Assembly: GCA_028285415.1 (NCBI GenBank)
Contig: JANQPF010000009.1
Coordinates: 62,001-126,000 of the forward strand
DNA length: 64,000 nt
Direction: 5' to 3'
From: Pseudomonadales bacterium
Lineage (GTDB): Bacteria; Pseudomonadota; Gammaproteobacteria; Pseudomonadales; Azotimanducaceae
In this document: positions 1 to 64,000 of the stretch, piece by piece
Layout: each line of letters begins with the position of its first letter
Position numbering within the stretch: position 1 is the first letter of the stretch
The notes under the pieces: generated by a model
Told to the model about the DNA's origin: nothing
Seen by the model: only the letters and a program-made list of their open reading frames with translations
Databases searched by the model: none
Position numbers and translations under genes: made by a program

Positions 1-918
1 GAAGTCGTTGCCGAACATGGAGTCAGCGTGGTGCCACTGCTCTGCCGAAGCGGCAGCGATCGTGGACGGTGAAAAGAGCGTCACATCGTTGTATGTGCCG
101 TCCTCCGCGAACGGTGCAAAGAGCTTGGCCAAGGCAAGTGCATGGGCCACACCGCCCCCCGATGGAAAACCCAGGCGAAAAAACTCGTCAGAACCCATGA
201 ACCCGGGATCGGGCGGAAACGGACGAAACTGCACAGCCGTTTCCTCGTTGATGAGGCCACCGTTCATGAGCTCACTCGCGGGATTATTCACATGGGCCAC
301 AATCCGAGGGAGGTCGTCGTCGTCGCATCCCAGGAGGTAATCCGCGCCCAGCGGCTGACAAAGCTCCTCACGAATAAACTGCCCGATTGGACGACCATCA
401 ATCCGCTGAACGATCTCCCCGGTGATGTAGCCGATCGTGACCGAGTGATAGGTTTCGTCCGTGCCGATCGGCCAGTTGGGGGCCTGAGCTGCAATCTTCG
501 AGACCATCACATTCCAATCGAGCACGTCGCCGGGCTCGGCGTCATCGAGAACGGCAAGGGAGGCGCGATGAGACATGGCATCACGCACCGTGATCTCCGC
601 TTTCCCGGCAGCGCCGAACTCGGGCCAGTAGCTTGCAACCGGTGCGTCGTAATCGAGAAGCCCCCGTTCCACGAGGAGGTGCGCTGCCAGCGCAACCACA
701 CCCTTGGTCACCGACATGCAGCACACCAGACTATCAGCGGACCACTCCTCATCTCGAGCTTCAGACGCATAGCCGCCCCAGAGATCGACGACGGTTTCAC
801 CCTCGTGAATGACGGCCACACGCCCCCCCAGCTGGCCGAAGGCGTCCAGGTTGGAGACGAACGCTTCACGTACCGCAGAGAAGTTTGCGTGGCAAGTTCC
901 GTAAATTGGCGCAGCCAT
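1..918 (-). CDS. Serine hydrolase, class C beta-lactamase/EstB family (3' end outside window)
   Basis: Reading the minus strand from ATG at 918 gives an open frame that runs off the window start, so the C-terminus is missing. It begins MAAPIYGTCHANFSAVREAF. The SxxK nucleophile motif is seen as CMSVTKG near residue 70, and a Tyr motif (YHSVTIGY) follows about 80 residues later, as in EstB esterases and penicillin-binding-protein-like hydrolases (family knowledge). No signal peptide is evident, so a cytoplasmic esterase acting on small esters is more likely than a true beta-lactamase (inference). The gene lies 14 bases downstream of the alpha/beta hydrolase gene at 933-1967 and is probably co-transcribed with it. 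Confidence 0.85.
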   Translation of the reverse strand, partial: MAAPIYGTCHANFSAVREAFVSNLDAFGQLGGRVAVIHEGETVVDLWGGYASEARDEEWSADSLVCCMSVTKGVVALAAHLLVERGLLDYDAPVASYWPEFGAAGKAEITVRDAMSHRASLAVLDDAEPGDVLDWNVMVSKIAAQAPNWPIGTDETYHSVTIGYITGEIVQRIDGRPIGQFIREELCQPLGADYLLGCDDDDLPRIVAHVNNPASELMNGGLINEETAVQFRPFPPDPGFMGSDEFFRLGFPSGGGVAHALALAKLFAPFAEDGTYNDVTLFSPSTIAAASAEQWHHADSMFGNDF

Positions 919-932
919 GATTCCCTCGCCGT

Positions 933-1967
933 TCAGATGGTGTGGCAAAACTCCGCAATGCTGGCCGCGGTTGCATAACTCACATCCGGACACGCCGCTG
1001 AGAAGATTTCAATCCCGTGGCTTGTGCCCATGACCTGAATGCAGCGGGCAGACACGCCCGCTCGCAACAGCAAACGGTAAAACTCGATACCCTCATCGCG
1101 TAGCGGGTCACATTCGTTGACGCTGATCACGGTCGGGACCAGCCCCGCCACGTCTTCTTCGTCCGCAAACAGCGGCCAGGCCAGCGGGTCTTTCGCCTCG
1201 AAAGCATCGATGCCGTAAGCCATCCGGCCACGGTTGTCATGGAGGTCGAGGAGAATACCGTTGTTCTCTACCGAAGAAGCGAGCCGCTCCTGAGGCCATT
1301 CACCGGCAATGTACGGGCAGAGGGCGTAGAGACCGCGAATCAATCCGAGGTTGCCTTCCTGCTTCAGCTTCATGCCCGTCGCCAGCGTGAGGTTGCCACC
1401 ACCGCTCTCCCCCGCAACGATGATGTGTGCCGGATTGATGTTGAGCCCGGCAGCGCTGTCGACCAGCCATTTGAGGCCCGACACACAGTCGTTCAGGCCC
1501 GCCGGGTAGGGCGCCACTTCAGGCGCGGAAGAAGGCTGCAGGGCGTTGCGGAAATCAACCATGGCCACCGCCACGCCCTGATGCGCGATGATTCGTCCCC
1601 AGGAACGGTACATACCGTCATAACAGGACATGAACTGCATACCGCCGCCATGGATGTAGTACACGCAGGGCAATACGTCTGTGCCCTCCGGACGAATGAA
1701 CTGGACTTTCACGGTATTGCCGTCGGGGCTCGAGGTGAACTCGTGGGTAGCAACGTCAAGCCCCGCCGACGGGGCAATCTCTTCGTTGTCGAGCATCTCC
1801 ATCATTGCAGTCATCGCCGCCTGCCTTTCAAGGGCCTCGGGTGCGTTGACTTCCTCGAGGAGGGCTTCGCGGGACTCGACGTCACCCTGCGACGCGGCGG
1901 CCGGGAACGCGCCCATGATGGCTTTGATTCGCGGGTCCAGACGAGGGTCTTCACTGATGGTCGGCAT
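933..1967 (-). CDS. Alpha/beta hydrolase, hormone-sensitive-lipase-like esterase
   Basis: A 344-residue protein with the HSL-family oxyanion motif HGGG (YYIHGGGMQF, about residue 106), the nucleophile elbow GESGGG (about residue 190), an acidic residue in NECDPLRDEG and a final His in GTSHGIE. That is the complete Ser-Asp-His triad of carboxylesterases (family IV). It has no signal peptide and should hydrolyse small acyl or aryl esters in the cytoplasm; the substrate cannot be told. The start is the ATG preceded by an AGCCAAC-type weak ribosome site. It lies 61 bases downstream of the molybdopterin gene on the same strand, so the two hydrolases may follow it in one transcript. Confidence 0.9.
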   Translation of the reverse strand: MPTISEDPRLDPRIKAIMGAFPAAASQGDVESREALLEEVNAPEALERQAAMTAMMEMLDNEEIAPSAGLDVATHEFTSSPDGNTVKVQFIRPEGTDVLPCVYYIHGGGMQFMSCYDGMYRSWGRIIAHQGVAVAMVDFRNALQPSSAPEVAPYPAGLNDCVSGLKWLVDSAAGLNINPAHIIVAGESGGGNLTLATGMKLKQEGNLGLIRGLYALCPYIAGEWPQERLASSVENNGILLDLHDNRGRMAYGIDAFEAKDPLAWPLFADEEDVAGLVPTVISVNECDPLRDEGIEFYRLLLRAGVSARCIQVMGTSHGIEIFSAACPDVSYATAASIAEFCHTI

Positions 1968-2028
1968 GTTGGCTCCAGTACAATTGAGCCGACCACTTTA
2001 GCGCATACCGTCTATCTGTGTAGCCCCG

Positions 2029-4233
2029 CTAGCCCTGCAGCACCATCTCCGACATGTTTGCCGGCGCATTGGTCTTGACGATACGGCCGGGGAATCCTTT
2101 GAAATGGGGTATGCCCTGCTCCACATCGAGATACTCGTCATCATCCGAACAGAGCACCGCATCGCTCGAGATGAAAGCACCCGCGAGTTCCGCCGTGCCG
2201 CGCAGCTCCGGATACCACCAGCCGTGAGGCACGCGCAGATGCCCTTCTTTCATCGATGCCTGGACGGATACCTTGGCGGTTACCGTGCCATGCTCGGTTT
2301 CGAGCCGCACCCAGTCACCGTCCTGTACGCCTTCGCGCTCGGCGTCCTCGGGATGCAGAAAGATCTTCGGCGACGGCGTCCGCGCACGTAAAGATTCGAT
2401 GTTGCGCTGACCGGTCTGGAAAAACGGATCTTCCCGTACCCCGGTAAAGACGCGGTAAGGATAGTCAGCGGAAACTTCGGGCCCTTCGCGATGATACGGC
2501 AGCGGGTCGAAACCCAGCGCTTCCAGCACGCTCGAGAAGAGCTCCACCTTGCCCGACGGGGTGGCGAAACCCACGTTGCGGTACTTGTGAAGATTCGGTG
2601 GCGGCGCTTCCATATAGGTTTCCGCCTCGAACTCAGCGAAGCTCCGCCCGGAGCGCGACAGGCGGTGATCGAGTATCTCTTCGATACTCTGCCACGGGAA
2701 ATGCTCACCGTAGCCGAAGCGGTGCGCCAGGTCGCGCCAGAACTGAAACGTGCTCGACGCCTGTGCCGGAGGTTCGACCGCTTTCTGCGAAAGGGTCAGA
2801 CGCGTTCCCCAGCTCCAGGAGTCCGCTACGTGATTGCGCTCGGAAAAAACGTCGCCCGGCAGCACGTAGTCCGCGAGCATTGCGGTAGGCGTCATGAACA
2901 GCTCGTGCGCAACGATCAGCTCCTGATTCATCATGCCTTTCAAAATCTGGTGCTGATTGGGATAGGAGAGAAGGGCGTTGTTGCCGAGTGCAAAGAACGC
3001 TTTGACCGGGTAAGGATCCTCATGTGCCATGGCGCGAAACACGTTCGTGGGATTTGCCATCTGGCAGCCCATGACAAGGTCCGCGTAGGGGTAGCCCCAC
3101 ACGCGTTCGGTGGGTTCTTTCAGCATCTCCGCCACCCGGTAGGTAAACGCCGGGTGATCGTCGTAGCCAAGCTGTTTCTCTTTCTGCACCAACGGCAGCG
3201 CGTCGTGCAGTCCGAGCTCGGACTCGGGAATATAGCCGGGATTGAAACCGCCGAGAGATTCTCCACCCGGGGCATCGAGGTTGCCGGTCACCGCGCGCAG
3301 AATCGAGTGCAGACGGATGGCGGAAGTCGACGAAACCTGCTGATCCGTGATGGGCGTCCACGGGATGACCGCCCCTTCTGCCGTCGCGTACATGCGCGCC
3401 GCTTCGGCGATGAGTTTGCGATCAACGCCGGTGATCGCTTCCACCCGCTCGAGCGGGTATTCGTCAACGCGGGCTTGCAGCGCATCGAAGCCCGTGCAGT
3501 ACTCCTCCACGAACGCTTTGTCGTAGAGTCCTTCGTCGAAGATGACCTTGAGCCAGCCAAGGCACATGGCCGCATCGGTACCGGCGCGCAGGCGCAGGTG
3601 CAGGTCCGCGGTTTCCGCCTGATCCGACACTCTCGGATCGAGGACAATGACTTTGGCCCCCTGGGAACGCGCGAAGTTGATGGCATTGTAGATTGGCGTC
3701 CACGAGTGTTTGCGCGGGTTGTGACCGAAGAGCACGATACACTTCGTGTTCGCGAAGTCCGGCTGCGGAAACCAGCCGTAGGTCAGCCGATTGACGGCAG
3801 CGGTGTTGCCGGCGCAAAGCGCCACCCCGCTGATCCAGTTGGGGGAGCCCAGCAGATTCATGAAGCGCCGATCCAGGCTGTGCGTACTCTGCGTGTTCCA
3901 GCCGGACGTGGAAACTGCAAAGCTCTCCGGGCCGTATTTATCCACCACCGCCCGCAGGCGTTCGGCAATCTCGTCCATCGCCTGCTCGTATGAGATTTCC
4001 TCCCACCTGTCTTCACCCCGCTCGCCGACGCGTTTGAGCGGCACGCGCAGGCGATCTTTGTGGTTGTGAATCTCCGGTGCGGTGACACCTTTGAAACAGA
4101 TGTTCTGGGCGAGCATCGGGTTGTCGTGGGCGATGACACGCGTCACCTTGCCATCGACGGCTTCCGTACGCAGCTGGCAACCGATGTCGCAGATCGTACA
4201 GACGGAGTACCTGGTCTCTACCGCTTCACTCAT
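2029..4233 (-). CDS. Molybdopterin (bis-MGD) enzyme resembling acetylene hydratase
   Basis: A 734-residue DMSO-reductase-superfamily protein. The N-terminal [4Fe-4S] site is C12-x2-C15-x3-C19-x26-C46, and C140 (motif ALCAGNTA) is the likely W/Mo ligand. C15 is followed by Asp16, and the cluster region ends ICFK. From memory, acetylene hydratase of Pelobacter acetylenicus has the same CxxCD start, Cys141 as tungsten ligand and the catalytic Asp13. Long stretches such as RRFMNLLGSPNW and PYPVKAFFAL, and Trp178/Trp292, also match that enzyme. Formate dehydrogenases and nitrate reductases usually carry other residues there. No Tat signal is seen, so it is cytoplasmic. I start at ATG 4233, which overlaps the MarR stop as ATGA; the open frame continuing upstream only shadows MarR. 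Function as a hydratase is inference; a redox role is possible. Confidence 0.88.
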   Translation of the reverse strand: MSEAVETRYSVCTICDIGCQLRTEAVDGKVTRVIAHDNPMLAQNICFKGVTAPEIHNHKDRLRVPLKRVGERGEDRWEEISYEQAMDEIAERLRAVVDKYGPESFAVSTSGWNTQSTHSLDRRFMNLLGSPNWISGVALCAGNTAAVNRLTYGWFPQPDFANTKCIVLFGHNPRKHSWTPIYNAINFARSQGAKVIVLDPRVSDQAETADLHLRLRAGTDAAMCLGWLKVIFDEGLYDKAFVEEYCTGFDALQARVDEYPLERVEAITGVDRKLIAEAARMYATAEGAVIPWTPITDQQVSSTSAIRLHSILRAVTGNLDAPGGESLGGFNPGYIPESELGLHDALPLVQKEKQLGYDDHPAFTYRVAEMLKEPTERVWGYPYADLVMGCQMANPTNVFRAMAHEDPYPVKAFFALGNNALLSYPNQHQILKGMMNQELIVAHELFMTPTAMLADYVLPGDVFSERNHVADSWSWGTRLTLSQKAVEPPAQASSTFQFWRDLAHRFGYGEHFPWQSIEEILDHRLSRSGRSFAEFEAETYMEAPPPNLHKYRNVGFATPSGKVELFSSVLEALGFDPLPYHREGPEVSADYPYRVFTGVREDPFFQTGQRNIESLRARTPSPKIFLHPEDAEREGVQDGDWVRLETEHGTVTAKVSVQASMKEGHLRVPHGWWYPELRGTAELAGAFISSDAVLCSDDDEYLDVEQGIPHFKGFPGRIVKTNAPANMSEMVLQG

Positions 4234-4664
4234 GATGTCCCTCCAACGGATTCCGGTATGTATTTCAGGTCTGAGAGCAGCTCCTTGAGAAGCGTGTAAC
4301 GCTCGCCCCCAAGCTGCGCTTTCATTTCGTTCTGCATGCCCGACCACAGCGGCACGGCTCTTTGAAACGCGCGCCTGCCTTTGCGGGTGACTTTGATGAC
4401 ACGGGTCCGCGCATCTTCCCCCGCCGACATGCTGACCATGCCGGCGGCTTCCAGCACGCGCACGTTGCGCCCGAGCGTACTGCGGTCGAGACCCGTCGCC
4501 TCGGCAACGCGTTGCAACGTCGGCTGCGCCAGCATCTGAATGGTGTGTAATTGTGAGAACTGGGTGACTGAGATACCCGCAGGCGCGAGGGCGGCGTCGT
4601 AGCGCCGGGTCAGATTCTGTGCCGCGCCGCGCAGGTCGATGCACAGACAGGTTTCTTCGCTCAT
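4230..4664 (-). CDS. MarR-family transcriptional regulator
   Basis: A 144-residue winged-helix protein. The recognition region reads QRVAEATGLDRSTLGRNVRVLEAAGMV (residues about 55-80; only motif pieces matter: TGLDRSTLGRNV), followed by the wing GEDARTRVIKVTRKGRRAF. Both are classical MarR features. Its stop overlaps the start of the molybdopterin gene by four bases (ATGA), so the two are translationally coupled and it very likely regulates that gene as well as itself. An inverted repeat at 4665-4703, just upstream of its start, is a good candidate operator. The N-terminus contains two Cys residues (CLCID), which could give redox or ligand sensing, but this is speculation. Confidence 0.9.
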   Translation of the reverse strand: MSEETCLCIDLRGAAQNLTRRYDAALAPAGISVTQFSQLHTIQMLAQPTLQRVAEATGLDRSTLGRNVRVLEAAGMVSMSAGEDARTRVIKVTRKGRRAFQRAVPLWSGMQNEMKAQLGGERYTLLKELLSDLKYIPESVGGTS

Positions 4665-4703
4665 TAGGGGTATCTACCCATAAAAAACGTGTATATACCC
4701 CTA
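4665..4703. promoter_or_regulatory. Inverted repeat, likely MarR operator
   Basis: TAGGGGTAT at 4665-4673 is repeated in inverse as ATACCCCTA at 4695-4703. Inside it GGGTA-TC-TACCC (4668-4679) forms a second small palindrome. The element abuts the MarR start codon (4664) and faces the truncated haemoglobin gene at 4762, so it may control both directions. The A/T-rich centre (TAAAAAACGTGTATATA) could hold the promoters. Confidence 0.6.
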
Positions 4704-4761
4704 TTTACAGGCACAGGCAAGCGGCGTGTACAATTTCACTCTGCAAACTGTGAGATCAGAC

Positions 4762-5181
4762 ATGTCGGATGCGGCGAACTACGGCGAAGGTGACGCAACC
4801 TTCCAGGCCGCTGGCGGGGAGGCCGGCATTCGAGCCCTGGTCGAAGATTTCTACGACATCATGGCCTCGAATCCGGCGTATCGGACCATCTTTTCCTGGC
4901 ATCCGGAAGACATCAGCATCTCAGTCGACAAGCTGGCACGGTTTCTGTGCGGCTGGATGGGCGGACCGCGCCGCTACACCGAGAAATACGGACGCATCAG
5001 CATTCCCGGCGCTCATCAACATCTGAACGTGACGGTGGCGGAACGGGATCAGTGGCTCGGGTGTATGCGTGACGCGTTGGATCGCCAACCCTATCCAGAG
5101 TCGTTGAAGACCTATCTCATCGACGCGCTGTCCGTTCCCGCCCAGGCGGTGCATCGGGTGAGCCAGGCGCAGCGCCCCTGA
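4762..5181 (+). CDS. Truncated haemoglobin, group II
   Basis: About 139 residues from ATG 4762 (a GTG at 4726 in the same frame is possible). The protein shows the trHb2 pattern: FQAAGGEAGIRALVEDFYDIM at the start of the fold (AGGEAGIRALV is diagnostic), then the FCGWMGGPRRYTEKYG stretch, the proximal-His region IPGAHQHLNV, and ERDQWLGCM with the conserved Trp of helix G. Group II globins bind O2 or detoxify NO and peroxide in the cytoplasm (family knowledge). It is divergent from the MarR/molybdopterin pair across the inverted repeat at 4665-4703, suggesting shared control and perhaps oxygen or NO protection of the Fe-S enzyme (inference). Confidence 0.9.
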   Translation: MSDAANYGEGDATFQAAGGEAGIRALVEDFYDIMASNPAYRTIFSWHPEDISISVDKLARFLCGWMGGPRRYTEKYGRISIPGAHQHLNVTVAERDQWLGCMRDALDRQPYPESLKTYLIDALSVPAQAVHRVSQAQRP

Positions 5182-5199
5182 TCCACCCCATAGGTCAGG

Positions 5200-6429
5200 C
5201 TATTCGAACAACTCGCCGCCGCAGGCTGCGGCCGTGGTGCCGTCTTTCTCGAAGGCCTTGATGACGTTGGCGCCCGTGCGCCAGCGATGCACCTCATCGG
5301 GGCCATCAACCAGGCGCTGCGAGCGAATGCCCACGTACCAGCGCGCAAGGGGTGTGTCGTGGCTGTAGCCGAGCGCACCGTGCAGCTGCAACGCCGTATC
5401 GACAACCTGGTGCACCATGTTGGCAAGGAACACTTTCGCAATGCCGTTTTCCTGCCGCAGGTCCATCCCCTTCTCCGCCTTGTAGGCGATATGCAGGAGC
5501 ATCAGGCGCGCTTTGTAGATCTCGGCCGCACAGTCAGCCAGCATCCAGCGTACACCCTGGCGGTCCGCCAGGCGTTTGCCGAACGTCTCGCGCTGGACGA
5601 CATGCTCAGCCGCCAGATCCAGCGCGCGCTGGGCCATGGCAACGTTGTGCATGCCGTGGCGAAGGCGGCCGTAAGCCAGGCGATGCTGGCCCATGTTGAA
5701 GCCCTGCCCGCGGCCACCGAGGATCGCTTCCCGCGGCACGCGCAGATTGTCGATTTTGATTTCCGAATGGGACGCGCCGAGCTTGAGGCCAAGATCCGTA
5801 TGCGGCTGCATCGTATCGATGTTACGAATGATCTGATATCCCGGATTCGGCAGCTCGACGATGAACGTGCTGTACTGCTCATGACGCGGCGCGTCGGGAT
5901 CGGTTTTGGCCATCACCACGGCGATGTCAGCCACATCCGCCGATGAGCTGAACCACTTTTCGCCGTTCAGCACCCACTCGTCGCCATCGAGAACGGCGCT
6001 CGTCTGCATGCCTGTGGCGTCCGCGCCCGCGGCCTTCTCCGTCATGGAGTAGCAAATTCGCTTCTCACCGTTCAGGAGAGGTGTCAGATACTTTTCGCGC
6101 TGTTCGTTAGTGCCATGCTCCATCAGCGTGAGCATGGTGGCATCGTCAGGTCCCTGCGTGTTCAGAGACAGCGCGCCCAGAAAACTCTCGCCGAGCTCCA
6201 TCTGCACTAACGCGTTTGCCAACGGACCGAGCCCCATACCGCCGTATTCGGTCGGCACGAAGGGACACCACAGCCCCTGGCCGCGCGCCTTTTCACGCAG
6301 GCCCGCCAGGGTTTCCTCAAAGTTCTCCGCGGTGCATGTTTCTTCAGCCGGGTGGCATTCTTCGCGCACGAACGTGCGCACCTTGTTGCGAACCGCCTTG
6401 GCGTCCTCCGGAATCTCAAAATCGATCAT
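5200..6429 (-). CDS. Acyl-CoA dehydrogenase (ACAD10/11-like)
   Basis: A 409-residue FAD flavoenzyme that would introduce a 2,3-double bond into an acyl-CoA. Visible signatures are YSMTEKAAGADATGM (flavin/substrate loop), WFSSSADVADIAVVMAKTD, the RETFGKRLADRQGVRWMLAD helix, LQLHGALGYSHDTPLARWYVG and the C-terminal DGPDEVHRW, which in the ACAD10/11 branch supplies the acidic catalytic region (family knowledge). Start ATG 6429 has AGAGAGAAGGA eight bases upstream; a longer frame to 6468 lacks a site. It ends 18 bases from the convergent haemoglobin gene. It is divergent from the TetR gene at 6553, which probably regulates it. Substrate unknown. Confidence 0.92.
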   Translation of the reverse strand: MIDFEIPEDAKAVRNKVRTFVREECHPAEETCTAENFEETLAGLREKARGQGLWCPFVPTEYGGMGLGPLANALVQMELGESFLGALSLNTQGPDDATMLTLMEHGTNEQREKYLTPLLNGEKRICYSMTEKAAGADATGMQTSAVLDGDEWVLNGEKWFSSSADVADIAVVMAKTDPDAPRHEQYSTFIVELPNPGYQIIRNIDTMQPHTDLGLKLGASHSEIKIDNLRVPREAILGGRGQGFNMGQHRLAYGRLRHGMHNVAMAQRALDLAAEHVVQRETFGKRLADRQGVRWMLADCAAEIYKARLMLLHIAYKAEKGMDLRQENGIAKVFLANMVHQVVDTALQLHGALGYSHDTPLARWYVGIRSQRLVDGPDEVHRWRTGANVIKAFEKDGTTAAACGGELFE

Positions 6430-6552
6430 GTGGGTCCTTCTCTCTGGTTGGATGCATTTCTCAATCATTCAATCACTTAATCGTGGCTCAGGCCAGTGCG
6501 AGGCTGTGCCGGCAGCTTGTACCCGCCCGATCGTGGGGATAGGGTATTCGAC

Positions 6553-7164
6553 ATGGCCAGACCCGCACTCACAGAGGAGCAACGTAAGGAAACACGCCGC
6601 AAGATCCGTCAGGCGGCATCAGAACTCTTCACGAGCAACGGGGTGGCGAATATCTCGGTGCGTGCCATCGCACAAAAAGCAGGTGTATCCACCGGCACCA
6701 TCTATTCCTATTTCGACAACCTCACCGAGCTGCTCCAGTCACTGTGGAAAGAGCCCCTCATGCGCCTTCTTGGTGAGCTGGAGGAGATTGTCGACCAGAC
6801 GCCGGAACCAGACCGGCGTCTGCGCCGACTGCTCGAGGCGTATGCGCGCTTTGCCACCCGGAACCACTCGGTTTACCGGGGCGCGTTTCTTTATATTCGT
6901 CCGGAGGCTCATGACAAGCCGGTGCGGAGAGAATTGTCGGGGGATCGTCTCTTCTCGATGCTGCAAAGCGCCGTTGCGGACGGTCAGAAAGCCGGTGAAT
7001 TCCGCAAGGGGAACCCCGGCAGGATTGCCCAGACGCTGTGGGCGGGGCTCCACGGCGCGGTGGCCCTGCCCACCAACATCGACCGCCTGGCCATCGACCC
7101 TCCGGACCAGCTGCTGCGCCAGATGATCGACATGCAGATGGAATGGATTGCGACGATCGACTGA
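6553..7164 (+). CDS. TetR/AcrR-family regulator
   Basis: About 203 residues. The N-terminal HTH is clear: RQAASELFTSNGVANISVRAIAQKAGVSTGTIYSYFDNLTELL, with the TetR signature TGTIYSYF at about residue 45. The C-terminal ligand domain shows no nameable family. I start at ATG 6553 (MARPALTEEQ); an upstream in-frame ATG at 6496 is possible, but its extra residues look non-coding. It lies between a divergent acyl-CoA dehydrogenase gene and a convergent enoyl-CoA hydratase gene, so a fatty-acyl-type ligand is plausible by position only. Confidence 0.88.
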   Translation: MARPALTEEQRKETRRKIRQAASELFTSNGVANISVRAIAQKAGVSTGTIYSYFDNLTELLQSLWKEPLMRLLGELEEIVDQTPEPDRRLRRLLEAYARFATRNHSVYRGAFLYIRPEAHDKPVRRELSGDRLFSMLQSAVADGQKAGEFRKGNPGRIAQTLWAGLHGAVALPTNIDRLAIDPPDQLLRQMIDMQMEWIATID

Positions 7165-7248
7165 CATCGTCGGCACATCCACGATGGTCGGGAACGCAGC
7201 GCCACCGTCACAGCGGCCGCGTGGCGGGTCTTCCGGACAGTGAGCGGA

Positions 7249-8010
7249 TCAGGTACCCGTCCAGTTCGGCGCGCGCTTCTCAGCGAAGGCGACCGGACCT
7301 TCTTTGGCGTCGTTGGAGCTGAACACTTTTTTCGACAGCGGCTCCTGCATCTTCCACAACGTCTCTTCGTCGTTGCCCTGTGCCGCGGCGCGGACCAGCT
7401 GCTTGGAGGCGGCAACCGCAAGCGGGGCGTTTTCCGCTATCCGCTCAGCCCATCCGATGGCCGCCTCGAGCGCACCGCCCTGCTCCGTCAACTCGCTCAG
7501 CATGCCGGCATCCATCGCCGCTTCCGCCGTAATGGGCTCGCCCGTGATGGCCATTTCCATGGCTCGCGTGTAGCCAACCCGCGCCGGGAGACGAAAAACA
7601 CCCCCCGCGGCGGCGAACAGGCCAACCTTGACCTCCCGAATGCCTATTTTGGCGCCTTTGGCTGCCACGAGGAGGTCGCAGGTGAGCGCAATTTCACATC
7701 CTCCGGCCAGCGCAAAGCCTTCAATGGCCGCAATGAGCGGTTTGCTGCAGCCTTCGCGGATAAACGTGGTCAGCGGTCCAATATCCTCGCCGCGGGCAAA
7801 CGCTTTCAGATCCATACCCGAGCAGAAACCGCGCCCGGCGCCGGTGATGACTCCCGCGGTGAGTGAATCATCGCCATCGAGTTCACGAACGGCTTCGAGC
7901 AGTCCATTCGACAACGCGCCGTTGATGGCATTCATCGCCTCCGGTCGATTCAGCGTGATGACCATCACCCGGTCCCGTCGCTCGACGAGCACCGCTTGTT
8001 CTTCGCTCAT
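7249..8010 (-). CDS. Enoyl-CoA hydratase/isomerase (crotonase fold)
   Basis: A 253-residue crotonase. The two oxyanion-hole segments are FCSGMDLKAF and AGGCEIAL (about residues 60 and 102). The two catalytic Glu positions of hydratases appear to be kept, in GIREVKVGL and TRAMEMAITG, so hydration of trans-2-enoyl-CoA is likely (family knowledge plus inference). I start at ATG 8010, preceded by GAGAGGAGATACACCT; the longer frame to 8052 has no ribosome site. It may form a beta-oxidation step with the acyl-CoA dehydrogenase at 5200-6429, although the TetR gene lies between them on the other strand. Confidence 0.92.
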   Translation of the reverse strand: MSEEQAVLVERRDRVMVITLNRPEAMNAINGALSNGLLEAVRELDGDDSLTAGVITGAGRGFCSGMDLKAFARGEDIGPLTTFIREGCSKPLIAAIEGFALAGGCEIALTCDLLVAAKGAKIGIREVKVGLFAAAGGVFRLPARVGYTRAMEMAITGEPITAEAAMDAGMLSELTEQGGALEAAIGWAERIAENAPLAVAASKQLVRAAAQGNDEETLWKMQEPLSKKVFSSNDAKEGPVAFAEKRAPNWTGT

Positions 8011-8224
8011 AGGTGTATCTCCTCTCTTTGGATCACAGTGTTGTCCGGGCACAGCTTACCGAGGCTCGTGAGCCCCACGCAACGATGCCTGATGCGCTTT
8101 CTCGGTGGCCGACAGCAAACGACGTCGTTTGCTGCTCGCGCCTCGCCGGCGCCGCGCGCTGATTGTCAGAAACTGCGCTCTGGGCTAGAGTCCTCAGGCT
8201 TCATCGCATGACACGGAGGGATGC

Positions 8225-9325
8225 ATGCGTCGATCAGGATGGCTGCTGCTTCTGGTGGCTTCGACTTCGATGGCCAACATCGAGCCCGAGACCATCGGCA
8301 CATCAACAATGGCCAAACCGGCGTCCACCTGGCTCATGGTGCACGGCGCGCTGGGACCGGCGTACGTTTTCGATACCGCAACCGGAGACATGCAGGGTCT
8401 GCTTTCCCTTTCGCGTTTCACACCGGCGGTCGAAACCCGCGTTGACGCCGGTGAGCTTTATGCCGCGGAGTCGTTCTATTCCCGCGGCCCGCGCGGAGAG
8501 CGCACGGACCTGCTGACGATCTATGACATGACGACCCTGGCACCGGTTGGCGAGGTGGAGTTACCGCAGAAGATCGCGGCGCTGGGATTTCTGCAATACA
8601 TTGAGCTCCTGGACGATCAACGCCACGTTGCGGTCTACAACATGACGCCCGCCGCCTCCGTCAGTCTGGTCGATGTCGAAGATCGGGAGTTTGCCAGCGA
8701 GATCTCCACCCCCGGCTGCGCTCTGATCATGGGTACCGCCAACCGTGGATTTCTGCAGATCTGCGGCGATGGCAGCCTGCAGCTCATTCGAGTGGACGCC
8801 AACGGCGATGAATCTCAGCGGGTCCGCAGCCGCAAGTTCTTTTCGATCGAAGACGACCCGGTATTCGACAAGCCCGTACAAACACCCGAAGGATGGTTGT
8901 TGACCTCTTATCAGGGACAGGTATTCGACGTCACCGTGGACGGCGACGACATCAACATTTCCGAACCATGGTCTCTGTTGACGGACGACGACAAGACTGA
9001 CAGCTGGAGTCCCGGCGGCGGCCAGTTTATTGCATATCACGAAAGCCAGGATTTGTTGTTTGTCCTGGTTAACGCAGACGGTGAGTTTTCCCACGACAGC
9101 GCCGGCAGCGAAGTCTGGATCTTCGACCGCAGCGCCGAACGCAGAATCGGACGTCTATCTCTCGAGCATCCCGGCACCAACCTGTTTGTCAGCCAGAACG
9201 ACGCGCCGCTCCTGACAGTTACCGGCGATGACATGCAGCTGTACGTGTTTGACGTGGAGACGCTGACGCTCGTGCGAACCATCAGCGAAGTCGGCTGGGC
9301 GCCCGGACTTCTGCAGGGTTTTTGA
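8225..9325 (+). CDS. aauB: Aromatic/methylamine dehydrogenase large (alpha) subunit
   Basis: A 366-residue exported protein with a short signal sequence (MRRSGWLLLLVASTSMA). It carries regularly spaced beta-propeller blades (HGALGPAYVFDTATGDM..., LTIYDMTTLAPVGEVELP, VSLVDVEDREFASEISTPGCALIM, GSEVWIFDRSAERRIGRL, LYVFDVETLTLVRTI), as in the seven-bladed heavy subunit of methylamine and aromatic amine dehydrogenases. The heavy subunit scaffolds the TTQ-bearing small subunit in the periplasm; it has no cofactor itself (family knowledge). The small-subunit gene follows after 16 bases. GGAGGG lies just upstream of ATG 8225. The assignment to the aromatic type rests on the small subunit. Confidence 0.88.
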   Translation: MRRSGWLLLLVASTSMANIEPETIGTSTMAKPASTWLMVHGALGPAYVFDTATGDMQGLLSLSRFTPAVETRVDAGELYAAESFYSRGPRGERTDLLTIYDMTTLAPVGEVELPQKIAALGFLQYIELLDDQRHVAVYNMTPAASVSLVDVEDREFASEISTPGCALIMGTANRGFLQICGDGSLQLIRVDANGDESQRVRSRKFFSIEDDPVFDKPVQTPEGWLLTSYQGQVFDVTVDGDDINISEPWSLLTDDDKTDSWSPGGGQFIAYHESQDLLFVLVNADGEFSHDSAGSEVWIFDRSAERRIGRLSLEHPGTNLFVSQNDAPLLTVTGDDMQLYVFDVETLTLVRTISEVGWAPGLLQGF

Positions 9326-9341
9326 CTGGAGGATACGGTTA

Positions 9342-9866
9342 ATGAACATTACGGAGCGTATGCTCGGCTGGCTGGATGACACCGTCGCGCATTCCAGCCG
9401 CAACCTCGCCAGGCGCAGCTCGCGCCGCCGCTTCCTCGGTCGTCTCGGCGCGGTACTCGTTGGCGCGAGCACCCTGCCTTTGCTGCCCGTATCCCGGGCG
9501 AATGCTGAAGGTCCGAAAGAACTCGGCGACCCCCAGAGCTGCGACTATTGGCGCTACTGCGCGCTTGGCGGCACGCTCTGTACCTGTTGCGGCGGATCCG
9601 TCACCACCTGCCCGCCGGGGGCTGAACCCTCTCCCATTTCGTGGATTGGCACCTGCCACAACCCGGTGGACGACAAAGACTATCTGATTTCCTACAACGA
9701 CTGCTGCGGCAAAGCGACCTGCAACCGCTGCTTCTGCCATCGGTCGGAACGTGACCTGCCGGTCTATTCGCCGGCCAAAGCCAACGACATTCTGTGGTGT
9801 TTCGGCACGGAAAGCCGCAGCTATCACTGCACCGTAGCGATTGTCCTGGGCGAAGCCACCACCTGA
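9342..9866 (+). CDS. aauA: Aromatic amine dehydrogenase small (beta) subunit, TTQ-bearing
   Basis: A 174-residue protein with a twin-arginine signal (SSRRRFLGRLGAVLVGAS, residues 27-44). The mature part holds 14 Cys, consistent with the dense disulfide network of this family. The two Trp that are cross-linked into tryptophan tryptophylquinone are W70 (CDYWRYC) and W101 (SPISWIGTC). D120 in ISYNDCCGK matches the catalytic Asp of the Alcaligenes faecalis enzyme (from memory). SPISWIGTCHNP and DYLISYNDCCG resemble aromatic amine dehydrogenase more than methylamine dehydrogenase. It oxidises primary amines to aldehyde plus ammonia in the periplasm. Unusually, no aauE/aauD or mauE/D/G homologue is interposed or adjacent. 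Confidence 0.93.
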   Translation: MNITERMLGWLDDTVAHSSRNLARRSSRRRFLGRLGAVLVGASTLPLLPVSRANAEGPKELGDPQSCDYWRYCALGGTLCTCCGGSVTTCPPGAEPSPISWIGTCHNPVDDKDYLISYNDCCGKATCNRCFCHRSERDLPVYSPAKANDILWCFGTESRSYHCTVAIVLGEATT

Positions 9867-9869
9867 CGT

Positions 9870-10283
9870 ATGCGCGTGAGACTCTGGCTGTCTGCCCTGT
9901 TGCTGGTCCCCGCTGTCAGCCTCGCCGACAATCGTGCAACGTATCTGCTGCACTGCGGCGGTTGCCATCTGATGGACGGCAGCGGCACGCCACCGGAGGT
10001 GCCGAGCCTGCGTGACGAGCTTGGCAGGATCATTCAAGTTGAAGGCGGCCGCGACTACCTGGTTCGTGTGCCCGGCGCTTCCCAGGCACCCGTGACGGAC
10101 GCTGAGCTCGCCGACATCATCAACTGGATTCTGACCGAGTTCAACGCCGACACGCTGGCGCCTGACTTCGGGTCGTTTACCGCCGAGGAAGTCAAGAACG
10201 CACGCGCCCACACGCTTGCGGACCCCCTGAAACACCGCGAAGCGCTCTGGCAGCGCTACCGCACCCACGTGAAGGAGAACTAG
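9870..10283 (+). CDS. Periplasmic c-type cytochrome, single haem
   Basis: A 137-residue protein with signal peptide MRVRLWLSALLLVPAVSLA and one haem site C29-GG-C32-H33. The sequence VPGASQAPVTDAELADIINWIL resembles the C-terminal helix region of class I cytochromes. There is no Met downstream of residue 35, so the usual Met axial ligand is absent; the sixth ligand could be His, another residue, or none. It starts three bases after the aauA stop and is surely co-transcribed, making it a candidate electron acceptor of the amine dehydrogenase or a maturation partner (inference). Confidence 0.88.
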   Translation: MRVRLWLSALLLVPAVSLADNRATYLLHCGGCHLMDGSGTPPEVPSLRDELGRIIQVEGGRDYLVRVPGASQAPVTDAELADIINWILTEFNADTLAPDFGSFTAEEVKNARAHTLADPLKHREALWQRYRTHVKEN

Positions 10284-10801
10284 TCATCCGCCTGCTGATC
10301 ACATTCGTTCTGCTCGCCGCCATGCCGGCGTACGCCGAAACACCTCCGGCAATTGATGGACCCTTCATCGAAGCTGACGACGTGACCTGGAAGGTCAACC
10401 AATTCAACGTGGCTCGCTGGAAGACGCTGGTCGGCGGCATCGAAGGTGGACAGATCGACGCTGAAGACGTCCAGTTTGGTCTATGGGAGCTGGCCCCCCG
10501 GGCGACCTACCACGGTCACAAACACGACGCGCCCGAGATCTACCACCTGCTCTCCGGCAAAGCGCTGTGGCAGGTTGGCGAGCAGAGCCGTGAGGTCACA
10601 GGCGGCAGTACCATCTACACGAAACCCGGCCAGATGCACAAGATGACGAATCTCAGCGACGAACCCGTGAGCGCCATCTGGATCTGGTGGGCACCGGGCG
10701 GAGATACCGCCGTTTTCAGTGCACCGTACATCTTCACCGAGCCCCCGCCAGAGCCACCCAACGGGGTGCCGTTCGAATCTGAGTCGGAGCGTGTGCACTA
10801 G
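10283..10801 (+). CDS. Secreted cupin-domain protein; start codon uncertain
   Basis: A single cupin barrel with metal ligands His-His-Glu-His visible in YHGHKHDAPEIYHLLSG and the second-motif His in GQMHKM. A good signal peptide (VIRLLITFVLLAAMPAYA) is read only if translation begins at GTC 10283 or ATC 10286; the ribosome site AAGGAG at 10272-10277 is correctly placed for this. The first ordinary start, ATG 10322, would remove almost the entire signal. The GTC therefore looks like a mutated GTG overlapping the TAG of the cytochrome gene, or a rare start. The protein is probably periplasmic and belongs to the amine dehydrogenase operon. Its reaction is unknown; cupins include lyases, isomerases and dioxygenases. 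Confidence 0.75.
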   Translation, partial: VIRLLITFVLLAAMPAYAETPPAIDGPFIEADDVTWKVNQFNVARWKTLVGGIEGGQIDAEDVQFGLWELAPRATYHGHKHDAPEIYHLLSGKALWQVGEQSREVTGGSTIYTKPGQMHKMTNLSDEPVSAIWIWWAPGGDTAVFSAPYIFTEPPPEPPNGVPFESESERVH

Positions 10802-10813
10802 CGGAGTCGACCA

Positions 10814-12277
10814 ATGCAGATCAATGCCTTCCTGCTGAGATTCGCCGCGACGGCGTGGGTGCTGAGCGCGTCACTGCATGTCGCAGCCGACAGCCTGGCG
10901 ATTGTCGGCGGGCGCGTCATGGATCCGGAGAGCGGCCTCGACGCCATCCGCCATGTTCTCGTCGAGGATGGCCGAATCGTCGACATCAGCGAGACCGTGC
11001 CTGACGCGGACCAGACCATCGACGCTACCGGTCTGGTGGTGGCACCCGGCTTCATTGATCTGCACGCCCATGGACAGGATCTACCCAGTAACCGCTTTCA
11101 AGCAGCGGACGGTGTCACCACCGCGCTCGAGCTCGAAATCGGCACCTGGCCCATCGCGCGTTTCTACGAGATGCGCGCCGGGAAAGCCCTCCTGAACTAC
11201 GGATCGACGGTCAGCCACGTCATTGCGCGTCACGCGGCGGTTGAGGGTCGCGAAGACGTCACCGCAAATCTCGCGGCCTACTTCCAGAGCGCGTTTGGCG
11301 CCGCGTCCGCGCGGCGCCCCGTATCGGAGACAGAGCTTACCTATGCCCTCGAGCTGATGCGCGAAGGCATGCGTCAGGGTGGGCTCGGCTTCGGCTTCGG
11401 CATCACCTATACACCTGGCGCAAGCCACGCCGAGATCTACCGGGCGTTTGCGCTAGCGGCAGAAATCGGCGCCCCGGTATTCGTGCATATGCGCGGCGCT
11501 GAACGAATGGGCGGTGATCTGCTGGCACCGATACAGGAGGTTGTGAGCAACGCGCTGACCACGGGGACCGCGCTGCACATCGTGCATCTCAACTCCAGCA
11601 CCAACGAATCCGCGCGCCCGGCGCTTGCGATGATTCGCGCGGCCCGCGAGGCAGGTCTCGACGTCACCACGGAGTCTTATCCATATACCGCAGGTTCCAC
11701 GCTCATCCAGAGTGCGCTGTTCGACAACTGGGACGGTGACTATGGGCTCCTGCAATGGGCCGCAACGGGTGAACGTTTGACGGCGGAGACGTTCCAGAAA
11801 TACCGCGCGGAAGGCGGCGCGGTGATCATCCACGGCCGCAACGAGGCCACCAACGCGTGGATTGTGAGCCAACCCGACGTCATCGTTGCGTCAGACGGCA
11901 TTTCCTTCGCCTGGGGGGCTGCTCATCCGCGCGGCGCCGGCACATACGCAAAGGTCCTCGGTTACTATGTCCGAGAGACCGAAGCGCTGGACCTGATGAC
12001 CGCACTGTCGAAAATGACGCTTCTGCCGGCCCGTCGGCTGGAAGCCATAGCGCCCGCAATGCGGCGCAAAGGTCGGGTCCAGATAGGCGCGGACGCTGAC
12101 TTGACGCTGTTCGATCCCGCAAGAGTCATCGACAAAGCAACATACGTGGATACACGACAATACTCCGAAGGCATCGAATACGTGCTCGTCGGCGGCGTGG
12201 CTGTTATTGCAGACGGCGAACTGGTTGAAGGGGTTTATCCCGGGAAACCCATCTACGGGCGCCTGAAAGCGGATTGA
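10814..12277 (+). CDS. Exported amidohydrolase, N-acyl-D-amino-acid deacylase family
   Basis: A 487-residue metal-dependent hydrolase with signal peptide (to about residue 25, ASLHVAA). Domain order is a short beta-sandwich strand (LAIVGGRVMDPESGLDAI), the metal motif GFIDLHAH (about residue 80), barrel segments with HIVHLNSS and TTESYPYTAGS, a catalytic-Asp region VIVASDGIS, and the closing beta-sandwich GRVQIGADADLTLFDP. This is the D-aminoacylase/dihydroorotase-like layout (PF07969 type). It follows the cupin gene by 12 bases as the last gene of the amine operon. It might release amines or amino acids from acylated forms in the periplasm, feeding the dehydrogenase (inference). Confidence 0.88.
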   Translation: MQINAFLLRFAATAWVLSASLHVAADSLAIVGGRVMDPESGLDAIRHVLVEDGRIVDISETVPDADQTIDATGLVVAPGFIDLHAHGQDLPSNRFQAADGVTTALELEIGTWPIARFYEMRAGKALLNYGSTVSHVIARHAAVEGREDVTANLAAYFQSAFGAASARRPVSETELTYALELMREGMRQGGLGFGFGITYTPGASHAEIYRAFALAAEIGAPVFVHMRGAERMGGDLLAPIQEVVSNALTTGTALHIVHLNSSTNESARPALAMIRAAREAGLDVTTESYPYTAGSTLIQSALFDNWDGDYGLLQWAATGERLTAETFQKYRAEGGAVIIHGRNEATNAWIVSQPDVIVASDGISFAWGAAHPRGAGTYAKVLGYYVRETEALDLMTALSKMTLLPARRLEAIAPAMRRKGRVQIGADADLTLFDPARVIDKATYVDTRQYSEGIEYVLVGGVAVIADGELVEGVYPGKPIYGRLKAD

Positions 12278-12280
12278 AAC

Positions 12281-12302
12281 GCCGGTGCCTGACGGCACCG
12301 GC
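12281..12302. terminator. Hairpin between convergent genes, probable terminator
   Basis: GCCGGTGCC (12281-12289), a four-base loop TGAC, then GGCACCGGC (12294-12302) form a perfect nine-pair stem just after the amidohydrolase stop and before the end of the convergent TonB receptor gene. A clear T-run is lacking on either side, so efficiency is uncertain; it could serve both transcripts. Confidence 0.65.
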
Positions 12303-12316
12303 TGATTCCCTTCGTA

Positions 12317-14398
12317 TTACCAGCTGTAGTCGAGTCTCGCAAAGAGGCTCCGACCATATCCCGGAAGCCGCTCGCCCACCGCAAGATCCGCATTACCCCG
12401 CACCCGATTAATGCCACCCAGATGATCGGCATAGTCACGGTCAGCGAGGTTCGTGACGCCGAACCCGAGCTTCAGGCCCTCCGCCATCAGCCAGTGTCCT
12501 TTCAGATTCAGCAACGTGTAACCATTTGTTTCGGTTTCGCTGTTGGTCTCTGACACGTTGTCCTGACTGTCATAGACGAAACTTTCGAGCGTGAGCCCCC
12601 AGCGTTCCGCTTCGTAGTTAACCGCCAGAAACGCGTTCGGCGCTGCCACCCGGTAGAGATCGTCGTTGACGTCGTCCCGCTCTCCGCGCACAAAATTCAC
12701 AACCCCCTCCAGCGACCACCTTTCACTGAGCTGGTAAGCCCAATCCACGTCGAAACCGTAGAAGGTTGCATCAACGTTGTTGAACTCGAGCGGCGCTGCG
12801 TTGCTGGTGCCGTTCATCATGTTCATCATCTGCACGAACATAACAGCAGCCATGTTGCCTGACGCCGTTCCCTGTATGTAGTCAGATACATCTCGATAGA
12901 AGATGCGCGGCGCTACCGTGAAGTCTCCCCGACGCCAATCGAGACCAAACTCGACCTCATGGGCAACCTCGGGGTCGAGCTCCACGTTACCCGTATACGT
13001 GCGGCCATCAGCCAGCCCCGCAGTCGCCTGCAACGGCAGCCACAGGTAGCGCTCCTGATAAGACGGCGAGCGGCTCTTCCGCGAGATGCCGGCATAGTAG
13101 TCGAGCGTCGACGATGCGCCGTAGTTCAGTTTGATCACCCAATCGACGTTGTTGTCCGTCTGTGAGAGATCCGCTGCGTTGAACCCGTCTCGCAGGGCCA
13201 CCGCAGGTGCCATTCCCATCACGGCGGGTGTGGCGTTGACCGAGTCACTATCCATGTCGACGCGGTTGAAACGCAGCCCCGCTTCGACGACCCAGGCGTT
13301 ACCCAGCGCCACCTCGCGCTCGGCGAAAACGCCGAGCACGCGTCGCTCCGAGTCGTTGAAATTCGTCACGAAGAACATCGGGTTGTTGGGATTGTCGATG
13401 TCCGAGAAGTGAATCTCCTCATGCCCGTCGAGGCCGAACGTCCAGGCCCCCGCTTCGAGTGTGACGGCAAATCCCTGGTTGTCGCTGCCGGTGATGTTCC
13501 GGCGCCACATGCCCCCCGCCATCGGCGCGCTGCGCAGGTGATAGTTTGTCATACCGTGATCAATGTCACTGGCATGCAGCTTGGCGTGCACGCGATACGT
13601 TTCGCCCGCATAGTCCCAGGTCACGCCGAAGAGGTCCGAATCGATGTAGGCAATGTCCATCGGCAGCGCGGGCGTACCCGCATCACCGGTTTCGTTGCGG
13701 CCATAAGAAACTCGAACGACGTGACCACCTTGCTGAAAGCCGTAGCCGATGTCATAGCGATCACGCTCGTATTCCGTCGGCACAACGTCACCATCGGCAG
13801 ATTCGGCATCGTCGGCGGATTCACTCAACGCTGACACGTTGAAGAGATGGGTGTCGTTGGCAACCGAAGCTGCCACGCTGACAAGGCGCCCATCATTCAC
13901 CGTCTGCCCCCCGGCTCGCGTGCGGCCGTTGAAGCGAACGCCTCCTTCACTGAACTCACCCTGCCAGGTATTGGCACGAATGACGCCGCCCACGGTCTCC
14001 TGCCCTGCGCTCACCGACGCAATGCCGCGGAAGACCTCGAGCGATTCGAGGTGCGCGGCGGGTGCGTATGACAAGGGCGGGTCCATCCAGTTCGGGCCGC
14101 CGGCGCTGATGATGGCGCCGTTGACCTGGGTTGTGAGGCGGTAGCGAGACATACCCCGGTACTGGGCAATGCCGCTCAGCGGTCCGTTGCTGACGATGTT
14201 TGCACCAACCGCCTTTTTCAGAAGCTGCGCGGAATCCGGAATGACGTCCACCGTTTCCGCAAGCTCAAAAATTCGTGTGTCCTGTTCGGCGACCACCACA
14301 ACCTCCTCGATCTCGGACTGGTCGGCAAGGACGGGCTGGGTCATCAGCGGCAGCGCTACGCACGTAACGCCAACCAGCCCAGCGTTGAAACTGTTCAT
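12317..14398 (-). CDS. TonB-dependent outer-membrane receptor, OprC-like (copper type)
   Basis: A 693-residue receptor: signal peptide to about residue 25 (ALPLMTQPVLA), a TonB-box-like EVVVVAEQD, a plug domain (GPLSGIAQYRGMSRYRLTTQVNG, GQETVGGVIRANT) and a 22-strand barrel ending in Trp (LFARLDYSW). The segment YQERYLWLPLQATAGLADGR is typical of the OprC/copper-receptor branch (from memory), and a Met-rich loop (MFVQMMNMMNG) suits soft-metal binding. It sits downstream of a DUF2946 protein gene often associated with such receptors. AGGAGAACAAC precedes ATG 14398. Copper, or a copper-carrying ligand, is the likely substrate; other metals are possible. Confidence 0.88.
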   Translation of the reverse strand: MNSFNAGLVGVTCVALPLMTQPVLADQSEIEEVVVVAEQDTRIFELAETVDVIPDSAQLLKKAVGANIVSNGPLSGIAQYRGMSRYRLTTQVNGAIISAGGPNWMDPPLSYAPAAHLESLEVFRGIASVSAGQETVGGVIRANTWQGEFSEGGVRFNGRTRAGGQTVNDGRLVSVAASVANDTHLFNVSALSESADDAESADGDVVPTEYERDRYDIGYGFQQGGHVVRVSYGRNETGDAGTPALPMDIAYIDSDLFGVTWDYAGETYRVHAKLHASDIDHGMTNYHLRSAPMAGGMWRRNITGSDNQGFAVTLEAGAWTFGLDGHEEIHFSDIDNPNNPMFFVTNFNDSERRVLGVFAEREVALGNAWVVEAGLRFNRVDMDSDSVNATPAVMGMAPAVALRDGFNAADLSQTDNNVDWVIKLNYGASSTLDYYAGISRKSRSPSYQERYLWLPLQATAGLADGRTYTGNVELDPEVAHEVEFGLDWRRGDFTVAPRIFYRDVSDYIQGTASGNMAAVMFVQMMNMMNGTSNAAPLEFNNVDATFYGFDVDWAYQLSERWSLEGVVNFVRGERDDVNDDLYRVAAPNAFLAVNYEAERWGLTLESFVYDSQDNVSETNSETETNGYTLLNLKGHWLMAEGLKLGFGVTNLADRDYADHLGGINRVRGNADLAVGERLPGYGRSLFARLDYSW

Positions 14399-14421
14399 GT
14401 TGTTCTCCTGAAGATACGACG

Positions 14422-14459
14422 CCGGCTGTCACCGGCACGAAGCCCGCAAAGGGCGGGCA
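14422..14459 (-). promoter_or_regulatory. Two small hairpins in the leader of the TonB receptor gene
   Basis: Between the DUF2946 and receptor genes two adjacent inverted repeats occur: GCCCGC/GCGGGC (14443-14448 and 14454-14459, five-base loop) and GCCGG/CCGGC (14422-14426 and 14433-14437, six-base loop). They lie 24-60 bases upstream of the receptor start in the putative mRNA leader and could act as a processing site, attenuator or weak terminator. No role can be proven from sequence. Confidence 0.35.
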
Positions 14460-14468
14460 TGTCATCAA

Positions 14469-14867
14469 TCAGGCGAAAACTGGAGGGGCGCGCGTATCGT
14501 GGAAGCGCGCGCGGGATTCAAGGGTGACGCCGGCACGTAGCGACGACACGAGTGGAGCGGGTTTGTCCTGCAGCGCAAGCGCTACGGGTACCGCTTCCGC
14601 CAGTGGTTGTTCAACAGCGTTACCAAGCTGGCAATCGCCAAGCGAGCGATTGTCTTCGTGGCCATCGTGATGATGTCCATGCAGGCCCAGCCGATGCGCA
14701 AAACCCATCGGCAAACCTTGCGGACACAGCGACGCCACCCAGCCGTCTTTGAGCTGACCGGGCATCAATCCAGGCGGATACAGGCTCTGCAGCACCAGCG
14801 CCATGAGCGCCGCCCACAGCAATCCGCGCTGCGGCGTCATTTTCAGAATGGATCGGGCGATTGTCAC
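14469..14867 (-). CDS. DUF2946-like small protein, metal-associated
   Basis: About 132 residues from GTG 14867; an ATG at 14840 (MTPQRGLLWAALMALVLQSL) is an alternative start. After an N-terminal hydrophobic segment it has a Cys-Pro motif (ASLCPQGLP) and a His-rich cluster (LHGHHHDGHED), then a second hydrophobic stretch. This layout matches DUF2946 proteins found next to copper receptors and copper-binding genes (from memory). It is likely an exported or membrane-anchored metal-binding accessory. The gene precedes the OprC-like receptor gene by 70 bases on the same strand and is probably co-regulated with it. Confidence 0.7.
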   Translation of the reverse strand: MTIARSILKMTPQRGLLWAALMALVLQSLYPPGLMPGQLKDGWVASLCPQGLPMGFAHRLGLHGHHHDGHEDNRSLGDCQLGNAVEQPLAEAVPVALALQDKPAPLVSSLRAGVTLESRARFHDTRAPPVFA

Positions 14868-14948
14868 CGTCAGCGGTCTTCAACCGTTATGCAAGGAACA
14901 CCAGCGCGCAAGTGTAGACCGTTTGGGCGGCGCTATCTGCCCCCAAGT

Positions 14949-15015
14949 TTGTCCGGAATTCCACGTAATCCGCGATTGCAATCATCTTGACCGGGCAAGC
15001 TTTGTGACCGGACAA
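14949..15015. repeat. Three copies of CCGGRCAA before the BNR gene
   Basis: The 8-mer TTGTCCGG (14949-14956) is the inverse of CCGGACAA (15008-15015), and CCGGGCAA (14991-14998) is a direct copy 17 bases before the last; both direct copies are preceded by GA. They lie 30-96 bases upstream of the BNR-repeat gene start (15045), between it and the divergent DUF2946 gene. They could be a regulator binding array; no regulator is identified. Confidence 0.35.
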
Positions 15016-15044
15016 TCTGCGGGTCCAGCGGAGGAGCAGTCACC

Positions 15045-16232
15045 ATGAACGTGTCCGGCGTCTCACTGCATTCGGGTGTCACTTTGATCGTGGCTACCCG
15101 CAAAGGGCTCTTTTTCGTTCAGGCCACGAGCGATCGTTCCAGGTGGACGCTGCTCGAGCCGGTTTTCCTCGGACATATCTGCCACCACGCTGTCCTGGAT
15201 CCGCGCGACGGGCGCACTCTGGTTGCCGCCGCCGTGACCGGCCACCTGGGGCCCACCATCTTTCGCTCCGATGATGCCGGTCAAACCTGGCACGAGGCTC
15301 AGCGACCGCCGGCTTTCGACAAAGCCAAACCCGGTACGACACCGCGCGTGGTTGATCACACCTTCTGGCTGACGCCGGGCCACGTCAGCCAGCCAGATGT
15401 CTGGTGGGCTGGCACCTCGCCGCAAGCGCTGTGGAAAAGCAGCGATGCGGGCAACACCTGGGAGTCGGTCCGCGGATTCAACGATCACCCCGACTATGAG
15501 CTCCGAACCGAAGATCCACAGGCGGGTACCCCTGATGGCCCCATCCTGCACTCGATTCTCGTCGACCCGCGCGACGCCAACCATCTGTATTTCGGGCTGT
15601 CCGGCGGCGGTGTTTACGAATCCTGCGACGCCGGTGAATCCTGGACGCCTTTGAACCACGGGATGGCCATCACCAACCAGGACCCGGGCGGCGATATGGA
15701 AATCCAGCCGAGTTCAATCGAGTGGAAAGAAATGGGTCCGGATCACGATCCCCACTGTGTACAGATGCACCCCCTCAATCCCGACGTGCTCTACCAGCAG
15801 AATCACTGCGGCATCTATCGGCTGGAGCGGCCGGCGAGCACCTGGAAGCGTATTGGACGCAACATGCCGGCGAACGTCGGCGACATTGGGTTTGTCGTCG
15901 GATTGCACCCGCGAGATGCCGACACCTGCTGGGTTTTCCCAATGGACGGCACGGACGTATGGCCGCGCACGAGCCCGGGCGGTATCCCGGCTGTCTACGC
16001 AACTCAGGACGCCGGCAAGACCTGGCACCCGCAAACCCGCGGGCTTCCCGAGCGGGGCTGGTTTACCGTCAAGCGGCAGGGCATGAGCGTCGACGGCGGG
16101 GAGCCCGCCGGCGTCTATTTCGGCACGACCAGCGGCGAAGTCTGGGGCAGCGTGGACGAGGGGCAGACGTGGGCCTGTCTCGCCCGACACCTGCCGGAGA
16201 TTTACGCCGTGGAAGCGGTGGTGGTGGCATGA
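15045..16232 (+). CDS. BNR/sialidase-like repeat protein (VPS10/YCF48-type propeller)
   Basis: A 395-residue protein without a signal peptide. It contains repeated Asp-box-like units: IFRSDDAGQTWHEA, LWKSSDAGNTWESV, VYESCDAGESWTPL, VYATQDAGKTWHP and VWGSVDEGQTWACL, each S/T-x-D-x-G-x-T-W, the mark of BNR-type beta-propellers. There is no evidence that it is a sialidase. GGAGGAG precedes ATG 15045. Its stop overlaps the next start by four bases (ATGA), so it is translationally coupled to a MoaD/ThiS-like protein. The partnership is recurrent in bacterial genomes as I recall, but its function is not known. Confidence 0.85.
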   Translation: MNVSGVSLHSGVTLIVATRKGLFFVQATSDRSRWTLLEPVFLGHICHHAVLDPRDGRTLVAAAVTGHLGPTIFRSDDAGQTWHEAQRPPAFDKAKPGTTPRVVDHTFWLTPGHVSQPDVWWAGTSPQALWKSSDAGNTWESVRGFNDHPDYELRTEDPQAGTPDGPILHSILVDPRDANHLYFGLSGGGVYESCDAGESWTPLNHGMAITNQDPGGDMEIQPSSIEWKEMGPDHDPHCVQMHPLNPDVLYQQNHCGIYRLERPASTWKRIGRNMPANVGDIGFVVGLHPRDADTCWVFPMDGTDVWPRTSPGGIPAVYATQDAGKTWHPQTRGLPERGWFTVKRQGMSVDGGEPAGVYFGTTSGEVWGSVDEGQTWACLARHLPEIYAVEAVVVA

Positions 16233-16489
16233 AGGTATTCATCCCCGATGCATTGCGCAGTTACACCGCCGAGGCCCGCTGCGTGGAGGCGAATGGGGAC
16301 ACGCTCGATGAGCTGCTGGTAGATCTCGATCGGCGATTTCCCGGCATCCGTTTCCGCATGATCAACGAACAGGACGAGATGCGCCCGCACGTCGCCTTTT
16401 TTGTGCATGGCGCAAAAACTCGCGATCTCAACGCCGGTCTTGCCGGTAGTGATGAAGTCATCATCATGCAGGCACTGTCTGGCGGCTGA
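16229..16489 (+). CDS. MoaD/ThiS-family beta-grasp protein
   Basis: An 86-residue ubiquitin-like sulfur-carrier protein ending in Gly-Gly (IIMQALSGG), the residue pair that is adenylated and thiocarboxylated in MoaD and ThiS. The fold signature DTLDELLVDLDRRFPGIRFRMINEQDEMRPHVAFFVHG is typical of MoaD (short motif piece: LDELLVDL). The gene overlaps the BNR-repeat gene by four bases. No MoeB/ThiF activating enzyme or MoaE is near, so it may use a distant activator. It could supply sulfur for a dedicated reaction or modify the BNR protein (both speculative), rather than serve general molybdopterin synthesis. Confidence 0.85.
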   Translation: MKVFIPDALRSYTAEARCVEANGDTLDELLVDLDRRFPGIRFRMINEQDEMRPHVAFFVHGAKTRDLNAGLAGSDEVIIMQALSGG

Positions 16490-16634
16490 AACCCCATAAA
16501 ATAAAAGCTTTTTCGCACCAATCGGGTGCATAAACGCACTCACCACCAACAATCAGCAAGCAAGTTCCGGGTGTTCGGCGGACGCAATAGTTGATAGTCT
16601 ATGATGCATCGCACAAATCTGTTCGAGGTACCGT

Positions 16635-17282
16635 ATGGAGAGAACAGGGGTTGAGATCGCACGGGCACGGGGTGGACGCAACCCCGCCGCACACCCGAGC
16701 CTGCCCTGTCGCTATCAGCTCGACGACGGCCGCGAATTCGAAGTGGATTATCTGCAGGCAGGCGATCGCAATGACCTTCTGGCCGGTTTCGCGGGTCTCT
16801 CCGCCCAGTCACGCTACCTGCGCTTCTTTTCCGCCATGCCGGAGCTGCCGGACTTCATCGCCGACGGCCTCCTGAAAACCGACCGGATCAATCACGTTGC
16901 CCTCGGGGCGCGTCTGCTCGACGACAGCGGCAACCCCATCCCATCCATCATCGGCGTTGCGCGCTATTTCAGATCGGCCGAAACCCAGTCTGTGGCTGAG
17001 CCTGCCATAGCGGTGGTCGACGACCTTCATGGGCACGGCATCGCTAAGCACCTGCTGCGCCGTCTATCCGCAATTGCGCGCGCAAACGGTATCACTCACT
17101 TTCGCGCCCAAGTCCTCGGCGACAATCGACGCATGCGCGCGATGCTGCTGGAGGCGAACGCCACGTTCGTCGAGCAGGACGACGATGTGCTGACTTATCA
17201 GATTGACATCCGCAGGCAGGCCCGTGCGCCGCGCGGCGTGCTCGCCCGGCTCCTGGCCGTCATGCAGGGTTCGCACCGTTAG
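16635..17282 (+). CDS. GNAT-family N-acetyltransferase
   Basis: A 215-residue protein with one GNAT domain. The region AIAVVDDLHGHGIAKHLLRRLSAIARANGI corresponds to motif A, where DLHGHGIAKHLL replaces the usual Q/RxxGxG/A acetyl-CoA loop. LSAQSRYLRFFSAMPEL at about residue 60 resembles the Pat-type protein acetyltransferase domain that sits at the C-terminus of acyl-CoA synthetase-like proteins (from memory). It stands alone between the MoaD-like gene and an MFS gene, so substrate is unknown; protein lysine or small-molecule acetylation are both possible. Confidence 0.82.
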   Translation: MERTGVEIARARGGRNPAAHPSLPCRYQLDDGREFEVDYLQAGDRNDLLAGFAGLSAQSRYLRFFSAMPELPDFIADGLLKTDRINHVALGARLLDDSGNPIPSIIGVARYFRSAETQSVAEPAIAVVDDLHGHGIAKHLLRRLSAIARANGITHFRAQVLGDNRRMRAMLLEANATFVEQDDDVLTYQIDIRRQARAPRGVLARLLAVMQGSHR

Positions 17283-17437
17283 CCGCTCCCGAGTCCGACA
17301 ACGCCACCAACACGCCAACCAGCTGCTTCCCTGGACGGTTTTTGCCGCTATGATGTCTGAAAGAACGCAATCCGACTGACCATCCGGGTTGAGAACGGGA
17401 TCAGTCGGGCCGCACGGGCTCGTCGGGGAGAAGACAT

Positions 17438-18850
17438 TTGAACACCAATGCCGTTTCACTGGCAGGCACACCTGCGGCTTCGCCGCTCGGCTATTTCAGC
17501 TGGACCTTCGGTCAGGGGGCGCGCGACCCCTACTACATTCTCGTCATCATCTACATTTTTTACCCGTACTTCAGCAACACGGTGGTGGGAGATCCCGTGC
17601 GCGGCCAGTCGCTGATTGGATATATCACCGCCGCTGCCGGTTTTGTCCTGGCCATCACGGCACCTTTCCTCGGTGCAATTGCAGACAAAGACGGTCGGCG
17701 CAAACCCTGGCTGGTTGGCACCGTGGCCGTCATGACGCTCGGTGCGTTGGGTCTGTGGTTCGTCGAGCCGGAGGAGCGAGGCCTGAGCCTGGCCATGTCT
17801 GTGGCCATTCTCTTCATCATTAAAGTCTGCTTCACCGTCTCCGAGGTGTTCCACAACGCAATGCTGCCGTCAATCGCACCGGTGACCCGCGTTGGTCTGA
17901 TTTCAGGTCTCGCGTTCTCACTGGGCAACGTTGGCGGCCTGCTCCTGATGTTGTTCGTGCTGCTGGCTTTCGCCATGCCGGGTACACAACCCTGGGCGTT
18001 CCTGCCGGAGGCTCCCTTGTTCGGCATCGACCAGTCTGCCCACGAGCATAACCGCATCGTAGGCCCGATTGCCGGCGTGTGGATGCTTTTGTTCACGCTG
18101 CCGGTGCTGTTTTTCACGCCCGACGGCAAAGCGTCAGCCAAGCCGATGATCCAGCTCGCTCGGGAAGGCATGCGGGACGTGCTGCAGACGCTCAAACACG
18201 TTCGTCACTACGCCAATATCGCGCGCTACCTTCTCGCCCGCATGTTCTTCATCGACGGCATGGTCGGCGTACTGACGTTCGGGGGCGTTTACGCGTCAGG
18301 CACCTTCGGCTGGGATACGACCACGCTCTTGATCTTCGGTCTCTGCACCAGTGCCTCAGCCATGTTTGGCGCGTACGTGGGAGGACGCCTCGACGACCGG
18401 GTCGGATCCATTCGCGCACTGCAAATTGCCATCGGCACGAGTTCGGTGGTGCTTTTGACGCTGGTTTCCGTGCAGCCAGATACGATCCTCTACGTCGTTA
18501 ACGTTGGCTCGGAGCCGGTCTGGAGCTCACCCTACTTCGCAACGCTGCCGGAAATTTTCTACTTCTGCACCAACCAGGTATTCGCCATGTTCTTCGTCAC
18601 GGGCTTGTCGGCGTCGCGCACGTTGATGGCGCGGATTTCCCCGCCCGAGATGGCGACTCAGTTCTTTGGTCTTTTTGCATTGTCAGCCACGGTGACCGCG
18701 TTTCTCGCACCGCTCCTGGTGGCAACGGCCACGGACATCTTCGAATCCCAGCGTATTGGCTTCGGCTCGCTGGCGCTATTGATGATCATCGGCGCGGTGC
18801 TGCTGCTCAAGGTCAAGGAGGAGCAGGCAACCGTCGCCGGCAGCAGCTGA
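17438..18850 (+). CDS. MFS transporter (Atg22/UMF1-like)
   Basis: A 470-residue membrane protein with about twelve hydrophobic segments. The N-terminal motif FGQGARDPYYILVIIYIFYPYF and the cytoplasmic loop FLGAIADKDGRRKPWL (MFS motif A) place it in the UMF1/Atg22-like MFS branch. GGGGAG seven bases upstream supports the rare TTG start at 17438 (MNTNAVSL). The substrate is not deducible; UMF1-like bacterial carriers are largely uncharacterised. Its stop TGA directly abuts the reverse-strand stop of the next gene (18850/18851), leaving no room for a terminator. Confidence 0.85.
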   Translation: MNTNAVSLAGTPAASPLGYFSWTFGQGARDPYYILVIIYIFYPYFSNTVVGDPVRGQSLIGYITAAAGFVLAITAPFLGAIADKDGRRKPWLVGTVAVMTLGALGLWFVEPEERGLSLAMSVAILFIIKVCFTVSEVFHNAMLPSIAPVTRVGLISGLAFSLGNVGGLLLMLFVLLAFAMPGTQPWAFLPEAPLFGIDQSAHEHNRIVGPIAGVWMLLFTLPVLFFTPDGKASAKPMIQLAREGMRDVLQTLKHVRHYANIARYLLARMFFIDGMVGVLTFGGVYASGTFGWDTTTLLIFGLCTSASAMFGAYVGGRLDDRVGSIRALQIAIGTSSVVLLTLVSVQPDTILYVVNVGSEPVWSSPYFATLPEIFYFCTNQVFAMFFVTGLSASRTLMARISPPEMATQFFGLFALSATVTAFLAPLLVATATDIFESQRIGFGSLALLMIIGAVLLLKVKEEQATVAGSS

Positions 18851-19903
18851 TCATTCGTTCGCGAGCGATACCTCGCGGCCTGACTCCTCCGCGTCCTGCA
18901 ATCGCGCGCCGCGCAGCACGCCACCCATGGCGTAGTTACCTTCGTGACAGGCGTACTCAAACATCTTGCCTTGAGCCGGCTTCATGTTCAGCGACACCGT
19001 GAAGGGAGCGGTAAACGTCTCTGGATCCGTGAGCGTGTAGGCGTAGTTGAGACCGTCCGCATCCCGGGTGAATCTTTCGACCAGGTGCATATTCGATCCC
19101 ACGCCGACCGCCCCGCCCTCAGACGCGTTCGCCAGCGTTGCCGGTAACATGAAGGACGGTAGTTTGTTGGAGAAATTGGCGGTTTCGACCACCAGCGTGT
19201 CGCCGTCCCAATAACCACGGGATACGCCGGACCACTGCTCCCAGCCGTCGGGCACGCGTCTCGACTCAACCAGCGGAATAACGCGCGCGTTGTGGATCAT
19301 TTCCGTGACGAGGAGCACGTGGTGCCTGGTCTGCACGACGCGCAGATTGTTGTTGTACGCGCTTGGATTCAATGGCGGGCCCGCATTGAATCCCACCAGA
19401 CAGCGCTCGGAGAGCCCAAGCCACTCCGGGCCGAGCGGACGATACACATGTACGCCGGCAGCATAGGAAAACATATCCCTCACCGGTGGTTTGCGATCGG
19501 TATTGTTGACTTTGAGCTGCTCCCTCGCAGCTTCGGTCAACGGTGGCAGCCGCCCGTTCGGCGGATCGACGATAAGCGACGTTCTGAGATCGACGTTGTT
19601 GCCGTAGTCGAACCAGAAATCGTTGTAGGAACCTTCGAGGTCAGTGGCGGAATCATCGCTGCCGCGGCCGTCACCTTTGAGTCCGGCCTGGACTTTTTCA
19701 AGAAAAGCGGCAGCCTCTTCCGCAGTTAAGACCGCCTTGTCACCAAACTCGGCCGGCCGCTCTAGGGGCGTGAGGCTGCGAAAGTCCCACAGCCCGTCAA
19801 TGTCGGGATCACCCCAGGGTGTTTTGTGTGTTTCAGCTGAGACACTACTCGCAGAAATGGCGAGTACCGCAGTGCAAAGCAGACCGGGTAACTGGTTCAT
19901 CAT
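18851..19903 (-). CDS. Secreted protein of unknown function
   Basis: A 350-residue protein with a signal peptide (MMNQLPGLLCTAVLAISASSVSA). The mature part has repeated-looking motifs WGDPDIDGLWDF, RCLVGFNAGPPLNPSAYNNN, GYWDGDTLVVETANF and YTLTDPETFTAPFTVS. Such GDTLVVET/TDPxTF proteins are common, as multiple paralogues, in genomes rich in oxygenases and steroid or terpene catabolism genes (from memory), but I know no function. Likely periplasmic and beta-rich. It is separated by 62 bases from the amidase gene upstream and may share its transcript. Confidence 0.8.
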   Translation of the reverse strand: MMNQLPGLLCTAVLAISASSVSAETHKTPWGDPDIDGLWDFRSLTPLERPAEFGDKAVLTAEEAAAFLEKVQAGLKGDGRGSDDSATDLEGSYNDFWFDYGNNVDLRTSLIVDPPNGRLPPLTEAAREQLKVNNTDRKPPVRDMFSYAAGVHVYRPLGPEWLGLSERCLVGFNAGPPLNPSAYNNNLRVVQTRHHVLLVTEMIHNARVIPLVESRRVPDGWEQWSGVSRGYWDGDTLVVETANFSNKLPSFMLPATLANASEGGAVGVGSNMHLVERFTRDADGLNYAYTLTDPETFTAPFTVSLNMKPAQGKMFEYACHEGNYAMGGVLRGARLQDAEESGREVSLANE

Positions 19904-19965
19904 CCCCTCCGCTAAGTTTGCGCTGCAACGCTATACCCCTGACCGCTGCAATGCAACGCGATCCC

Positions 19966-21534
19966 TCAGCGAAGCGCACGCTCCAGATCGACATGCGGCT
20001 GAAAATCCGGCTCGCGACGTGCCCGAGTGTGCTGTTCGAACGCATACGCAACCTGAATGACGTCCCGTTCGTCAAACGGCGCCCCGATGAAAGCGAGTCC
20101 TATCGGCAGGCCTCTGACAAACCCTGCCGGTACTGCCACGCTCGGATATCCGCTGACGGCGGCAAGCTGCGAGCTGGAGAGCGCAAAGGCGTCACCGTTG
20201 ACCCAGTCGATCTTCCAGCTGGGGCCGTTCACCGGCGCGACGATGACGTCGAGCGCGTGTGCCGCGATTACCCCGTCAAGCACGGTGCGCATGACCACGT
20301 GACTCTTTGCCAGCGCGTCGAGATACTCGGGAGAGCGAAGATCCCCTTTGGTTGCGGCGAGCTCGAGTATGTCCTGCCCGAAGATCGGCATGACTTCCGC
20401 GGCATTGGCTGCGTTGAACGCAATGATCTCAGCCAGCGTATCAACCGACCGGTCAACCTCGTGGCTGGCAAGGTAGGCGTTCAGGCCTGCCTTGAACTCG
20501 TATAGCAGCACCTGGTATTCGGCCTGCGCAAGATCATCCGGAATCTCAATCACAACCGGATCGACAATCTCTGCGCCAAGGGCTGCAAGTGCAGCAACGT
20601 TGCTGTCGAACACGTTGCGCACGGCGTCGTTGTCGGAGCCAAAGTAACCGCGCCACACACCAACCCTTACACCGTTCAGGTCGATGCGGCCGGTGTCCGG
20701 CACGTAGGGACCCTGGGGGGCGACACTCGACGGATCTGCAGGATCCTCGCCCACCATCGACTCTAGACCAAGCGCTGCACCGTACACCGTGTTTGCCATG
20801 GGCCCTGCCGTATCCTGCGTGTGAGCGATCGGAATGATGCCACCGCGACTGACCAGGCCTACGGTCGGTTTGATACCAACAACACCATTGCTACCCGCGG
20901 GACAGACAATTGAGCCGTCAGTTTCCGTGCCCACTGCAAGCGGCGCCATACGGGCAGCCACGGCCACCGCCGAACCGCTTGAAGATCCACAAGGATTTCT
21001 GTCGGTCGAGAATGGATTCCTGGTTTGCCCACCAAGGCTGCTCCAACCGCTGACAGACGACTCAGAACGAAAGTTGGCCCACTCGCTCAGATTGGCCTTG
21101 CCGAGAATGACCGCACCGGCCGCCCGCAGCCGCGCCACGTGAAAAGCATCCGCCCGCGCGCGGTGACCCGCCAGCGCCATCGAACCGGCTGTCGTTGCCA
21201 TGGCGTCGCCCGTATCGATGTTTGCCTTCAAAATGACGGGAATACCGTGCAACGGCCCGACGACGCCACTGGATGCAAAAGCCGCATCTCGCTCGGCGGC
21301 GATCGTGAGCGCATCGGGATTGATCTCCACGACGGCGTTCAGACGGGGTCCGCTATCGTCGAGCGCCTCGATGCGTGCGAGGTATGCGCGCACAACCTCC
21401 ACGGAAGTCAGCTCACCAGCGGCAATGGCGCGCTGCAACTCCTGTATCGACAGTGCCACCAATGAGTCCCTCTGCGGCGGCGCCGTTGCGCAGCCGGTCA
21501 GAAGCGAAGCAAGAACAAGCAGCAATACCCTCAC
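19966..21534 (-). CDS. Amidase-signature lipoprotein
   Basis: About 522 residues from GTG 21534; this start gives a clean lipoprotein signal MRVLLLVLASLLTGC with lipobox LTGC, preceded by GTAGAGG. A longer frame to 21576 is less likely. The amidase-signature Ser-cisSer-Lys triad is present: Lys in VILKANID, cis-Ser in GSSSGSAVAVA and Ser nucleophile in GTETDGSIVCPAG. It should hydrolyse amide bonds in the periplasm. Upstream of the secreted unknown gene; divergent from an MFS carrier at 21657, which could import or export related compounds. Confidence 0.9.
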   Translation of the reverse strand: MRVLLLVLASLLTGCATAPPQRDSLVALSIQELQRAIAAGELTSVEVVRAYLARIEALDDSGPRLNAVVEINPDALTIAAERDAAFASSGVVGPLHGIPVILKANIDTGDAMATTAGSMALAGHRARADAFHVARLRAAGAVILGKANLSEWANFRSESSVSGWSSLGGQTRNPFSTDRNPCGSSSGSAVAVAARMAPLAVGTETDGSIVCPAGSNGVVGIKPTVGLVSRGGIIPIAHTQDTAGPMANTVYGAALGLESMVGEDPADPSSVAPQGPYVPDTGRIDLNGVRVGVWRGYFGSDNDAVRNVFDSNVAALAALGAEIVDPVVIEIPDDLAQAEYQVLLYEFKAGLNAYLASHEVDRSVDTLAEIIAFNAANAAEVMPIFGQDILELAATKGDLRSPEYLDALAKSHVVMRTVLDGVIAAHALDVIVAPVNGPSWKIDWVNGDAFALSSSQLAAVSGYPSVAVPAGFVRGLPIGLAFIGAPFDERDVIQVAYAFEQHTRARREPDFQPHVDLERALR

Positions 21535-21656
21535 AAAAACCTCTACTCCGTCGCCTTGCAGCATTATGTCACGCACTCCATCGCATCACCCCGGGTTGTA
21601 GAAGGCGGTCACCTCACACAAAATCGGGGACAAGAACAAATCGACGAAACTCCCTG

Positions 21657-23006
21657 GTGTCACAAACCGACTCACTGAACCGCAGAGTGCTGGCAAGCTA
21701 CTCCGCCGCTGCCGTCCCGCTAGCAGCCATGACGTTACCCATTGCCGTCTATATCCCGCCGTTCTACGCCGAGTCGATGAATCTGAGCCTGGCAAGCATT
21801 GGTCTCATTTTCACCGTGGCGCGCATCTGGGACGTCGTGACCGATCCCATCATGGGCGCCGTCATCGATCGATACGATACGCGTTGGGGGCGTCGTAAGC
21901 ACTGGCTGGCCATCGGCGTGCCGATTCTCATGCTTGCCGTCTTCATGGTGTTTCTACCCGACCCGGACGGCGTGTCCGTCACCTATCTCGCCTTCTGGAT
22001 GCTGTTTCTCTACGTCGGCTACACCATGATGACCATCGCGCATCAGTCCTGGGGAGCAGAGCTCGCAAAAACCTACGATGAGCGCTCCCGCCTTTACAGC
22101 TGGCGCGAAATCTTTCTGGTCGGCGGCATGACCGTGGCACTGGCCATACCGGCAGTCGTTGAGCTCGTCGGCTCGGGCGATCAGGCGGACAAAGTGGCCG
22201 GCATGGGGATATACGTGCTGCTGCTGTTTCCGCTCACAATACTGCCAACCCTCCTGTTCGTACCGGACAAACGCAACCCGACGCACGTTGCGGTTGAATG
22301 GGCAACAGCGCTCAAAATCATCGTTTCGAACCGAATTCTGTGGCGCCTGTTGAGCTCGGTGCTGTTTTCAAATTTTGCCTCCACCGCGTCGGGCAGCATG
22401 TACATCTTCTTTGCGAGCTACATGTTCGAGCTACCGCAGCATGCCAGCATATCGCTCCTCTTTTACTTCCTGTCCGGGACGCTTGCGATGCCTCTCTGGA
22501 TGAAGCTTGCCATCGTTCTGGGCAAAGACCGGGCCATCAAGGTGGCGCTCTGGTACGGCATCCTCGCGAAGCTGATCATCTTTGCAATCGCCGATCCGGG
22601 CAACGTTGTCATGTTCTGGACGTATACGTTCTTTACCGGCGTGGCGTTCGGCGCCGCGCCAACGCTCCTGCGCTCGATGATGGCTGACCTGACGGACGTC
22701 GACGAGCTCGAGTCCGGCCAGAAACGCACCGGCGTCTTCTTTGCACTCCTCAACACCATCGACAAACTCGGCAGCGCCATCGCGGTTGGTGTCGTTTTTG
22801 TGGTGCTCGAGCGCGTGGTCGGCTTTCAGGCCGGCGCCGCAAACAGTTCTGCGACTATGCAGGGTTTCCTCGCGGTGTACTGCTTTGCACCGGTCATCGC
22901 CTACGCCTTGACCTATCTACCGCTCATCCGCTATCCGCTTGACAAAACCGCACACGAAGAGGTGCGAGCGAAGCTGGAGGGGCGCACCGCTCACGCTGCA
23001 GCCTAA
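21657..23006 (+). CDS. MFS transporter, GPH (glycoside-pentoside-hexuronide) type
   Basis: About 449 residues from GTG 21657 (VSQTDSLNRRVLASYS). The segments FTVARIWDVVTDPIMGAVID and RYDTRWGRRKHWLAIG are the defining loop of GPH cation symporters, and twelve hydrophobic spans follow. Related non-sugar members are common in marine gammaproteobacteria beside lipid or aromatic catabolism genes, so the substrate may not be a sugar. The longer frame upstream to 21375 is rejected because it overlaps the divergent amidase gene and lacks membrane character. The last four bases overlap the end of the convergent thioredoxin/DsbD-like gene. Confidence 0.87.
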   Translation: MSQTDSLNRRVLASYSAAAVPLAAMTLPIAVYIPPFYAESMNLSLASIGLIFTVARIWDVVTDPIMGAVIDRYDTRWGRRKHWLAIGVPILMLAVFMVFLPDPDGVSVTYLAFWMLFLYVGYTMMTIAHQSWGAELAKTYDERSRLYSWREIFLVGGMTVALAIPAVVELVGSGDQADKVAGMGIYVLLLFPLTILPTLLFVPDKRNPTHVAVEWATALKIIVSNRILWRLLSSVLFSNFASTASGSMYIFFASYMFELPQHASISLLFYFLSGTLAMPLWMKLAIVLGKDRAIKVALWYGILAKLIIFAIADPGNVVMFWTYTFFTGVAFGAAPTLLRSMMADLTDVDELESGQKRTGVFFALLNTIDKLGSAIAVGVVFVVLERVVGFQAGAANSSATMQGFLAVYCFAPVIAYALTYLPLIRYPLDKTAHEEVRAKLEGRTAHAAA

Positions 23007-24262
23007 GCTGATCTGGCGAAGCGGCGGTAGAGCAGAAACGATACGCCGCACACCGCGACGATCAGGAGGACGGTGATCCCCAGCCGATTCAAGAGCTCAG
23101 GATGGAAGATCAGCAACGCGCCCAGGCTCACCATCATCAGCCCGGACATCAGCTTCAACAGCCGCCCCTCCTCTTCCTTCAGTTTGCGCCTGCCGAGCGT
23201 CCAGGCAAATACGCCGACAATGACGAGCAGCGGAATCACGTACACGAGGCAGTAGAGTGCGAGATAGCCGTAGTAGCCCGGTGCCGACAGAGGCTGAAGC
23301 GTCAGGATGCGTGTAAACACCATCGGGAAACCGGCTGTGCACAAGAGCTCATAAGCGTTGGCGAACACCGCAAGCACGAGCGTCCCCGCAAGCATCGCGG
23401 CGAGGCTCTGCGCGCCAACGAGCGTTCGCATGCGTTTGAAGAGTCCCGGACGCGCGCTTGCCGGCATGCTGAGGGAGGGACCGTCACCAGGCGCAAAGAA
23501 ATCTTTGACGTTGAGCAGGCCAAGGACCAGCGCCAGCAGACCGGCGCCGGTGGTGACCCAGGCCAGCTGGCCCACCAGCAGGAAAAGGTTGAGCCAGGCG
23601 GCCATGAACAGAAAGTAGACCACCCCCGACACCGTCACGAACACGCCGCCTACGAGCAGCATGCGTGCACGGCTGCGCGCGTTCACCAGGAGGCTCAAAA
23701 GAAACAACAGGACAAAAAACGCACAGGGATTGAATGAATCGAGCAGCCCCAACGTCACCGCCACCGCCGGCAGCGACCATGCGGAGAGATCCACCTCACC
23801 GAACGCCGGCAGAAGAGCGGATCCGTCCTCGGGGGGCGCGGCTGCAAGCGGATTGTTCCCGGCGTCGAGACTCCGTTTGCAACTGCGCAGACCCTCCCTC
23901 AAGGCTGCGCCCATACCAGCCGGGTTGTCGTAACCTGTCATCATCCGGCCACAGAACAGAAACGCCGGTACGCTCATGGCACGCTCACCCGTCTCCCGGG
24001 CAAGCTCAACATAGCGGCGCCCGTGCGCCGGGTCTTCATTCAAGTTAAAAGACTGGAGCTCGAGCCACTCCATCTCCTCAGCCATCAGATGAACATCGGG
24101 CAGCGCACGCTGACAGTGCGGGCAGGTTTCCGTCCAGAAAAAATAGAGCCGCACGTCCTGCGAGCCGGCGCTGTCCTGCGTCCACCAGAGCGCCGGGTTT
24201 TCTGCAGCGTGGGCGCAAGCCCCCCAGATCAGGAGAACGGTGACAATCGGTTTGAAGACCAT
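23003..24262 (-). CDS. Thioredoxin-like plus DsbD-like membrane fusion protein
   Basis: About 419 residues from ATG 24262. Signal peptide (VLLIWGACAHAA), then a periplasmic thioredoxin-like domain with TETCPHC (C47-x2-C50) and SVPAFLFCG, then a membrane part of about six to seven helices with DSFNPCAFFVLLFLLSLL and LLCTAGFPMVF. The NPC and CTAGFP motifs match the paired Cys-Pro motifs of the DsbD/CcdA (LysE-like) transmembrane domain. The likely job is passing reductant across the membrane to periplasmic disulfides (family knowledge). It is the third gene of a likely operon 26537-23003. It might assist maturation of the disulfide-rich amine dehydrogenase 13 kb away (speculation). Confidence 0.85.
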   Translation of the reverse strand: MVFKPIVTVLLIWGACAHAAENPALWWTQDSAGSQDVRLYFFWTETCPHCQRALPDVHLMAEEMEWLELQSFNLNEDPAHGRRYVELARETGERAMSVPAFLFCGRMMTGYDNPAGMGAALREGLRSCKRSLDAGNNPLAAAPPEDGSALLPAFGEVDLSAWSLPAVAVTLGLLDSFNPCAFFVLLFLLSLLVNARSRARMLLVGGVFVTVSGVVYFLFMAAWLNLFLLVGQLAWVTTGAGLLALVLGLLNVKDFFAPGDGPSLSMPASARPGLFKRMRTLVGAQSLAAMLAGTLVLAVFANAYELLCTAGFPMVFTRILTLQPLSAPGYYGYLALYCLVYVIPLLVIVGVFAWTLGRRKLKEEEGRLLKLMSGLMMVSLGALLIFHPELLNRLGITVLLIVAVCGVSFLLYRRFARSA

Positions 24263-24286
24263 GCACACGGCAGGACAGGGCTACGT

Positions 24287-25126
24287 CTATATCAAGTCAA
24301 CGTGCCGCAGCCACAGACCACCACCAAAATGTGGTGACGGGTCGTAGCTGCGATGACCGAGCAGGCGCTGCACGCGAGGCGAGCGATGCGCAAGTTCTTC
24401 GTCCGTATAGTCGATGGCGCTCGACTCTTCGGGGACGAGCCAGCCGAGCACAAAGCTCAGGTGCATCGCCAGACGCCAGCGATCGCTCGTCTGATTGGCG
24501 CCGCCGCCGTGAATGACCTTTCCGGTGTAGACCAGAGCGTCTCCCGGCTGCATTTCCGCGGGTACCGTCATCTCCGGCGCACCGCGATCGGCAAAATCCG
24601 GCCAGCGATGACTGCCGGGTATGACACGCGTTGCCCCGAGCGCTTCGGTGACCTCATCCAGCGCAATCATGGCGCTCAGGGTGAGCTCCGGTCCGTCCGG
24701 CCAGTTCACCATGGACATGGCCGGCCAGTTTTCGCAATCCCGGTGCAGCGGTTGCGCCGGTGACTCGGGCCCAATCAGCATCGCCTGGCCGGTATTGACC
24801 CAATACGAGCCACAGTTGGGCAGGAGAATGGCATCAGCGAGGGCTGCATAGGTTGGGTTATCGAGCATGTCGAAGTAGGCATCGCTCATCTTCCCCAGGC
24901 TCGAAAAGCGCACCGTGTTGAGGCCAACAAATTCTTTGCCTTCTTCCCCCAGACCCTGCGTCGCGGCGCCCGGGGAGAAGTCCTCTGCCGCTGTAAGCAC
25001 CGACTCGCGCATCCGGTCGATCACCTCGCGCGGGAAGAGACCCTCAACGATCAAACCACCGTCGCGGTCGATGATCTCCAACAGATCTTCAACAGGCGTC
25101 GTAACCGCTAGCCGTTGCAATGACAT
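24287..25126 (-). CDS. Phytanoyl-CoA dioxygenase (PhyH) family protein
   Basis: A 279-residue Fe(II)/2-oxoglutarate oxygenase. The metal facial triad is visible as HRD in PLHRDCENWP and the distal His in GKVIHGGG, with an Arg (SDRWRLAMH) fit for 2-oxoglutarate binding. GSHRWPDF and MQPGDALVYTG are further PhyH marks. I start at ATG 25126 (MSLQRLAVTT); the frame open to 25924 is a shadow of the flavoprotein gene. It starts 10 bases after that gene's stop, so both are co-transcribed. The substrate is unknown; bacterial PhyH proteins hydroxylate diverse small molecules. Confidence 0.9.
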   Translation of the reverse strand: MSLQRLAVTTPVEDLLEIIDRDGGLIVEGLFPREVIDRMRESVLTAAEDFSPGAATQGLGEEGKEFVGLNTVRFSSLGKMSDAYFDMLDNPTYAALADAILLPNCGSYWVNTGQAMLIGPESPAQPLHRDCENWPAMSMVNWPDGPELTLSAMIALDEVTEALGATRVIPGSHRWPDFADRGAPEMTVPAEMQPGDALVYTGKVIHGGGANQTSDRWRLAMHLSFVLGWLVPEESSAIDYTDEELAHRSPRVQRLLGHRSYDPSPHFGGGLWLRHVDLI

Positions 25127-25136
25127 TGCTATCCCC

Positions 25137-26537
25137 TCAAGCCGTTTCGTCGAGTTTCCGCTGCATGTTGACCGCCGCCTTCTCCGCAATCTGCGACAGC
25201 GACTGCTTCTGCGCAAGCACCTCCGGATCGCGCGGATCCGGCGTCGTTTCCGGATTGCTGAACCCATCGAGCCGTGCATGCAGCAACCATTCCGCGAGGC
25301 CCGGCTCCGCCACCCAACGCGCCGCATTCCTGTTGTTCGCGAGGTTGCAGCGGACAAAATCCCGATTGTCGTCCGGATGCGGAACCGGTGTGCACAGCTC
25401 GTTCTTGAGCGCCTCATCGTCATACGACGTTTCAATGTGACCAATGAACGCCGCGCTGAAGACCTGCTGGCAGGTGCGTACCGACTGCAGCGTGATCCGA
25501 TTGCCATCGAATACGGGCACCGCGGGTCTGCGTTCGAGACCGTCTGCCGTGCAATCGACGTGCAGGGCGCCGGTGTGCGTCGGCTCGGTGCCGTCATCGA
25601 GCGCAATCTCCGTCGTGCTGATGCTCCGCACCCTTCCTTTGCGGATGATCTGCTCGATCCGACGCAGCTGCTCGAGCTCCGCGGAGGTAACGGTGGCACA
25701 CCGCCACATGGTGGGCCAGACCGCTTCGTCAAAGCGCATGATGAAGCCGGTGGCGGCAACTTTCTCGAGCAGATCTTCCAGCGATTCGGCGTCGGCCGCT
25801 GCCTCGGTCTGCGCGGCGAAATTGCGATTGATGACGTCCGCAAACGCTTTGCCCGGCTGAATGAACGCCCTGTCGAACATCCATGAATCGCGGGGCATGA
25901 TCCACTTGATGGCGGATGGCGCAACGGCGTTCTTCAACAGAAACAGACACGCATCCATACCGGTTTTGCCCGCCCCAACGATGACATAGTCGTCGTACTG
26001 GCCCGCAACGCCCGGAAGGCCATTCGGTGGCACGCACGCAACGCCATCTGCGACCGCATAGGGCGGGGGCCGCATGGAGGGTACGGTTACGTGCATGTAG
26101 GTTGCATCGACAATCTTGCCCGCCTCCACCTGATGCGTTTCTCCCGACATCAGCGATCGAAAAGTTGGCGTTGCGGCGTCCCAGTCGAACTCACACATCG
26201 GGAAATACTGCACCCGCCCGCTCGGCAGGTACCGCTGCTGCATGACCTGATCGAAATACGCGCAGACTTCGCTGCTGGTTGCGAGCTCAAAAAGACCCGC
26301 GTTCCAGCCCGTCTGATCGATCGCGTCGCTGCCGAGGTGCCTGGAGTTAACACCGTAAAACGCGGACGGCTGGTGCAGGCGCACAAACGGATAGGCCGTG
26401 TTCCAATGCCCGCCGGGCTGATGGCAGCGGTCAACGATGACAACCGTCGCGTCGGTGTCCGTGATCAGCTCATCGACAAACGCCATGCCCATTGCACCAC
26501 CGCCAACGACCAGATAATCCGCCGTCAAAGTCTGCAT
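25137..26537 (-). CDS. FAD/NAD(P)-binding oxidoreductase, monooxygenase-like
   Basis: A 466-residue flavoprotein with an N-terminal dinucleotide fold VVGGGAMGMAFVDELI and a second, central one YVIVGAGKTGMDACLFLL, as in flavin-containing monooxygenases and related NAD(P)/FAD proteins. An FMO fingerprint (FxGxxxHxxxW/F) is not obvious, so oxygenation is not assured. First gene of the operon with the PhyH-like dioxygenase and the thioredoxin/DsbD-like protein. The intergenic stretch to the divergent thioesterase (26538-26688) is A/T richer and likely carries both promoters. Confidence 0.85.
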   Translation of the reverse strand: MQTLTADYLVVGGGAMGMAFVDELITDTDATVVIVDRCHQPGGHWNTAYPFVRLHQPSAFYGVNSRHLGSDAIDQTGWNAGLFELATSSEVCAYFDQVMQQRYLPSGRVQYFPMCEFDWDAATPTFRSLMSGETHQVEAGKIVDATYMHVTVPSMRPPPYAVADGVACVPPNGLPGVAGQYDDYVIVGAGKTGMDACLFLLKNAVAPSAIKWIMPRDSWMFDRAFIQPGKAFADVINRNFAAQTEAAADAESLEDLLEKVAATGFIMRFDEAVWPTMWRCATVTSAELEQLRRIEQIIRKGRVRSISTTEIALDDGTEPTHTGALHVDCTADGLERRPAVPVFDGNRITLQSVRTCQQVFSAAFIGHIETSYDDEALKNELCTPVPHPDDNRDFVRCNLANNRNAARWVAEPGLAEWLLHARLDGFSNPETTPDPRDPEVLAQKQSLSQIAEKAAVNMQRKLDETA

Positions 26538-26688
26538 AACTCACCCGCTGCAAAAGTCACAGCTTCCACCATTTCGGCGTGGTTTTTCAATTCCCACCCC
26601 GTCGACGCTTCACGCCGGAGTCACGCGTCTGCGGCTACGCTGAAATTCGGTTATACTATCCGGTTCTATTCAGGAGCATTCAAAGCAC

Positions 26689-27621
26689 ATGCAGTTATTG
26701 CACGAATCGACGGTCCAGGCTGAGGAGATCGATTCCCTCGGCCACATGAACGTGCGCTTTTACATGGCGCGTATGGAAGCCGCCAATCAGGCACTCCTCG
26801 ATGACATCGGATTACCGCAGGATGCGCTGCACGGCGCGTACCTGCGCCGCATCGATACCTACACCCGGTTCCGCCAGGAACAGTTCGAAGGCGCCCCGCT
26901 CCACGCCGTCGGCGGCGTGCTTACCCTGGGCGAAGCGGGCATGCAGAGCTACGTAGAGATTCGCAATCCCGCAACGGATACAACCGCTGCCACGTTCATT
27001 GTGACAACCGCGCTCGTCGATCGCACTGACAGGCAACCACGCCTTCTGCCCGTGCTGAAGCACGACGATGTGCAGCAGGTTGAGATTCCGGACTACGCAC
27101 GTCCCCGCAGCCTCGAGCTTGGGCCCGTCAATACCGACGTTACTCTCGAGGAGCTCGAGCGCGTGGTGCCCGACGTTGAAGGCGGCGGCATGATGAGCGG
27201 TCGGCGTCATACGCAAATAGACGACGGTGACGTCGACGCGGAAGGCTGGCTGCGGGAGGATCTGGAGCTCATGTTCCTGCCGTTTACCAAAATGGCTGCC
27301 GAGACGGGCACGCCCCATGGGCCGCCGGTCTTCAATACCGACGATGGCCGTCGCGTTGGCTGGGCTGTGATGGAAACCCGCAATATGCTCTTCGGCCAAC
27401 CGAGACTGGGCGACGAGATTGCCTACTTCAGCGCAGATGTCGGCGTCGAAAAGAAATCACGACTGTCACGACGCTGGGCACTGGATCGCAACAGCGGCAA
27501 GCTCCTCGGCATCAGCGACACGGTAGGACTGTGTATAGATCTCGACGCGCGGCGCGCAACCAGCTGGCCGGACGAGCTGCGCGAACAGATTGAACGACAC
27601 GTGCTGCCCCAGCTGGCGTAG
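26689..27621 (+). CDS. Acyl-CoA thioesterase, double hot-dog fold
   Basis: A 310-residue protein with two hot-dog modules. The first starts EEIDSLGHMNVRFYMARMEAANQA, the 4-hydroxybenzoyl-CoA-thioesterase motif DxxGHxNxxxYxxxxE with the Asp present. The second covers roughly residues 165-300 (PVFNTDDGRRVGWAVMETRNMLFGQ). Such enzymes release CoA from acyl or aryl thioesters in the cytoplasm. A possible -10 box TATACT lies at 26652-26657. Monocistronic: the GST gene converges 12 bases after its stop. Confidence 0.85.
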   Translation: MQLLHESTVQAEEIDSLGHMNVRFYMARMEAANQALLDDIGLPQDALHGAYLRRIDTYTRFRQEQFEGAPLHAVGGVLTLGEAGMQSYVEIRNPATDTTAATFIVTTALVDRTDRQPRLLPVLKHDDVQQVEIPDYARPRSLELGPVNTDVTLEELERVVPDVEGGGMMSGRRHTQIDDGDVDAEGWLREDLELMFLPFTKMAAETGTPHGPPVFNTDDGRRVGWAVMETRNMLFGQPRLGDEIAYFSADVGVEKKSRLSRRWALDRNSGKLLGISDTVGLCIDLDARRATSWPDELREQIERHVLPQLA

Positions 27622-27633
27622 CCGCCAGGACGG

Positions 27634-28770
27634 TCAGGCGATCACGAGACGGTTGTTGATCCGCTCGATCCGCGGATCTACGGGCATGACGAGCATATCG
27701 CTGGCAACGCCCTCACCCAGCATTGCCAGCACGTGTTCCCGTTCATCGCGGGACAGCCCCTGAAAGTAGCCTCGCGCGCGCTGGGACAGCCAGACATGAT
27801 GCAGATTTGCGCCGTGTTCTTCCTCGCGTCCGCCATACTTCACCTGCTCAGCGGCGAGCGTCGGCTGATCGGAATCAGGGTCGAACGCGTGCCCCGGCCG
27901 CGGCGCCTGTCGTGCCATCGACTGATTGAACGCCATGACGCTCATCACAAACGTCTCGCCATACTCCTCGGCAATGTGCGCAAGGATCGCCAGCGCCGTG
28001 TCCGGGACTGCGTCGTGCGCGGGGTACTCGATCGGGCGACTGAAAAACTCCGGCGACTGCACTTCCGGTACCAGCATGTGCTCTACCCAGCGAAAAGTGC
28101 GGGGGGCGTTGCTTTGCATCAACCGTAGTCCCGCAGGATCCCGTCCCATGTGCGCGTGCAGCGCACCCATGATGGCGTAGTCGGCGCCACTCGGATGACC
28201 ACCCAGAAAATACGGATGCTCGATCAGGTGCCTTTCGAAGTGCGCAAGGAGCGCCAGATATTTCTGGTCGAGTGCCTCGCGCATCTCAGCGGTGCTTTCG
28301 GGGAGTCCGTAGCTGCGCATTCGATCGGCAATCAGATGGCCGTACTTGAGCAGCTCTGCGTCACTACCCTGAGGCTTAAAAGAACGCCCGAAGTCTTTGA
28401 TAACAAAGTCTAAATTTTCCTCGAACATCCATCGATGCAGCCACGCCAGACGCAGGAGACCTTCGCTTGCAAGGAGTTCCATCAGATGCACGAACACCCG
28501 TTGACGGGGCGTCGCGGGGATCGCCGGCAGCTCCGGGAAGCGCGCTTCGAGATAGTCCTGTATCGCGACGCTGTCCTGAATGACTTCGCCTTCAGGCGTC
28601 AGCAGCTGTGGAATACGTTGACTGCCCGAAGCCGGTCGCACCTTATTGCGAAACATCGGATCGCTCGGCAGACGTTCGACAAACGGCACGCCTTTCTTGC
28701 GCAGGTAAGCCCTCGACTTCGCTGTGAAGTAGGACGCATAGGATCCGTAAAGTGTGTAGCTCTTCTGCAT
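27634..28770 (-). CDS. Glutathione S-transferase-like protein with C-terminal extension
   Basis: A 378-residue protein. Residues 1-85 form the thioredoxin-like GST N-domain (YTLYGSYASYFTAKSRAYLRKKG, RIPQLLTPEGEVIQDSVAIQDYLE), with the helical C-domain (HPYFLGGHPSGADYAIMGALHAHM) to about residue 250. About 130 further residues follow, well beyond the usual 200-230. That tail has no recognised domain. Start ATG 28770; the longer frame to 28812 has no ribosome site. Last gene of the operon led by the Rieske oxygenase at 30328-31470, so conjugation or isomerisation of an oxidised product is plausible. Confidence 0.87.
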   Translation of the reverse strand: MQKSYTLYGSYASYFTAKSRAYLRKKGVPFVERLPSDPMFRNKVRPASGSQRIPQLLTPEGEVIQDSVAIQDYLEARFPELPAIPATPRQRVFVHLMELLASEGLLRLAWLHRWMFEENLDFVIKDFGRSFKPQGSDAELLKYGHLIADRMRSYGLPESTAEMREALDQKYLALLAHFERHLIEHPYFLGGHPSGADYAIMGALHAHMGRDPAGLRLMQSNAPRTFRWVEHMLVPEVQSPEFFSRPIEYPAHDAVPDTALAILAHIAEEYGETFVMSVMAFNQSMARQAPRPGHAFDPDSDQPTLAAEQVKYGGREEEHGANLHHVWLSQRARGYFQGLSRDEREHVLAMLGEGVASDMLVMPVDPRIERINNRLVIA

Positions 28771-28789
28771 GGTGGGTGCGCTCGTATTT

Positions 28790-29401
28790 TCAGCCCATTC
28801 TAGCCGACCCACCCCGCCCTGGCAGACGGGGCGTGTTGACGAAGGTGGCTACCCAGTGGATGCCGATGACCAGCGCGAGATCAAAATGCGTGTTGAAGTT
28901 GCGGCTGAGCAACAGACCACCCAGAAAGGCAGCAAGACACCACTGCCACTTCCAGCGCAACGTGAAATAGTGCATCACGCCAAAAGCGAGATTACTGACC
29001 AGAACCATCACAACAAGATCAACATCCAGGGTAGAACCGTAGTACGGTATGGCCAGCCGGAAGACCCACTCTTCCCAGACGGAAACCGCCAGCAGATAGA
29101 GCATCCAGCCCACCGCCGCGGCGTCGAGACGGCGGTCGAGAAACCAGGCGTATCCCAGCAACGCCGTAAAGGTGACGAGCCCCGCCAGTAAATACCGGAC
29201 CGGTTCCGCTGACATGGCGGCCAACGCTTGTGCCAGCAGCGTGCGCATTTCCGGCACCAGCAGGCAGAGCAAGCCAAGCAGTGCTCCGGGCATACCATGA
29301 CGGAAAAACACCTGACCGAATCGCTGCAGTCGATCACCCGTAAAATCGGGTGGGCGCTGCAGGCGGCGCTGGCTGGGGACAACGTTCAGCGGCGGATCCA
29401 C
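28790..29401 (-). CDS. CPBP-family intramembrane protease-like protein
   Basis: About 203 residues from GTG 29401, hydrophobic with six or so spans. The motif SVWEEWVFRLAIPY contains the EExxxR signature of CPBP (CAAX protease and bacteriocin-processing, Abi) enzymes, and later HYFTLRW and HFDLALVIGIHW supply the distal His residues, so the glutamate/His metal site looks intact. The start is uncertain because no ATG is in frame upstream. It lies between the crotonase and GST genes with gaps of 30 and 19 bases; why a protease-like protein belongs to this operon is unclear. Confidence 0.8.
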   Translation of the reverse strand: MDPPLNVVPSQRRLQRPPDFTGDRLQRFGQVFFRHGMPGALLGLLCLLVPEMRTLLAQALAAMSAEPVRYLLAGLVTFTALLGYAWFLDRRLDAAAVGWMLYLLAVSVWEEWVFRLAIPYYGSTLDVDLVVMVLVSNLAFGVMHYFTLRWKWQWCLAAFLGGLLLSRNFNTHFDLALVIGIHWVATFVNTPRLPGRGGSARMG

Positions 29402-29431
29402 CCCATCAACTGCATGTAGATGCTTACTCCA

Positions 29432-30316
29432 TTACGGCAAATTGAGCTCACTGCGTCGGCGCGGCTGATCCTCCGGCGCTCCCTGGCTGTAGTCGCCGAA
29501 AGGACCGTCGCGTTTCTCGATGACCGAGCGCACCCCATGCTCGCGCGCTTCGTCCACGAACGCCACCCCTTCCGGGGTGAAGCGCATGATCCCGTCGAGA
29601 ATGGGCCCCAGCGTCTGCGTGCTTTGCAGACCCATGTTCTCGTAAGTCTGATTGACGATCAGCTTCATCGCGGACAGCTGCGTGAGCGGGATCTCGGCGA
29701 GCCGCTCCGCCAGCGCATCCACCTCTCGGTCCAGATCTTCCAGCGGGTAAGAGAAGTTGATGAGCTCCGCATCCACTGCCGCTTTGCCGCTGATCCAATC
29801 TCCCGACAGGGCATAGTACTTGGCTTTCGCCAGACCCAGACGCTGCACCCACATGCCCGTCAGGTGACAGCCCCAGACCCTGGAGTACGGCGTGCCGAAG
29901 CGGGCACAGTCGGACGCAATCACGAGGTCGGCACAGAGGGCAAGCTCCGATCCACCGCCTACGCAATAGCCGTGCACCTTGGATATGGTGGGTTTGAGAC
30001 CGCGCCACAAACCCATGAACGTGGTGATGTAACTGGTGAAGCGGTTGGTGACGTTGTGCATGTCCATCCCCGGGTCCCGCTCTTCCTGTGGCGTACTGCC
30101 GTATCCCGCGTCAGAGAAATCAAATCCCGCGCAGAACGAATCACCCGCCCCTTCGAGGACAATCACACGCACCTCGGGATCGCGGTTCGCTTCGGCCAGC
30201 GCCTGCTCGAGTCCTTCGATCATGTCCGCGCGCAGCGTGTTGAATTTATCGGGTCTGTTGAGCGTGATGGTTGCCACCCGCTCTTTCTTCGCGTACTTGA
30301 CGATCTCTTCTGACAT
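29432..30316 (-). CDS. Crotonase-fold protein, atypical active site
   Basis: A 294-residue enoyl-CoA hydratase/isomerase superfamily member. Oxyanion-hole segments are FCAGFDFSDAGYGS and YCVGGGSELAL. The segment that normally carries the first hydratase Glu (FGQPE in rat enzyme) reads FGTPYSRVWGCHLTG, and the second Glu site reads AKAKYYALSG, so both catalytic Glu appear absent. Dehydration/hydration is therefore unlikely; a hydrolase, dehalogenase or C-C lyase role of the same fold is possible. It follows the Rieske gene by 11 bases and is surely part of its operon. Confidence 0.9.
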   Translation of the reverse strand: MSEEIVKYAKKERVATITLNRPDKFNTLRADMIEGLEQALAEANRDPEVRVIVLEGAGDSFCAGFDFSDAGYGSTPQEERDPGMDMHNVTNRFTSYITTFMGLWRGLKPTISKVHGYCVGGGSELALCADLVIASDCARFGTPYSRVWGCHLTGMWVQRLGLAKAKYYALSGDWISGKAAVDAELINFSYPLEDLDREVDALAERLAEIPLTQLSAMKLIVNQTYENMGLQSTQTLGPILDGIMRFTPEGVAFVDEAREHGVRSVIEKRDGPFGDYSQGAPEDQPRRRSELNLP

Positions 30317-30327
30317 GACTTGTCCTC

Positions 30328-31470
30328 CTATTGGATGGCAGCGATGGCGGCGTCAACGCTCCGGTTGAATTTGTCCAGGGCGCCTTCAAACCGCCCGTAG
30401 TTCAGGTGGGTGTTCGCGCCGCTCTGCAATCCACGCTGAATGCCTGCGCCAATGGCGAAGTCTTCACTCAACGTGCGCACCGTCAAATCATGATTGAGCC
30501 GCCAGTGCCGCTCGCGTTCCGGGGTCAGCTCAGAGGCAGGGACCACGGTGCTCAACCGCAGCTGCGTTCGGTCTGCTGCCAGCGGTTCGAGGTGTATCCA
30601 GGCGATGTGATCTTCCTGTACGAGAAACTGTGTCGTCGGGAAGATCGTGTAGATGACGTTGGCGTAGACTCCAATGTCCCAGGTCTCCCGCGTCATCTCC
30701 TGAAGCTCTGCCAGGTTGCTTCGCGGCAGAACCGAGCGCAGGTGTGGGCCGAAGCACTGATATGAGGAGAGGTTGTCGAGAAACAGCGGGGCAATGGTGT
30801 CCTTGTGCGCAACGCGGAAGTGATATGCCTCGATGCCGCCTTCGACGATGAGCTTCCAGTTGGCGTCGAACTCGAACGTTTCCGACTGATAGATTGCCAT
30901 GCCGTCGGCGTCGAGTCCGCCGAGCTCGTCATGCAGACCATCGAGATGGGCCTCCAGATCCGGCTCGTCATCGGACTGCTGGGACACCCAGATCCAACCC
31001 GCATGTTCGGCGCAGCCAATCTCGCGTAAACCCAGCTCACTGCGATCGAGGTCCGGAAATCCGGTCTTCTCGTGCGGCACGCCGACAAGCTGCCCTTCGT
31101 TGTTCCAGGTCCAGGCATGGTACGGACAGCTGAACCGCTTGCTGCAACCTTCCCCGTCACCAACCAGCTCCGCACCGCGATGGCGGCATACGTTAAAAAA
31201 GGCTCGCACACGACGGTCCTCCCCGCGCACGATGAGAAGCGGCCTCCCGCTCAGCTGCATCGTTCTGTAAGCGCCCGGTTCGGCAAGCTCGCTGCTGTGG
31301 AGCACAATCCGCGGCTGAGCGCGAAAGACCGCAAGCTCATCCGCAAAGTGCGCTGGATCGAAGTACCGGTCCACGCCGGCTTTGACCCATTGCGCGTCCA
31401 GAAACGGCTGCTTATCAACCTGCAGCGCCACCAGTTCGTCAAGAAGCGCAATCTGCAGCTCACTGTTCAT
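30328..31470 (-). CDS. Rieske non-haem iron oxygenase, alpha subunit
   Basis: A 380-residue oxygenase. The Rieske [2Fe-2S] site is CRHRG (about residue 95) plus CPYHAW. The mononuclear-iron site is NWKLIVEGGIEAYHFRVAH, where the residue linking the two sites is Glu (IEAYH) rather than the Asp usual in ring dioxygenases. Glu is known from carnitine monooxygenase CntA and related homotrimeric N-demethylase-type enzymes (from memory). No beta subunit or reductase is nearby. I start at ATG 31470 with GGGAGGAAAGAGC upstream. First gene of a four-gene operon, divergent from a TetR gene with two operators. Confidence 0.92.
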   Translation of the reverse strand: MNSELQIALLDELVALQVDKQPFLDAQWVKAGVDRYFDPAHFADELAVFRAQPRIVLHSSELAEPGAYRTMQLSGRPLLIVRGEDRRVRAFFNVCRHRGAELVGDGEGCSKRFSCPYHAWTWNNEGQLVGVPHEKTGFPDLDRSELGLREIGCAEHAGWIWVSQQSDDEPDLEAHLDGLHDELGGLDADGMAIYQSETFEFDANWKLIVEGGIEAYHFRVAHKDTIAPLFLDNLSSYQCFGPHLRSVLPRSNLAELQEMTRETWDIGVYANVIYTIFPTTQFLVQEDHIAWIHLEPLAADRTQLRLSTVVPASELTPERERHWRLNHDLTVRTLSEDFAIGAGIQRGLQSGANTHLNYGRFEGALDKFNRSVDAAIAAIQ

Positions 31471-31506
31471 CTGCTCTTTCCTCCCATGTTCGAGAACACA
31501 CAATGC

Positions 31507-31554
31507 CCTACCGATCGGTAAGGCTCTTGAATAGACTACTTACCGACTGGTAAG
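31507..31554. promoter_or_regulatory. Two TetR-type operators between Rieske and TetR genes
   Basis: Two copies of the palindrome CYTACCGAYYGGTAAG lie at 31507-31522 and 31539-31554, with core TACCGATCGGTA (perfect, 31509-31520) and CTTACC-GACT-GGTAAG. Centres are 32 bases apart, three helical turns. They sit between the divergent Rieske operon and the TetR gene, so TetR dimers bound on one DNA face could shut both promoters. Confidence 0.8.
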
Positions 31555-31582
31555 GTGTCAACGCCTATTTAGCGGAGCCCGC

Positions 31583-32188
31583 ATGTCAACGAGCACCCGA
31601 GATCAGTTCCTGGAAGCGGCAATCCGGCAGTTTGCCAATCGTGGTTTCTACGGCGCCAGCATCGCCGGGATCGCCGCGGAGCTGAGCCTCACCAAACAGG
31701 CGCTGCTGCACCACTTCGGTAGCAAAGAAAGGCTCTACGGGGAAATCCTGCGCCTGACCTCCGATCGCGCCGTGGCCACCATGGAACAGGCAACGCGAGA
31801 GATTCCCGACCCCGCCGAGCGCCTCGAGGAAGTCATCGTCAGAAGGTTCCGGAACGAGCTTGCCCATCCGGACGACACCCGGCTCATCATGCGCGAGCTG
31901 CTCGACAACGAACAGCGCGCTGAGCGGGCGGGAAACTGGTACCTGAAGCCCTACCTCGACGGGCTGATTGCCATGCTCCGAGACACTCCGAACGGTCACA
32001 ACCTGTCCAAGCCCCAGGCGCTGGCCGTGATCTATCAGCTGCTGGGCGCAACCAACTATTTCGCGAACTCACAGCCGACGCTGCGCAACATGTATGGACC
32101 GCAGGCTTTCGGCGAAACGAGTGCGTTCTTCGAAAAGCAGCTGCGCCAGCTGATCCGGTTGACCCTCGCCCAGCCGGCAACGGCCTAG
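31583..32188 (+). CDS. TetR-family regulator
   Basis: A 201-residue repressor. HTH: FLEAAIRQFANRGFYGASIAGIAAELSLTKQALLHHFGSKERLY, with TKQALLHHFGSKE as the recognition helix. The C-domain matches TetR_C-type folds without a specific name. Two palindromes at 31507-31554 immediately upstream are its probable operators, and the divergent Rieske-crotonase-CPBP-GST operon its probable target. The ligand is presumably the oxygenase substrate (inference). Confidence 0.92.
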   Translation: MSTSTRDQFLEAAIRQFANRGFYGASIAGIAAELSLTKQALLHHFGSKERLYGEILRLTSDRAVATMEQATREIPDPAERLEEVIVRRFRNELAHPDDTRLIMRELLDNEQRAERAGNWYLKPYLDGLIAMLRDTPNGHNLSKPQALAVIYQLLGATNYFANSQPTLRNMYGPQAFGETSAFFEKQLRQLIRLTLAQPATA

Positions 32189-32233
32189 CGCCGCGGCTTT
32201 CCCACATATCGTCGATGGCGCACAATCAGCGCG

Positions 32234-33547
32234 ATGGCTGATCGTGATCCAAAGCGTGTTTTCTACGGCTACTATCTCGCCGCGCTGGCGTTTGCCCTCG
32301 GCTTTACAGTCGGCTGTATCTATCTCTACTCACGCGGCGTTTTCGTGCGCGATCAGATTGTCGATTTCGGCGCCACCCGCACGGAGATATCGCTGGTGTT
32401 CACCGCCGTCTCCGTCATCAGCGCCTCGTTTGCGCCGGTGCTGGGTTACCTCCTCGATCGTTACCCCATCCGCAACGTCATGGCGGCTGGCGCCGTGTTC
32501 GTTGCAACTGGCTTCGCGTTGCTGTCGCAGGTATCGAGCCTGGTCCAGTTTGCGCTGGTCGCCGGTTTTTGCCTCGGCTTCGGCATGGGCTGTATCGGCA
32601 CGACCGCCAACACCAAGCTGATGGTGAACTGGTTCAATCGACGGCGTGGCTTTGCCCTGGGCGTGGCCATCATGGGGTACTCCATGGCCGGCGCGGTCAT
32701 GGCACCCATTGCGCTGTACATGTTGAACGAACTCGGCTGGCGCGGTTCTTATATCGTCTTCGCCGGCGTGGTCCTGTTCCTGGTGTTGCCTGCCGTGCTC
32801 TTCCTTGTCAAGCAGAGTCCCGCTGACATCGGCCTCGGACCCGATGGTGACGCCCCCTCACGCGAACCCATGCCTCCCGCAAAAACGTCGGTACCGCTGG
32901 TTGATGCAGGACGCTGGCGTGCTTTCACGACGCAGCTTGAGGTCTACGCCTCGTTCCTGAAATCCGTCCCCTTCTGGGGTGTGGTCTTTACCTTCGGTCT
33001 GATGGCCGGCACGTTCGGTGGCTTCAACGTGCATCTCTTTCTCTATTACACGGAGCTTGGCATCGATGAATACTGGGCAACCGTCATCCTGTCGTTCACC
33101 TCAGCCGTCGCCATCGCCAGCAAGCCGATGTTTGGTCTCCTGATCGACCGCGTAAATCCACGCGTTGCCACCATGACATCCTGCGGCTGCTGTCTCGCGG
33201 CCATGATCTGCTTTTCGCTCTTTTCCAGCCTGTATCTGCTGTTTCTGGCGGGTGCGCTCTTCGGGCTCGGGTTCGGCGGGATGGTGCCGGTGCGCGCCGC
33301 CATCATATCGCGCCTATTCAGCATTGAAGAATACGCAAGGGCGTACGGATCGCTGCGCCTGTGCATGTTTCCCATGACCATTACCTGGCTGCCGCTGATT
33401 GGCTACATCTACGACACTTCCGGCAGCTACGTACCGGCGTTTCAGCTGTTCGCCGGACTTTTCACGTGTGCCGCCATCATCGCTTTTTTCCTCATTCCAA
33501 CGCGGATTGAAGAGCGTTCGAACCTGCACAGCGCTGCTGAAACATGA
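32234..33547 (+). CDS. MFS transporter, monocarboxylate/oxalate-formate type
   Basis: A 437-residue carrier with twelve hydrophobic spans. It has the MCT-like opening FYGYYLAALAFALGFTVG, motif A-like GYLLDRYPIRNVM, NWFNRRRGFALGVAIMGYSMAGAVMAP (a mark of the oxalate/formate-antiporter group) and GLLIDRVNPR in the second half. It should move an organic anion. It follows the TetR gene by 45 bases on the same strand and may be co-transcribed, hence a candidate importer for the substrate of the Rieske operon. Confidence 0.88.
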   Translation: MADRDPKRVFYGYYLAALAFALGFTVGCIYLYSRGVFVRDQIVDFGATRTEISLVFTAVSVISASFAPVLGYLLDRYPIRNVMAAGAVFVATGFALLSQVSSLVQFALVAGFCLGFGMGCIGTTANTKLMVNWFNRRRGFALGVAIMGYSMAGAVMAPIALYMLNELGWRGSYIVFAGVVLFLVLPAVLFLVKQSPADIGLGPDGDAPSREPMPPAKTSVPLVDAGRWRAFTTQLEVYASFLKSVPFWGVVFTFGLMAGTFGGFNVHLFLYYTELGIDEYWATVILSFTSAVAIASKPMFGLLIDRVNPRVATMTSCGCCLAAMICFSLFSSLYLLFLAGALFGLGFGGMVPVRAAIISRLFSIEEYARAYGSLRLCMFPMTITWLPLIGYIYDTSGSYVPAFQLFAGLFTCAAIIAFFLIPTRIEERSNLHSAAET

Positions 33548-33593
33548 CCAGGTGACCGGGCCGGACATCTGCGATCTGCTCAGCCGGCTCGAT

Positions 33594-35192
33594 TCATCCG
33601 GACGATGACAGCATGTCCGCCACTTTCTCACCAATCATGACCGTCGTGAGATGGGTATTCGCACGGGGTACCGACGGCATGATCGAAGCGTCAGCAACCC
33701 TCAGGCCGGTAAAACCGCGCACTCGGCAGTGAGGATCAACGACGGCATCGGCGTCATCAGCAGCCCCCATGCGGCAGGTGCTGGTGCCGTGCTGAGTATC
33801 CCCTGCAACCGCGAGGCAGAGCGCATCGAGCTCATCGTCTGCCAGGGTGGAAAGTGCGTCGAGTCCAATGTCACCACCGCCGCCGTCCCAGCCGCCGCCT
33901 GAGACGTAGACCCGGCTGGCAATCGCCTGTACGGTATCGTGCCCTGCCATTTGCACGAGCCGTCTGACACCGTCGCGCATACGTTCGCGATCGCTGTCCG
34001 CGTCGAGCATGTTCTCGTCGATGACCGGCTGCGCGGAGGGGTCTGCCGATACGATGCGCAGCGCTCCGGCTGACTGGCACTCGTTGACCCAGACACCGAG
34101 CATGCCAATACCCTGCGGATTGTGCTCCAGATCCGCCCGACCGAGGCTGTCACCGAGCCGGTTCATGGCCACAATCATCATGTCACCGGGACCGGACTCC
34201 GCAAGTCCCGAGGTGTAGCGCACGCAACAGTTGGTATGGCGGAAACCCGGCTGTGGCACGGCTTCCGGTTTGAGATCAAGTACCAGAGAGATGAGCGGGT
34301 GGTCCTGGAAATGCCGTCCAACCGGCAGATCGGCGCGGAGCGCAACCCCCGCGTCCCGCAGCCAGTCTTCCGGGCCGATTCCGGAACGCTGCAGTATGGC
34401 CGGTGAGTGCACGGCACCTGCGCAGAGCACAATCTCGCGACCGTGGACGGCCTCGTGCCTGCCAGCATGCAGCACTGCGAGGCCAACCGCCCGATCACCT
34501 TCAAAGAGAATGTGATCGACGGTCGCCTCGCCACGTATGGTCAGGTTGTTGCGGCCCCTGATGGGCTCGAGATAGCCGTCATTTGTGGACACTCGCGCCT
34601 GCTTGAAACTGTTGATGGCGTATGGAGACAACCCCAGCGCACCAGGAGCGTTGTGATCGGGCACCCAGGGGTAACCCGCGTCCAGCGCGGTCTCCGCAAG
34701 CGCCTGGTCCACGGGTCCCCAGTGATTGACCGGCGCGCGGTATACCGGTGTTGGGCCACTGTCGCCGTGATACGGCTCCGCGCCATACCGCAGATCCGTT
34801 TCCGAACGGCAGAAATACGGCAGCACGTCCTCATAGCCCCAACCCGTGCATCCCTGGTCCAGCCACCCGTCGTAGTCTTCCCGCACACCGCGTATGGCAA
34901 TCTGCCCGTTGATGGCGGAGCTGCCGCCGAGACCGCGCCCGCGCCAGTAGAGGCGCGGCGGCTGAGCGTGCGTGCGCCTGGCGGTTAGATCGTCGTAGCG
35001 GAACCGCTCATATTCCGGTGCGGTAATGATGGTAGACGGATTCGCAGACGCCATGGCAAGCGGGACGTCGGCGCTGCGATAGTCCGGACCCGCCTCGAGT
35101 AACAGAACCTGGCACGCTGGGTTTTGCGACAGCCTGGCGGCAATGACCGCCCCGGCTGAACCCGCCCCCACAACGATGAAATCGTACTGCAT
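33594..35192 (-). CDS. GMC-family flavin oxidoreductase
   Basis: A 532-residue FAD enzyme of the glucose-methanol-choline family. FAD fold IVVGAGSAGAVIAARLS at the N-terminus, GMC signature 1 YWRGRGLGGSSAINGQIAIRG, signature 2 GAVHSPAILQRSGIGP, and C-terminal HGTSTCRMG with VADASIMPSVPRANTHLTTVMIGEKVAD. The active-site pair His/Asn is here read as His in QHGTSTC and a His in NTHLTT. It should oxidise a primary or secondary alcohol. I start at ATG 35192; the longer frame to 35276 is not supported. Convergent with the MFS gene, divergent from the FAD hydroxylase at 35286. Confidence 0.92.
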   Translation of the reverse strand: MQYDFIVVGAGSAGAVIAARLSQNPACQVLLLEAGPDYRSADVPLAMASANPSTIITAPEYERFRYDDLTARRTHAQPPRLYWRGRGLGGSSAINGQIAIRGVREDYDGWLDQGCTGWGYEDVLPYFCRSETDLRYGAEPYHGDSGPTPVYRAPVNHWGPVDQALAETALDAGYPWVPDHNAPGALGLSPYAINSFKQARVSTNDGYLEPIRGRNNLTIRGEATVDHILFEGDRAVGLAVLHAGRHEAVHGREIVLCAGAVHSPAILQRSGIGPEDWLRDAGVALRADLPVGRHFQDHPLISLVLDLKPEAVPQPGFRHTNCCVRYTSGLAESGPGDMMIVAMNRLGDSLGRADLEHNPQGIGMLGVWVNECQSAGALRIVSADPSAQPVIDENMLDADSDRERMRDGVRRLVQMAGHDTVQAIASRVYVSGGGWDGGGGDIGLDALSTLADDELDALCLAVAGDTQHGTSTCRMGAADDADAVVDPHCRVRGFTGLRVADASIMPSVPRANTHLTTVMIGEKVADMLSSSG

Positions 35193-35285
35193 GAAACCTC
35201 CTGCCAACCGCCCGCACATTGTACGTCGGCCCGCCCACAAAGCTGTAAACTCCCGGAAAAACGCGAAGCTCTGCAAGGGAGTGCC

Positions 35286-36455
35286 ATGAAAATTCTCATC
35301 GCCGGTGGCGGCATCGGCGGATTGGCGGCGTCACTGTGTCTCGCAAGGCAGGGGTACGACGTTGAGGTCTTCGAGCAGGCGCCGGAGTTCGGCGAAGTCG
35401 GGGCCGGCATCCAGCTTTCCCCCAACTGCACGCGCGTGCTGCATTACCTGGGGCTCGAATCGGCGTTGCGCGCACGCGCGTTCCTGCCGGAAGGCACTCA
35501 GTTTCGTCACTGGAAATCCGGAAAGGTGATCACGGAAAACGCGCTGGGGGAAGCGGTGGTTGCCCGCCATGGGTTCCCCTATTACCACATGCATCGCGGC
35601 GACCTCCTGCAGGTACTCCTCGAGGCTGCGGTAGGGGAACCGGCAATCACCCTGCAAACCGGCGTCCGCGTGGATAGCTTCGAGGCATCCGATGCCGGTG
35701 TCTCCCTCAACTTCGAAGGCGGCAGCCGCAGCGGTGATCTCCTTGTCGGCGCCGACGGCATCCATTCGGTCGTTCGTAGTGCTCTCTGGGGCGACGAGCA
35801 GCCGCGCTTCACCGGCAACATCGCCTGGCGCGCTTTGGTGCCCGTCGAGCGATTACCCGACGGGCTGATCCGCCCGATGTCCACGGTGTGGTGGGGACCG
35901 CACAAGCATTTTGTGCATTACTACGTCCGCCGCGGCGAGCTGGTCAACTGCGTCTGCGTTGTCGAAAAAGCGGGGTGGGAGGTCGAATCCTGGACCGCGC
36001 GCGGCGACTACGACGAACTGAAGGCAGACTTCAGCGGCTGGCACACCGACATCCAGACGTTGATCGACAACGCCGATCGCAACTCCCTGTTCAAGTGGGC
36101 ACTCCACGATCGTCCGCCGATGGCTGCCTGGAGCAAAGGACGCGTCACCCTGCTCGGTGACGCCTGCCATCCCACCCTGCCCTTCATGGCTCAGGGTGCG
36201 GCCATGGCCATCGAGGACGGTGCGGTGCTGGCGGCTTGCCTGGACCAGAGTCAAGACCCCGCAACCAGCCTCAAACGCTACGAAGACCTGCGCAGAGACC
36301 GCACGGCCGGCATCCAGAACGGATCACGCCGAAACGCAACCGTGTTTCACCTGACCGGCATCAAAGCCTGGGCTCGCAACCGCGCCGCAGGCAGAGCTGG
36401 CAGTCGAACCATGGAAGGGCTCTTTGGCTACAACGCGCTGGAGGCTGCAGACTGA
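35286..36455 (+). CDS. FAD-dependent aromatic hydroxylase (salicylate/3-hydroxybenzoate hydroxylase-like)
   Basis: A 389-residue class A flavoprotein monooxygenase: GGGIGGLAASLCLARQG (GxGxxG), the second FAD motif LVGADGIHSVVRSAL with DG, and GDACHPTLPFMAQGAAMAIEDGAVLA. The pattern VGAGIQLSPNCTRVLHYLGL resembles salicylate 1-hydroxylase and 3-hydroxybenzoate 6-hydroxylase. The enzyme would use NAD(P)H and O2 to hydroxylate a phenolic acid in the cytoplasm. Good ribosome site AAGGGAG before ATG 35286. It converges with the acetyltransferase gene after five bases. Substrate not fixed. Confidence 0.9.
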   Translation: MKILIAGGGIGGLAASLCLARQGYDVEVFEQAPEFGEVGAGIQLSPNCTRVLHYLGLESALRARAFLPEGTQFRHWKSGKVITENALGEAVVARHGFPYYHMHRGDLLQVLLEAAVGEPAITLQTGVRVDSFEASDAGVSLNFEGGSRSGDLLVGADGIHSVVRSALWGDEQPRFTGNIAWRALVPVERLPDGLIRPMSTVWWGPHKHFVHYYVRRGELVNCVCVVEKAGWEVESWTARGDYDELKADFSGWHTDIQTLIDNADRNSLFKWALHDRPPMAAWSKGRVTLLGDACHPTLPFMAQGAAMAIEDGAVLAACLDQSQDPATSLKRYEDLRRDRTAGIQNGSRRNATVFHLTGIKAWARNRAAGRAGSRTMEGLFGYNALEAAD

Positions 36456-36460
36456 CGGCA

Positions 36461-37072
36461 CTAGTGGCGTGGACCGATGGGCTCAGCGGGGTTTCCGGCG
36501 ACAATCACGTAGGGCTCGACATCACGCGTCACCTGCGCGTTCATTCCCACGACCGCGCCGTCACCAACGGTGACGCCGTCGACAATGCCTGCCTGCGCGC
36601 CGATCCACACATCCGTGCCGAGGACAATGCCGCTCGAGGTCACGGGTTGTTCGCGCACGAGCTTGTCTGTCGCCATGCCGTGATTGAAGGCGTACAGCGT
36701 GGCGTAGGCGGCAATCCGCGTATGCGCACCCACCGTGATACCCGCGCTGCCGCCATCCATGGTGACATGGTGGTTCACGGAAACGTGATTGCCGAACGTA
36801 ATCGGCCCGTGCAGGACACAGTCGGCTGCAATACGCACGCCGTCGCCAATACGAACGGTACGCCCGGGCTCGGCAAAAATCTGCGCCTCGGGCGCAATGA
36901 AGACGTTGCTACCAATCTCTACGGTTTCGAGATCCACAAGCGCGGACTGCACCTCAGCCTGCCAGGCTTCCGCCCACTCGCGCTGTGCGGGTTTCAGCGT
37001 ATCGTAGAGCCAGGGCATGTACGCCAAACGGCGCTGATGTTGTGTCCGGTAGCGGTCGCTTGGATTGGACAC
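36461..37072 (-). CDS. Hexapeptide-repeat acyltransferase (maltose O-acetyltransferase-like)
   Basis: A 203-residue left-handed beta-helix protein. Hexapeptide repeats: VEIGSNVFIAPEAQIFAEPG, RIGDGVRIAADCVLHGPI, GITVGAHTRIAAYATLYAF; the catalytic His is in AFNHGM, and IVLGTDVWIGAQAGIVDGVTVGDGAVVGMNAQVTRDVEPY closes the helix as in LacA/Maa enzymes. The N-terminal helix contains a Trp-rich stretch. It follows the FAH hydrolase stop by four bases, so the two are co-transcribed; acetyl transfer to a sugar or phenol is possible, the acceptor unknown. Confidence 0.88.
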   Translation of the reverse strand: MSNPSDRYRTQHQRRLAYMPWLYDTLKPAQREWAEAWQAEVQSALVDLETVEIGSNVFIAPEAQIFAEPGRTVRIGDGVRIAADCVLHGPITFGNHVSVNHHVTMDGGSAGITVGAHTRIAAYATLYAFNHGMATDKLVREQPVTSSGIVLGTDVWIGAQAGIVDGVTVGDGAVVGMNAQVTRDVEPYVIVAGNPAEPIGPRH

Positions 37073-37076
37073 CGAA

Positions 37077-37949
37077 TCAGCCGATGACGGTGTCAGCCGG
37101 CTCAGGAACGACGGTATTCTCGATATAGCCGAGCTTGTCGATTTCCACCCGCACGAGATCCCCCTCGACCAGCCACTTCGGTGGCTTCATCGCCACGCCG
37201 ACGCCGCTGGGCGTGCCCATGAAGAGCACGTCCCCCACGTCGAGGGTAAACGCCTGCGTCAGATGCTCGATCGCGTCGTAACAATCGAATATGAGGTGTT
37301 TTGTATTCGAGCTTTGCCGGACTTCGCCATTGACCAGGCAGCGAATATCCAGATCATGCGGATCACCCACCTCGTCGGGCGTCACGAGCCACGGCCCCAT
37401 GGGCCCGTGGGTGTCGAACGACTTACCAATCTGGAAGGTCGGCACGCGAATCTGCCAGTCCCGCACGCTGACGTCGTTGCCGCAGAAGTAACCGCCAATC
37501 ACCTCGTGGGCCCGCTCGCGCGGTACGTGCTTGCAGCGTTTGCCGATGACCAGACAAAGCTCCGCCTCGTAGTCGAGTTTCTCCGACACCACGGGGAGAT
37601 TGATTCCATCGTATGGGCCGTTGGCGCAGTTGTGCTGTTTGTTGAACCAGACCTGATGTTTGGGCGCTTCTGAACCCGTCTCCGCGATGTGGTCACCGTA
37701 GTTGAGGCCAATGGCGAGGATCTTTCCGGGGTTGGTGACCGGTGCTTTGAGGGTGGCTTCACCCAGCGGCACGCGTTCGCCGGCATCAAGTGCGCCGTCG
37801 ATGGCCGCGGTATCTATCCCGCTCGCAAGCAGCGCCGTCATGTCGGACGGAAAACCTCCGCAGGACGCCAGATCGACAATTGTGTCATTCACCACCACGC
37901 CGACGCGGGGGGTTGTATTCGAAGCGGTCGTATACGTTGCTAACTTCAC
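37077..37949 (-). CDS. Fumarylacetoacetate hydrolase (FAH) family protein
   Basis: A 290-residue hydrolase. The metal-binding carboxylates appear in KLDYEAELCLVIG (two Glu) and GGYFCGNDVSVRDWQ (Asp), with KSFDTHGPMGPW and GTPSGVGVAMKPPKWL as further family marks. Members cleave C-C bonds of acylpyruvates or isomerise/decarboxylate ring-cleavage products of aromatics. Its place beside two aromatic hydroxylases and a VOC dioxygenase-like protein supports a ring-fission downstream step. It shares the intergenic space at 37950-37998 with the TetR gene behind it on the same strand. Confidence 0.92.
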   Translation of the reverse strand: MKLATYTTASNTTPRVGVVVNDTIVDLASCGGFPSDMTALLASGIDTAAIDGALDAGERVPLGEATLKAPVTNPGKILAIGLNYGDHIAETGSEAPKHQVWFNKQHNCANGPYDGINLPVVSEKLDYEAELCLVIGKRCKHVPRERAHEVIGGYFCGNDVSVRDWQIRVPTFQIGKSFDTHGPMGPWLVTPDEVGDPHDLDIRCLVNGEVRQSSNTKHLIFDCYDAIEHLTQAFTLDVGDVLFMGTPSGVGVAMKPPKWLVEGDLVRVEIDKLGYIENTVVPEPADTVIG

Positions 37950-37998
37950 TGCTCTCTCCTTTTCTTTTGGATTCGCTTGTCGATTCGTTTGTTAACGC

Positions 37999-38670
37999 TC
38001 AGGACATCGGCCGCAGTTCACTGAGCGGCCGGTGCGCAACGTCTGCGGCTTCGTCTGCCGGGAGACCTACCGCGCGCAGCAGCATTTCCACCATGACGTC
38101 GATGGCTTTACCCGCAGCATCCGCGTCCATATCTACGCAGCCGAGCAACGCGCTGACGTAAGCACCCAGGATGAAACGGTTACAGACCTCCACATCGGGT
38201 ACAGCCAGCCTGCCCGACGCAAATCCCGCCTGGAAATCCCGCGCGCCAAACCGCCCAACGGCCGCGGCCATGTCTTCCGTCGGCACACCCGAATGAATCA
38301 GGAACCAGCGCCATAGCGGGTCCTCGAGCGCCACCCGGGCCATGTGCCGCGTGGTAAACGCGAGGATTTCCACGGGATCCTCGAGCGCGCCGAGATGATC
38401 CCGCACATGCGCATCCCACCGCGCCGCACGATCCTGAATGATCGGCACGAGCACTTCGTGCTTGGACTTGAAGTGCAGATAGAAGCTGCCGTGACCCACG
38501 TCGGCCGCGCGGGTGATGTCCGCAATGGTGACTTCGTCGATGGGCCCTTCAATCATCAGGCGTTCCGCCGCCCGGATGATGCGCAGGCGCGCATCACAGC
38601 GCTTGCGCTCTACCCTGGAAAGGTCGTCACTGCTGACGGCCCGTTCCAGTTCTGCAATTTCGGTGCTCAT
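37999..38670 (-). CDS. TetR-family regulator
   Basis: A 223-residue repressor. A 20-residue leader precedes the HTH RIIRAAERLMIEGPIDEVTIADITRAADVGHGSFYLHFKSKHEVL, with VGHGSFYLHFKSKHE as the recognition region. It is divergent from the MhpA-like hydroxylase across 90 bases containing TGACT-TG-AGTCA (38704-38715), and upstream of the FAH/acetyltransferase genes on its own strand. It probably represses the whole aromatic group (inference). Confidence 0.9.
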   Translation of the reverse strand: MSTEIAELERAVSSDDLSRVERKRCDARLRIIRAAERLMIEGPIDEVTIADITRAADVGHGSFYLHFKSKHEVLVPIIQDRAARWDAHVRDHLGALEDPVEILAFTTRHMARVALEDPLWRWFLIHSGVPTEDMAAAVGRFGARDFQAGFASGRLAVPDVEVCNRFILGAYVSALLGCVDMDADAAGKAIDVMVEMLLRAVGLPADEAADVAHRPLSELRPMS

Positions 38671-38703
38671 TTCCGTCTGTTGGACCTTCTTGAGGTTGTT
38701 GAC

Positions 38704-38748
38704 TGACTTGAGTCATAAATGATAACGTTCATTTTTGAACCGAGTCAA
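38704..38748. promoter_or_regulatory. Candidate operator between TetR and MhpA-like genes
   Basis: TGACT-TG-AGTCA at 38704-38715, with further half-sites: TTGACT at 38699-38704 and AGTCAA at 38743-38748 (inverse of each other). The region is A/T rich (TAAATGATAACGTTCATTTTTG), suiting promoters for both divergent genes. Assignment to the TetR protein at 37999-38670 is by position. Confidence 0.5.
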
Positions 38749-38760
38749 TAAATAAATCGA

Positions 38761-40320
38761 ATGACGAGCCGATCTGAATTTGACGTCATCATCGTCGGTC
38801 TGGGGCCGGTGGGCGCCACGGCGGCTATCCTCTTCGGCGAAGCCGGTCTGAAGATTGCGGCGATTGAGCGCGACGAAGAAGTCTACCGGCTGCCGCGGGC
38901 GGTGAATCTGGACGGTGAAATTGTCCGCGCCCTGCAGCGTGTGGGCCGCGGCGAAGCCGTGGATGCCATCATGCAATCCGTGCGCCCGGGTGATCGCGCG
39001 GGTTTCGCGAACAGCCGCCGTGAGTGGCTTTTCGGCAGTGAAGCCCGGGACTTCGGCGTGAACGGCTGGCAGCCCATGAACATGTTCGACCAGCCGGAAC
39101 TCGAGCGCTATCTGAGAGACGAAGCGCTGAGCCATCCCAACGTCACCGCCTTTGTCGGCTACGAAGCGGACAACCTGGTGGACAGCAACGGTGCCACGCG
39201 CATCACGGCGACGCCCAACGGTGGCGGCGAAGGCACCGAGATCCGCGGCCGCTATCTGATTGCGTGTGACGGCGCATCCAGCTCGATCCGCCGTCAGCTC
39301 GGCATCGAGTGGCAGAGCCTCGGCTACGATCACAACTGGCTGGTTGTGGACGTGACGGTCAAAGCGGGGCACACCCTGGACAATGCGACCGTGCAGGTCT
39401 GCGATCCGGAGCGTCTCAGCACCTACGTGTGCACCAAAGACCCGTACCGGCGCTGGGAATTCCGCATGAACGAGGGCGAAACCGCCGAACACATGCTGGA
39501 AACCGAAACGATTCAATCGCTCATCGATCCGTGGACGCCGAGAGATACCTACGACATTCGCCGCGCCGCCGTCTATCAGTTTCATGCGGCGACCGCGAAT
39601 CGCTGGCGCGTCGGCAACGTCTTCATCGCCGGGGACGCTGCCCATCAGACACCACCGTTTCTCGGCCAGGGCATGAACGCCGGTATGCGTGACGTGATCA
39701 ACCTCGCGTGGAAACTGCCGATGGTTGTTCGCGGCATTGCTGATGACAGGCTGCTCGACACCTACCACGCCGTGCGCGATGCCCACGCCCGGGATCTGGT
39801 GGAATGGGCAGTCTCCATCGGCCGGCTCATGGAGCATCTGGCTGATGTCGAACGCGCCGAGCGAGCTGGCGGCATACCGCCGGAGACGCCCCCTGCCCTG
39901 CAGTCCTCAGGCTACGGCCAGGGTCGGGAACAACCGCCGCTGCGTGACGGCGCGGTGATGCTGGACCAGGTGAGCGATACCGGTTCTACCGGCTATTTGT
40001 TCAGTCAGCCCATGGTGCGCGATGCGCGCGGCCGCGAACTTCGGCTCGATGAGCAACTGGGGGCCGGCTTTGCGCTGGTCGCCAGAAGCAACGCGGACAC
40101 CGAGATGTCTGCGCAATCGCGCGCGGTGCTCGATCGCATCGGCGCCAGCGTCGTCACGCTGGACGGACTTGAGACGACGCGCGGCCATTTCGACCGCCTG
40201 TTCAAAGGCAGCGCAGCTGCCATTGTGCGCCCCGACCGCATTGTTTTCGGTCACACCACAGAAACGACATGCCTCGACGACCTCGTCGGGGCGCTCGCGG
40301 AGAACTTACACCTCACCTGA
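38761..40320 (+). CDS. FAD-dependent hydroxylase, 3-(3-hydroxyphenyl)propionate hydroxylase (MhpA)-like
   Basis: A 519-residue class A flavin monooxygenase: VIIVGLGPVGATAAILFGEAG (GxGxxG), LIACDGASSSIRRQLGI (DG motif), GNVFIAGDAAHQTPPFLGQGMNAGMRDVINLAWKL (GD motif with the PPFxGQGMNxG signature of MhpA and related phenol hydroxylases), and a C-terminal thioredoxin-like domain from about residue 400. It should ortho-hydroxylate a phenolic acid to a catechol. The VOC dioxygenase-like gene follows by 17 bases, a natural next step for ring cleavage. Confidence 0.92.
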   Translation: MTSRSEFDVIIVGLGPVGATAAILFGEAGLKIAAIERDEEVYRLPRAVNLDGEIVRALQRVGRGEAVDAIMQSVRPGDRAGFANSRREWLFGSEARDFGVNGWQPMNMFDQPELERYLRDEALSHPNVTAFVGYEADNLVDSNGATRITATPNGGGEGTEIRGRYLIACDGASSSIRRQLGIEWQSLGYDHNWLVVDVTVKAGHTLDNATVQVCDPERLSTYVCTKDPYRRWEFRMNEGETAEHMLETETIQSLIDPWTPRDTYDIRRAAVYQFHAATANRWRVGNVFIAGDAAHQTPPFLGQGMNAGMRDVINLAWKLPMVVRGIADDRLLDTYHAVRDAHARDLVEWAVSIGRLMEHLADVERAERAGGIPPETPPALQSSGYGQGREQPPLRDGAVMLDQVSDTGSTGYLFSQPMVRDARGRELRLDEQLGAGFALVARSNADTEMSAQSRAVLDRIGASVVTLDGLETTRGHFDRLFKGSAAAIVRPDRIVFGHTTETTCLDDLVGALAENLHLT

Positions 40321-40337
40321 CTCTAAAGGAGCCCAAC

Positions 40338-40862
40338 ATGAACCTGACCTGGTCCCACGCGGTCCTCTACGTCCGCGACCAAGACAAGATGCTCGACTTT
40401 TATACCAACGTCCTCGGCTTCGAGATCACCGATCGCGGACCCATTGGTGAAAACGCGCCTGAGATTCTGTTTCTCAGCCAGAACCCGGACGAGCATCACC
40501 AGATTGCCATGATTGCCACCCGCGCGGACGAAGACCCACCCAATTCACTCAACCACGTGGCGTTTCGCACGGGCGCCTTTGAAGACGTTAAAGCGCTCTA
40601 CGAAAAGCTGCAGGCGCTCGACGGCATCAACGTCGGCCCGCTCTCTCACGGCAATACCCTGTCGATCTACTTCAACGATCCGGAAGGCAACGGCATTGAG
40701 GTCTTCTGGGACACCCCCTGGCATGTTGCCCAACCCCAGGGCAAACCCTGGGACATCACCATGGACCAGGCGCAGGCGCTGGCATGGGTACAGGAGAACT
40801 TTGGCGAGGAAACGACCTTCGAGCCGCGCGAGGCGTACTACGCGCGCCGGCATCAGGCGTAG
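40338..40862 (+). CDS. VOC-family protein, extradiol-dioxygenase/glyoxalase-like
   Basis: A 174-residue protein with two VOC beta-alpha-beta3 units. Metal ligands look complete: His8 (SHAVLYVRD), His in LNHVAFRTG (about residue 73) and Glu in NGIEVFWDTPW (about residue 122), the 2-His-1-carboxylate set of type I extradiol dioxygenases. AAAGGAG precedes ATG 40338. Placement straight after the MhpA-like hydroxylase argues for catechol cleavage; at this length it resembles one-domain enzymes. Glyoxalase or epimerase activity remains possible. Confidence 0.88.
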   Translation: MNLTWSHAVLYVRDQDKMLDFYTNVLGFEITDRGPIGENAPEILFLSQNPDEHHQIAMIATRADEDPPNSLNHVAFRTGAFEDVKALYEKLQALDGINVGPLSHGNTLSIYFNDPEGNGIEVFWDTPWHVAQPQGKPWDITMDQAQALAWVQENFGEETTFEPREAYYARRHQA

Positions 40863-40868
40863 ATCGAA

Positions 40869-41942
40869 TCAGGTGGCCCGCTCTGCGGCGGCCTGTGCCT
40901 GCATGCTGATCTCAGCCGCTTTGAAGATGTGATCCTGGGTCATCGCCAACTGGGTGCCGTTCAGCGCATCGAGAATCAGCTGGCCAAAGAAGGGATACCC
41001 CACCGCGTCGAGGCAGTCGATGGCCTCGACCTTGCCGCTGTCGGCTTGCAGCACGAGGGACGCCGGCGCCTGGCGGTTGAGATCGATGTACTTGCGCACT
41101 TCCAGCGTGCCGCGCGTGCCCAGCACGAACGTCCGCCCGTCTCCCCACACCGGCATGCCGTCCGGCGTGTACCAGTCAACTCGGGAGTAGAAAGACGCGC
41201 CATTGTCACCGGTGAGTGAACATTCACCAAAATCCTCCAGACCCGGCTGATCAGGGTGGCTGAAGTTCTCGACCCTGGCAAAGTTGATCGTCGCATCGGT
41301 GCAGCCCGCATAGGTCAGGAATTGCTCCACCTGATGCGAACCGATATCAGTGAGAATTCCGCCGTACGCAGCCTTGTCAAAGAACCAGTCCGGGCGCGTC
41401 GCTTTGGCCAGCCGATGCGGAGCCAGAGTAATCACCTGCAGCACGCGGCCAATGTCGCCCGCGGCTATGATCTCACCGGCGCGCCAGGCGGCCTCATTGT
41501 GCACACGTTCCGCGTAGTAAACGAAATAGCGGCGACCGGTGGATGCGCAGACCGCCCTGGCTGACGAAAGCTGCTCGAGCGTGGTGAACGGTGATTTGTC
41601 GGTGAAATAGTCTTTGCCGGCCTGCATGACCGCTTCGCCGATGCTGCCTCGCCGATTCGGCACCGCGGCGCTGGCAATGAGATGCAGCGCGTCGTCTTCG
41701 AGAAGCGCTTCGAACGAGTCAATGGCCTGCGCCTGCGGATAGCGCTCGACAAACGCCTGCAAACGAGCCTCGTCCGGGTCGTAGACATGCGTCAGCGTCC
41801 CGCCCGCGCCGAGGAGACCGTTCGTTTGACCATATATATGCCCATGATCCAGAAAGGCTGCGGCAAATCGAAACTCACCGGGCTGCACCACGGCCTGCAT
41901 TTGCGTCTCGGGTGCGTAGTTGGCGCCGTCCTTGATCGACAT
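40869..41942 (-). CDS. Gfo/Idh/MocA-family oxidoreductase
   Basis: A 357-residue NAD(P)-dependent dehydrogenase-like protein. The Rossmann start is unusual (FAAAFLDHGHIYGQTNGLLGAGG) and the common EKP motif is DKSPF, so substrate handling may differ from standard inositol or glucose-fructose enzymes. GGILTDIGSHQVEQFLTYAG is the conserved catalytic-His region. Last gene of the operon starting near 48152; gap to the Nramp-like gene is 10 bases. It should act on a cyclitol or (oxidised) sugar. Confidence 0.85.
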   Translation of the reverse strand: MSIKDGANYAPETQMQAVVQPGEFRFAAAFLDHGHIYGQTNGLLGAGGTLTHVYDPDEARLQAFVERYPQAQAIDSFEALLEDDALHLIASAAVPNRRGSIGEAVMQAGKDYFTDKSPFTTLEQLSSARAVCASTGRRYFVYYAERVHNEAAWRAGEIIAAGDIGRVLQVITLAPHRLAKATRPDWFFDKAAYGGILTDIGSHQVEQFLTYAGCTDATINFARVENFSHPDQPGLEDFGECSLTGDNGASFYSRVDWYTPDGMPVWGDGRTFVLGTRGTLEVRKYIDLNRQAPASLVLQADSGKVEAIDCLDAVGYPFFGQLILDALNGTQLAMTQDHIFKAAEISMQAQAAAERAT

Positions 41943-41952
41943 GACGAACGGC

Positions 41953-43263
41953 CTAGATCAGACCCAGCCCAACCAGCGTGCTGTAGGTCACGCTGGCAAG
42001 TACGGTAACAATGCAGAGCACCATGGCTGCGTTATACATCATCCGACGCGACCCGAGTGGCATATCGCTACCCAGATAACCCTCCCGGTTGTTGAGGACA
42101 AGCCAGCCGATGTAAGCAATGGGCAACAGGAAACCGCAGATGGCCGACGTCGGCAGAATGACGTACGGACCCATCGTCGTCCAGACGAACACCCCAAGCA
42201 CGGCTGGCGTCGGCAGGAGACATGACAGCCGGTACGCCAGAGAATCGTCGGCGAAGCCGAACATCTCTTTCGCCGCAGCCCCGCAGGTCAACATGTGCAT
42301 GAGCAGAGAACCGACAGCCATGCCGAGGACACCGAGCGGGAAGATCAGGCGCCCGGCGAGGTCTCCGAGACCGGCCGCTGCAAACATGGCGCCGGCCTGG
42401 GCCGGGCTCAATCGGCTCTGCACGGAGTCTTCGCTGCCGTACAGGCTGCCGGCGGCGGCCAGCGAGATGAGCGTAGTGACGAGCAGATAAGGAATGACAA
42501 GTCCCAGCACAATGTCATAGCGGGACAGCGTCCGGTCGTCCCGCCCCCAGCCCCGGTTCAACAACGTGTAGCCGTATACAAACGTCATATTGATACCCAC
42601 CGCCGTTCCCAACGCTGCCATCAAGGTGGTCACGCCGAAGGCATCGTCCGGCAGCGAGTGGGGCACGAGCCCCCAGAGCATTGCACCCCAATTGATCTGA
42701 TCCGCGAAGGCCGCCTGCAACACCACCCAGGCGAAGCTGACGATAACCAGACCGCTCAACACCTTGATACCGTTCTCGAAGAGCCTGACCGCACGTCCAC
42801 CGCGACTGTAACGCCACACCGTGAGCGCGCAGAGTGCCCAGACTGAAACCGCAAGTACGAACAGATACGCTTCCCGCTGCAGCGCTTCGTCTTCGCTTTT
42901 CAGATCAAATCCGACGGCCACGCTGATCGCCTCTTCGAGCATGCCGGCGCTCAGCGGATAGTGAGAAAAACCCCAGATGATCGAGGAGGCAAGCGCGGCA
43001 AGCGCCCAGAGCCAGGCGAGCGATACTGAAACATGCGAGCGCATGGCCTGGAACGGCCGCTCACCGGTCGACAGCGTTTGATGGGAAAGCGCAAAGAGCA
43101 TCACACAGCCGATCAATATCGCAACGGGCTGCACCCACAGGAATTCGTAACCAAACACCACGCCCAGCGTCAGCGACGTGATGGCGGAACCGCCCCCCAG
43201 GGTCATTGCGCCCTGCAGCCAGCCCGGTCCACCCGCGCGGACGTTCTCCCAGATTGAGCTCAC
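41953..43263 (-). CDS. Nramp-related membrane transporter lacking canonical metal motifs
   Basis: A 436-residue protein with about eleven hydrophobic spans and the Nramp-family opening GPGWLQGAMTLGGGSAITSLTLG. In genuine Nramp metal carriers the first helix reads DPGN and the sixth MPH (from memory). Here the first is GGGS, and the helix-six region reads GTAVGINMTFVYGYTLL without MPH, so the metal-coordinating residues look lost. With Gfo/Idh/MocA dehydrogenases on both sides (overlap of four bases upstream), the substrate is more likely an organic molecule such as a sugar derivative than a divalent metal (inference). Confidence 0.82.
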   Translation of the reverse strand: MSSIWENVRAGGPGWLQGAMTLGGGSAITSLTLGVVFGYEFLWVQPVAILIGCVMLFALSHQTLSTGERPFQAMRSHVSVSLAWLWALAALASSIIWGFSHYPLSAGMLEEAISVAVGFDLKSEDEALQREAYLFVLAVSVWALCALTVWRYSRGGRAVRLFENGIKVLSGLVIVSFAWVVLQAAFADQINWGAMLWGLVPHSLPDDAFGVTTLMAALGTAVGINMTFVYGYTLLNRGWGRDDRTLSRYDIVLGLVIPYLLVTTLISLAAAGSLYGSEDSVQSRLSPAQAGAMFAAAGLGDLAGRLIFPLGVLGMAVGSLLMHMLTCGAAAKEMFGFADDSLAYRLSCLLPTPAVLGVFVWTTMGPYVILPTSAICGFLLPIAYIGWLVLNNREGYLGSDMPLGSRRMMYNAAMVLCIVTVLASVTYSTLVGLGLI

Positions 43264-44399
43264 CGGTATGACGCATCCATGTCGATATGGACATCAATGT
43301 CCTGCGGGTCACGCAGCGAAGAAGCGGCCAGCCGCGCATCGAGCTGAGATTGATAACGCTCAGCATCCAGCGGTAAATCGATTCTCCGGTCGTCCCAGGC
43401 TGAGAGCAGAATCGCGTTTGCGAGCTCGATCGAACCCAGGCCTTCGGGCAGGGGTGTAGCCAGCGGGGTGTCGTCGAGGATGGCATCCACCACGTTCTGC
43501 AGGACACATGCATGCTGATTGAGATCGGGACCAACCGACACTTCACGCGTCTGGTAATCGGGCATCCCGAACATCTCTCTCGTCGTCGAACAATGCTCGG
43601 CAACGCTCTGGTCGGTCGAGTGAAGCGTGAGCTTGCTGCCGTCGAAGTGCAGCGCGCCGCGATCACCGACAATATCCAGCTGGTTCATGCCGGGCGCTTC
43701 GCCGGTGGAAGCCACCACCACCCCGCTCATGCCGTCCGGACCGGTGGTCATCGCGGTGACTTCGTCCTCAACGTCAATACTGTGGTACTTGCCAAAACGG
43801 ACGTCCGCCATCACGGATTCGGGCAAGCCCAGCACCCACTGCAGCACGTCGAGATTGTGAATGCACTGGTTCATCAATGCACCACCACCCTCTCCTGGCC
43901 AGGTACCGCGCCACCGACTGACAAGAAAGTAAACGTCGGGGCGATACCAGGCTGTCATCAACCAGCTGAAGCGCACAATCCGACCCAGCTCACCCCGAGC
44001 GACAACGTTTTTGATTTCTCGATATGCAGGGTGATAACGCTGGTTGAGCATAACCGCTGCTTTTACGCCACCCGGCACCGCATCAACCAGCTCCCGGGCG
44101 GCGGCCAGCGACATGGCAATCGGCTTCTCGATGACAAGGTGTTTTCCCGCGGCCAGAACGGCAACACTCGCATCCGCATGCGTCATTGTTGGCGTCGCGA
44201 CAATGACTGCATCGACCAGGTCCCCTGCGAGCAGGTCTTCTACGCTGGCAAAGCGCACGACGCCACCGGGCACCTCCGCATCTCCCTGGGTCACCACAGC
44301 CGTCAAACGTGCGCGGTCGACTTCGCCACCAGCCAGGGTTGCCGCGTGAGCACGCCCGATGTTGCCGTAGCCCACAATGCCGAATCGCACGTCAGCCAT
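43260..44399 (-). CDS. Gfo/Idh/MocA-family oxidoreductase
   Basis: A 379-residue dehydrogenase with a proper Rossmann start FGIVGYGNIGRAHAATLAGG, the EKP motif (KHLVIEKPIAMSL), and the catalytic GGALMNQCIHNLDVLQWVLG segment. It should oxidise or reduce a sugar or cyclitol with NAD(P)(H). Its start overlaps the end of the cytochrome fusion gene by eight bases, and its stop overlaps the Nramp-like start by four, so translation of the three is coupled. It is much more canonical than its paralogue at 40869-41942. Confidence 0.92.
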   Translation of the reverse strand: MADVRFGIVGYGNIGRAHAATLAGGEVDRARLTAVVTQGDAEVPGGVVRFASVEDLLAGDLVDAVIVATPTMTHADASVAVLAAGKHLVIEKPIAMSLAAARELVDAVPGGVKAAVMLNQRYHPAYREIKNVVARGELGRIVRFSWLMTAWYRPDVYFLVSRWRGTWPGEGGGALMNQCIHNLDVLQWVLGLPESVMADVRFGKYHSIDVEDEVTAMTTGPDGMSGVVVASTGEAPGMNQLDIVGDRGALHFDGSKLTLHSTDQSVAEHCSTTREMFGMPDYQTREVSVGPDLNQHACVLQNVVDAILDDTPLATPLPEGLGSIELANAILLSAWDDRRIDLPLDAERYQSQLDARLAASSLRDPQDIDVHIDMDASYR

Positions 44400-47199
44400 C
44401 GGGCACTCGCGGTACGGTCCGGTGGGTGCCGTCGTCGGCAGGAATCAACACGGCGGGTACCGACCCATCATCGGCAACGACAAACTCGAAACGAATCTGC
44501 CGTGGTTCGTAGAGGAAATGATCTTCTTTGAGCTCCTTCAGCGGTCCGCTGAAAATACCTGCATTGACCGAAAGGTCTGTACCGTCGTAGCTGAACACCG
44601 TCGGTGCGTCCGGACGGCCGAAGCCCCCGGTGTACTTGGTAAAGTGTGTATTGATATCGATCGTTTCGAGCTCGGTCACCGTCCAGAGCGCTGCGCGCCC
44701 CGCAGCAGCCTGCCGGATCTGCGTGACGAATTCCGGGTCAATGGCGCGGCCGGCATGCCCCCACGAGCGTCGTAAATAGGTCAACAGTCCGCTTGCGACC
44801 TCGTCATCGAATCCCGGAAAGTCTTGGTGCCCCGGCATGGCGGAGTTCCAGGTTCTGCCAGCTACCTCAATCGGACCTTGCAGACCGTGGAGCACAATAC
44901 GCGCCAGGCGTTCCGGCGCTTCGGTGACCCACGGCGAATCTGCCAGAGGTGGTCCCAGGTCACCGACGCCCGCGCCGTCGGCGCCATGGCAGTTGGCGCA
45001 GCTCGACGCATAAAACTTCTCTCCTTCGACCATCAACGCTGCCTGTCGGGGTGTGAGTGGTTTAGCATCCGCCGCCAGCGTATCACCCGGCCAGGTGAAG
45101 GCCCGTCGCGCTCGCGACACCGAGGGCCAGAGCGCTTCAACGTCTGTGTCGAAGAGCGCATGAGGTGCCTCGAGCAACACGCGCACGAACCCGGGCTCCC
45201 GTGTGGTCTCGAACAAACCACGCAGCAGCGCCTGCTGCACCCAGATGTCTTGTTCAGGTTGGCTGCCAATCAGGTCCAGCATCGGCGTTGCACCCGGGCC
45301 CTCAGCGCGCAGATACTGCTGGGCGAGGAGCGCCAGATAGCCCGTTGCCGCCTCACGCTCACCCGTCCACACCTCCCCTTCAATCAGCTGACGCACAAGA
45401 TCAACCTCACGTCCTCGCACCGCCGCCTGAACAAAGGAGCGCACATGTACATCATCAAGATGCGCCAGGAGCGCGCCGCGGACAGCGGCGAGCACATTAT
45501 CCTCATCGATTTGATGACGAAGCGCCGCGAGCACGTAGAGGTACGTTCGCGATGCCGGTTCGACGTTCGTCATGAGGGCAAGCAGATCGTCAGCCTTCAA
45601 CAGATGCCCACCCGCAAGCAGCGCCGCTTCACCAAGCACCCCTTCCCGTGCAAGCGCAGCCTGCACGACGCCGGCGCTGAGCCCGCCGCGGCCCGCCAAC
45701 GTCCAGAGACCGTGGACCGCAGCTCGGAGATCTCCCTGGCGCACCAGTGATGCCAACCGCTCATCGACATCCCCGGCTTTACTCCGCAAAAGCAGCCGTT
45801 GTGCGGTTGCCCGCCGCCAGATGTCGGGCGCACTGAGCTGCTCTATCAAAGCGCCTGCATCCAGCGTCCGCCACGCCGGCAGCGCCGAAGCGCCATCGAC
45901 ACCGTCGCTGACCACACGCCAGATGCGTCCCATGCCAAGCGGCCGGTCGAGGCCGCGCTCGAGCACCTGAGCCTTGAGCTCATCGGACAGGTAAATGTGG
46001 TCCTGAATGACCCCACGGTAGAAATCGATGACGTACAGCGCGCCATCCGGTCCGTTCATGACGTCCACAGGCCGGAAACGCTCGTCCGTCGACGCCAGGA
46101 AATCCCGCTGACCCCAGCGTTCGTCGGGGTAGAGCTGCTGATCCGCAACGATGCCCACACCCGCTTCGCGCAGAGCAAACGCCACCACGAGATTGGCAGC
46201 GGGCTCGGCCACGAACACATCCGGCGCTTTTGAACCCAATGCATCACCGCGGTGGACCACCATGCCGCTGGCAGAGGTGGCGTTACGGAGCCTGCCGTCT
46301 TCACGCAGCACCCCCGGCAGATAGGCACGATTGACCCCGGGGTTCACGCGCACGGAAAACACCTCGTTAGCCGGACTGATGCGCGTATTCAAACCGGGCG
46401 CACCCGGGTTTCCGGCGGCCACCACCGCCTGGGCGTCATAGTAATCACCCAGGAGTAAGTTCGAGTTCGTGTTGTAGAAGAGACGGCCCAGGTCATCCTG
46501 CGTGATGCCCCATTGCCCTCTGAAACTCGTCGGCTCCTCCCGCAGTTCACCGTCCACCAGCTGCAAACGCCGCGCAGACTTGGCGCTGTAGATCCAGTTG
46601 TCCAAACCGACCAGGAGGCCGTTCTCCGCATGTTCCACCGATCCCTGATGCTCGCCGTACACGCCCAGGAACTGCCTCGCGCCGCAATCGATGTCGCGCG
46701 ACCAGCCGGAAGCTGACGGGCACAGCCAAAGCTTGCCCATTTCCGCAACGAGCAGCCCGTCGTTTACGATGCGTAACGCCCTGGGCAGAACCAGACCGTC
46801 CAGCACAACCTCCCGCTCATCGAACCTGCCGTCACCGTCCGTATCCGTCAGCCGCGCAACGGCGCCAATGGGTTCCTCTTCCCCAGTGCCGTCCACGTCC
46901 GGCATGTAAGCGCGCATCTCCGCCACGTACAAACGGCTATCTTCATCCCAATCGGCTGCCACCGGGTCTTCAATGAGCGGTTCTGCTGCGGCAAGTTCGA
47001 TACGAAAACCGGGCGCAATCACAAACGTCTCGAGCGCCTCGTCCGGCATGAGAATCGGTGCCGGCGGCGTCTCGAGCGTTTGATAGAAGGGACGATCCTC
47101 CTGCAGCGCTTCGTCCGGAACGACAGGGGCGTCAACTTGGTCAGAACACGCCGAAAAAAAGAGAAGCGCGATACTTATGACAAGTGCACGCACCTCCAT
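44392..47199 (-). CDS. Lipoprotein dehydrogenase/HEAT-repeat/cytochrome c fusion (PVC type)
   Basis: About 935 residues from ATG 47199 (a TTG directly before is possible). Lipobox LFFSACSD near residue 20. Then a beta-propeller 'membrane-bound dehydrogenase' domain to about residue 410 (FRIELAAAEPLIEDPVAADWDE, VARLTDTDGDGRFDE), HEAT-like helices to about 690 (ISAPDIWRRATAQRLLLRS...), and a cytochrome c domain with CANCHGADG and likely Met ligand in SAMPGHQDF. About 130 residues follow the haem domain. This architecture is a hallmark of planctomycetes, verrucomicrobia and some marine gammaproteobacteria; it would oxidise a sugar or related alcohol in the periplasm and pass electrons to haem. 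Confidence 0.9.
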   Translation of the reverse strand: MEVRALVISIALLFFSACSDQVDAPVVPDEALQEDRPFYQTLETPPAPILMPDEALETFVIAPGFRIELAAAEPLIEDPVAADWDEDSRLYVAEMRAYMPDVDGTGEEEPIGAVARLTDTDGDGRFDEREVVLDGLVLPRALRIVNDGLLVAEMGKLWLCPSASGWSRDIDCGARQFLGVYGEHQGSVEHAENGLLVGLDNWIYSAKSARRLQLVDGELREEPTSFRGQWGITQDDLGRLFYNTNSNLLLGDYYDAQAVVAAGNPGAPGLNTRISPANEVFSVRVNPGVNRAYLPGVLREDGRLRNATSASGMVVHRGDALGSKAPDVFVAEPAANLVVAFALREAGVGIVADQQLYPDERWGQRDFLASTDERFRPVDVMNGPDGALYVIDFYRGVIQDHIYLSDELKAQVLERGLDRPLGMGRIWRVVSDGVDGASALPAWRTLDAGALIEQLSAPDIWRRATAQRLLLRSKAGDVDERLASLVRQGDLRAAVHGLWTLAGRGGLSAGVVQAALAREGVLGEAALLAGGHLLKADDLLALMTNVEPASRTYLYVLAALRHQIDEDNVLAAVRGALLAHLDDVHVRSFVQAAVRGREVDLVRQLIEGEVWTGEREAATGYLALLAQQYLRAEGPGATPMLDLIGSQPEQDIWVQQALLRGLFETTREPGFVRVLLEAPHALFDTDVEALWPSVSRARRAFTWPGDTLAADAKPLTPRQAALMVEGEKFYASSCANCHGADGAGVGDLGPPLADSPWVTEAPERLARIVLHGLQGPIEVAGRTWNSAMPGHQDFPGFDDEVASGLLTYLRRSWGHAGRAIDPEFVTQIRQAAAGRAALWTVTELETIDINTHFTKYTGGFGRPDAPTVFSYDGTDLSVNAGIFSGPLKELKEDHFLYEPRQIRFEFVVADDGSVPAVLIPADDGTHRTVPRVPDG

Positions 47200-48152
47200 C
47201 AATAAGTCATCTGCTCGAGATAGGCAAAAGCCCGCCGGGCAGTACGCATGGGCTCTGGCGGACCGTCGCGTTCCACAAAGTAGTATTCGGTGCCTGCTTC
47301 TTTCGCCGCGCTGACGAAGGCGGGAAAATCGATATTGCCATAGCCGACGTCCGCAAAGTCCTTGTCGTCATCAATGTCCTTGAGATGGCAGCTGGGAAAA
47401 CGTCCGGGATGGGCCGACAAATACTCGAGCGGATCCCGGCCGCCCTTGACAACCCAGTAGACGTCCAGCTGGTACGCCATGAGCTCCGGCTCGATGGTTT
47501 CCAGCATGAGATCGTAGGGCACCACGCCATCAACCGCTTTGAACTCCCAGTCGTGGTTGTGGTAACCAAACTGCACGCCAGCTCCGGCACAGATTTCGCC
47601 GGCCCGACGCAGGAGATCAATGCTCTGCTCCACCTGGTCGAGCGTCGTGAAGTTTTCCGGCATCAAGGCTGGCAGGACCAGGTGCTTCTGTCCCAGCACC
47701 TCGGTCACTTCCAGACCCCAGCGCACGTTGTCGAGGAGGTAATCGGGCCCGGCATGAGTGAGGAACGTAGCCCGCTGCTCACCTCCGGTCATCGCGGCGA
47801 AGCCATCGGGTAACTTGGGCGAGACCCGGCCAACCGGCGCTTGCAACCCGTTGGTCTCGAGAAGCTCCGCTACCAGCGACACCGGCCGGCCAAGAAAACC
47901 GAGCGCGGAGAATTCGACCTGACGGTAGCCAATGGCCGCGACCTGAGCGAGCGCCCCCTCGAAATCGGCCATGAGGAGCGGCGTGATGGTCGAGAGCTGC
48001 AGACCAAAATCCGTGAGCTTACGACGACCGGCCGTGCCGTCAGCCGCGGCACCCGACATCTCAGCGCCTTCGTCCTGCGCCGGCGCGCAGCCCGCTGTCC
48101 AGGCTGCCAGCGCGCCAAGCGGCAGCGCAGACAACACGTCCCGTCGTTTCAA
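47199..48152 (-). CDS. Secreted sugar phosphate isomerase/epimerase-like TIM barrel
   Basis: A 317-residue xylose-isomerase-like barrel. The N-terminus MKRRDVLSALPLGALAAWTAGC has a KRR start and a lipobox (TAGC), so the protein is an exported lipoprotein rather than cytoplasmic. Metal-site segments are FGYHNHDWEFK, LDVYWVVKGG and PSCHLKDIDDD, plus a Glu near YRQVEFSAL. Stop and next start overlap (TGATG). The exported TIM barrel together with the dehydrogenase-cytochrome fusion indicates sugar processing outside the cytoplasm before uptake by the Nramp-like carrier (inference). Confidence 0.9.
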   Translation of the reverse strand: MKRRDVLSALPLGALAAWTAGCAPAQDEGAEMSGAAADGTAGRRKLTDFGLQLSTITPLLMADFEGALAQVAAIGYRQVEFSALGFLGRPVSLVAELLETNGLQAPVGRVSPKLPDGFAAMTGGEQRATFLTHAGPDYLLDNVRWGLEVTEVLGQKHLVLPALMPENFTTLDQVEQSIDLLRRAGEICAGAGVQFGYHNHDWEFKAVDGVVPYDLMLETIEPELMAYQLDVYWVVKGGRDPLEYLSAHPGRFPSCHLKDIDDDKDFADVGYGNIDFPAFVSAAKEAGTEYYFVERDGPPEPMRTARRAFAYLEQMTY

Positions 48153-48210
48153 ATGCCGCCCCCTGTTCTCCCCGGAAACTCAAACCCCACCGACCTCAGG
48201 CGTCAGCAGG

Positions 48211-49839
48211 TCATCCCGCCATCTGCGCAAACTCCACTTCGGGAAATCCGGCATCAGCGGATTCGCGCAGTTTGTCGTAGTACACGTTGGCGCCGCCAAA
48301 ATAGATCAGCACACGCGGATTCCGATTCTCGAGGTTGGCCCCCATCATCCAGGAGTGCACCTTGTCCCCCTGCGCCATCAGCGTCTGCTCGTGGATCTCG
48401 GCCACGTGCGCAGTCCACTCTTCTTCTGCCTGCTGGATCGGCTCGCAGAGATCGAGGTCTTCGCTCTCCATTTTATTGAGACAATCGACGATGTATTTGA
48501 TGTTCTCCTCGATCGAAGTCGGCAGATTCGCAAACGGCGCCTGCGGGCCGGTGATCATGAAGAGATTGGGGAAGTCCGCCACGAACACGCCCATGATGGA
48601 GGACGACTCGGTATCCCACTTGTCTCTGAGGAGGAGGCCATTGCGTCCGCGTATTGGCAGCGCTTCCTGCGCGCCGGTGTATGCCTGGAAGCCGGTTGCC
48701 AGCACAATGATGTCGAACTCGTACTCGTTCTCAGTGGTGCGGATGCCGGTTTCGGTGATCTCCACGATGGGTTCACGCTCGCCGATGTCGACGAGCTTCA
48801 CGTTGTCGCGGTTGTAGGCTTCGAAGTAACCATGGTCGAGCGGCGGACGCTTGGCGAAGAACGGGTAGCCTTTCGGAGTCAGCATTTCCTGAATCTCGGG
48901 GTCCTTGACCTTTTCCTTCATTTTGCTGACGACAAAGTCACCCGCCACCTTGTTGGACTCGGGATTGCTCAGGAGATCATCGAAGGTCTCGAATACGAAG
49001 CGGAAGCTGCCACGCGGCCAATGCTCCTCGAGGATGGCCTGTACCTCTTCCGGCGGCGTCTCCTCGATGGTGCGCCCGACCGGGCTGTCGAACGCCATGC
49101 CAAAGACGTGGTTGCGGCACTTGGCGATGATCTCGTCGTAGTGTGCCTTGATGTCCTCTTCCCACTCCTCCGTCATCGGCTGCTGCACGGCGGGCATGAC
49201 AAAGTTGGCGGTGCGCTGAAAAACGGTGACGTTGGCCGCCGTCTCCGCCACGACCGGCAGCATCTGCACCGTCGTTGCTCCCGAGCCGATGATGCCGACC
49301 CGTTTGCCGGCATAGTCCAGGCCTTCCTCCGGCCAGCGAGCCGAATGGAAGAGCGGCCCTTTGAAATTATCCATCCCTTTGATATCCGGGATGACAGGCT
49401 CGGAGATCATGCCCATGGCGCTCACGAGATATTTGCAGGTAAACGCTTCGCCGGCTGCCGTCTTGATCTGCCACAGCCCGCTGTCTTCCTGAAAGTCCGC
49501 GCTGACAATTTCCGTGTTCAGCTGGATGTGAGGCCACATGTCACAGCGGTCCGCCACGAAGTGCATGTAGCTCAGGTTCTCTTCCCACCCGGGGTAACGA
49601 ACCGTCCACTTCCACTCCTGCAGGAGTTCCTTGGAAAAGGTCAGGCAGTAGTAGTAACACTCACTGTCCGATGCAGCACCCGGATAGCGGTTCCAGGTCC
49701 ATGTGCCGCCAATGTCCGAAGCTTTGTCGAACACCTGTATCGAAAGACCCGCCTCGCGGATGTAGTGAATCAGTCCCAGGCCGGCAAATCCGGCACCAAT
49801 GGCAATGACGTCGTAGTCGGGTTGTTGCTGCGCACCCAT
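48211..49839 (-). CDS. Flavin monooxygenase, Baeyer-Villiger type
   Basis: A 542-residue flavoprotein: FAD motif IAIGAGFAGLGLIHYIREAG, type I BVMO fingerprint FKGPLFHSARWP (FxGxxxHxxxW, about residue 155), NADP motif GIIGSGATTVQMLP, and YRDNVKLVDIGE/IVLATGFQAYTGA. It would insert oxygen next to a ketone, giving an ester or lactone (family knowledge). Ribosome site GGGAGGAAAAC before ATG 49839. The esterases at 1-2 kb are too far to be linked. It lies downstream of the LLM oxidoreductase and TetR genes on the same strand, and 58 bases upstream of the sugar operon. Confidence 0.92.
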   Translation of the reverse strand: MGAQQQPDYDVIAIGAGFAGLGLIHYIREAGLSIQVFDKASDIGGTWTWNRYPGAASDSECYYYCLTFSKELLQEWKWTVRYPGWEENLSYMHFVADRCDMWPHIQLNTEIVSADFQEDSGLWQIKTAAGEAFTCKYLVSAMGMISEPVIPDIKGMDNFKGPLFHSARWPEEGLDYAGKRVGIIGSGATTVQMLPVVAETAANVTVFQRTANFVMPAVQQPMTEEWEEDIKAHYDEIIAKCRNHVFGMAFDSPVGRTIEETPPEEVQAILEEHWPRGSFRFVFETFDDLLSNPESNKVAGDFVVSKMKEKVKDPEIQEMLTPKGYPFFAKRPPLDHGYFEAYNRDNVKLVDIGEREPIVEITETGIRTTENEYEFDIIVLATGFQAYTGAQEALPIRGRNGLLLRDKWDTESSSIMGVFVADFPNLFMITGPQAPFANLPTSIEENIKYIVDCLNKMESEDLDLCEPIQQAEEEWTAHVAEIHEQTLMAQGDKVHSWMMGANLENRNPRVLIYFGGANVYYDKLRESADAGFPEVEFAQMAG

Positions 49840-49939
49840 CGTTTTCCTCCCATTCGAATGTCCGTAGAGTAACTAAGAACGTCCGGCTTGAACAAATCCC
49901 GGTTCAAGAGGTTTCGACAAGATCGGGACTGATCGCCAG

Positions 49940-50794
49940 TCAGGCGATGACCTCTTCAGCCAGCTTCTGTATGCCTTCAACGGGGTTTTCACCCAGCGCA
50001 AAGATGGGTACCACCAGGCGGTGCGCGCCGGCTTCCGCCATGACTTCCACCGCCTCTTTGCCGCCGCGGCCCGGCCACATGGTGGTGATCTCGATGTCGT
50101 CGAAATCCCGGTCATGCGCATCACAGGCAGCGCGCAGCTTGTCGAGCGCTGCTTTCAGCTCAGCCGGATCCGCGATGGGGGCATACCAGCCGTCACCGTG
50201 CCTGGCGATCCGTTCGTAGATTTTGCCGGCCGCGCCACCCATGACCACGGGCACGTGCGGTTTCTGCACAGGCAACGGATAACTCTTGAAGCCGCTCCAG
50301 TTGATGAAGTCGCTCTGGTGCTCCACCACTTCGCCGCTCCAGACTTTTTTCATGGCAACGACATAGTCGTCGAAGCGGGCGCCGCGACGCTCGAACGGAA
50401 CGCCCAGCGCCTCGAATTCCTCGCGCAGCCAGCCAATCCCTACGCCCAGCATGAAGCGACCGTTGGAAATGAAGTCGAGACTCGCGGCCTGCTTCGCCAT
50501 GTATAGCGGATTGACCTGGGACAGAATGTTGACCCCGGTACCCAGACGCAGGGTTTTGGTCGACGCCGCCACCGCTGTCAGGGCAAGCAACGGATCAACG
50601 AACGGGGACTCCGGTGCTGCCCCCATTTTGCCGCTTGCGTCATATGGATACTTCGACTCGTAGTCGAGCGGCACGATGACGTGCTCGAACGTCCAGACGG
50701 ACTCATAGCCCGCGTGCTCCGCAAGCTGCGCGAGACCCACCATCTGATCTACGGATTCGACGCCAATGTTCACGGGTATCAGTCCAAACTTCAT
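49940..50794 (-). CDS. LLM-class flavin/F420-dependent oxidoreductase
   Basis: A 284-residue TIM-barrel protein of the luciferase-like monooxygenase class, MKFGLIPVNIGVESVDQMVGLAQLAEHAGYESVWTFEHVIVP. FISNGRFMLGVGIGWLREEFEALGVPFERRGARFDDYV is the family signature loop (short: GVGIGWLREEF). Members use FMNH2 or F420H2; for a gammaproteobacterium reduced FMN or unknown use is more cautious. I start at ATG 50794 (AAGGAG five bases away), not the GTG at 50800. It is the first gene after TetR on the strand leading to the BVMO gene and may share its pathway. Confidence 0.9.
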   Translation of the reverse strand: MKFGLIPVNIGVESVDQMVGLAQLAEHAGYESVWTFEHVIVPLDYESKYPYDASGKMGAAPESPFVDPLLALTAVAASTKTLRLGTGVNILSQVNPLYMAKQAASLDFISNGRFMLGVGIGWLREEFEALGVPFERRGARFDDYVVAMKKVWSGEVVEHQSDFINWSGFKSYPLPVQKPHVPVVMGGAAGKIYERIARHGDGWYAPIADPAELKAALDKLRAACDAHDRDFDDIEITTMWPGRGGKEAVEVMAEAGAHRLVVPIFALGENPVEGIQKLAEEVIA

Positions 50795-50849
50795 GGTCAC
50801 TCCTTACTCAATACAGTGCTGATCAATCGGTACGTGTTCGAGGGTATCT

Positions 50850-51422
50850 CTACTTGCTGACGGAGTCTTTCAAATAACGGCTGAATGCCCGGCCAATTTC
50901 ATCGGCCGAGTAGTCCCCTTCCGCCGAAAACCAGAGCTGGGCGTGGTTACCCGCACCGAGGATCATCAATCGGAGCAGGTGCTTGTCGACCCAGGGCTGC
51001 AGCGGCAGGCGTTCGACCAGGTCGCGGATGTTGGCTTCGAAGAGGTCACGAAAGGCAACCAGCTTCTTGCGGTGCTTCGGCACTTCGTCCGGCATGACCT
51101 TGAAGATCACCCGCGTGTAGGCGCTCTCTTCCGTGACGGCCAGGACCAACGCCGCCATCCCGGCCTCGAGCTGGTCCCAGGGGTCGTCGAGCGGCTCAAC
51201 CGCCGCCTCGAATTCGGCCGTAATCTGCTCGACGCCGGCCTGATAAATCGCCAGCAGCAGGTCGTCCTTGGACGGAAAGTGGTAGTAAATCGAGCCGGGC
51301 AGCATGCCTACCGCGCGGGCGATGTCCCGCATGCTGGTTGCTCTGAAGCCCTGCACGGCAAATCGGTGCGCCGCCGCCTCGAGCAGGGCTTCGTTACGAC
51401 TGTTGGATCTCTGTGCTTTCAC
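50850..51422 (-). CDS. TetR-family regulator
   Basis: About 190 residues from GTG 51422 (MKAQRSNSRNEALLEAAAHRF). HTH: GFRATSMRDIARAVGMLPGSIYYHFPSKDDLL. The longer frame upstream to 51476 crosses its own operators and is rejected. Two CAAACA-N2-TGTTTG palindromes at 51450-51487 lie between it and the divergent P450 gene, so it most likely represses P450 transcription and its own. Strong A/T-rich operator with an inducer, probably the P450 substrate (inference). Confidence 0.9.
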   Translation of the reverse strand: MKAQRSNSRNEALLEAAAHRFAVQGFRATSMRDIARAVGMLPGSIYYHFPSKDDLLLAIYQAGVEQITAEFEAAVEPLDDPWDQLEAGMAALVLAVTEESAYTRVIFKVMPDEVPKHRKKLVAFRDLFEANIRDLVERLPLQPWVDKHLLRLMILGAGNHAQLWFSAEGDYSADEIGRAFSRYLKDSVSK

Positions 51423-51449
51423 ATGGCGAGTGTATACCACTTGACTAAC

Positions 51450-51487
51450 CAAACAAATGTTTGGTTTACTAGACAAACACTTGTTTG
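51450..51487. promoter_or_regulatory. Paired TetR operators before the P450 gene
   Basis: CAAACA-AA-TGTTTG at 51450-51463 and CAAACA-CT-TGTTTG at 51474-51487, 24 bases from start to start, with matching flanking GG at the right ends. They lie in the 83-base divergent space between TetR (start 51422) and P450 (start 51506). The regular pairing fits two TetR dimers. Confidence 0.82.
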
Positions 51488-51505
51488 GTTATGAGCTGAG
51501 ATATC

Positions 51506-52669
51506 ATGGACGTTGCCAACCCGGCGCTCTACGAGGCGCACTCCTTTCATCCCCTCTTTCGCGATCTGCGCGCGAACGATCCGGTGCACTATTGTGAGGA
51601 CAGTCCGTACGGACCGTACTGGGCGATCACGCGCTACGACGACATTGTCGCGGTGGACATGAACCACCGGGACTTTTCCTCGGCGGCCGGCGGCATTGCC
51701 ATTGTCGATACGCCGGTCAACGGCGATTCGAGCTTCATCAACATGGATCCACCCAATCACCGGCAACACCGCAGCGCGGTGACGCCGGTTTTCAGCCGCG
51801 ACAATCTGGCGGAGCTCGAGGACGAAGTCCGTGAACGCGTCAATCGGATACTCGACCGCGTGCCTGTCGATACCCCGTTCGACTGGGTGACCACGGTGGC
51901 CAACGAGCTGCCGCTGCAGATGCTGTCGACATTGTTCGGCATTCCGGAAGCCGATCGCTATCACATGCTGTACTGGACCAACGCTCAGGTGGGGCTCGTC
52001 GGCGGCCAGGGCCGGGACGAAGCGGAGGCGAAGAAACATCCCTCCTTCACGGAGTACTACCTCAAACTCCGTCGCGAGCGTGAGCAGGAGGCAACGCCCA
52101 AGCCGGATCTGGTTTCACATCTCCTGCACAGCAAGGAAGCCATTTCCGACGACATGTACCTGAACCACCTTCGCCTTCTGATGGTGGGCGCCAACGACAC
52201 CACCCGGACCAGCATTGCGGGCGGACTGGAGGCGGTGATCGAGCAGGACCTGTACGGCACCCTGCAGGATAACCGCGAGCTCATCGAGACGGCGGTCAAC
52301 GAGATGGTGCGTTTTGTCACCCCGGTCATCCATCAGCGGCGTACAGCCGCGCGTGAGGTCGAGCTTGGCGGCAAAACCATTCACGAAGGCGACAAGGTGG
52401 TCATGTTTTATGTCTCCGGCAATCGCGATGAAGCCGTCTTCTCAGACCCTGACAAGCTCATGCTCGACCGCACGGAACCGCGCAGCCTCTCTTTCGGATC
52501 GGGTATCCACCATTGCGTCGGCTTTCGCCTGGCGCGCATGCAGCTGCAACACATGTGGGAAGGCATGCTGGACCGGTTCAGCGGTTTCGAGCAGATTGAT
52601 CGCCCGCAACGATTGCGGTCAAATTTTGTACAAGGGTTTCTCTCAATGCCCGTGATCGCCCGCGCATAG
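51506..52669 (+). CDS. Cytochrome P450 (bacterial class I)
   Basis: A 387-residue P450. Heme-binding loop LSFGSGIHHCVGFRLARMQ with Cys337; I-helix acid/threonine MVGANDTTRTSIAGG; K-helix ExxR in NEMVRFVTPV. No membrane anchor, so soluble. It needs a ferredoxin and reductase, neither of which is in the window. Fe-S- and SDR-neighbourhood and the ADP-like beginning (ALYEAHSFHPLFRDLRANDPVHY) fit CYP families hydroxylating terpenoid, steroid or fatty substrates, but no family is fixed. Upstream TetR operators give inducible control. Confidence 0.94.
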   Translation: MDVANPALYEAHSFHPLFRDLRANDPVHYCEDSPYGPYWAITRYDDIVAVDMNHRDFSSAAGGIAIVDTPVNGDSSFINMDPPNHRQHRSAVTPVFSRDNLAELEDEVRERVNRILDRVPVDTPFDWVTTVANELPLQMLSTLFGIPEADRYHMLYWTNAQVGLVGGQGRDEAEAKKHPSFTEYYLKLRREREQEATPKPDLVSHLLHSKEAISDDMYLNHLRLLMVGANDTTRTSIAGGLEAVIEQDLYGTLQDNRELIETAVNEMVRFVTPVIHQRRTAAREVELGGKTIHEGDKVVMFYVSGNRDEAVFSDPDKLMLDRTEPRSLSFGSGIHHCVGFRLARMQLQHMWEGMLDRFSGFEQIDRPQRLRSNFVQGFLSMPVIARA

Positions 52670-52683
52670 GCGGCGCTTATAAA

Positions 52684-52779
52684 TAGGGGCGTTGTAGATA
52701 GGGGCGTTTGTAGATAGGGGCGTTTGTAGATAGGGGCGTTTGTAGATAGGGGCTTTTGTAGAAAGACGGCGTTTGAAGA
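52684..52779. repeat. Tandem 16-bp repeat in the P450-SDR leader
   Basis: Units TAGGGGCGTT(T)GTAGA start at 52684 (15 bases), 52699, 52715, 52731 (16 each) and 52747 (one change), then a decayed copy to 52779. Spacing is 16 bp, about one and a half helical turns. It occupies the gap between the P450 stop (52669) and the SDR start (52793), directly before the ribosome site AAGGAAACGG. No such array is seen elsewhere in the window. Confidence 0.9.
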
Positions 52780-52792
52780 AAAGGAAACGGAT

Positions 52793-53596
52793 ATGAAATT
52801 AGTGGTCACCGGCGGTGCTTCCGGTCTGGGCGAAGCGCTGGTCGAACGTCTCGCAGCGCACGACGTCTGGATTCTCGACCTCAAAGCCCCGGCACAGCTT
52901 GCCGGCAATCACCGCTACATGGCGGTGAATCTGGCTGACGCGAGCGCAATCGAGCAGGCGCTAACCGACCTGCCCGAAGAGGTTGACGGCTTGGCCAACG
53001 TGGCGGGCATTGCCGCGGCACCTGATCCGGAAACGGTTGTGGCGGTCAACTTCCTGGCGCTGCGCCACCTGTCCGAAAGCCTGGCACCGAGGTTGACACA
53101 GGGCGGGCGTATCGTGAACGTCTCCTCGATTGCCGGCAGAGACTGGCAGAACAGATACGAGCGGCTGCAGTCCCTGCTGCAGACCGCCACGTTTGCCGAG
53201 GGCTTCGCGTGGTGCGAGGCGAATCGCGAGACGCTCGCCCGCGACCCCTACACGTTTTCCAAGCGCATGGTGACCGCCTATACGCTGCGCGCGGCGCAGC
53301 AGGGTTTGCAAAGCGGCCACACCGTCAACTGCGTCAGCCCCGGACCGATCGAGACGCCACTCTACCCGCAGTTCGAATCACTGATGGGCAAAGCGCAGAG
53401 CGACTGGAGCAAAGCGCAGACCGGCAGAGCGGCAAGCGCCACAGACATCGCAGAAGTCGTGGACCTTCTGCTCACGGGCGAGTGCGGGTGGTTGAACGGC
53501 GTCGATATTCCCGTTGACGGCGGCTACAGCGCCGGGCTGCAGACGGGCTGGATCGACTTTTCGCAGTCACCGGTCATGCAGGCGAGGAATCAATAG
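52793..53596 (+). CDS. Short-chain dehydrogenase/reductase
   Basis: A 267-residue SDR: cofactor motif VVTGGASGLGEALVERL, NVAG, and the catalytic pair YTFSK (residues about 154-158) with Ser from NVSSIAG. The insert around residues 115-150 and the C-terminal NGVDIPVDGGYSAG are typical of 3alpha-hydroxysteroid dehydrogenase/carbonyl reductase-type SDRs (from memory). It should oxidise an alcohol, likely the P450 product, with NAD(P)+. Follows P450 after the tandem-repeat leader, so they are probably one transcript. Confidence 0.92.
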   Translation: MKLVVTGGASGLGEALVERLAAHDVWILDLKAPAQLAGNHRYMAVNLADASAIEQALTDLPEEVDGLANVAGIAAAPDPETVVAVNFLALRHLSESLAPRLTQGGRIVNVSSIAGRDWQNRYERLQSLLQTATFAEGFAWCEANRETLARDPYTFSKRMVTAYTLRAAQQGLQSGHTVNCVSPGPIETPLYPQFESLMGKAQSDWSKAQTGRAASATDIAEVVDLLLTGECGWLNGVDIPVDGGYSAGLQTGWIDFSQSPVMQARNQ

Positions 53597-53599
53597 CGC

Positions 53600-54244
53600 T
53601 CACCACCCGTTACGGTGGGTCTTTTCCTCCGCCGGAACGCGCTTGACGGGACCAAAGTTGCCCATTGGCCAGCCGATGGGCATCGTCACCACCACGCCGT
53701 AGTCCGTTGGAATGTCCAGATATTCGTGCAGCTCATCCTCGAACACCTGGTGCATGGTGGTCAACGCGGCGCCGAGGCCAACCGCGCGGCAGGCCAGCAG
53801 GATGTTCTGCACGCAGGGATAAACCGCGCCGTAGTTCGGCGGCGCCAGACCAACGCGGTTTTCCTCGGCCACTTTGAACGGCCAATCGCGCAGTCCACAG
53901 ACAAAAAGCAGATACGGCGTCTCGTGCATGTGCTCAATCTGATACAGCACCGCTTTCAGCTGTCTGGCGAGCTTGTCGTTACGCTCGACAATATCGTCGG
54001 GCGAGATTCGAAAGCGGCTGTACATGGCGTCACGGTAGCGGTCGGCAAACCATTGCTTCTTAGCAGGATCGTCGACCAGCACAAACTCCCAGGGTTGCAG
54101 ATTCTGGCCCGACGCGGCCTGCACACCGGCATTCAACACTTTGAAGATCAGCGCTTCGGGCACCGGATCGGGCTTCAGCCGGCGCATGGCACGCACGTTG
54201 CCGACGAGATCAAAAAACTCCGGATGCAAAGCTTCGCCCGACAC
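53600..54244 (-). CDS. Nitroreductase-family FMN protein
   Basis: A 214-residue nitroreductase-fold protein. RAMRRLKPDPVPEALIFKVLNAGVQAASGQNLQPWEFVLVDD is the family N-terminal region (short: AASGQNLQPWEF), and CRAVGLGAALTTMHQ with DYGVVVTMPIGWPMGNFGPVKR its C-terminal half. It should bind FMN and reduce quinones, nitro compounds or enoate-like groups with NAD(P)H. It converges with SDR after three bases. No operon partner is obvious. Confidence 0.9.
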   Translation of the reverse strand: MSGEALHPEFFDLVGNVRAMRRLKPDPVPEALIFKVLNAGVQAASGQNLQPWEFVLVDDPAKKQWFADRYRDAMYSRFRISPDDIVERNDKLARQLKAVLYQIEHMHETPYLLFVCGLRDWPFKVAEENRVGLAPPNYGAVYPCVQNILLACRAVGLGAALTTMHQVFEDELHEYLDIPTDYGVVVTMPIGWPMGNFGPVKRVPAEEKTHRNGW

Positions 54245-54327
54245 GTCTCCCCCTTTGGATGCTGGATGACCTGCCGGGCATCATAGGGGTCGGGCAAACG
54301 AAATTGAATGGCGGCGTCGGCGCAGCC

Positions 54328-54906
54328 TCAGTGCTTCGGCCAGGCGGCTACCGCCGCCTCGATTTCCGCATGCTCGCCCGCAAGCTCAGCCAACGCGCCG
54401 ACAACGGCTGCAACGAGCTCGTTTTCGCGCTCGCCAAGCGCACACAGGATGCCTTTGAGCTCAGGTGCACAGAGGTAGGTCGGTTTGCCTTCGGCAGGGG
54501 TTTCCCGCAATGCCCATTCCTGCTTACCGCGCTTTGCCGGCAGCTTCAGACAGAGCCCATCGGCCAGATCGTGCCACTTGGTCGAGCGCTTGGTGCCGCA
54601 GGCTTCCCAGGTGCCGTCTCCCGACAGACGCTCGAGCCATTCGCCGACCGGGTCGTCAGCCTCCTCCGGTTCCGGCTGCACGCGCTGCTCGATGTCGTCT
54701 GCCAGATCGCGGTAGCCGCGAGCCTTCAGATCGTCGAGCAGCGAGGGCGCAAAATCGAGGCCAAACGCCACGCGATCTTTGCAGAGCTCAATATTGTTGA
54801 TGGTACCGCTGGGGCCGCGTTTGTCGCGCACGACAATTTTTACGTGAGCGCCATCGGTATAGAGTGTGGCCGTCGCATTTGGCCAATGCAGGTCGAAACT
54901 ATCCAT
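54328..54906 (-). CDS. Hypothetical protein
   Basis: A 192-residue soluble protein (ATG 54906; a GTG at 54921 adds five residues). I recognise no family. Recognisable features: an N-terminal beta-rich region (ATATLYTDGAHVKIVVRD), a region rich in Glu/Asp (PEPEEADD), five Cys and Trp-rich short motifs, and a helical C-terminus (ALGERENELVAAVVGALAELAG). It is acidic and lacks signal and membrane segments. It stands alone between a nitroreductase gene and a divergent Rieske gene; the 276 bases upstream (54907-55182) have no obvious operator. Confidence 0.6.
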   Translation of the reverse strand: MDSFDLHWPNATATLYTDGAHVKIVVRDKRGPSGTINNIELCKDRVAFGLDFAPSLLDDLKARGYRDLADDIEQRVQPEPEEADDPVGEWLERLSGDGTWEACGTKRSTKWHDLADGLCLKLPAKRGKQEWALRETPAEGKPTYLCAPELKGILCALGERENELVAAVVGALAELAGEHAEIEAAVAAWPKH

Positions 54907-55182
54907 GAATCGGCTATCCACCTGTTCGACATGACCCCAAGTATCTGCCTGGCCGGTGAGACTGTACAGCGACGGTCATCACGCTTTGCAGCGGCGCCAT
55001 CAGTCAACCTAATTGCCATAAACCCTCGAAAAGCCCATGGTAAACCGCCCGCGCTGCATGGATGACGTGAATGCCCGCGCGGGCGACACGACTCGGCACG
55101 GGCTGACATCGTCGGCCTCGCACATGCCCCGGCGTATTGCCTTACAATGGCTCCGGCAGGATCAACGGGGAGATGGCCAGCG

Positions 55183-56334
55183 ATGAACAGCGCCGAGGAA
55201 CTCGACATCATCAAAACGGTGCTCGGGTACTGCGACTCCGGCAAGACGCACATGGAGCCGGAGCTGATGATGAATCCGGTCACCAACTACACCGATCCAG
55301 ATCTCCTCGAGCGGGAAGTCGAAACCCTGTTCCGCAAATTTCCGATCATCGTCGGCCATGCGGCTCAGCTGCCCGAGCCTGGGCAATATTTCACGCACGA
55401 CGACACCGGCGTGCCGATCCTTGTCACGCGTAACCGGGAAGGTGAGATCAAGGCATTCATGAACGTCTGCCGGCATCGCGGCGCACGGGTCGCAACGGAG
55501 GATTGCGGCAGCTCGAACACCATTTCCTGCCCCTACCATGGCTGGACCTATGATCTGGACGGCCAACTACGAGGCGTACGCCAGCCTTCCGGATTCGACG
55601 GCATCGACAAAGCATCCCTCGGGCTCGTCGAGCTTCCCGCCTTCGAGCGGTTCGGCCTCATCTGGGTACGTCCGAGCGTCAGCGACACGCCGGTCGACAT
55701 CGATGCGTGGCTTGCGCCCATGGCGGAACAGCTCGGCTCTCTCAATCTCGAAGGACACAGCATCTTTCGGGAATGGACCCTGCATCGAGACATGGGCTGG
55801 CGCATTGCGCTCGAAGGCTTTCAAGAGTGCTATCACTTCTGCACGGCGCACAAGCATACGGCCTGCTCGAGCTACCTCGACAATCAATCGGTGTTCGTCA
55901 ACCAGTACCCCCATGTCCGCCATGCGGTACCGCTCACCCGGATCACCGAGCTGAAGATGCAGTCCGAAGCGTCGTGGGACTACCGACCGAACTTCATGAC
56001 GCAGAACTACCTGTTCCCGTGCAACTTCGTTCAGGTCATGACCGACCACGTTTACGTCCACACCATTGTGCCCACCGGGCTTGGCAAATGCGTCTTCAAG
56101 TGCCTCATGCTGATACCCGAACCGGCCCGAACCGACAAGGCGGAGCGGTACTGGGAGGCGAACTACGACGTGGTCCGCACGGTTTTCGAAGAAGACTTCG
56201 TCATCGGCGAAGGCATCCAGAAAGGTTTTGCCGCCGGCGCCAATCAGCACTTTGTCATCGGACGCTTCGAGACCTCCGTGCAGCTCGGCCAGAAGGCGAT
56301 CGACGACGCGCTCGAAGGCAGGCTCGCGGTTTAG
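55183..56334 (+). CDS. Rieske non-haem iron oxygenase, alpha subunit
   Basis: A 383-residue oxygenase (ATG 55183, after GGGGAGATGGCC). Rieske site: CRHRG near residue 93 and CPYHGWTYD. Mononuclear iron site: GWRIALEGFQECYHFCTAH; the bridging residue is again Glu (QECYH). This resembles carnitine/glycine-betaine type monooxygenases (CntA, GbcA) by memory, and quaternary-amine or related small-molecule substrates are possible. No reductase is adjacent. Its stop overlaps the convergent methyltransferase stop by four bases. Confidence 0.92.
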   Translation: MNSAEELDIIKTVLGYCDSGKTHMEPELMMNPVTNYTDPDLLEREVETLFRKFPIIVGHAAQLPEPGQYFTHDDTGVPILVTRNREGEIKAFMNVCRHRGARVATEDCGSSNTISCPYHGWTYDLDGQLRGVRQPSGFDGIDKASLGLVELPAFERFGLIWVRPSVSDTPVDIDAWLAPMAEQLGSLNLEGHSIFREWTLHRDMGWRIALEGFQECYHFCTAHKHTACSSYLDNQSVFVNQYPHVRHAVPLTRITELKMQSEASWDYRPNFMTQNYLFPCNFVQVMTDHVYVHTIVPTGLGKCVFKCLMLIPEPARTDKAERYWEANYDVVRTVFEEDFVIGEGIQKGFAAGANQHFVIGRFETSVQLGQKAIDDALEGRLAV

Positions 56335-57062
56335 CGCGACGTTACGAGCCGATAACCGCAGTCGAGCTCGTCGCGGTCGAGCAAGTCGCCATAGCGAGCC
56401 TGCCAGGCGCCGCTCTCGAGGTCGCGAGCCAGGCGCTCGAGCCCGGCTGACAAGTCAGGCAACGACCAGAACGAAGATATGGCAGCACGAATCGCAGGAT
56501 CCAGATAGGCCGCGGGACGCCGCCAGTACGCGCAGAGAAATCCGTCCGTGCAATCATGCGGGATCAGCACGGGCGTCACGTCGACCTCGCCAAGCCATCT
56601 CTGATAGTCCACGAGATCAGGCATCTGTCCTTCATCAAGCGTGATCAGCTCGGGAAAGTAATCGGTCAGCCAGAAACCACGAAACGCCGGATCATAGGTG
56701 AGCACCACAATCTGTTTCCGCGCCACGCGCCGGAGTTCCGCAAATCCCCGCTCTTTGTCCTGCCAGTGATGCACGGTCAGCACCGCCATTGCGGCATCAA
56801 ACGCATCGTCAGGGAACGGCAAATCCTGAGCCCAGCCTTGCACCACGGGCGCTGCTGTGTCGGGACGTTGCAGAATCATTTCGAGCGACGGCTCCACCGC
56901 CACGACGGTCAGATCCCGCGGCTCATACGACCCGGCGCCGGCGCCGACGTTCACCACCGAAGCAGCCGCTCCCAGGGCCTCTCGGATGGCGGCCTCGATG
57001 CGATGGTCGGGCCTGCGGAGCCGCGCGTAGTCGACGCCTATCGTGTCGTAAAGCTGATTCAT
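56331..57062 (-). CDS. Class I SAM-dependent methyltransferase
   Basis: A 243-residue methyltransferase from ATG 57062 (MNQLYDTIGVDYARLRRPDHRI). The SAM motif I is SVVNVGAGAGSYEP (about residue 40), motif II VVAVEPSLEM, and the catalytic-region LPFPDDAFDAAMAVLTVHHW. It is of the Methyltransf_11 (UbiE-like small-molecule) kind. The substrate is unknown. It is divergent from the Rieske gene at 57167 (104 bases apart), so a shared regulation is conceivable. Confidence 0.9.
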   Translation of the reverse strand: MNQLYDTIGVDYARLRRPDHRIEAAIREALGAAASVVNVGAGAGSYEPRDLTVVAVEPSLEMILQRPDTAAPVVQGWAQDLPFPDDAFDAAMAVLTVHHWQDKERGFAELRRVARKQIVVLTYDPAFRGFWLTDYFPELITLDEGQMPDLVDYQRWLGEVDVTPVLIPHDCTDGFLCAYWRRPAAYLDPAIRAAISSFWSLPDLSAGLERLARDLESGAWQARYGDLLDRDELDCGYRLVTSR

Positions 57063-57166
57063 GAGCGCTACTTTCGCGATACGCGATGCCAATGTCTACG
57101 CAGCATCGAGGATTGAGCGTTCCCCGTCGCGGCGCTAGTATCGAAAGACTTTCCGGGAGAGAGAAC

Positions 57167-58399
57167 ATGCAACACAGCACGCAAGTAGAGATCTTGAAGG
57201 AGCTCATGCAGCAGCTGGATGACGGCAGGAACATCGATGCCGGAGTCCAATACCGCATGCCCACGACGGCCTATGTCTGTCCCGAAGTCGCGACCCACGA
57301 ACGGCAGGCGTTCTTCCGCAACCATCCGCAGCTGATTGGCCTCTCCGGCGACCTGCCCGAGCCCGGCAGCTACCTCACGATGGACGATTTCGGCATTCCG
57401 CTGCTCGCCACGCGAGACAAAGCCGGTACCTTTCACGCGTTTTTGAACGCCTGCAGACACCGGTCGGTCAAGGTAGCCGGCGAAGAGCGCGGCAAAAAGT
57501 CCGTATTCATGTGCCCCTTTCACAGTTGGAGCTATGCCAACACGGGTGATCTCATCAACATTCCGGATGAGGATCACTTCGGCGCCATCGACAAATCCTG
57601 CCACGGCCTGATCGAGCTGCCCGCCGTTGAGCAGGACGGCTTGCTCTGGGTACATCCGGACGTCGACGCGGACCTCGACATCAACGCCCTCCTGGGCGAG
57701 GAGCTTGCCGCTGAGCTCGCGTCGTTCGACGTCAGCCGTCATCAGTTCGTCGGCGAGAAAACCATCGAGATGAACCTCAACTGGAAGTTCGCCAACGACA
57801 CCTTCGGCGAGACCTATCATTTCAAAAAGCTGCACAAAGACACGCTCGGCAGGCTGTACTACGGCAACAATCTGCACCTGAAAGAATTTGGCCGACACCA
57901 TCGCTTCGTGACGGCCAACTACGGCATCGACGCGCTGCGTAGCAAACCGGAAGACGAATGGGAGATCTCGCAAGGCACTTTTGTCCTCTACCATCTCTTT
58001 CCCAACGTTCAGTATCTGGTTGATCGAAACACGGCAACGCTCATTCGAATCTACCCTGACGAAACGAATCCGAGCCGATCGATCACACGCATCACCTTCT
58101 ACTACACGCAGGAAGCCATCGACGCCGTTGAGGCGGAGCACGCTCAAGGCACCGAGATTGAGGATGTGTACGACTACGATGGGCGCCAGGGAGCCATCGG
58201 CGGTGTGGAAGCTTCGCTGGAAGTGTTTCACAGCACCGTCGAGATAGAAGACTACGTGATGGGCGAAATGCAACAGCGCGCAGCAGAGACCGGGATGCTG
58301 AAAGAGATCGTCTTCGGCCGCAACGAACCGGCTCTCCACCATTTCCACCGGAACTATCGGGAGGCGCTGGGCCAGCCACCGCTGGAACCCGTCGAGTAG
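57167..58399 (+). CDS. Rieske non-haem iron oxygenase, alpha subunit
   Basis: A 410-residue oxygenase from ATG 57167 (MQHSTQVEIL) with a GGGAGAGAGAAC ribosome site. Rieske site: CRHRS near residue 104 and CPFHSWSY. Mononuclear site: NWKFANDTFGETYHFKKLHKDT; the bridging residue appears to be Glu (GETYH). The frame upstream to 57086 is not supported. Co-transcribed with the P450 gene, which follows after 13 bases, then a metallo-beta-lactamase-fold gene and a TetR gene. Confidence 0.92.
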   Translation: MQHSTQVEILKELMQQLDDGRNIDAGVQYRMPTTAYVCPEVATHERQAFFRNHPQLIGLSGDLPEPGSYLTMDDFGIPLLATRDKAGTFHAFLNACRHRSVKVAGEERGKKSVFMCPFHSWSYANTGDLINIPDEDHFGAIDKSCHGLIELPAVEQDGLLWVHPDVDADLDINALLGEELAAELASFDVSRHQFVGEKTIEMNLNWKFANDTFGETYHFKKLHKDTLGRLYYGNNLHLKEFGRHHRFVTANYGIDALRSKPEDEWEISQGTFVLYHLFPNVQYLVDRNTATLIRIYPDETNPSRSITRITFYYTQEAIDAVEAEHAQGTEIEDVYDYDGRQGAIGGVEASLEVFHSTVEIEDYVMGEMQQRAAETGMLKEIVFGRNEPALHHFHRNYREALGQPPLEPVE

Positions 58400-58412
58400 C
58401 GAGGAGCAATCG

Positions 58413-59684
58413 GTGTCTGAAGCAAAGTGTCCTTTCGACCGCGCTGCAGACATCGACTTCATGGATCCCGTCGTCCAGGAAAACTGGTTCGACGCTTACG
58501 ACGTCATCCGCGAGGAATCACCAGCCTACTTCATGCCGCAGATTGGCATGTACGTGCTCACCCGCTACGACGACATCGAGTACGTGCTCAAGCATTCGGA
58601 CATCTTCACGCACCGTCCTGAAAAGGGGAACGCCGAACCTCTGCTCAAATACCCCGAGGCGGTGGCGCGCTACGAGGAAAAAGGCTGGCCGCGCATCCAG
58701 CCCCTTGGGCACGACCTGCCTCACCATCCGCACTATCAGGCGCTTGTTGCCGAGCAGCTATCCGCTGAGGGGATACGCCGTCGCGAAGGATTCATCCGGC
58801 AGGTGGCCGATGATCTAATCGACAGCTGGATCGATGACGGGCAAATCGAATTCCTGGGGCAGTTTGCAGAACTCCTGCCAATGCTTGTCATCGCCAGGAT
58901 CCTCGGCTTCCCCCCGATGGATCTACCGCAGCTGAAAGAATGGTCTTCTGCCTGGGTGCTCCCCTATTCCCGCGGGCTCACGCTCGAGCAGGAAATCTGG
59001 GCAGTCGACAAACACATCGAGCTGCAACACTACATTCACGATGCGATGCAAGAGCGCAAGTCGAAGCCGCGCGATGACATCATCAGCATCCTCATGCGCT
59101 CCGAGTACGAGGACATCGATCTCGGGCGGAAACGCAAGCTCACCACGGCTGAGATCATCGGCATGGTGGACCACATGCTCATCGGTGGCAACGAAACGAC
59201 AGCGTTTGCGCTGGCAAACGGACTCTGGATTCTGTTCCGCCATCCGCACGTTTATGCGGACCTGCAAGCAGATCACGGGCTGATCAAACCCTTCGTAGAT
59301 GAGGTGCTGCGAATAGAGTCGCCAACTCAGGGACTCATCCGCCACGTGCGTAAAGATGTCACGATCGGCGACGTTGAGGTGCCCCGCGGTTCGGTGCTGA
59401 GCGTACGCTACGGGGCGGGCAATCGTGATCCACGCAGATACCCGGATCCGGCACAACCCGATTTGACGCGCCAGGGCGTCGGCCGGCATCTTGCGTTCGG
59501 CATGGGCGAGCACGTCTGTCCCGGCGCACGTCTGTCGCGGATGGAGCAGATCTGGTCCTGGGAAGCGCTGCTGACCCGGCTCAAACACATGCGCCCGGTG
59601 GAGCACCTCAACACCTACGAGCACGTACCCGGCATGTGGGTGCGCGCGCTGAAGTCGATTCACATGGCTTTCGACAAGCCGTAA
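58413..59684 (+). CDS. Cytochrome P450
   Basis: A 423-residue P450 starting at GTG 58413 with GAGGAGC upstream. Heme loop FGMGEHVCPGARLSR (Cys369), I-helix MLIGGNETTAFALANG, and ExxR in DEVLRIESPTQG. It has no membrane anchor. Substrate unknown. It is immediately downstream of the Rieske gene (13 bases) and 100 bases before the MBL-fold gene; the pairing of a Rieske oxygenase and a P450 in one transcript is unusual and suggests two sequential oxidations. No ferredoxin or ferredoxin reductase is encoded nearby. Confidence 0.94.
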   Translation: MSEAKCPFDRAADIDFMDPVVQENWFDAYDVIREESPAYFMPQIGMYVLTRYDDIEYVLKHSDIFTHRPEKGNAEPLLKYPEAVARYEEKGWPRIQPLGHDLPHHPHYQALVAEQLSAEGIRRREGFIRQVADDLIDSWIDDGQIEFLGQFAELLPMLVIARILGFPPMDLPQLKEWSSAWVLPYSRGLTLEQEIWAVDKHIELQHYIHDAMQERKSKPRDDIISILMRSEYEDIDLGRKRKLTTAEIIGMVDHMLIGGNETTAFALANGLWILFRHPHVYADLQADHGLIKPFVDEVLRIESPTQGLIRHVRKDVTIGDVEVPRGSVLSVRYGAGNRDPRRYPDPAQPDLTRQGVGRHLAFGMGEHVCPGARLSRMEQIWSWEALLTRLKHMRPVEHLNTYEHVPGMWVRALKSIHMAFDKP

Positions 59685-59719
59685 GCATCAGCTGATTTAC
59701 TTTACTCTCACTACCCTTA

Positions 59720-59736
59720 ATAATGTCTGTCATTAT
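59720..59736. promoter_or_regulatory. 17-bp operator ATAATG-N5-CATTAT, copy 1
   Basis: ATAATG-TCTGT-CATTAT lies 48 bases upstream of the MBL-fold gene and 36 bases after the P450 stop. The same 17-bp shape occurs at 62938-62954 before the haloalkane dehalogenase. Likely bound by a nearby regulator such as the TetR at 60893. Confidence 0.65.
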
Positions 59737-59783
59737 TTACAAAGCCGGCCTGCGCCGCTACATCGTCCCCCTATGAGGCAGAA

Positions 59784-60827
59784 GTGAAGAAGAGTCTGTA
59801 TATCGTATTGATTGTTGCCGGCGTCTGCGGCCTCGCGGCAGCGGTGGTCTACAATACCCCCGCAGGTCAGGACGCAATTTTCAAACGGCTGATGTCGCTG
59901 GCACTGACGCAACCCCCGGATACCTACGACGGCATGCGTGTGATCGTTTGCGGCAGCGCCTCCCCGCTCGGCAACGACCCGAACCGCGCCCAGGCATGTA
60001 TCGCGGTAGTCACTCCCGAGCACTTTTTCCTGTTTGACGTCGGGGCGCGCTCGCCGCTGCGCATCGCGCAGGCTCGTCTGCCGATGTCGCGGATCGACGG
60101 CGTTTTTCTCACGCACTATCACTCGGACCACATTGCCGGCTTGCCGGACGTGAACCTGGCGTCATGGGTACAGCGGCGACCCGGACCGCTGCAGGTTTAT
60201 GGACCCAACGGGATTGAAGCCGTTGTAGCCGGGTTCAATGCGGCCTACGACCTGGACCGTGGCTACCGCACCGCACACCATGGGAGTGAGATGCTGCCCT
60301 CGGAGCACGGCTTCATGGAGGCGATCACCATTCCGACCGATGGCATCGTCTGGGACGATGGCGTTGCAACCGTGACGTCGTTCACCGTCCAGCATCCGCC
60401 AATCACCCCTGCCGTCGGCTACCGCGTCGACTACCGCGGCCGGTCCGCTGTGATATCCGGCGACACCAACGCGGCGGAAAACCTGTTTGCCGCAGCCAGA
60501 GGCGCTGATCTGCTGTTCCACGACGCGTTGTCTCGCACCCTGCTCGACCCGATGATTGAGGTCACTTCCGAGGCCAATGTCCCGGTCATGCCGGTGATCA
60601 TGACCGACGTCATCGACTACCACGCCGACGCGACTACCCTGCCGGAAGCAACGGCAGAGGCCGGGGTGAAACAGCTGGTGTTGTATCACACGGTACCCGT
60701 CCCGCCGTTTGCGCTCGCCGCGAAGATGTTCCTGCGAGATCTGCCGGACGACATCATCCTTGCTGACGATCTGCATACCTTCGATCTACCTCCGGATTCG
60801 AGCGAGATCATCGTCCATGCACCGTGA
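59784..60827 (+). CDS. Metallo-beta-lactamase-fold hydrolase, exported or anchored
   Basis: A 347-residue protein with an N-terminal hydrophobic segment (YIVLIVAGVCGLAAAVVYN) serving as signal or anchor. The metal motif HxHxDH is present (THYHSDHIAG, about residue 115), with ISGDTNAAENL and a final His (VLYHTVP). It is of the tRNase Z/arylsulfatase-like MBL group, probably cleaving an ester, sulfate or phosphate-ester bond at the membrane or in the periplasm. A 17-bp operator precedes it, and the TetR gene follows by 65 bases. Confidence 0.88.
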   Translation: MKKSLYIVLIVAGVCGLAAAVVYNTPAGQDAIFKRLMSLALTQPPDTYDGMRVIVCGSASPLGNDPNRAQACIAVVTPEHFFLFDVGARSPLRIAQARLPMSRIDGVFLTHYHSDHIAGLPDVNLASWVQRRPGPLQVYGPNGIEAVVAGFNAAYDLDRGYRTAHHGSEMLPSEHGFMEAITIPTDGIVWDDGVATVTSFTVQHPPITPAVGYRVDYRGRSAVISGDTNAAENLFAAARGADLLFHDALSRTLLDPMIEVTSEANVPVMPVIMTDVIDYHADATTLPEATAEAGVKQLVLYHTVPVPPFALAAKMFLRDLPDDIILADDLHTFDLPPDSSEIIVHAP

Positions 60828-60892
60828 GCCGGCTGTTCACAACCGCAGGCGCCAAGCTATATTGAAAGGCAATCGCTAACCAAGGAGACCCT

Positions 60893-61582
60893 GTGGCCGC
60901 CAACCCGGACAGTCGACGCGCGCGCAGCGAAGCCACCCAGGCGGCAATGATGCGCGCTGCGGAGAAGCTGATTGCCGAACGCGGCGTCGAAAACGTGTCG
61001 ATACGCGACATCGTCAGCGCCGCCGGTCAGAAAAACGAATCGGCGCTGCAGTATCACTTCAAGAACTTTGCCGGTCTGCTACGGGCGATCCACGCCGAGC
61101 GAGCCGAAGAAACGCAAAGCAGACGCTCTACGCTCATCACCACGCTGTTGGAAACGACCGCCGAACCCTCGCTGCGCGATATCTGCATGCTCATGGTCCG
61201 TCCGAGTTTCGAGCTCGCACAGCACGACGCAGCCTATCGCAGATACGTCAAAGCGTTCGGCCATGAGCTGGTGCTTGCGGACACGTCACCCCTGGCGATA
61301 GCGTCCCGTCAGGGCGGAGGCGGCGCGAGTGGGCAACAGATGGGCACCCTGCTCCGGCAGACGCTGTCGCACCTCGACGAAGAGAGTTTTCGTCGACGGA
61401 TGGATGCCGCAGTCAGGCTCTGTGCCTCGTCGATGTATCACCAGGCAAAACAGAAAAACGCGTTTCGCGGCCAACAGGCAGACCTCTTCCTGCACAGCCT
61501 GATCGACGCGCTCGCAGGGCTCTTGAGCGCGCCCGAGTCCAATGAAACCCGGGCGCTGGCTCGAGCGGTGTCGCGCGACTAG
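60893..61582 (+). CDS. TetR-family regulator
   Basis: A 229-residue protein from GTG 60893, with AAGGAGACC seven bases before. HTH: MMRAAEKLIAERGVENVSIRDIVSAAGQKNESALQYHFKNFAGLL; the recognition part QKNESALQYHFKN is somewhat unusual. Follows the MBL-fold gene. The shared 17-bp palindrome before the MBL gene and before the haloalkane dehalogenase could be its site. Its stop overlaps the convergent tautomerase stop by four bases. Confidence 0.9.
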   Translation: MAANPDSRRARSEATQAAMMRAAEKLIAERGVENVSIRDIVSAAGQKNESALQYHFKNFAGLLRAIHAERAEETQSRRSTLITTLLETTAEPSLRDICMLMVRPSFELAQHDAAYRRYVKAFGHELVLADTSPLAIASRQGGGGASGQQMGTLLRQTLSHLDEESFRRRMDAAVRLCASSMYHQAKQKNAFRGQQADLFLHSLIDALAGLLSAPESNETRALARAVSRD

Positions 61583-61995
61583 TGGTGTGACCCCTCACCT
61601 GCCCGCCTTGCTTCCTGGGCAGCGAACCACTCCGCTTCCTCTCCGGGTTCCGGCATGATCTCACCACCTTCCAGGACCCAGCTGGCCGGGGTTTCCCTGA
61701 TGAGCGCGTTCGTCTCCTGGGCGTCGGTGTCGCCGTGCTCTGCGAGGGCTGCTCTGATCAACCCTGCAATCTGATCTTTCTGCTCGTCCGTTCTGCCTTT
61801 ACGTATCGTGCCGCGAACAAAGAGGGTTTTGTCTTCCAGCGGAAACTGGGGGGCGTCCTCGAAAAAAACGGCGTGCACAAAGTCCGCCGGCGCGCCGGTG
61901 ACAGAACAATGGATGTTGGTGATGGCCTCTGCGATCGATGCTCTCGAGGCTTCGTCGAGCGTGCCCTTTCTGGCGTTACAAATATAGAGTGGCAT
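61579..61995 (-). CDS. Tautomerase-family protein (4-oxalocrotonate tautomerase-like)
   Basis: A 138-residue protein that starts Met-Pro-Leu (PLYICNARKGTLDEAS), the N-terminal Pro being the catalytic base of the tautomerase superfamily after Met removal. FVRGTIRKGRTDEQKDQIAGLIRAAL gives the second half; the fold is about twice a 62-residue OT unit. It may act on keto-enol or dehalogenation intermediates. The next gene upstream (62007-62330) is a second tautomerase-like frame lacking Pro1, 11 bases away, suggesting a heteromeric pair (inference). Confidence 0.85.
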   Translation of the reverse strand: MPLYICNARKGTLDEASRASIAEAITNIHCSVTGAPADFVHAVFFEDAPQFPLEDKTLFVRGTIRKGRTDEQKDQIAGLIRAALAEHGDTDAQETNALIRETPASWVLEGGEIMPEPGEEAEWFAAQEARRAGEGSHH

Positions 61996-62006
61996 GTTGG
62001 CCTCCT

Positions 62007-62330
62007 TCAGCGCTGTGTCGTCGGGTCGGAAATCACCGCCACGACTTCATCGACGGTGCAGCCGGTTTCATCTGTCCACAACGCAACCAGTTCACGTAAG
62101 AGCGACTCCCTGCGTTCGGGGTTCAGCGGTTCGTTCGAAGTGATCGAGACAACCGAGGACGTGGAAGGTTTTCCCGCGGTAAAGCCATGACCGGGTGCAA
62201 CGGGTACCCAGGCGGTTTGCGCCTCCTGGCCAAACGATGCCGAGGCAAACCGGTTCAGTAAATTCAGCATCTCTCCCTTTCTGAGATCGGGTGTCTGCCC
62301 TTCTTGAACGATGCATGTGCAGTTGATCAT
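62007..62330 (-). CDS. Small protein, tautomerase-like without N-terminal Pro
   Basis: A 107-residue protein, MINCTCIVQEGQTPDLRKGEMLNLLNRFASASF. Size, opening beta strand and the closing LLRELVALWTDETGCTVDEVVAVISDP resemble a 4-OT-superfamily subunit, but the residue after Met is Ile and not Pro, so it is probably non-catalytic or a partner of the downstream tautomerase. Eleven bases separate the genes. Divergent from the HxlR regulator at 62433 across a large hyphenated palindrome. Confidence 0.65.
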   Translation of the reverse strand: MINCTCIVQEGQTPDLRKGEMLNLLNRFASASFGQEAQTAWVPVAPGHGFTAGKPSTSSVVSITSNEPLNPERRESLLRELVALWTDETGCTVDEVVAVISDPTTQR

Positions 62331-62353
62331 TGTGTCCGCTCCTTCAGTTGAAC

Positions 62354-62391
62354 GGTTGCATCATAAAACTTTAAAGTATCATATTGCAACC
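62354..62391. promoter_or_regulatory. 38-bp hyphenated palindrome, likely HxlR operator
   Basis: GGTTGCA (62354-62360) and TGCAACC (62385-62391) flank the perfect 10-bp palindrome ACTTTAAAGT (62368-62377), all centred at 62372.5. The element lies between the divergent tautomerase pair and the HxlR gene, in a very A/T-rich stretch suited to promoters. Confidence 0.75.
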
Positions 62392-62432
62392 TATTAGTTT
62401 TATATTAAAACCTTCTGGAGTAACATGCCCTC

Positions 62433-62885
62433 ATGAAATACAAATCGTACAAAGGGATGAACTGCTCGATGGCGCAGGCGCTCGATGCAATCGGCGAACG
62501 TTGGGCATTGTTGATTCTGCGCGAAGCGTTCTACGGCAAAACCCGGTTCAACCAGTTTCTGGACGAACTGGGTATCTCCAGAAACATCCTGTCGGCCAGA
62601 TTGAACCACCTGGTGGCTGAAGGCATCCTCGAGAAACGGCCGGCGACTGAGACGTCGCACACCGAATACGTCCTGACTGACGCGGGCCGCGCTCTGCGGA
62701 CGGTGATCATTTCGCTGATTCACTGGGGTGATGAGTTTCGGCCACACCCCAAGGGGCAGCGCTTTGATTTCATCGACGCCGAGACCGACGAACCCGTGCG
62801 AAAGATGGGTATCTATACCGAGAGCGGCAAAGCCGTAAAACCAGGGCGCGTCAAAGTCATTCCGGGGCCGGGCTTCACGTCTTAG
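62433..62885 (+). CDS. HxlR-family winged-helix regulator
   Basis: A 150-residue protein. CSMAQALDAIGERWALLILREAFYGKTRFNQFLDELGISRNILSARLNHLVAEGILEKRP is a typical HxlR domain, with the N-terminal Cys that in related regulators senses electrophiles (family knowledge), followed by VLTDAGRALRTVIISLIHWGDEF. It is divergent from the tautomerase pair across the palindrome and upstream of the haloalkane dehalogenase gene. HxlR proteins often respond to aldehydes or quinones; the signal here is unknown. Confidence 0.92.
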   Translation: MKYKSYKGMNCSMAQALDAIGERWALLILREAFYGKTRFNQFLDELGISRNILSARLNHLVAEGILEKRPATETSHTEYVLTDAGRALRTVIISLIHWGDEFRPHPKGQRFDFIDAETDEPVRKMGIYTESGKAVKPGRVKVIPGPGFTS

Positions 62886-62937
62886 CCGGCGCCGAGTGCG
62901 CTCAGCCCGTCAGTAGCACAGCTGTCAGTCATAGAAT

Positions 62938-62954
62938 ATAATGGAATCCATTAT
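62938..62954. promoter_or_regulatory. 17-bp operator ATAATG-N5-CATTAT, copy 2
   Basis: ATAATGGA-A-TCCATTAT is a perfect odd palindrome (8-base arms) centred 38 bases upstream of the haloalkane dehalogenase start. It shares outer sequence ATAATG/CATTAT and N5 spacing with 59720-59736. Together they point to one regulator. Confidence 0.7.
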
Positions 62955-62983
62955 TTAGTGTTCAACGTTTAATGTAGCTGCTC

Positions 62984-64000
62984 ATGAAAATACTCCGTAC
63001 GCCTGACGAACGCTTTGCCCATCTGGCGGATTACCCATTCACCCCCAACTACACCAACATCACAACGGACGACGGCAGTGAGCTGCGTATCCATCACCTC
63101 GACGAAGGCCCGGCGGACGGCCCGTTGGTCCTGTGCATGCATGGCCAACCGGTGTGGAGCTATCTGTATCGGAAGGTGATTCCTCACCTGACCGCAGCCG
63201 GGATGCGGGTCATCGCTCCTGACCTGGTCGGCTATGGTAAATCGGATAAACCGGCCGCCCGGGAAGACTACAGCTACGAACGTCAGGTCCAGTGGATGGG
63301 CGCGTGGCTCGAAGCAAACGATTTCAGCGGCATCACGTTCTTCGGCCAGGACTGGGGCGGGCTGGTTGGCCTGCGTCTGGTGGTGAACCACGCGGCGCGC
63401 TTCGAGCGCGTGGTCATTTCCAACACCGGCCTGCCTTACAACCCCGACGTGCCGCAGGCCGTCGTCACGGAAGTCGAGAACTTCCGCGCCAACGCACCAA
63501 CGCCCAGCCTGATCGAAATGCAGCAAGCGCTCAGCAGTATGGATGGCGGCAATCCGGCCAAAAAATTCGCTTACTGGCAGAAGTGGTGCTGGGAAACCGA
63601 AGACCTGCCCATCGGCTTCATCATGTCCATGATGCTCGAGCCACCCGGGCGGGCGCTGCAGGCATTCAAATTTCTGCTGAACAAGGTAGGCGTCACGTCA
63701 CCGCTGCCCACGCCGCTCGCCAGAGCCTACGACGCGCCATTCCCGGACCCAAGCTACAAGATGGGACCTCGCGCAATGCCAAGCCAGGTGCCGACACTGC
63801 CAACCTCACCGTCCCTCGAAGCGCAGCGCCAGGCCTGGGCGTTCTTCGAAACGTTCGATAAGCCGTTCCTGTGCGCCTTTGCCGACAACGATCCGGTGAC
63901 ACGCGGGGGTGAAGCTGAGTTCAGGGAGAAAGTCCCCGGCACCCGCGGTCTGCCGCACACCACCATCAAAGGTGGCGGGCACTTCGTCCAGGAGAACGCT
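62984..64000 (+). CDS. Haloalkane dehalogenase-like alpha/beta hydrolase (3' end outside window)
   Basis: From ATG 62984 the protein runs off the window at about residue 339. The oxyanion motif is HGQPVWSYLYRKVIP, the nucleophile elbow GQDWGG gives Asp123 followed by Trp124, and the distal His is in GGGHFVQEN. DhlA (HLD-I) has HGEPTWSYLYRKMIP and a similar DWGG (from memory), so this is an HLD-I-like enzyme releasing halide from haloalkanes, although epoxide hydrolase relatives exist. It is preceded by a 17-bp palindrome shared with the MBL-TetR operon. Marine haloalkanes are plausible substrates (inference). Confidence 0.9.
   Translation, partial: MKILRTPDERFAHLADYPFTPNYTNITTDDGSELRIHHLDEGPADGPLVLCMHGQPVWSYLYRKVIPHLTAAGMRVIAPDLVGYGKSDKPAAREDYSYERQVQWMGAWLEANDFSGITFFGQDWGGLVGLRLVVNHAARFERVVISNTGLPYNPDVPQAVVTEVENFRANAPTPSLIEMQQALSSMDGGNPAKKFAYWQKWCWETEDLPIGFIMSMMLEPPGRALQAFKFLLNKVGVTSPLPTPLARAYDAPFPDPSYKMGPRAMPSQVPTLPTSPSLEAQRQAWAFFETFDKPFLCAFADNDPVTRGGEAEFREKVPGTRGLPHTTIKGGGHFVQENA

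Follow-up and report, generated by a model that had tools for sequence, protein, structure and literature searches.

The 734-residue protein encoded on the minus strand at positions 2029–4233 of the window (the whole stretch of 64,000 nucleotides analyzed here) is, judged by its sequence, a member of a recognized but uncharacterized subfamily of acetylene hydratase (AH), in which the catalytic residues of AH are kept and two residues of the hydrophobic pocket are changed. We give about an even chance to the reading that it is a single-subunit, non-redox hydratase of the AH type, whose reshaped pocket would serve a small unsaturated substrate other than acetylene. Within its group, AH alone is described as biochemically characterized (excerpts of PMC6013536 and PMC7858054), its mechanism as a matter of little consensus, and its relatives as biochemically uncharacterized (excerpt of PMC12096430).

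Identity, fold, and phylogenetic position

The open reading frame (ORF), which starts with ATG at 4233 and whose stop codon ends at 2029, lies where an earlier note on this DNA had placed an AH-like enzyme. Search, alignment, tree, and predicted fold all describe its product as an AH-type bis-MGD (Mo or W) enzyme. In a phmmer search of the PDB, the top match is AH of Pelobacter (Syntrophotalea) acetylenicus (2E7Z, EC 4.2.1.112), at 682 bits and E = 7.5e-204 over residues 8–713, with 47% identity; the thiosulfate (polysulfide) reductase chain 2VPW of Thermus follows at 224 bits, 458 bits behind, and formate dehydrogenase H (FDH-H, 1AA6) scores 187 bits. The latter two share the superfamily fold and the 4Fe-4S domain with the window enzyme, but the tree separates them from the AH clade. 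Pfam recognizes three molybdopterin-enzyme domains, and no NCBIfam model reached its cut-off among the 25 of 27 matches listed. The long blocks RRFMNLLGSPNW and PYPVKAFFAL, which the earlier note had matched to AH, are indeed identical there.

An AlphaFold2 model built on 39 rows (mean pLDDT 91.1, pTM 0.92; cofactor-free) superimposes on 2E7Z over its full length with TM scores of 0.93/0.94 and an rmsd of 1.9 Å in Foldseek, the runner-up being a formate dehydrogenase with a TM score of 0.77 and an rmsd of 5.0 Å. The search E value and this full-length fold match together rule out chance similarity to AH.

A tree of 56 rows (IQ-TREE, LG+C20+F+G4) places the protein with 2E7Z in an AH superclade of 31 rows (support 100/100), apart from FDH-H and polysulfide reductase, so that tree and fold both bear out the claim of an AH-like enzyme. 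The superclade also takes in two genes from our Actinomycetota sample and a plasmid gene of Rhodococcus opacus, which is its first branch. The remaining 30 rows (100/99) comprise AH's own branch, formed by AH, L145, and L147 (94/81, not starred; 100/99 for AH plus L145), and a sister clade of 27 rows (100/99), hereafter the window clade, to which the window protein belongs. This clade has two subgroups, one of 8 rows (100/99) that are about 55–59% identical to the window protein, and one of 19 rows (100/100), the window protein included, at 67–83%. Long branches were flagged for the PDB rows, RhizCB3090, L052, L166, L164, L152, L145, L051, and R. opacus.

Three groupings, chosen after the tree had been inspected, were submitted to AU tests. 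A union of the window clade (27 rows) with FDH-H (p-AU 3.5e-06) or with 2VPW (p-AU 1.2e-05), each of these references being one long-branch row, was rejected, as was a group of AH, L145, L147, and R. opacus that excludes the window clade (p-AU 5.2e-07); a further FDH-H test, on the window row alone, was weak. The formate dehydrogenase and thiosulfate reductase clades, which the earlier note had set against its own claim, are thus rejected as a home for the protein, and arsenite oxidase, at about 32 bits in the PDB search, had no row in the tree.

The basal R. opacus gene, a molybdopterin-dependent oxidoreductase (WP_120661552.1, plasmid pRop44186_a of strain DSM 44186), is 42% identical to the window enzyme and branches outside AH and the window clade together. 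R. opacus is a species with an aerobic life, and our literature search found no account of strain DSM 44186 as an acetylene isolate. The position of this gene bears on one alternative to a new substrate, namely that the window clade consists of genuine acetylene hydratases of aerobes, converting acetylene to acetaldehyde, in which Trp and Ala at two ring positions are a compensated pair that keeps the pocket volume. We think this unlikely, but the tree speaks for it: the window clade lies nearer to AH than the R. opacus gene does, and if that gene also hydrates acetylene, the window clade branches from within the acetylene hydratases.

A second alternative, to which we give a similarly low probability, is that the protein is a redox enzyme, a dehydroxylase or reductase resembling the catechol dehydroxylases and served by soluble electron carriers. 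In its favor, the catechol dehydroxylases Dadh, Hcdh, and Cldh, which catalyze a redox reaction and are compared here by description only, are presented as the bis-MGD enzymes most closely related to AH (PMC7028382, excerpt).

By record title, rows of Pseudomonadota, Actinomycetota, Myxococcota, and Spirochaetota are intermixed in the window clade, which suggests transfer, most of the rows being bins and possibly contaminated.

Active-site and pocket residues

The 4Fe-4S cysteines of the window enzyme are C12, C15, C19, and C46 (Cys9, Cys12, Cys16, and Cys46 in AH), and its metal ligand is C140 (Cys141). At the catalytic site, Asp13 of AH corresponds to Asp16, Lys48 to Lys48, and Met140 to Leu139. 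AH has a hydrophobic ring of six residues, which we take to be Ile14, Ile113, Ile142, Trp179, Trp293, and Trp472; four of these recur in the window protein, as Ile17, Trp178, Trp292, and Trp473, and the exceptions are Trp112 for Ile113 and Ala141 for Ile142. Every residue that the earlier note had named is present (C12-x2-C15-D16, C19, C46-x-K48, C140, A141, W178, and W292). That note had seen the alanine and suggested that specificity may differ, which the ring supports, but it had missed both the change at Ile113 and the sixth ring residue, Trp472.

Not all of these residues mark an AH. In an alignment of 65 rows, all 37 with Asp13 (six of them second copies of the same locus) also have Trp179 and Trp293, whereas none of the 28 rows without Asp13 has Trp179 (four lack the stretch), and position 13 is otherwise His, Gly, Pro, or Tyr. 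Asp13 and Trp179 are thus diagnostic. Lys48 and the cluster cysteines, which the earlier note also listed, are not: Lys48 occurs outside the AH clade in 16 of 25 rows with a letter there (28 rows, three gaps). Trp293 is likewise found in many rows that lack Asp13. The R. opacus protein shares Asp13, Trp179, Trp293, and Trp472. For the redox alternative the pattern is unfavorable, since outside the AH clade position 13 is never Asp and Trp179 is missing.

A census of 116 loci (88 distinct sequences, 28 repeats) found Asp16, Lys48, Cys140, Trp178, and Trp292, as well as the four cluster cysteines, in all 116, Ile17 in 113, and Trp473 in 106 (replaced by Phe in seven, Tyr in two, and Ser in one). 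The pair W112 and A141 occurs in 113 of the 116 loci and in 85 of 85 distinct window-clade sequences; none of the three others has it. These are the R. opacus locus L133, with Leu at AH position 142 and, at 113, Ile in the MAFFT alignment but a gap in BLAST; L145, with Leu at 113 and Met at 142; and L147, with Tyr and Met at these positions. On the tree the pair is a single change, and a literature search on AH relatives found no account of a W113/A142 clade, although one may still exist.

The pocket isoleucine that has been mutated in AH is reportedly the one at position 142. The published account speaks of an isoleucine in the hydrophobic binding pocket, whose exchange for alanine markedly reduces activity (PMC6013536, excerpt), and the specificity of AH for acetylene is described as unique (PMC4653830, excerpt); both points tell against acetylene as the substrate of the window clade, and by the published mutagenesis the clade's pocket should be poor for it. 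The retention of the catalytic residues, on the other hand, is what an acetylene hydratase would require. Among these, Asp13 cannot be replaced in AH by Ala, which abolishes activity, although Glu is tolerated (PMC12096430, excerpt).

A third possibility is a non-redox transfer of sulfur or hydroxyl, as in the metallopterin-dependent ergothioneine synthase or pyrogallol transhydroxylase. A C–S bond-forming relative, 27% identical to AH (PMC9516567, excerpt), indicates that the scaffold does more than hydrate. That enzyme is much farther from AH than the window enzyme is, however; Pfam finds no desulfurase domain fused to the window enzyme, which moreover keeps Asp13 and the AH tryptophans, and we consider this possibility very unlikely.

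Redox partners and metal

Within 3 kb of the enzyme, the window holds no ORF with a CxxCxxCxxxC motif, in agreement with the earlier observation that no formate or nitrate reductase partner stands beside it. The clade at large is similar. Of 80 clade loci, one (L083) has such an ORF, of 73 residues, at a distance of up to 1.5 kb, compared with 13 of the 21 other MopB loci and one of three other AH-clade loci, that of R. opacus; at 3 kb the count is 1 of 81 (L126, a large flavoprotein-like ORF), 52 of the 81 loci spanning 3 kb on both sides. In published AH loci, by contrast, an Fe-S protein gene is nearly adjacent to all putative and reference AHs but one (PMC7858054, excerpt), and in this the window and its clade are unlike AH.

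These counts weigh against a redox enzyme, which the ferredoxin gene near the R. opacus relative would otherwise favor. The absence of an Fe-S neighbor is by itself no proof of a non-redox enzyme, however, because none of the seven MopB paralogs of the window genome has one within 1.5 kb either. As to the metal, the window genome has ModA (molybdate) and no match to WtpA, and we take Mo to be the likelier metal here.

Distribution and host lifestyle

Among 200 genomes of the host's family, 67 (counting that of the window) match at E of 1e-50 or better, G002 only at 33%; as seawater contains little acetylene, so common a gene is a point against acetylene as the substrate. A sample of the class gave matches in 6 of 369 genomes at E of 1e-80, again counting the window's own, three of them at 33–37%. 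With AH as the query, 20 of 396 genomes of an Actinomycetota sample matched at E of 1e-60, and four (G568, G604, G782, and G937) carry an AH-clade gene. From a scan of named genomes we took the best 80 of 240 relatives, which by title are 51 Pseudomonadota, 13 Actinomycetota, 11 Myxococcota, one each of Spirochaetota, Acidobacteriota, and Binatota, and two unassigned; by the record titles of these best 80 of 240, then, the window clade occurs in at least six phyla.

The earlier note presumed an aerobic host, and by gene content the host is one, its genome encoding three COX1 (PF00115) proteins. We surveyed COX1 in 76 further genomes, with G002 excluded and window-clade residues read only in fetched loci. 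Matches to the window protein or to a fetched window-clade locus at 52% or more were present in 74, and 71 of these 74 have COX1 (heme-copper oxidase); the exceptions are the bins G065, G074, and G199. The window clade thus goes with oxygen-respiration genes. The two genomes that represent the AH side, G782 (L147) and G937 (L145), have no COX1, and in the heme-copper oxidase genes of its hosts the window clade differs from AH. The W113/A142 pair arose a single time, which leaves its association with aerobes without independent replication.

The earlier note also took the hydration of acetylene to be, in all other cases, a matter of strict anaerobes. This is contradicted by published aerobic acetylene users, among them Mycobacterium lacticola, Rhodococcus, and Bacillus, together with a Mo-dependent acetylene hydratase of R. 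opacus (PMC7858054, excerpt), and by further aerobic users cited elsewhere (PMC4653830, excerpt); we therefore reject the view that AH is confined to strict anaerobes. The existence of such organisms is a point in favor of genuine acetylene hydration by the window clade.

The MarR gene and its predicted operator

Upstream of the enzyme, on the same strand, a 144-residue MarR-family regulator (4230–4664, minus strand; Pfam MarR_2 and sequence) is the first gene of what appears to be a MarR-led operon, a feature that distinguishes the window from AH. Its stop codon and the enzyme's start codon share the four bases ATGA (4230–4233), preceded by GGAGGG, and with this overlap the two genes look like an operon. 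The globin and MarR genes that the earlier note saw beside the enzyme are thus both there, MarR overlapping it and the globin (Bac_globin, truncated-globin type; Pfam) transcribed the opposite way, at 4726–5181 on the plus strand, divergent from the operon. The MarR N terminus, TCLCIDLR, contains two cysteines that are retained in the relatives displayed and that might act as an electrophile sensor.

We searched the window MarR against 111 loci (L019–L049 and L053–L132). Ten matches, on five further distinct contigs, are all codirectional with and upstream of the enzyme, and in full-length matches the gap between the matched stretches is 27–83 nt. In L070, which is on the same contig as L035, the MarR match at 404–789 spans two frames, which is a frameshift or an assembly error in the bin.

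A box search revealed two putative operator boxes on the minus strand before the MarR gene: box 2, GGGTAGATACCC, at 4668–4679, ends three bases before the MarR start codon, and box 1, GGGTATATACAC, at 4689–4700, begins 21 bp upstream of box 2, the pair being shared with relatives. In all six MarR–enzyme operons (the window and the five others), a pair of palindromic GGGTANNTACCC-like boxes, 21–22 bp apart and with at most three mismatches, stands directly before the MarR start. Among 54 pairs spaced 19–24 bp in 1.11 Mb of sequence from 80 loci, only the five of MarR–enzyme operons have three mismatches or fewer. The window contains one exact copy of the box, where 0.01 would be expected, and the 5.97-Mb genome contains the pair without mismatch once (the reverse reading has 2). 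A wider MarR regulon did not emerge: across the whole window genome, no further pair has fewer than three mismatches, and sites with three are near the level of the backward-pattern control. In locus L123, a more distant MarR lies on the downstream side of the enzyme, with no such box pair there.

Other loci have a different regulator. A TetR-type gene lies directly upstream and codirectional in 11 of 80 loci and in the opposite direction in L128, five of the twelve having been checked with Pfam. The recurrence of MarR and TetR genes suggests that the enzyme is expressed inducibly.

Proposed reaction and its regulation

If the enzyme is a hydratase, the metal (Mo or W), held by two MGD and Cys140, would activate bound water or the substrate, as has been proposed for AH, while Asp16, above the metal, would move a proton; water would thereby be added to a small unsaturated molecule with no net change in redox state. 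In the ring, Trp112 would fill one side and Ala141 would make room on the other, where the metal ligand adjoins. With such a pocket, acetylene would probably not be the substrate, or not the sole one; our guess is a substituted alkyne or some other small compound with pi bonds. The MarR protein, probably bound to the box pair that precedes its own start, would turn on the operon in the presence of its ligand. Hydration, the pocket effect, repression, and induction are what we infer for the window system, the pocket effect in particular because block 111–120, which contains Trp112, has a mean pLDDT of 66 and the model is cofactor-free.

More broadly, the window clade could represent a second hydratase on the AH scaffold, widespread and horizontally spread among aerobes in several phyla (marine Gammaproteobacteria, Acidimicrobiia, a mycobacterium, and Myxococcota), specific for another alkyne or small unsaturated compound and, in some of these bacteria, kept silent by a dedicated repressor as long as that compound is absent. 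We find this plausible, although we would put it somewhat short of an even chance. Were it true, it would provide a second physiological substrate for non-redox Mo/W chemistry of the AH kind, and gene surveys that take these genes as a sign of acetylene use would give a wrong picture of such aerobes, should the substrate be a different one. The clade, with Ala at the AH position that was reportedly mutated and Trp elsewhere in the ring, is also a ready natural experiment on specificity, and the MarR operator offers a route to the inducer and perhaps to the substrate.

Gene neighborhoods

Downstream of the enzyme in the window, on the same strand, lies an alpha/beta hydrolase gene (Abhydrolase_3, Pfam; 933–1967, minus strand). 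No cluster of neighbors recurs in more than 12 of the 81 neighborhoods of the clade, and several clusters are kilobases away from the enzyme; by members scanned, the three that reach 12 consist of TetR genes, short-chain dehydrogenases, and P450s. According to Pfam, twenty neighbors in clade loci comprise many unlike enzymes. The neighborhoods are thus too varied for the substrate to be named from them. In Mycobacterium persicum, an aldehyde dehydrogenase ORF directly upstream of the enzyme would suit the production of acetaldehyde from acetylene, but by clustering no more than one further neighborhood among the 81 has this gene.

Several other genes near these enzymes may be recorded. On the R. 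opacus plasmid (L133, 12001–22164), the AH-like gene is accompanied by ferritin-like, ferredoxin FdxA, and moeZ genes amid transposases and integrases; if the strain uses acetylene, L133 is a candidate aerobic acetylene hydratase locus. Farther along the window, on the plus strand, 8225–9325 matches the methylamine dehydrogenase heavy chain (Pfam, E = 6.6e-47; NCBIfam, 170 bits against a cut-off of 454), and a small cupin at 10322–10801 with a Pfam match to DMSP_lyase (E = 8.2e-12) adjoins an amidohydrolase (10814–12277). L082 (5959–7173) and L108 (10248–11468) have similar genes directly downstream of the enzyme; that of L082 has a partial match to the glycine/betaine reductase GrdB (E = 1.6e-07), and that of L108 has none. 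Finally, L076 and L077 each carry a second copy of the enzyme about 0.3 kb away in the opposite orientation, tail to tail with the first, the copy in L077 being cut by the contig end.
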